Below, one piece after another: positions 1 to 7,477 of a DNA stretch of 7,477 nt (its first letter is position 1; every line of letters begins with the position of its first letter). The DNA is taken from the NCBI GenBank assembly GCA_003661385.1, contig QMWA01000084.1, forward strand, positions 1 to 7,477, given 5' to 3'. The notes beneath the pieces are model-generated. The model was not told the origin of the DNA. It did no database searches and saw only the letters and a list, made by a program, of their open reading frames with translations. This DNA comes from Thermoproteota archaeon (GTDB lineage Archaea; Korarchaeota; Korarchaeia; B14-G2). The translations under genes were made by a program, and so were the position numbers.

Positions 1-120
1 GGCATCGACTACCACTAGGAGCTTCTCATCTCCCCTAACAATGCCAATGCGAGTATCTGCATGAGTCTGCTCTACTTTAATGCTCTGATCAATTTCCACG
101 CTTCCATCATCACAGCCCAT
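1..120 (-). CDS. Unidentified protein, N-terminal 40 residues (runs off left edge)
   Basis: Reading the minus strand from an ATG at 120-118 gives 40 codons without a stop to the window edge. The product begins MGCDDGSVEIDQSIKVEQTH and ends with GDEKLLVVVDA. The alternation of charged and beta-branched residues looks like a real globular alpha/beta protein start, and codon use (AGG, GTA, GAG) fits the rest of the window. The frame is open upstream only to about 174, where a TGA occurs, and no ATG, GTG or TTG lies between, so the ATG at 120 is the best start. A weak TATA-like CTATTACA on the minus strand (158-165) lies about 40 bases upstream. I do not recognise the family. The reading is based only on openness and composition, so chance cannot be excluded. 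Confidence 0.45.
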   Translation of the reverse strand, partial: MGCDDGSVEIDQSIKVEQTHADTRIGIVRGDEKLLVVVDA

Positions 121-942
121 GCTATCGTCCTGCCTCTTTGAAATGTAAGTGCTGAGGCTGTAATAGGGCAGTAATCACCAGACCAATAGCAGATACATCA
201 CTCACTTACTCCTGGCGATATTAGAGCATAAGCTGACTTAACTTAGGTAGATTTTGAGTAGAGGTTGAGAAAAGCAGTATTCCAGCTCACTTACTGATGA
301 AATTTAAATAACCTCGAGAATGAGCTGAGGCTGCTGACTCTACTGGGTTTCACTCCGATGTGCTGTGAAGAAGGCTCTTGAGCACCTAGCTCTGGATGCC
401 ACATGCTTATCGTCCTCATTGTTTACTTTCTGTAGCAGCTCTTCGTACATCCCTAGACCCTATACACTATATGCCTTATGAATATGTCATCAAAGTGAGG
501 TTTATCTTACTGTTCTTAGTGTCTTGGGAATTGTCTACTAGATAGATCTACCTCTTATACGTGAGGAGGCCAAAGCAGCCTTAGAACAAGGAGGTTCTGT
601 CTAATATGCATTCTTTCAAGCCCTGGTTCTTGTGGCTAGCGGCTTGCAGCCCATGGCGAACTCTGTAGCCTTCTTGCAGCTGTGAGCTTGCTGAGATAGC
701 TGATTCAGGTTTAATCCGCCTAGAGTTCAGTGGAGGTTAAGTGGGCCATGGCTGTGGCTTAAGTGTGAGCTGGTATCAGACTATGATGTATCAGGCTGCT
801 TTATAAGCCACACTTACTGAGATGCATAGCTATCGCCTTGGCTTGTGAGCTAACTGCATCCACCAGGCTTTAAATGCGGTAGGTGGGAGATTGGTCTGGG
901 AAGGGTGTTAGGTTTGCGCCTTTAGCAGTGGTGTAGACAACG
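121..942. other. Gene-poor stretch with possible decayed coding remnants
   Basis: No frame on either strand gives a convincing intact gene here, which is unusual for a compact archaeal genome. Several short open pieces look protein-like. Plus frame 2 at 542-682 reads IDLPLIREEAKAALEQGGSV, a TAA at 602, then YAFFQALVLVASGLQP and on to a TGA at 683; another TAG sits at 539. Minus strand 450-340 gives a 36-residue peptide starting MYEELLQKVNNEDDKH. Minus strand about 735-586 is open without a usable start. These conflict with one another, so I read the region as eroded coding DNA or intergenic DNA. An orphan TATA-like box lies at 303-310 and another (CTTTAAAT) at 868-875. I see no tRNA, rRNA, CRISPR array or insertion sequence. 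Confidence 0.5.
303..310 (+). promoter_or_regulatory. Orphan TATA-like box
   Basis: TTTAAATA, preceded by GAAA, is close to the archaeal TATA consensus with a BRE-like purine stretch. No convincing gene starts within about 60 bases downstream on the plus strand, and the minus-strand gene at 120 is too far away for a normal leader. It may be a leftover promoter of a lost gene, the promoter of an unseen RNA, or chance. Confidence 0.25.
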
Positions 943-950
943 TTTTAAAA
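943..950 (+). promoter_or_regulatory. Probable TATA box of the peptidase gene
   Basis: TTTTAAAA lies 29-36 bases before the TTG start at 979. With the usual archaeal spacing, transcription would begin at roughly 972-977, giving an almost leaderless mRNA. A GGTG that could act as a Shine-Dalgarno core (970-973, five bases before the start) would be transcribed only if initiation is slightly further upstream. Confidence 0.55.
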
Positions 951-978
951 GTGTGTATAGGGGGTATGTGGTGCCTGC

Positions 979-2748
979 TTGAGTTTGAGAGCTGTGCTTC
1001 TGGCTGTGGTGCTCTTAGCTTCGCTCTGCCAGGCTTCAGCTTTAGAGAGTGGTGTGAGTGTAACTCTGGAGTTCAGGGGGATCTCTGTTGAGGAAGCTGA
1101 CAGGTACGCTGCTGTCAGGGTTGATGACCTGGGGTATATGGGTGATCCTGGGAGGCCTAGGCTGCCATGTGGAGTCTACCATGTCCTGCTTCCTCCTGGG
1201 GCAGTCAGGGTTGAGGTTGAAGCTCAGCCATCTGATGCTGTTGAGCTCAGGGTGAGTAAGCCTGTTGAGCCAGCTCAGCCTCCAGCCTGCCCTCTCATCG
1301 AGTATAGGGCTGCTCAGCTTGACTGGGGAGTCTATGGGTCAAGCTCATTCTACCCTGGGGTGCTCTGTGAGGCTGATGGCATCGGCTTCCTTAGGGGGCT
1401 TAGAGTAGCTAGAGTCAGGGTTTACCCAGTGCAGTATGCTCCAGCTGAGGGAAGGATCGTCTTCTACAGGAGGATCAACATCAGGCTTAGGATAGTGGAG
1501 TGGGGGAGCCAGGGTAGGGTCTGGCTGACACGGGAGGTAGCTGAGTGGGCTGAGAGCAGGGCTCTGAACTCAGGTGAGCTAAGCGAGTACCTGCCTTATA
1601 TGGCTCGCAGCCCCTCAGTAGACTACCTGATTGTGACCAGGGAGGTGTTTCAGCCACACCTCCAGCCTCTGGTTGAGCTCAAGCAAGCTCTGGGGCTCTC
1701 GGTTGAGGTTGTGACTGTAGAGAGCATCCTGGGAAGCTACCCTGGGAGAGACATACCAGAGAAGATCAGGAGCTGCATTCAAAGCTACTACCAGCAGCAT
1801 GGAACCAGCTATGTCCTCTTGGTCGGTGGAGTAGACCCTGATGCCATCAACCACCCAGACACCTTAGCCTATGACTGGGAGGTTCCAACTAGGTACATCT
1901 ACAACCCAGATGAGACAGCTGAGTACACTCACACACCGGACTTCACCCCCTCAGACTACTACTATGCTGGGCTAGATGGCACCTGGGATGGCGACGGCGA
2001 TGGGGTGTTTGGGGAGTCTGCGCTATACAGTGGCACTGGAGTTGATGAGGCAGACTGGTATCCTGAGGTCTATGTCGGTAGGCTGACGGTATACGAGGTG
2101 GAGGAGCTTCAGAGCTACGTCCAGAAGCTCCAGGCCTTTGAAGCTGCCCCAGAGAACCAGCAGTGCTTCCTGCTCCTTGGAGCTATAAGCAACTACTGGA
2201 ATGAGGACAAGGATGGAGACGGGTACCCAGACTTCTCTCCAGAGCAGCACACCGACGAGGCTGAGCTAAAGGAGGCTATTGCAACAGAAGTCAGCACTAT
2301 ACCCTGCGTGAAGCTCTACGAGGCCTTTGAGAACCTCACTGAAGAGAATGTTGTAGCTGCCATAGAGGGGTACAAGCCTCTGCTGGTGAACTTCGCCGGC
2401 CACGGCAGCGTCACATCGATTATGAGGAAGTGGGGGAGCGACGAGGATGGGAACGGGCTCATAGACCAGTATGAGCTGCACACTGCTCCAGCCTTGAGCT
2501 TCGACTCAGCTGCTCAGCTGGAGAACCCGCCCTTCATAATGTACGCTGACGCGTGCCTGACAGCTTACATAGACCACCCAGACTACTGGAGCCTTGCTGA
2601 CGCCCTAGTGGTGAAGTGCAGCACAGGTGGGGCTGTAGCCTACGTAGGTGGAACCAGAGTCACCTGGTATAGGCCTGGGAGCCTCTGGGCTGAACAGGGA
2701 GCTAGACTGGAGGTTCTGGGGAGAGTACTTCTGGAATGGGAGGACTAG
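979..2748 (+). CDS. Secreted gingipain-like (C25) cysteine peptidase, 5' half of a frame-disrupted C25-C11 gene
   Basis: The product is a secreted cysteine endopeptidase of clan CD. Residues 1-21 form a signal peptide with an Ala-Ser-Ala cleavage site. Residues 22-200 resemble the C25 propeptide (PGRPRLPCGVYHVLLPPGA). The catalytic domain begins near 214 (VDYLIVT). His475 in NFAGHGS and Cys526 in YADACLTA are the expected dyad, followed by CSTGGAVAYVGGTRVTWY, a typical C25 segment. Acidic calcium-type loops occur at 337-342, 410-418 and 488-499, the last with canonical EF-hand spacing. TTG at 979 is chosen because in-frame stops lie just upstream (946, 958) and it places the signal peptide at the terminus. 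The last 16 or so residues (from about 574) are out of frame: the natural continuation of the C25 domain lies in the +1 frame, so the TAG at 2746 is probably not the original end. Family call is firm; activity of the broken product is uncertain. Confidence 0.88.
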   Translation: MSLRAVLLAVVLLASLCQASALESGVSVTLEFRGISVEEADRYAAVRVDDLGYMGDPGRPRLPCGVYHVLLPPGAVRVEVEAQPSDAVELRVSKPVEPAQPPACPLIEYRAAQLDWGVYGSSSFYPGVLCEADGIGFLRGLRVARVRVYPVQYAPAEGRIVFYRRINIRLRIVEWGSQGRVWLTREVAEWAESRALNSGELSEYLPYMARSPSVDYLIVTREVFQPHLQPLVELKQALGLSVEVVTVESILGSYPGRDIPEKIRSCIQSYYQQHGTSYVLLVGGVDPDAINHPDTLAYDWEVPTRYIYNPDETAEYTHTPDFTPSDYYYAGLDGTWDGDGDGVFGESALYSGTGVDEADWYPEVYVGRLTVYEVEELQSYVQKLQAFEAAPENQQCFLLLGAISNYWNEDKDGDGYPDFSPEQHTDEAELKEAIATEVSTIPCVKLYEAFENLTEENVVAAIEGYKPLLVNFAGHGSVTSIMRKWGSDEDGNGLIDQYELHTAPALSFDSAAQLENPPFIMYADACLTAYIDHPDYWSLADALVVKCSTGGAVAYVGGTRVTWYRPGSLWAEQGARLEVLGRVLLEWED

Positions 2749-4657
2749 GCCAGGTGAAGCCCTATACTGGTCTAAGGTAGCCTACATAGAGGGGGGCTCA
2801 TGCGACCTCAGCAGCGAAATGGACAGGAAAGACCTGCTAGCCTACGTGCTGATAGGAGATCCAGCTGCAACCTACAGGAGAGGAGCTCCACTCCATGCGA
2901 AGTGGACTTTCATGGTCTACCTGGCAGCAGACAACAACCTAGAGGAGCTTGGGATCATAGACATCAACGAGATGGAGGCAATAGGCTCAACCCAAGACGT
3001 TAATGTAGTGGTTCAGGTCGATAGAGCCCCAGGATACGACACATCGAATGGAGACTGGACCACAACAAGGAGATACTACATAGTGAAGGACAGCAATGGA
3101 ACAGACACCCAGATAGTCTCAGCACTCATAGAGGATCTAGGTGAAGTGAACATGGGTGACCCTCAGGCTCTAGCTGACTTCCTGCTCTGGGCTATGCAGG
3201 AGTACCCAGCAGACCACTACTGCTTAGTGCTCTGGGGGCATGGTGGAGGCTGGAGGCATAGGAGGCCTACTAGAGACGTGTGCTACGACGACACTGATGT
3301 GGACTACCTGAGCACACTTGAACTCGAGCAGGCCTTGGCTCAAGTCTACCAGCAGACCACGGGCAGGGTGGATGTCATAGCCATGGACGCTTGCCTCATG
3401 GGGATGATAGAGGTAGGGTACCAGCTGAGCAGCTACATCCAGGTCTTCGTGGCCTCAGAGGAGGAGGTGCCTGGAGACGGGTTCCCATACGACATGATAC
3501 TTGAGGCGCTAGCAGCGAGCCCTGACATGACACCAGAGCAGCTAGGCCAGGTGATCGTCCAGAAGTACAAGAGCTACTACACAACCACATTCCCATATGA
3601 GAACGCCACGATAGCAGCCTTCACTGGAAGCGGCCTCCAGAGCATAGCCTCAGCCCTAAACACCTTCGCACAGTCCCTGATGGAGGCTCTGGAGGCGCAC
3701 AGGGACAAGATAGCTCAGGCTAGAGACGAGAGCCAGGTGATATGCTTCAGCTACTACAGAGACCTCTACAGCTTCGCTGAGAGAGCTAGAGCTCTGGTCC
3801 CAGACAGCTCTGTCAGGAGCGCAGCGCAGCAGCTCATGAATGCCATAAGAAGCGCTAGGCTAGCTGAATACCACGGCACAGGCAGGCCTAAAGCGCAGGG
3901 GATCTCAGTCTACTGGCCTCTCGAGGAAGACTACATCCCAGACTACGAGTCGCTGAAGCTCTCAGGAGCCACGAGCTGGGATGAGTTCCTCCAGGCCTTC
4001 TACGGCAGGGCAGTGGGGCTAGCTAAGCTGGTGAGCTGGATAATAGAGAACCCCCTGGTCTACCTGATCCTCCCAGACAACCAGGGGAAGCCTGTCGGGG
4101 AGCTGCCTCCGATAAACGCCTCAGTAAGCGACTGGACTGCAGCAGGGTACATAGCAGGGATAGCAGCTCATGAAGTCCTCTGCTACGACACATACCCTGA
4201 TGTCGTAGACCAGAGCACAGGCAGGCTGCTGGCTCCAGAGGGCTATGGGCTCATCCTCCTAGGAGGCCAGATAGTCAGCATACCAGTCTGGTACTATGAG
4301 GTGGCTGCAGGTGAGACACCAGTCTACCCAGCTTACAACAGCAGTGGGGTATGGTTCGTCCACAGGGAGACAGGCACTCCGATACCAGGCACATATCTCA
4401 CGTGGTCTGACCTCAACTCTGGGAAGGACATGTTCATAGTAGAGCTCTTCACAGACTCAGAAGGCAGATACGTCCTCATAGTCTACGGGATAGGCTGGAG
4501 AGGCACCTTTGCAGCAGCACTGTACTTCGACAAGCAGATGTGGCCCGACATCCAACACCACTACTATAGCTGGTACATAGTGTCGTGGACAGACAACGGG
4601 AATGGCAGAGTAGACGAGCCTGGAGCAGACACCTACACGGTGGTAGCCCACGGCTAG
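2648..4657 (+). CDS. Clostripain-like (C11) peptidase with S-layer-like C-terminus, 3' half of a frame-disrupted C25-C11 gene
   Basis: Genuine coding begins near 2700, not at the nominal GTG 2648. The first 17 or so residues translate C25 sequence in the wrong frame, then ELDWRFWGEYFWNGR and RPGEALYWSKVAYIEG complete the C25 domain. The C11 domain follows from about residue 84: KWTFMVYLAADNNLE, then catalytic His198 in LWGHGGGW and Cys249 in AMDACLMGMIEV, both in the correct family motifs. Residues from about 465 to 669 resemble archaeal S-layer protein domains (YGLILLGGQIVS; RYVLIVYGIGWRGTFAAA; SWTDNGNGRVDEP), suggesting attachment to or similarity with the surface layer; this part is less certain. 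Alone the frame has no signal peptide, so it would not be exported. It overlaps the upstream frame by 101 bases. The intact protein would be a two-protease polyprotein of about 1,225 residues. Substrate unknown. Confidence 0.85.
   Translation: MEPESPGIGLGASGLNRELDWRFWGEYFWNGRTRPGEALYWSKVAYIEGGSCDLSSEMDRKDLLAYVLIGDPAATYRRGAPLHAKWTFMVYLAADNNLEELGIIDINEMEAIGSTQDVNVVVQVDRAPGYDTSNGDWTTTRRYYIVKDSNGTDTQIVSALIEDLGEVNMGDPQALADFLLWAMQEYPADHYCLVLWGHGGGWRHRRPTRDVCYDDTDVDYLSTLELEQALAQVYQQTTGRVDVIAMDACLMGMIEVGYQLSSYIQVFVASEEEVPGDGFPYDMILEALAASPDMTPEQLGQVIVQKYKSYYTTTFPYENATIAAFTGSGLQSIASALNTFAQSLMEALEAHRDKIAQARDESQVICFSYYRDLYSFAERARALVPDSSVRSAAQQLMNAIRSARLAEYHGTGRPKAQGISVYWPLEEDYIPDYESLKLSGATSWDEFLQAFYGRAVGLAKLVSWIIENPLVYLILPDNQGKPVGELPPINASVSDWTAAGYIAGIAAHEVLCYDTYPDVVDQSTGRLLAPEGYGLILLGGQIVSIPVWYYEVAAGETPVYPAYNSSGVWFVHRETGTPIPGTYLTWSDLNSGKDMFIVELFTDSEGRYVLIVYGIGWRGTFAAALYFDKQMWPDIQHHYYSWYIVSWTDNGNGRVDEPGADTYTVVAHG
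2697..2699 (+). other. Probable frameshift site joining the C25 and C11 frames
   Basis: Family-like C25 sequence is in frame 1 up to PGSLWAEQ (about 2697) and in frame 2 from ELDWRFWGEY (about 2700). Removing one base from GGG at 2697-2699 restores a continuous LWAEQELDWRFW. One extra base, a sequencing or assembly error, or +1 recoding would all produce this. No classical -1 slippery heptamer is visible and the direction is wrong for -1 slippage. The exact base cannot be fixed; the change lies between about 2685 and 2703. Confidence 0.75.
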
Positions 4658-4667
4658 CCACCCCAAA

Positions 4668-4672
4668 TTTTT
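4668..4672 (+). terminator. Possible T-run transcription terminator
   Basis: A run of five T in AAATTTTTG begins 11 bases after the stop codon at 4655-4657. Archaeal RNA polymerase can terminate at short T-runs without a hairpin. Five T is marginal. Confidence 0.35.
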
Positions 4673-4759
4673 GAGCTCAGGCTTAGATCTGTCGCCCACG
4701 GCTTGAAGACAGCGCCCAGCAGCCTCACTCAGCCGCTGGCACAGTGAGCTAGCGATAGC

Positions 4760-4767
4760 TATTAAAG
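4760..4767 (+). promoter_or_regulatory. Probable TATA box for the thrB remnant and A2M gene
   Basis: TATTAAAG lies 38-45 bases before the TTG at 4805. Transcription would start near 4788-4793, leaving a leader of about 12-17 bases that includes the G-rich AAGGGGGTGG (4795-4804) directly before the start. The 4658-4804 gap otherwise holds only the T-run and a 10-base direct repeat (4646-4655 and 4694-4703). Since the A2M gene overlaps the end of the thrB remnant, this is probably its promoter too. Confidence 0.5.
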
Positions 4768-4804
4768 TAAGAGCCCTAGGGGCCATTGGTAGTTAAGGGG
4801 GTGG

Positions 4805-5080
4805 TTGCCAAACGCCCCAGCCTACGCTAAGGTTCTGGTTCCCTACTCGATTGCCAACTTCGGTGCCTTGTTCGACATCGCTGGCCTCGCCATAGAAGGG
4901 GTTTCAGAGGAGATTTCAGTCAGGTTCCACCCCGGTGAGGAGGGCTTTGAAGTAAGGGTTAGGGGGCTGGCTCCTGCTCCTCGCGCGTGCCAGGAGGCTG
5001 CTGGGTTTGGTTCAATGCCGTTTGGAGGTTATAGGTATGTTTTTAAGGGCAGCTCCCCTGTGCTTGAGGGTTTTGGTTGA
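4805..5080 (+). pseudogene. Truncated homoserine kinase (ThrB) N-terminal fragment, GHMP kinase family
   Basis: This encodes 91 residues against roughly 300 in an intact homoserine kinase, which phosphorylates homoserine in threonine synthesis. Residues 8-30 (AKVLVPYSIANFGALFDIAG and on) match the family opening V.aPaSsANLGpGFDvlGlAl. The tail GGYRYVFKGSSPVLEGFG fits the stretch leading into the phosphate-binding loop (KGiP...GLGSSgA) but ends at the GFG, before the serines. The loop and everything after it are missing, so it cannot be an active kinase. TTG 4805 is chosen because an in-frame TAG lies at 4790 and the family motif starts at once. Its TGA (5078-5080) overlaps the TTG of the A2M gene, so translating it may couple to the downstream gene. 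Most likely a gene truncated by rearrangement, now serving as a leader cistron. Confidence 0.6.
5066..5070 (+). promoter_or_regulatory. Shine-Dalgarno-like site supporting the TTG 5077 start
   Basis: GAGGG lies six bases before TTG 5077, inside the end of the thrB remnant. An in-frame TGA at 5065-5067 means the A2M frame cannot begin earlier, so this site and the hydrophobic N-terminus that follows fix the start. Confidence 0.5.
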
Positions 5081-7477
5081 GGAGGCGTGTAGCGGTTTTT
5101 CTGAGCGCTGTAGCTGTCTTGGGCTTGGCTTTGAATGCCGGCAGGCTTCTGCTCCTCTTCAGGCTTGGTGTGTCTGCTAGGACATATGGCGAGTGGGTTG
5201 TTGGGTTTAGGGTTCCTGTCAGCGTCTACGTGGTGAATGCTCTTACTGGTGGTGGTAGGAGTGCTAGTGTTAGGCTCCTGCTCATTGGGAAGAACTCTAC
5301 TCTTGAGCTCTGTGGGTTCAAGGTTGATGGCTCTAGGACTGTGAGCGTGAGGGTTCCTGACGTTGAGAGCGGGAGGTATAGGCTTAGGGTTGAGGCTAGG
5401 AGCTTGCTTGCCTGGGATGCTGTCGAGGTCCCTGTCAAGGTCAGGAGGTCTTATAGGATCTTGATCACCGTGGATAAGCCCTGGTACAAGCCTGGCCAGA
5501 CTATAATGTTCAGAGCTCTTGTCTGGAGGGCTTCTGAGGGCGGTTACAGGCCTGCTTGCAACGCCAGCGTCAGGGTTTCGCTCGTTGGCCCTAGGGGGAC
5601 TAAGCTCTTTGGGAAGGTTCTGGTGGCAGATGAGTTTGGTGTTGTCTCATGTGAGATCCCCACCTCACCTGAGGTTGAGGAAGGCAGATACCGGGTTGTA
5701 GCTGAGGTCGATGGCTGCAAGCAGGAGGTTGTGGTCAATGTGAGGAGGTATGTGCTGCCGAAGTTCAAGGTTGAAGTTAGCCTTGATAGAAGCTGGTATC
5801 TGCTTGGTGACGTGATCAAAGGCGTTGTTAACGCCAGCTACTTCTTCGGGAAGCCTGTCTCAAACGCCAGCGTCTACCTGAGGGCTTCAGCCTACCTCGG
5901 TGAGTGGAGGTGCTTCTGGCAGTACTCTGGCAAAACCGATGAGAGAGGGCTGATGGAGTTTGAGCTTGATGCACCCAAGTACCTAGTTGGGCTTGAGCCA
6001 TACCTGAAGAAAGCTCCTCTGCAGCTTAATGTGACCGTGGTGGATCAGGCTGGCCACGCTGAGGAAGCCAGCCTGCCGGTCCTCGTGAGCGACACGCCCT
6101 TCATAGTTGGTGTCGTCACCCTCAAGGATAGGTTCCTGCCTGGTGAGCCCTATAAGCTCTACGTCACTGTCAGGCACCCTGATGGCTCTCCTGCTAGCGG
6201 AGCTAAGATCCTTGCTGCGCTAGCTGCTGGAGGCAAGGTGTTTCATAAGCTTGAGCTTGAGGCCAGTGAAGCTGGGGTAGCTGAGCTCACCTTCACCCCA
6301 CCTGATGTAAAGGAGGTTGAGCTCCAGCTTACTGTCTCCAGGGGAGGCTATGCTTCAAGCTGTACCTTCAAGCTCTTCTCTCAGAGGCCTAGGCGTGGCG
6401 TCTTGATCAGGGTGTACTCTGATAAGCCAAGGTACAGGGTTGGGGAGGAGATTAAAGTCAAGGTTCTCGTGAAGAGGAGCGGAAACGTCAGTGTGAGGAC
6501 TGTTTACCTCGATGTCGTGAGCCCACTTGACAGGTCTACGCTTTACACTGGGGCAGCTGAAGCTGAAGGCGGTGTAGCTGAGTTCAGAGTTGTAGCTAGG
6601 GAGACCTTCGCTCCCTTCGTAGTCGTGAGAGCGTATGCCATATCACCTGACTTCGGCTTCTACTCTGACTGGGTTAAAGTCGATGTAGAGCCTCCTAGAG
6701 AGCTTAAGGTCGAGGTTGAAGCTGATAAAGGCAGCTACCTCCCAGGGGAGGAGGCTAAGCTCAGGATCAGGGTGCATGGGCCAGGTGGAGAAGGCAGGGA
6801 TGCTGTGGTCTGCTTGTGTGTCGTTGACAGCTCAGTCCTAGCCCTAGAGGAGAGGGCACCGGGCTTCGAGGAGGTGTTCTACACGCTAGCAGAGGAGTAC
6901 CAGGAGATCCAGTGGGAGATCCATGAGATCGAGGAGGCTAGGATAGAGAGTAGAGCTAGGCACATTAGGGAAGCTGAGCAGCTCCAGAGGAGGGTGAACT
7001 CAGTGCTGCTAGCAGGCACGTACCTCAGCTTGCTTTCAGCTCCACCAGCTATCCTAGCTATAGGAGCTTACCTCTGGGCTAAAGGCAGAAGGCTTGGGAA
7101 AGGGCTTGTAGCCATAGGTGTAATGGCAACTCTGTATGCCACGTTCTTCATATACATGCCACTCCTCTACATGCTCACCTCACCTCCCATGTGGGGCGAG
7201 GGGGTGGCTCCAAGGCCTCTTGCACCTAAGGGCATAGCTCCTGCAGCTGTCCCTGAGCCTGCGCTCTCTCCCACCGCAACCTTCACTGCAGCTGAGCGTG
7301 GAGAGGAGTTTAAGGAGGTGGCTGAGGGAGAGAGGCCTGAAGCCATGGCTTTGAGGTGGTTCTTCCCTGAGACCTTGTACTGGTGTCCTGAGCTCCCTGT
7401 CTCAGCTCACACTGAGGTGAACTTGAGGCTCGCCCACTCCATTACCACATGGAGTGTTAAGGCTATAGCTAGCACGA
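5077..7477 (+). CDS. Alpha-2-macroglobulin family protein with membrane hairpin in the bait position (3' end beyond window)
   Basis: The frame is open for 800 codons to the window edge. In A2M proteins a protease cuts the bait region and is trapped, usually with a thioester. Residues 1-4 are basic (MRRR) and 5-28 hydrophobic: a signal anchor without a clear cleavage site. Macroglobulin-domain landmarks follow in animal A2M order: TVDKPWYKPGQTIMFRAL (131-148), RRYVLPKFKVEV (223-234), SYFFGKPVSNASV (246-258), CVVDSSVLAL (581-590), RWFFPETLYW (760-769) and HSITTWSVKAIAST (787-800), the start of the A2M domain. Between VDSSV and FPET lies a charged helical stretch (600-639), predicted membrane helices at about 643-667 and 676-700, a basic KGRRLGK loop between them, and a Pro/Ala-rich linker. 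The thioester region (expected GCGEQ) is beyond the window. Family call is firm. Confidence 0.9.
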   Translation, partial: MRRRVAVFLSAVAVLGLALNAGRLLLLFRLGVSARTYGEWVVGFRVPVSVYVVNALTGGGRSASVRLLLIGKNSTLELCGFKVDGSRTVSVRVPDVESGRYRLRVEARSLLAWDAVEVPVKVRRSYRILITVDKPWYKPGQTIMFRALVWRASEGGYRPACNASVRVSLVGPRGTKLFGKVLVADEFGVVSCEIPTSPEVEEGRYRVVAEVDGCKQEVVVNVRRYVLPKFKVEVSLDRSWYLLGDVIKGVVNASYFFGKPVSNASVYLRASAYLGEWRCFWQYSGKTDERGLMEFELDAPKYLVGLEPYLKKAPLQLNVTVVDQAGHAEEASLPVLVSDTPFIVGVVTLKDRFLPGEPYKLYVTVRHPDGSPASGAKILAALAAGGKVFHKLELEASEAGVAELTFTPPDVKEVELQLTVSRGGYASSCTFKLFSQRPRRGVLIRVYSDKPRYRVGEEIKVKVLVKRSGNVSVRTVYLDVVSPLDRSTLYTGAAEAEGGVAEFRVVARETFAPFVVVRAYAISPDFGFYSDWVKVDVEPPRELKVEVEADKGSYLPGEEAKLRIRVHGPGGEGRDAVVCLCVVDSSVLALEERAPGFEEVFYTLAEEYQEIQWEIHEIEEARIESRARHIREAEQLQRRVNSVLLAGTYLSLLSAPPAILAIGAYLWAKGRRLGKGLVAIGVMATLYATFFIYMPLLYMLTSPPMWGEGVAPRPLAPKGIAPAAVPEPALSPTATFTAAERGEEFKEVAEGERPEAMALRWFFPETLYWCPELPVSAHTEVNLRLAHSITTWSVKAIAST

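What the first reader, a model, noticed from the sequence alone, without database searches (positions are those of the whole stretch)
6901..7345. A2M protein with a transmembrane hairpin where the protease bait region should be
Seen: between VDSSVLAL (residues 583-590) and FPETLYW (763-769) the protein has a charged helical stretch, two hydrophobic segments (about 643-667 and 676-700), a basic KGRRLGK loop and a Pro/Ala-rich linker. Known: in animal A2M this interval is the flexible bait loop cut by target proteases, and it is soluble. Inference: with a signal anchor at the N-terminus, the macroglobulin domains lie outside and the hairpin dips through the membrane with its basic loop in the cytoplasm, which fits the positive-inside rule. 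A bait region threaded through the membrane could let surface proteolysis be sensed or could tether the trap; the outside linker at about 701-750 would be the cleavable part.
Basis: partly seen in the sequence, partly recalled or inferred. Interest (0 to 1): 0.8.

Follow-up and report, generated by a model that had tools for sequence, protein, structure and literature searches.

The report
Macroglobulin with a membrane-spanning bait region
An archaeal relative of the blood protein alpha-2-macroglobulin carries, where the protease-bait loop should be, a pair of membrane-spanning helices; rare relatives in other archaea carry 2 to 10 such helices there, so this is a real and apparently undescribed membrane-built variety of a well-known protease trap.

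Summary
The hairpin is real. ORF 5077-7476 is an A2M-family protein (MG2, MG3, MG4 and bait-region-domain models) cut off by the contig end. Between the end of MG6 (VVDSSVLAL) and FPETLYW it has a charged helix, two strongly hydrophobic segments (643-667, 676-700), a basic loop and a ~57-residue Pro/Ala linker. A 48%-identical homologue from another family of the same phylum keeps all of this, with low identity inside the helices. The missing half is very probably on contig C92: TED with thioester motif GCNEQ plus receptor-binding domain.

The main new result: it is not a one-off. Four other archaeal genomes hold five A2Ms with 6, 6, 8, 8 or 10 membrane segments at the same place; all four complete ones keep GCxEQ. 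Counts are even and positive charges lie in the predicted cytoplasmic loops, so both halves of the trap stay outside. 54 other A2Ms have none. The two types lie on opposite sides of one branch in trees.

Best reading: a membrane-integrated protease trap whose post-hairpin linker is the bait. Trapping is inferred. Bacterial genomes could not be surveyed.

The parts
5077..7476 (+). A2M-family gene, N-terminal half (800 residues, TTG start, open at the contig end)
   Evidence: Pfam MG2 5e-20, A2M_BRD 1e-16, MG3 and MG4 2e-8; contig ends at 7477
5089..5166 (+). N-terminal signal anchor or signal peptide, residues ~5-30, basic residues before it, no lipobox Cys
   Evidence: octanol score -4.4; helix 2-27 in the model; the ordinary archaeal relatives of G258/G241 type have a lipobox-like SGCIG / AGCIG instead
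5461..5715 (+). MG2 domain
   Evidence: Pfam PF01835, residues 129-213
5746..5967 (+). MG3 domain
   Evidence: Pfam PF17791, residues 224-297
6133..6336 (+). MG4 domain
   Evidence: Pfam PF17789, residues 353-420
6409..6846 (+). A2M_BRD (MG5/MG6 part) ending in VVDSSVLAL
   Evidence: Pfam PF07703, residues 445-590, full length of the model
6865..7002 (+). Charged helical stretch 597-642 before the membrane (possible stalk)
   Evidence: single helix 597-668 in the models (low pLDDT); first part 70% identical in the homologue
7003..7077 (+). Membrane segment 1, residues 643-667
   Evidence: octanol -7.7; kept in the homologue at 24% identity
7078..7101 (+). Basic loop, predicted cytoplasmic (AKGRRLGK)
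   Evidence: 4 K/R and no D/E in window and homologue
7102..7176 (+). Membrane segment 2, residues 676-700
   Evidence: octanol -12.5; kept in the homologue at 29% identity
7177..7347 (+). Extracellular Pro/Ala/Glu-rich linker 701-757, proposed bait
   Evidence: 37% identical to the homologue with gaps; an external linker of similar length follows the last membrane segment in all seven membrane-bait proteins
7363..7476 (+). Start of the A2M/MG7 part: FPETLYW (763-769), SITTW (788-792)
   Evidence: alignment with nine archaeal A2Ms; PF00207 1-36 at E 0.085 here, 3e-8 in the homologue

Best explanation
This is a membrane-integrated A2M. The N-terminal MG domains are anchored outside the cell. 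From the end of MG6 a charged helix runs to the membrane, a helical hairpin crosses it and returns, and a flexible extracellular linker of about 57 residues leads back to the rest of the trap (MG7 to the thioester and receptor-binding domains). I think the linker is the working bait: a protease active close to the cell surface cuts it, the C-terminal half is freed from its membrane tether, the molecule collapses, and the thioester (GCNEQ) bonds to the protease while the N-terminal half stays in the membrane. Shown here: domain order, hairpin, its conservation, even segment counts and positive-inside charge in relatives, and CxEQ in all four complete relatives. Inferred: that the C92 piece is the same gene, that the linker is cut, that trapping follows, and that the tether restricts the bait to membrane-near proteases.
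For: A2M domains in order and fold matches to C4/C5/C3/A2ML1. Hairpin hydropathy and conservation with divergence. Six more A2Ms with 2-10 membrane segments at the same place. K+R 79 per 317 residues in predicted inside loops against 9 per 131 outside. Thioester GCNEQ, GCFEQ or GCAEQ kept. External linker of similar length in all and usually the fastest-changing external part, as bait regions are. Both halves of the window protein fall on the membrane-bait side of trees.
Against: No cleavage or trapping data exist. The second half lies on another contig with ~70-85 residues missing between. AlphaFold confidence in the hairpin is low. Helix number differs even within one genus (6 against 10), which is odd if the membrane domain matters to the mechanism. 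The octanol scale counts nine rather than eight segments in G777:C29.
Confidence: 0.5

Rival explanations
1. The hairpin (and the larger membrane domains) is only an anchor or spacer. The protein is a surface-tethered A2M in the manner of lipoprotein or C-terminally anchored A2Ms, and the membrane helices add nothing to the mechanism.
For: TM residues are poorly conserved (24-29%); helix number changes by tandem duplication within a genus; other archaeal A2Ms solve anchoring by a lipobox or, it seems, a C-terminal segment.
Against: An N-terminal anchor is already present in these proteins, so a second one in the middle of the bait is redundant; placing 2-10 segments exactly in the bait is a costly place for a tether.
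Confidence: 0.3
2. The membrane domain transmits a signal or senses cleavage in the membrane: proteolysis outside or inside the membrane moves the helices, and the MG/TED part is a receptor rather than a trap.
For: Polytopic domains of 6-10 segments; G777:C29 has an N-terminal cytoplasmic extension before its anchor with a weak helical-domain match.
Against: Cytoplasmic loops are short and show no known output domain; the thioester is kept, which a pure receptor would not need.
Confidence: 0.12
3. The two segments are buried helices or a soluble helical insert, not membrane-spanning.
For: Shuffles of the interval give two such segments in about 1% of cases; A2Ms of the G327 phylum have long soluble helical-looking inserts in the same interval.
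Against: Octanol scores -7.7 and -12.5; basic loop without acids; consistent positive-inside pattern over 2-10 segments in seven proteins; even counts; no such segment in 54 other baits.
Confidence: 0.06

Closest known systems
Bacterial type I A2M (Salmonella SaA2M, E. coli ECAM)
   Same: MG domains, bait interval between MG6 and the A2M domain, TED with CxEQ; cell-associated monomeric-type trap (PMC5764988)
   Different: Bait is soluble and exposed; anchoring is by other means, not through the bait
Archaeal A2M/TEP homologues with CxEQ (Makarova et al. 2021, PMC8416519)
   Same: Same family and domain of life; TED with CxEQ, signal peptide
   Different: No text there mentions membrane segments in the bait; figures and supplements were not seen
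Methanosarcina-type archaeal A2Ms found here (G258, G241 and others)
   Same: 25-31% identity over the shared domains, same motifs VDxSV, FPETxxW, SITTW
   Different: Soluble bait of about 105-140 residues, lipobox-like N-terminus, GCGEQ; other side of the tree branch
Animal A2M, A2ML1, CD109, TEP1, complement C3/C4/C5
   Same: Sequence and fold relatives of both halves; C3-type proteins also hold an inserted domain (ANA) in the bait interval (own knowledge)
   Different: All soluble or lipid-anchored; the insert is never membrane-spanning (own knowledge)
Bacterial type II A2M (MagD)
   Same: Membrane-associated A2M with a bait (PMC5764988)
   Different: MagD lacks the thioester and depends on a separate membrane protein, MagB; here GCNEQ is present and the membrane part is in the chain itself

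Membership tests
Alpha-2-macroglobulin family | Serial MG domains incl. MG2 and bait-region domain | tested here: met
   Pfam hits above cut-off in order; fold match E 1e-25
Alpha-2-macroglobulin family | Thioester domain with CxEQ | tested here: inconclusive
   GCNEQ and TED (7e-32) in an 810-aa frame at the end of contig C92; contig join not proven
Alpha-2-macroglobulin family | C-terminal receptor-binding / MG10-type domain | tested here: inconclusive
   A2M_recep 4e-6 in the C92 frame; same caveat
Alpha-2-macroglobulin family | Flexible, soluble bait between MG6 and FPETxxW | tested here: inconclusive
   About half of the interval is a membrane hairpin; a soluble Pro/Ala linker of ~57 residues remains
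Alpha-2-macroglobulin family | Cleavage of the bait leads to protease trapping | not testable with these tools
   Needs biochemistry
Membrane-bait A2M (class proposed here) | Even number of membrane segments between MG6 and FP[ED]T, positive-inside, followed by an extracellular linker; groups apart from soluble-bait A2Ms | tested here: met
   2 segments, basic loop, linker; one branch separates the groups, support 100/99 (N half) and 100/98 (C half)
Lipoprotein A2M | Lipobox cysteine after the signal peptide | tested here: not met
   No Cys near the end of the N-terminal hydrophobic segment

The most novel reading that the evidence does not exclude
A distinct class of A2Ms in which the bait is a membrane domain that takes part in the mechanism: proteolysis at or in the membrane is sensed through the helices, so that the trap guards the membrane itself or reports inside the cell.
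Probability: 0.2. Interest if true: 0.85.

Novelty: new variant of a known kind. Interest (0 to 1): 0.6.

Why it matters
The bait is the part that makes A2Ms work: it is thought to be free, flexible and cut by almost any protease. Proteins that keep the macroglobulin fold and the thioester but thread this segment through the membrane 2 to 10 times would show that the trap can be rebuilt as an integral membrane protein. They offer a direct test of whether archaea use A2Ms against membrane-near or self proteases, and they give a recognisable architecture (even number of membrane segments between VDxS and FP[ED]T, plus CxEQ) that domain annotation alone does not flag.

Tried and rejected
Frame artefact: rejected; one open frame, with a homologue in the same frame. 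The homologue has one in-frame TGA far upstream of the bait.

Burial in an MG fold: AlphaFold (two-row alignments only) gives two long helices, but with pLDDT too low to count for much.

Viral contigs gave nothing. Plasmids gave no match with the bait region and ten records with the whole G197 protein (Deinococcota, enterobacteria, Phocaeicola); one, Meiothermus, was fetched and has no membrane segment in its bait.

Known membrane family in the hairpin or the larger domains: only weak, sub-threshold DUF2157-type matches, treated as hydrophobic chance.

Functional link to the two protease genes upstream in the window: not conserved next to the homologue, so not used.

Single origin of the membrane bait: trees allow it, but the root is unknown and the G296 group is very divergent. 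Left open.

Full report
OBSERVATION. The window is a whole contig (C84, 7477 bases) of a 1.74-Mb archaeal assembly in 206 contigs. ORF 5077-7476 (TTG start, 800 residues, open at the contig end) hits Pfam MG2, A2M_BRD, MG3 and MG4 above cut-off. By sequence its relatives with solved structures are complement C4/C3/C5, A2M and TEP1, and the AlphaFold model retrieves the same set by fold (best E 1e-25). The octanol scale singles out the two segments as the most membrane-like of the protein (-7.7 and -12.5; beta-strand segments give at best -3.0). Composition shuffles give two such segments in 0.8% of cases, so hydropathy in this one protein is suggestive only.

CONSERVATION. One other genome of the same phylum (29 genomes held), from a different family, has a homologue: G028, record JAOZGF010000074.1, 'Thermoproteota archaeon isolate INS_M21_B31'. 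It is 48% identical and has the same helix, hairpin, basic loop (KSKHRK for KGRRLGK) and Pro/Ala linker. Identity by part: MG5/6 58%, first helix after MG6 70%, TM1 24%, TM2 29%, linker 37%, FPET region 74%. The hairpin is thus kept as a property rather than as a sequence. The homologue's contig also ends inside the gene and carries one in-frame TGA well upstream of the bait.

THE OTHER HALF. The only TED hit of the genome is on contig C92, in an 810-residue open frame that begins at that contig's end. It has the TED, the receptor-binding domain and GCNEQ. Measured on complete relatives, about 70-85 residues separate the end of C84 from the start of C92, and the contigs do not overlap. Trees of N-halves and C-halves both put the window pieces on the membrane-bait side. 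I take C92 as very probably the same gene; this is inference.

THE CLASS. A profile of the region found, in another archaeal phylum, a 1712-residue A2M with eight hydrophobic segments between MG6 and FPETLYV and with GCFEQ; the same genome also has an ordinary A2M. Wider searches found G296 (six segments, cut by its contig end), G777:C2 (six, GCAEQ), G776 (ten, GCAEQ) and G777:C29 (eight by Kyte-Doolittle, nine by the octanol scale; GCFEQ). G776 and G777 belong to one genus; the extra four segments of G776 repeat its own preceding unit, a tandem duplication that keeps the count even. In total 61 distinct A2M frames had a delimitable bait interval: 54 without any membrane segment and 7 with (that script drew the window's own interval too long and counted a beta-strand, so its printed 3 should read 2). 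A2Ms of a further phylum (that of G327) have none in the bait either.

TOPOLOGY. If the MG domains lie outside, loops 1, 3, 5... of the bait domain must lie inside. Summed over the seven proteins, K+R is 79 in 317 loop residues on that side and 9 in 131 on the other; acids are common outside (sums). All segment counts are even by Kyte-Doolittle (2, 2, 6, 6, 8, 8, 10), as needed to return to the side where the thioester half lies. N-termini fit: a single anchor with basic residues before it, or two segments around a basic loop in the G296 group.

MECHANISM. In A2Ms bait cleavage triggers collapse and thioester bonding to the protease (for bacterial type I: PMC5764988). All membrane-bait proteins keep, after the last segment, an extracellular linker of roughly 55-70 residues, usually the least conserved external part (19% against 39-46% in the G197/G777:C29 pair; 50% against 71-81% in G777:C2/G776), and all four complete ones keep CxEQ. 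I therefore think the linker is the bait and the membrane domain its tether. Cutting would free the thioester half while the N-terminal half stays in the membrane. This step is inferred. The main rival is a plain anchor or spacer, favoured by weak TM conservation and by helix-number change within a genus. A signalling role is possible but has no positive evidence.

KNOWN OR NOT. Archaeal A2M homologues with CxEQ are described (PMC8416519), with varied domain organisation. No text there, nor any paper found in ten searches, mentions membrane segments in the bait. Figures, supplements and subscription papers were not seen, and bacterial genomes could not be reached with the scans left. Hence 'new variant of a known kind', with the bacterial question open.

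LIMITS. AlphaFold had two-row alignments only, and the hairpin region has pLDDT of about 40-71. Topology rests on hydropathy and charge, not on a trained predictor. The N-terminal segment could be a cleaved signal peptide instead of an anchor.

Noticed in passing
window 979-4657 (+): A C25 (gingipain-type) peptidase ORF (979-2748) and a C11 (clostripain-type) ORF (2648-4657) overlap in different frames; the first ~85 residues of the second read like the end of a C25 domain. Probably a C25-C11 double protease gene with a frameshift, or two genes.
   Followed up: partly
window 4805-5080 (+): 91-residue ORF with a weak homoserine-kinase N-terminal signature (PDB 6cyz, E 0.005), probably a gene remnant between the proteases and the A2M.
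   Followed up: partly
L017:2594-2599 (G028 homologue): In-frame TGA in the MG2 region of the homologous A2M gene: a pseudogene or an assembly error.
   Followed up: no
L138, L139, L140, L142 (phylum of G327): A2Ms with GCxEQ, apparently without a signal peptide and with a soluble insert of roughly 280-340 residues in the bait interval; possibly cytoplasmic thioester proteins.
   Followed up: no
L090:1301-6540, L105:906-8608, L106:2362-9677: Conserved gene trio: 211-residue five-segment membrane protein, ~613-residue C-terminally anchored protein, membrane-bait A2M with overlapping start and stop.
   Followed up: partly
L105:909-6146 (G776:C41): Tandem duplication of a four-segment unit inside the membrane bait, making 10 segments from 6.
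   Followed up: yes
L088 (G283:C79), 1966-aa frame, residues ~1678-1955: A large A2M with GCVEQ whose C-terminus runs on into a polytopic transporter-like domain with about nine hydrophobic segments.
   Followed up: no
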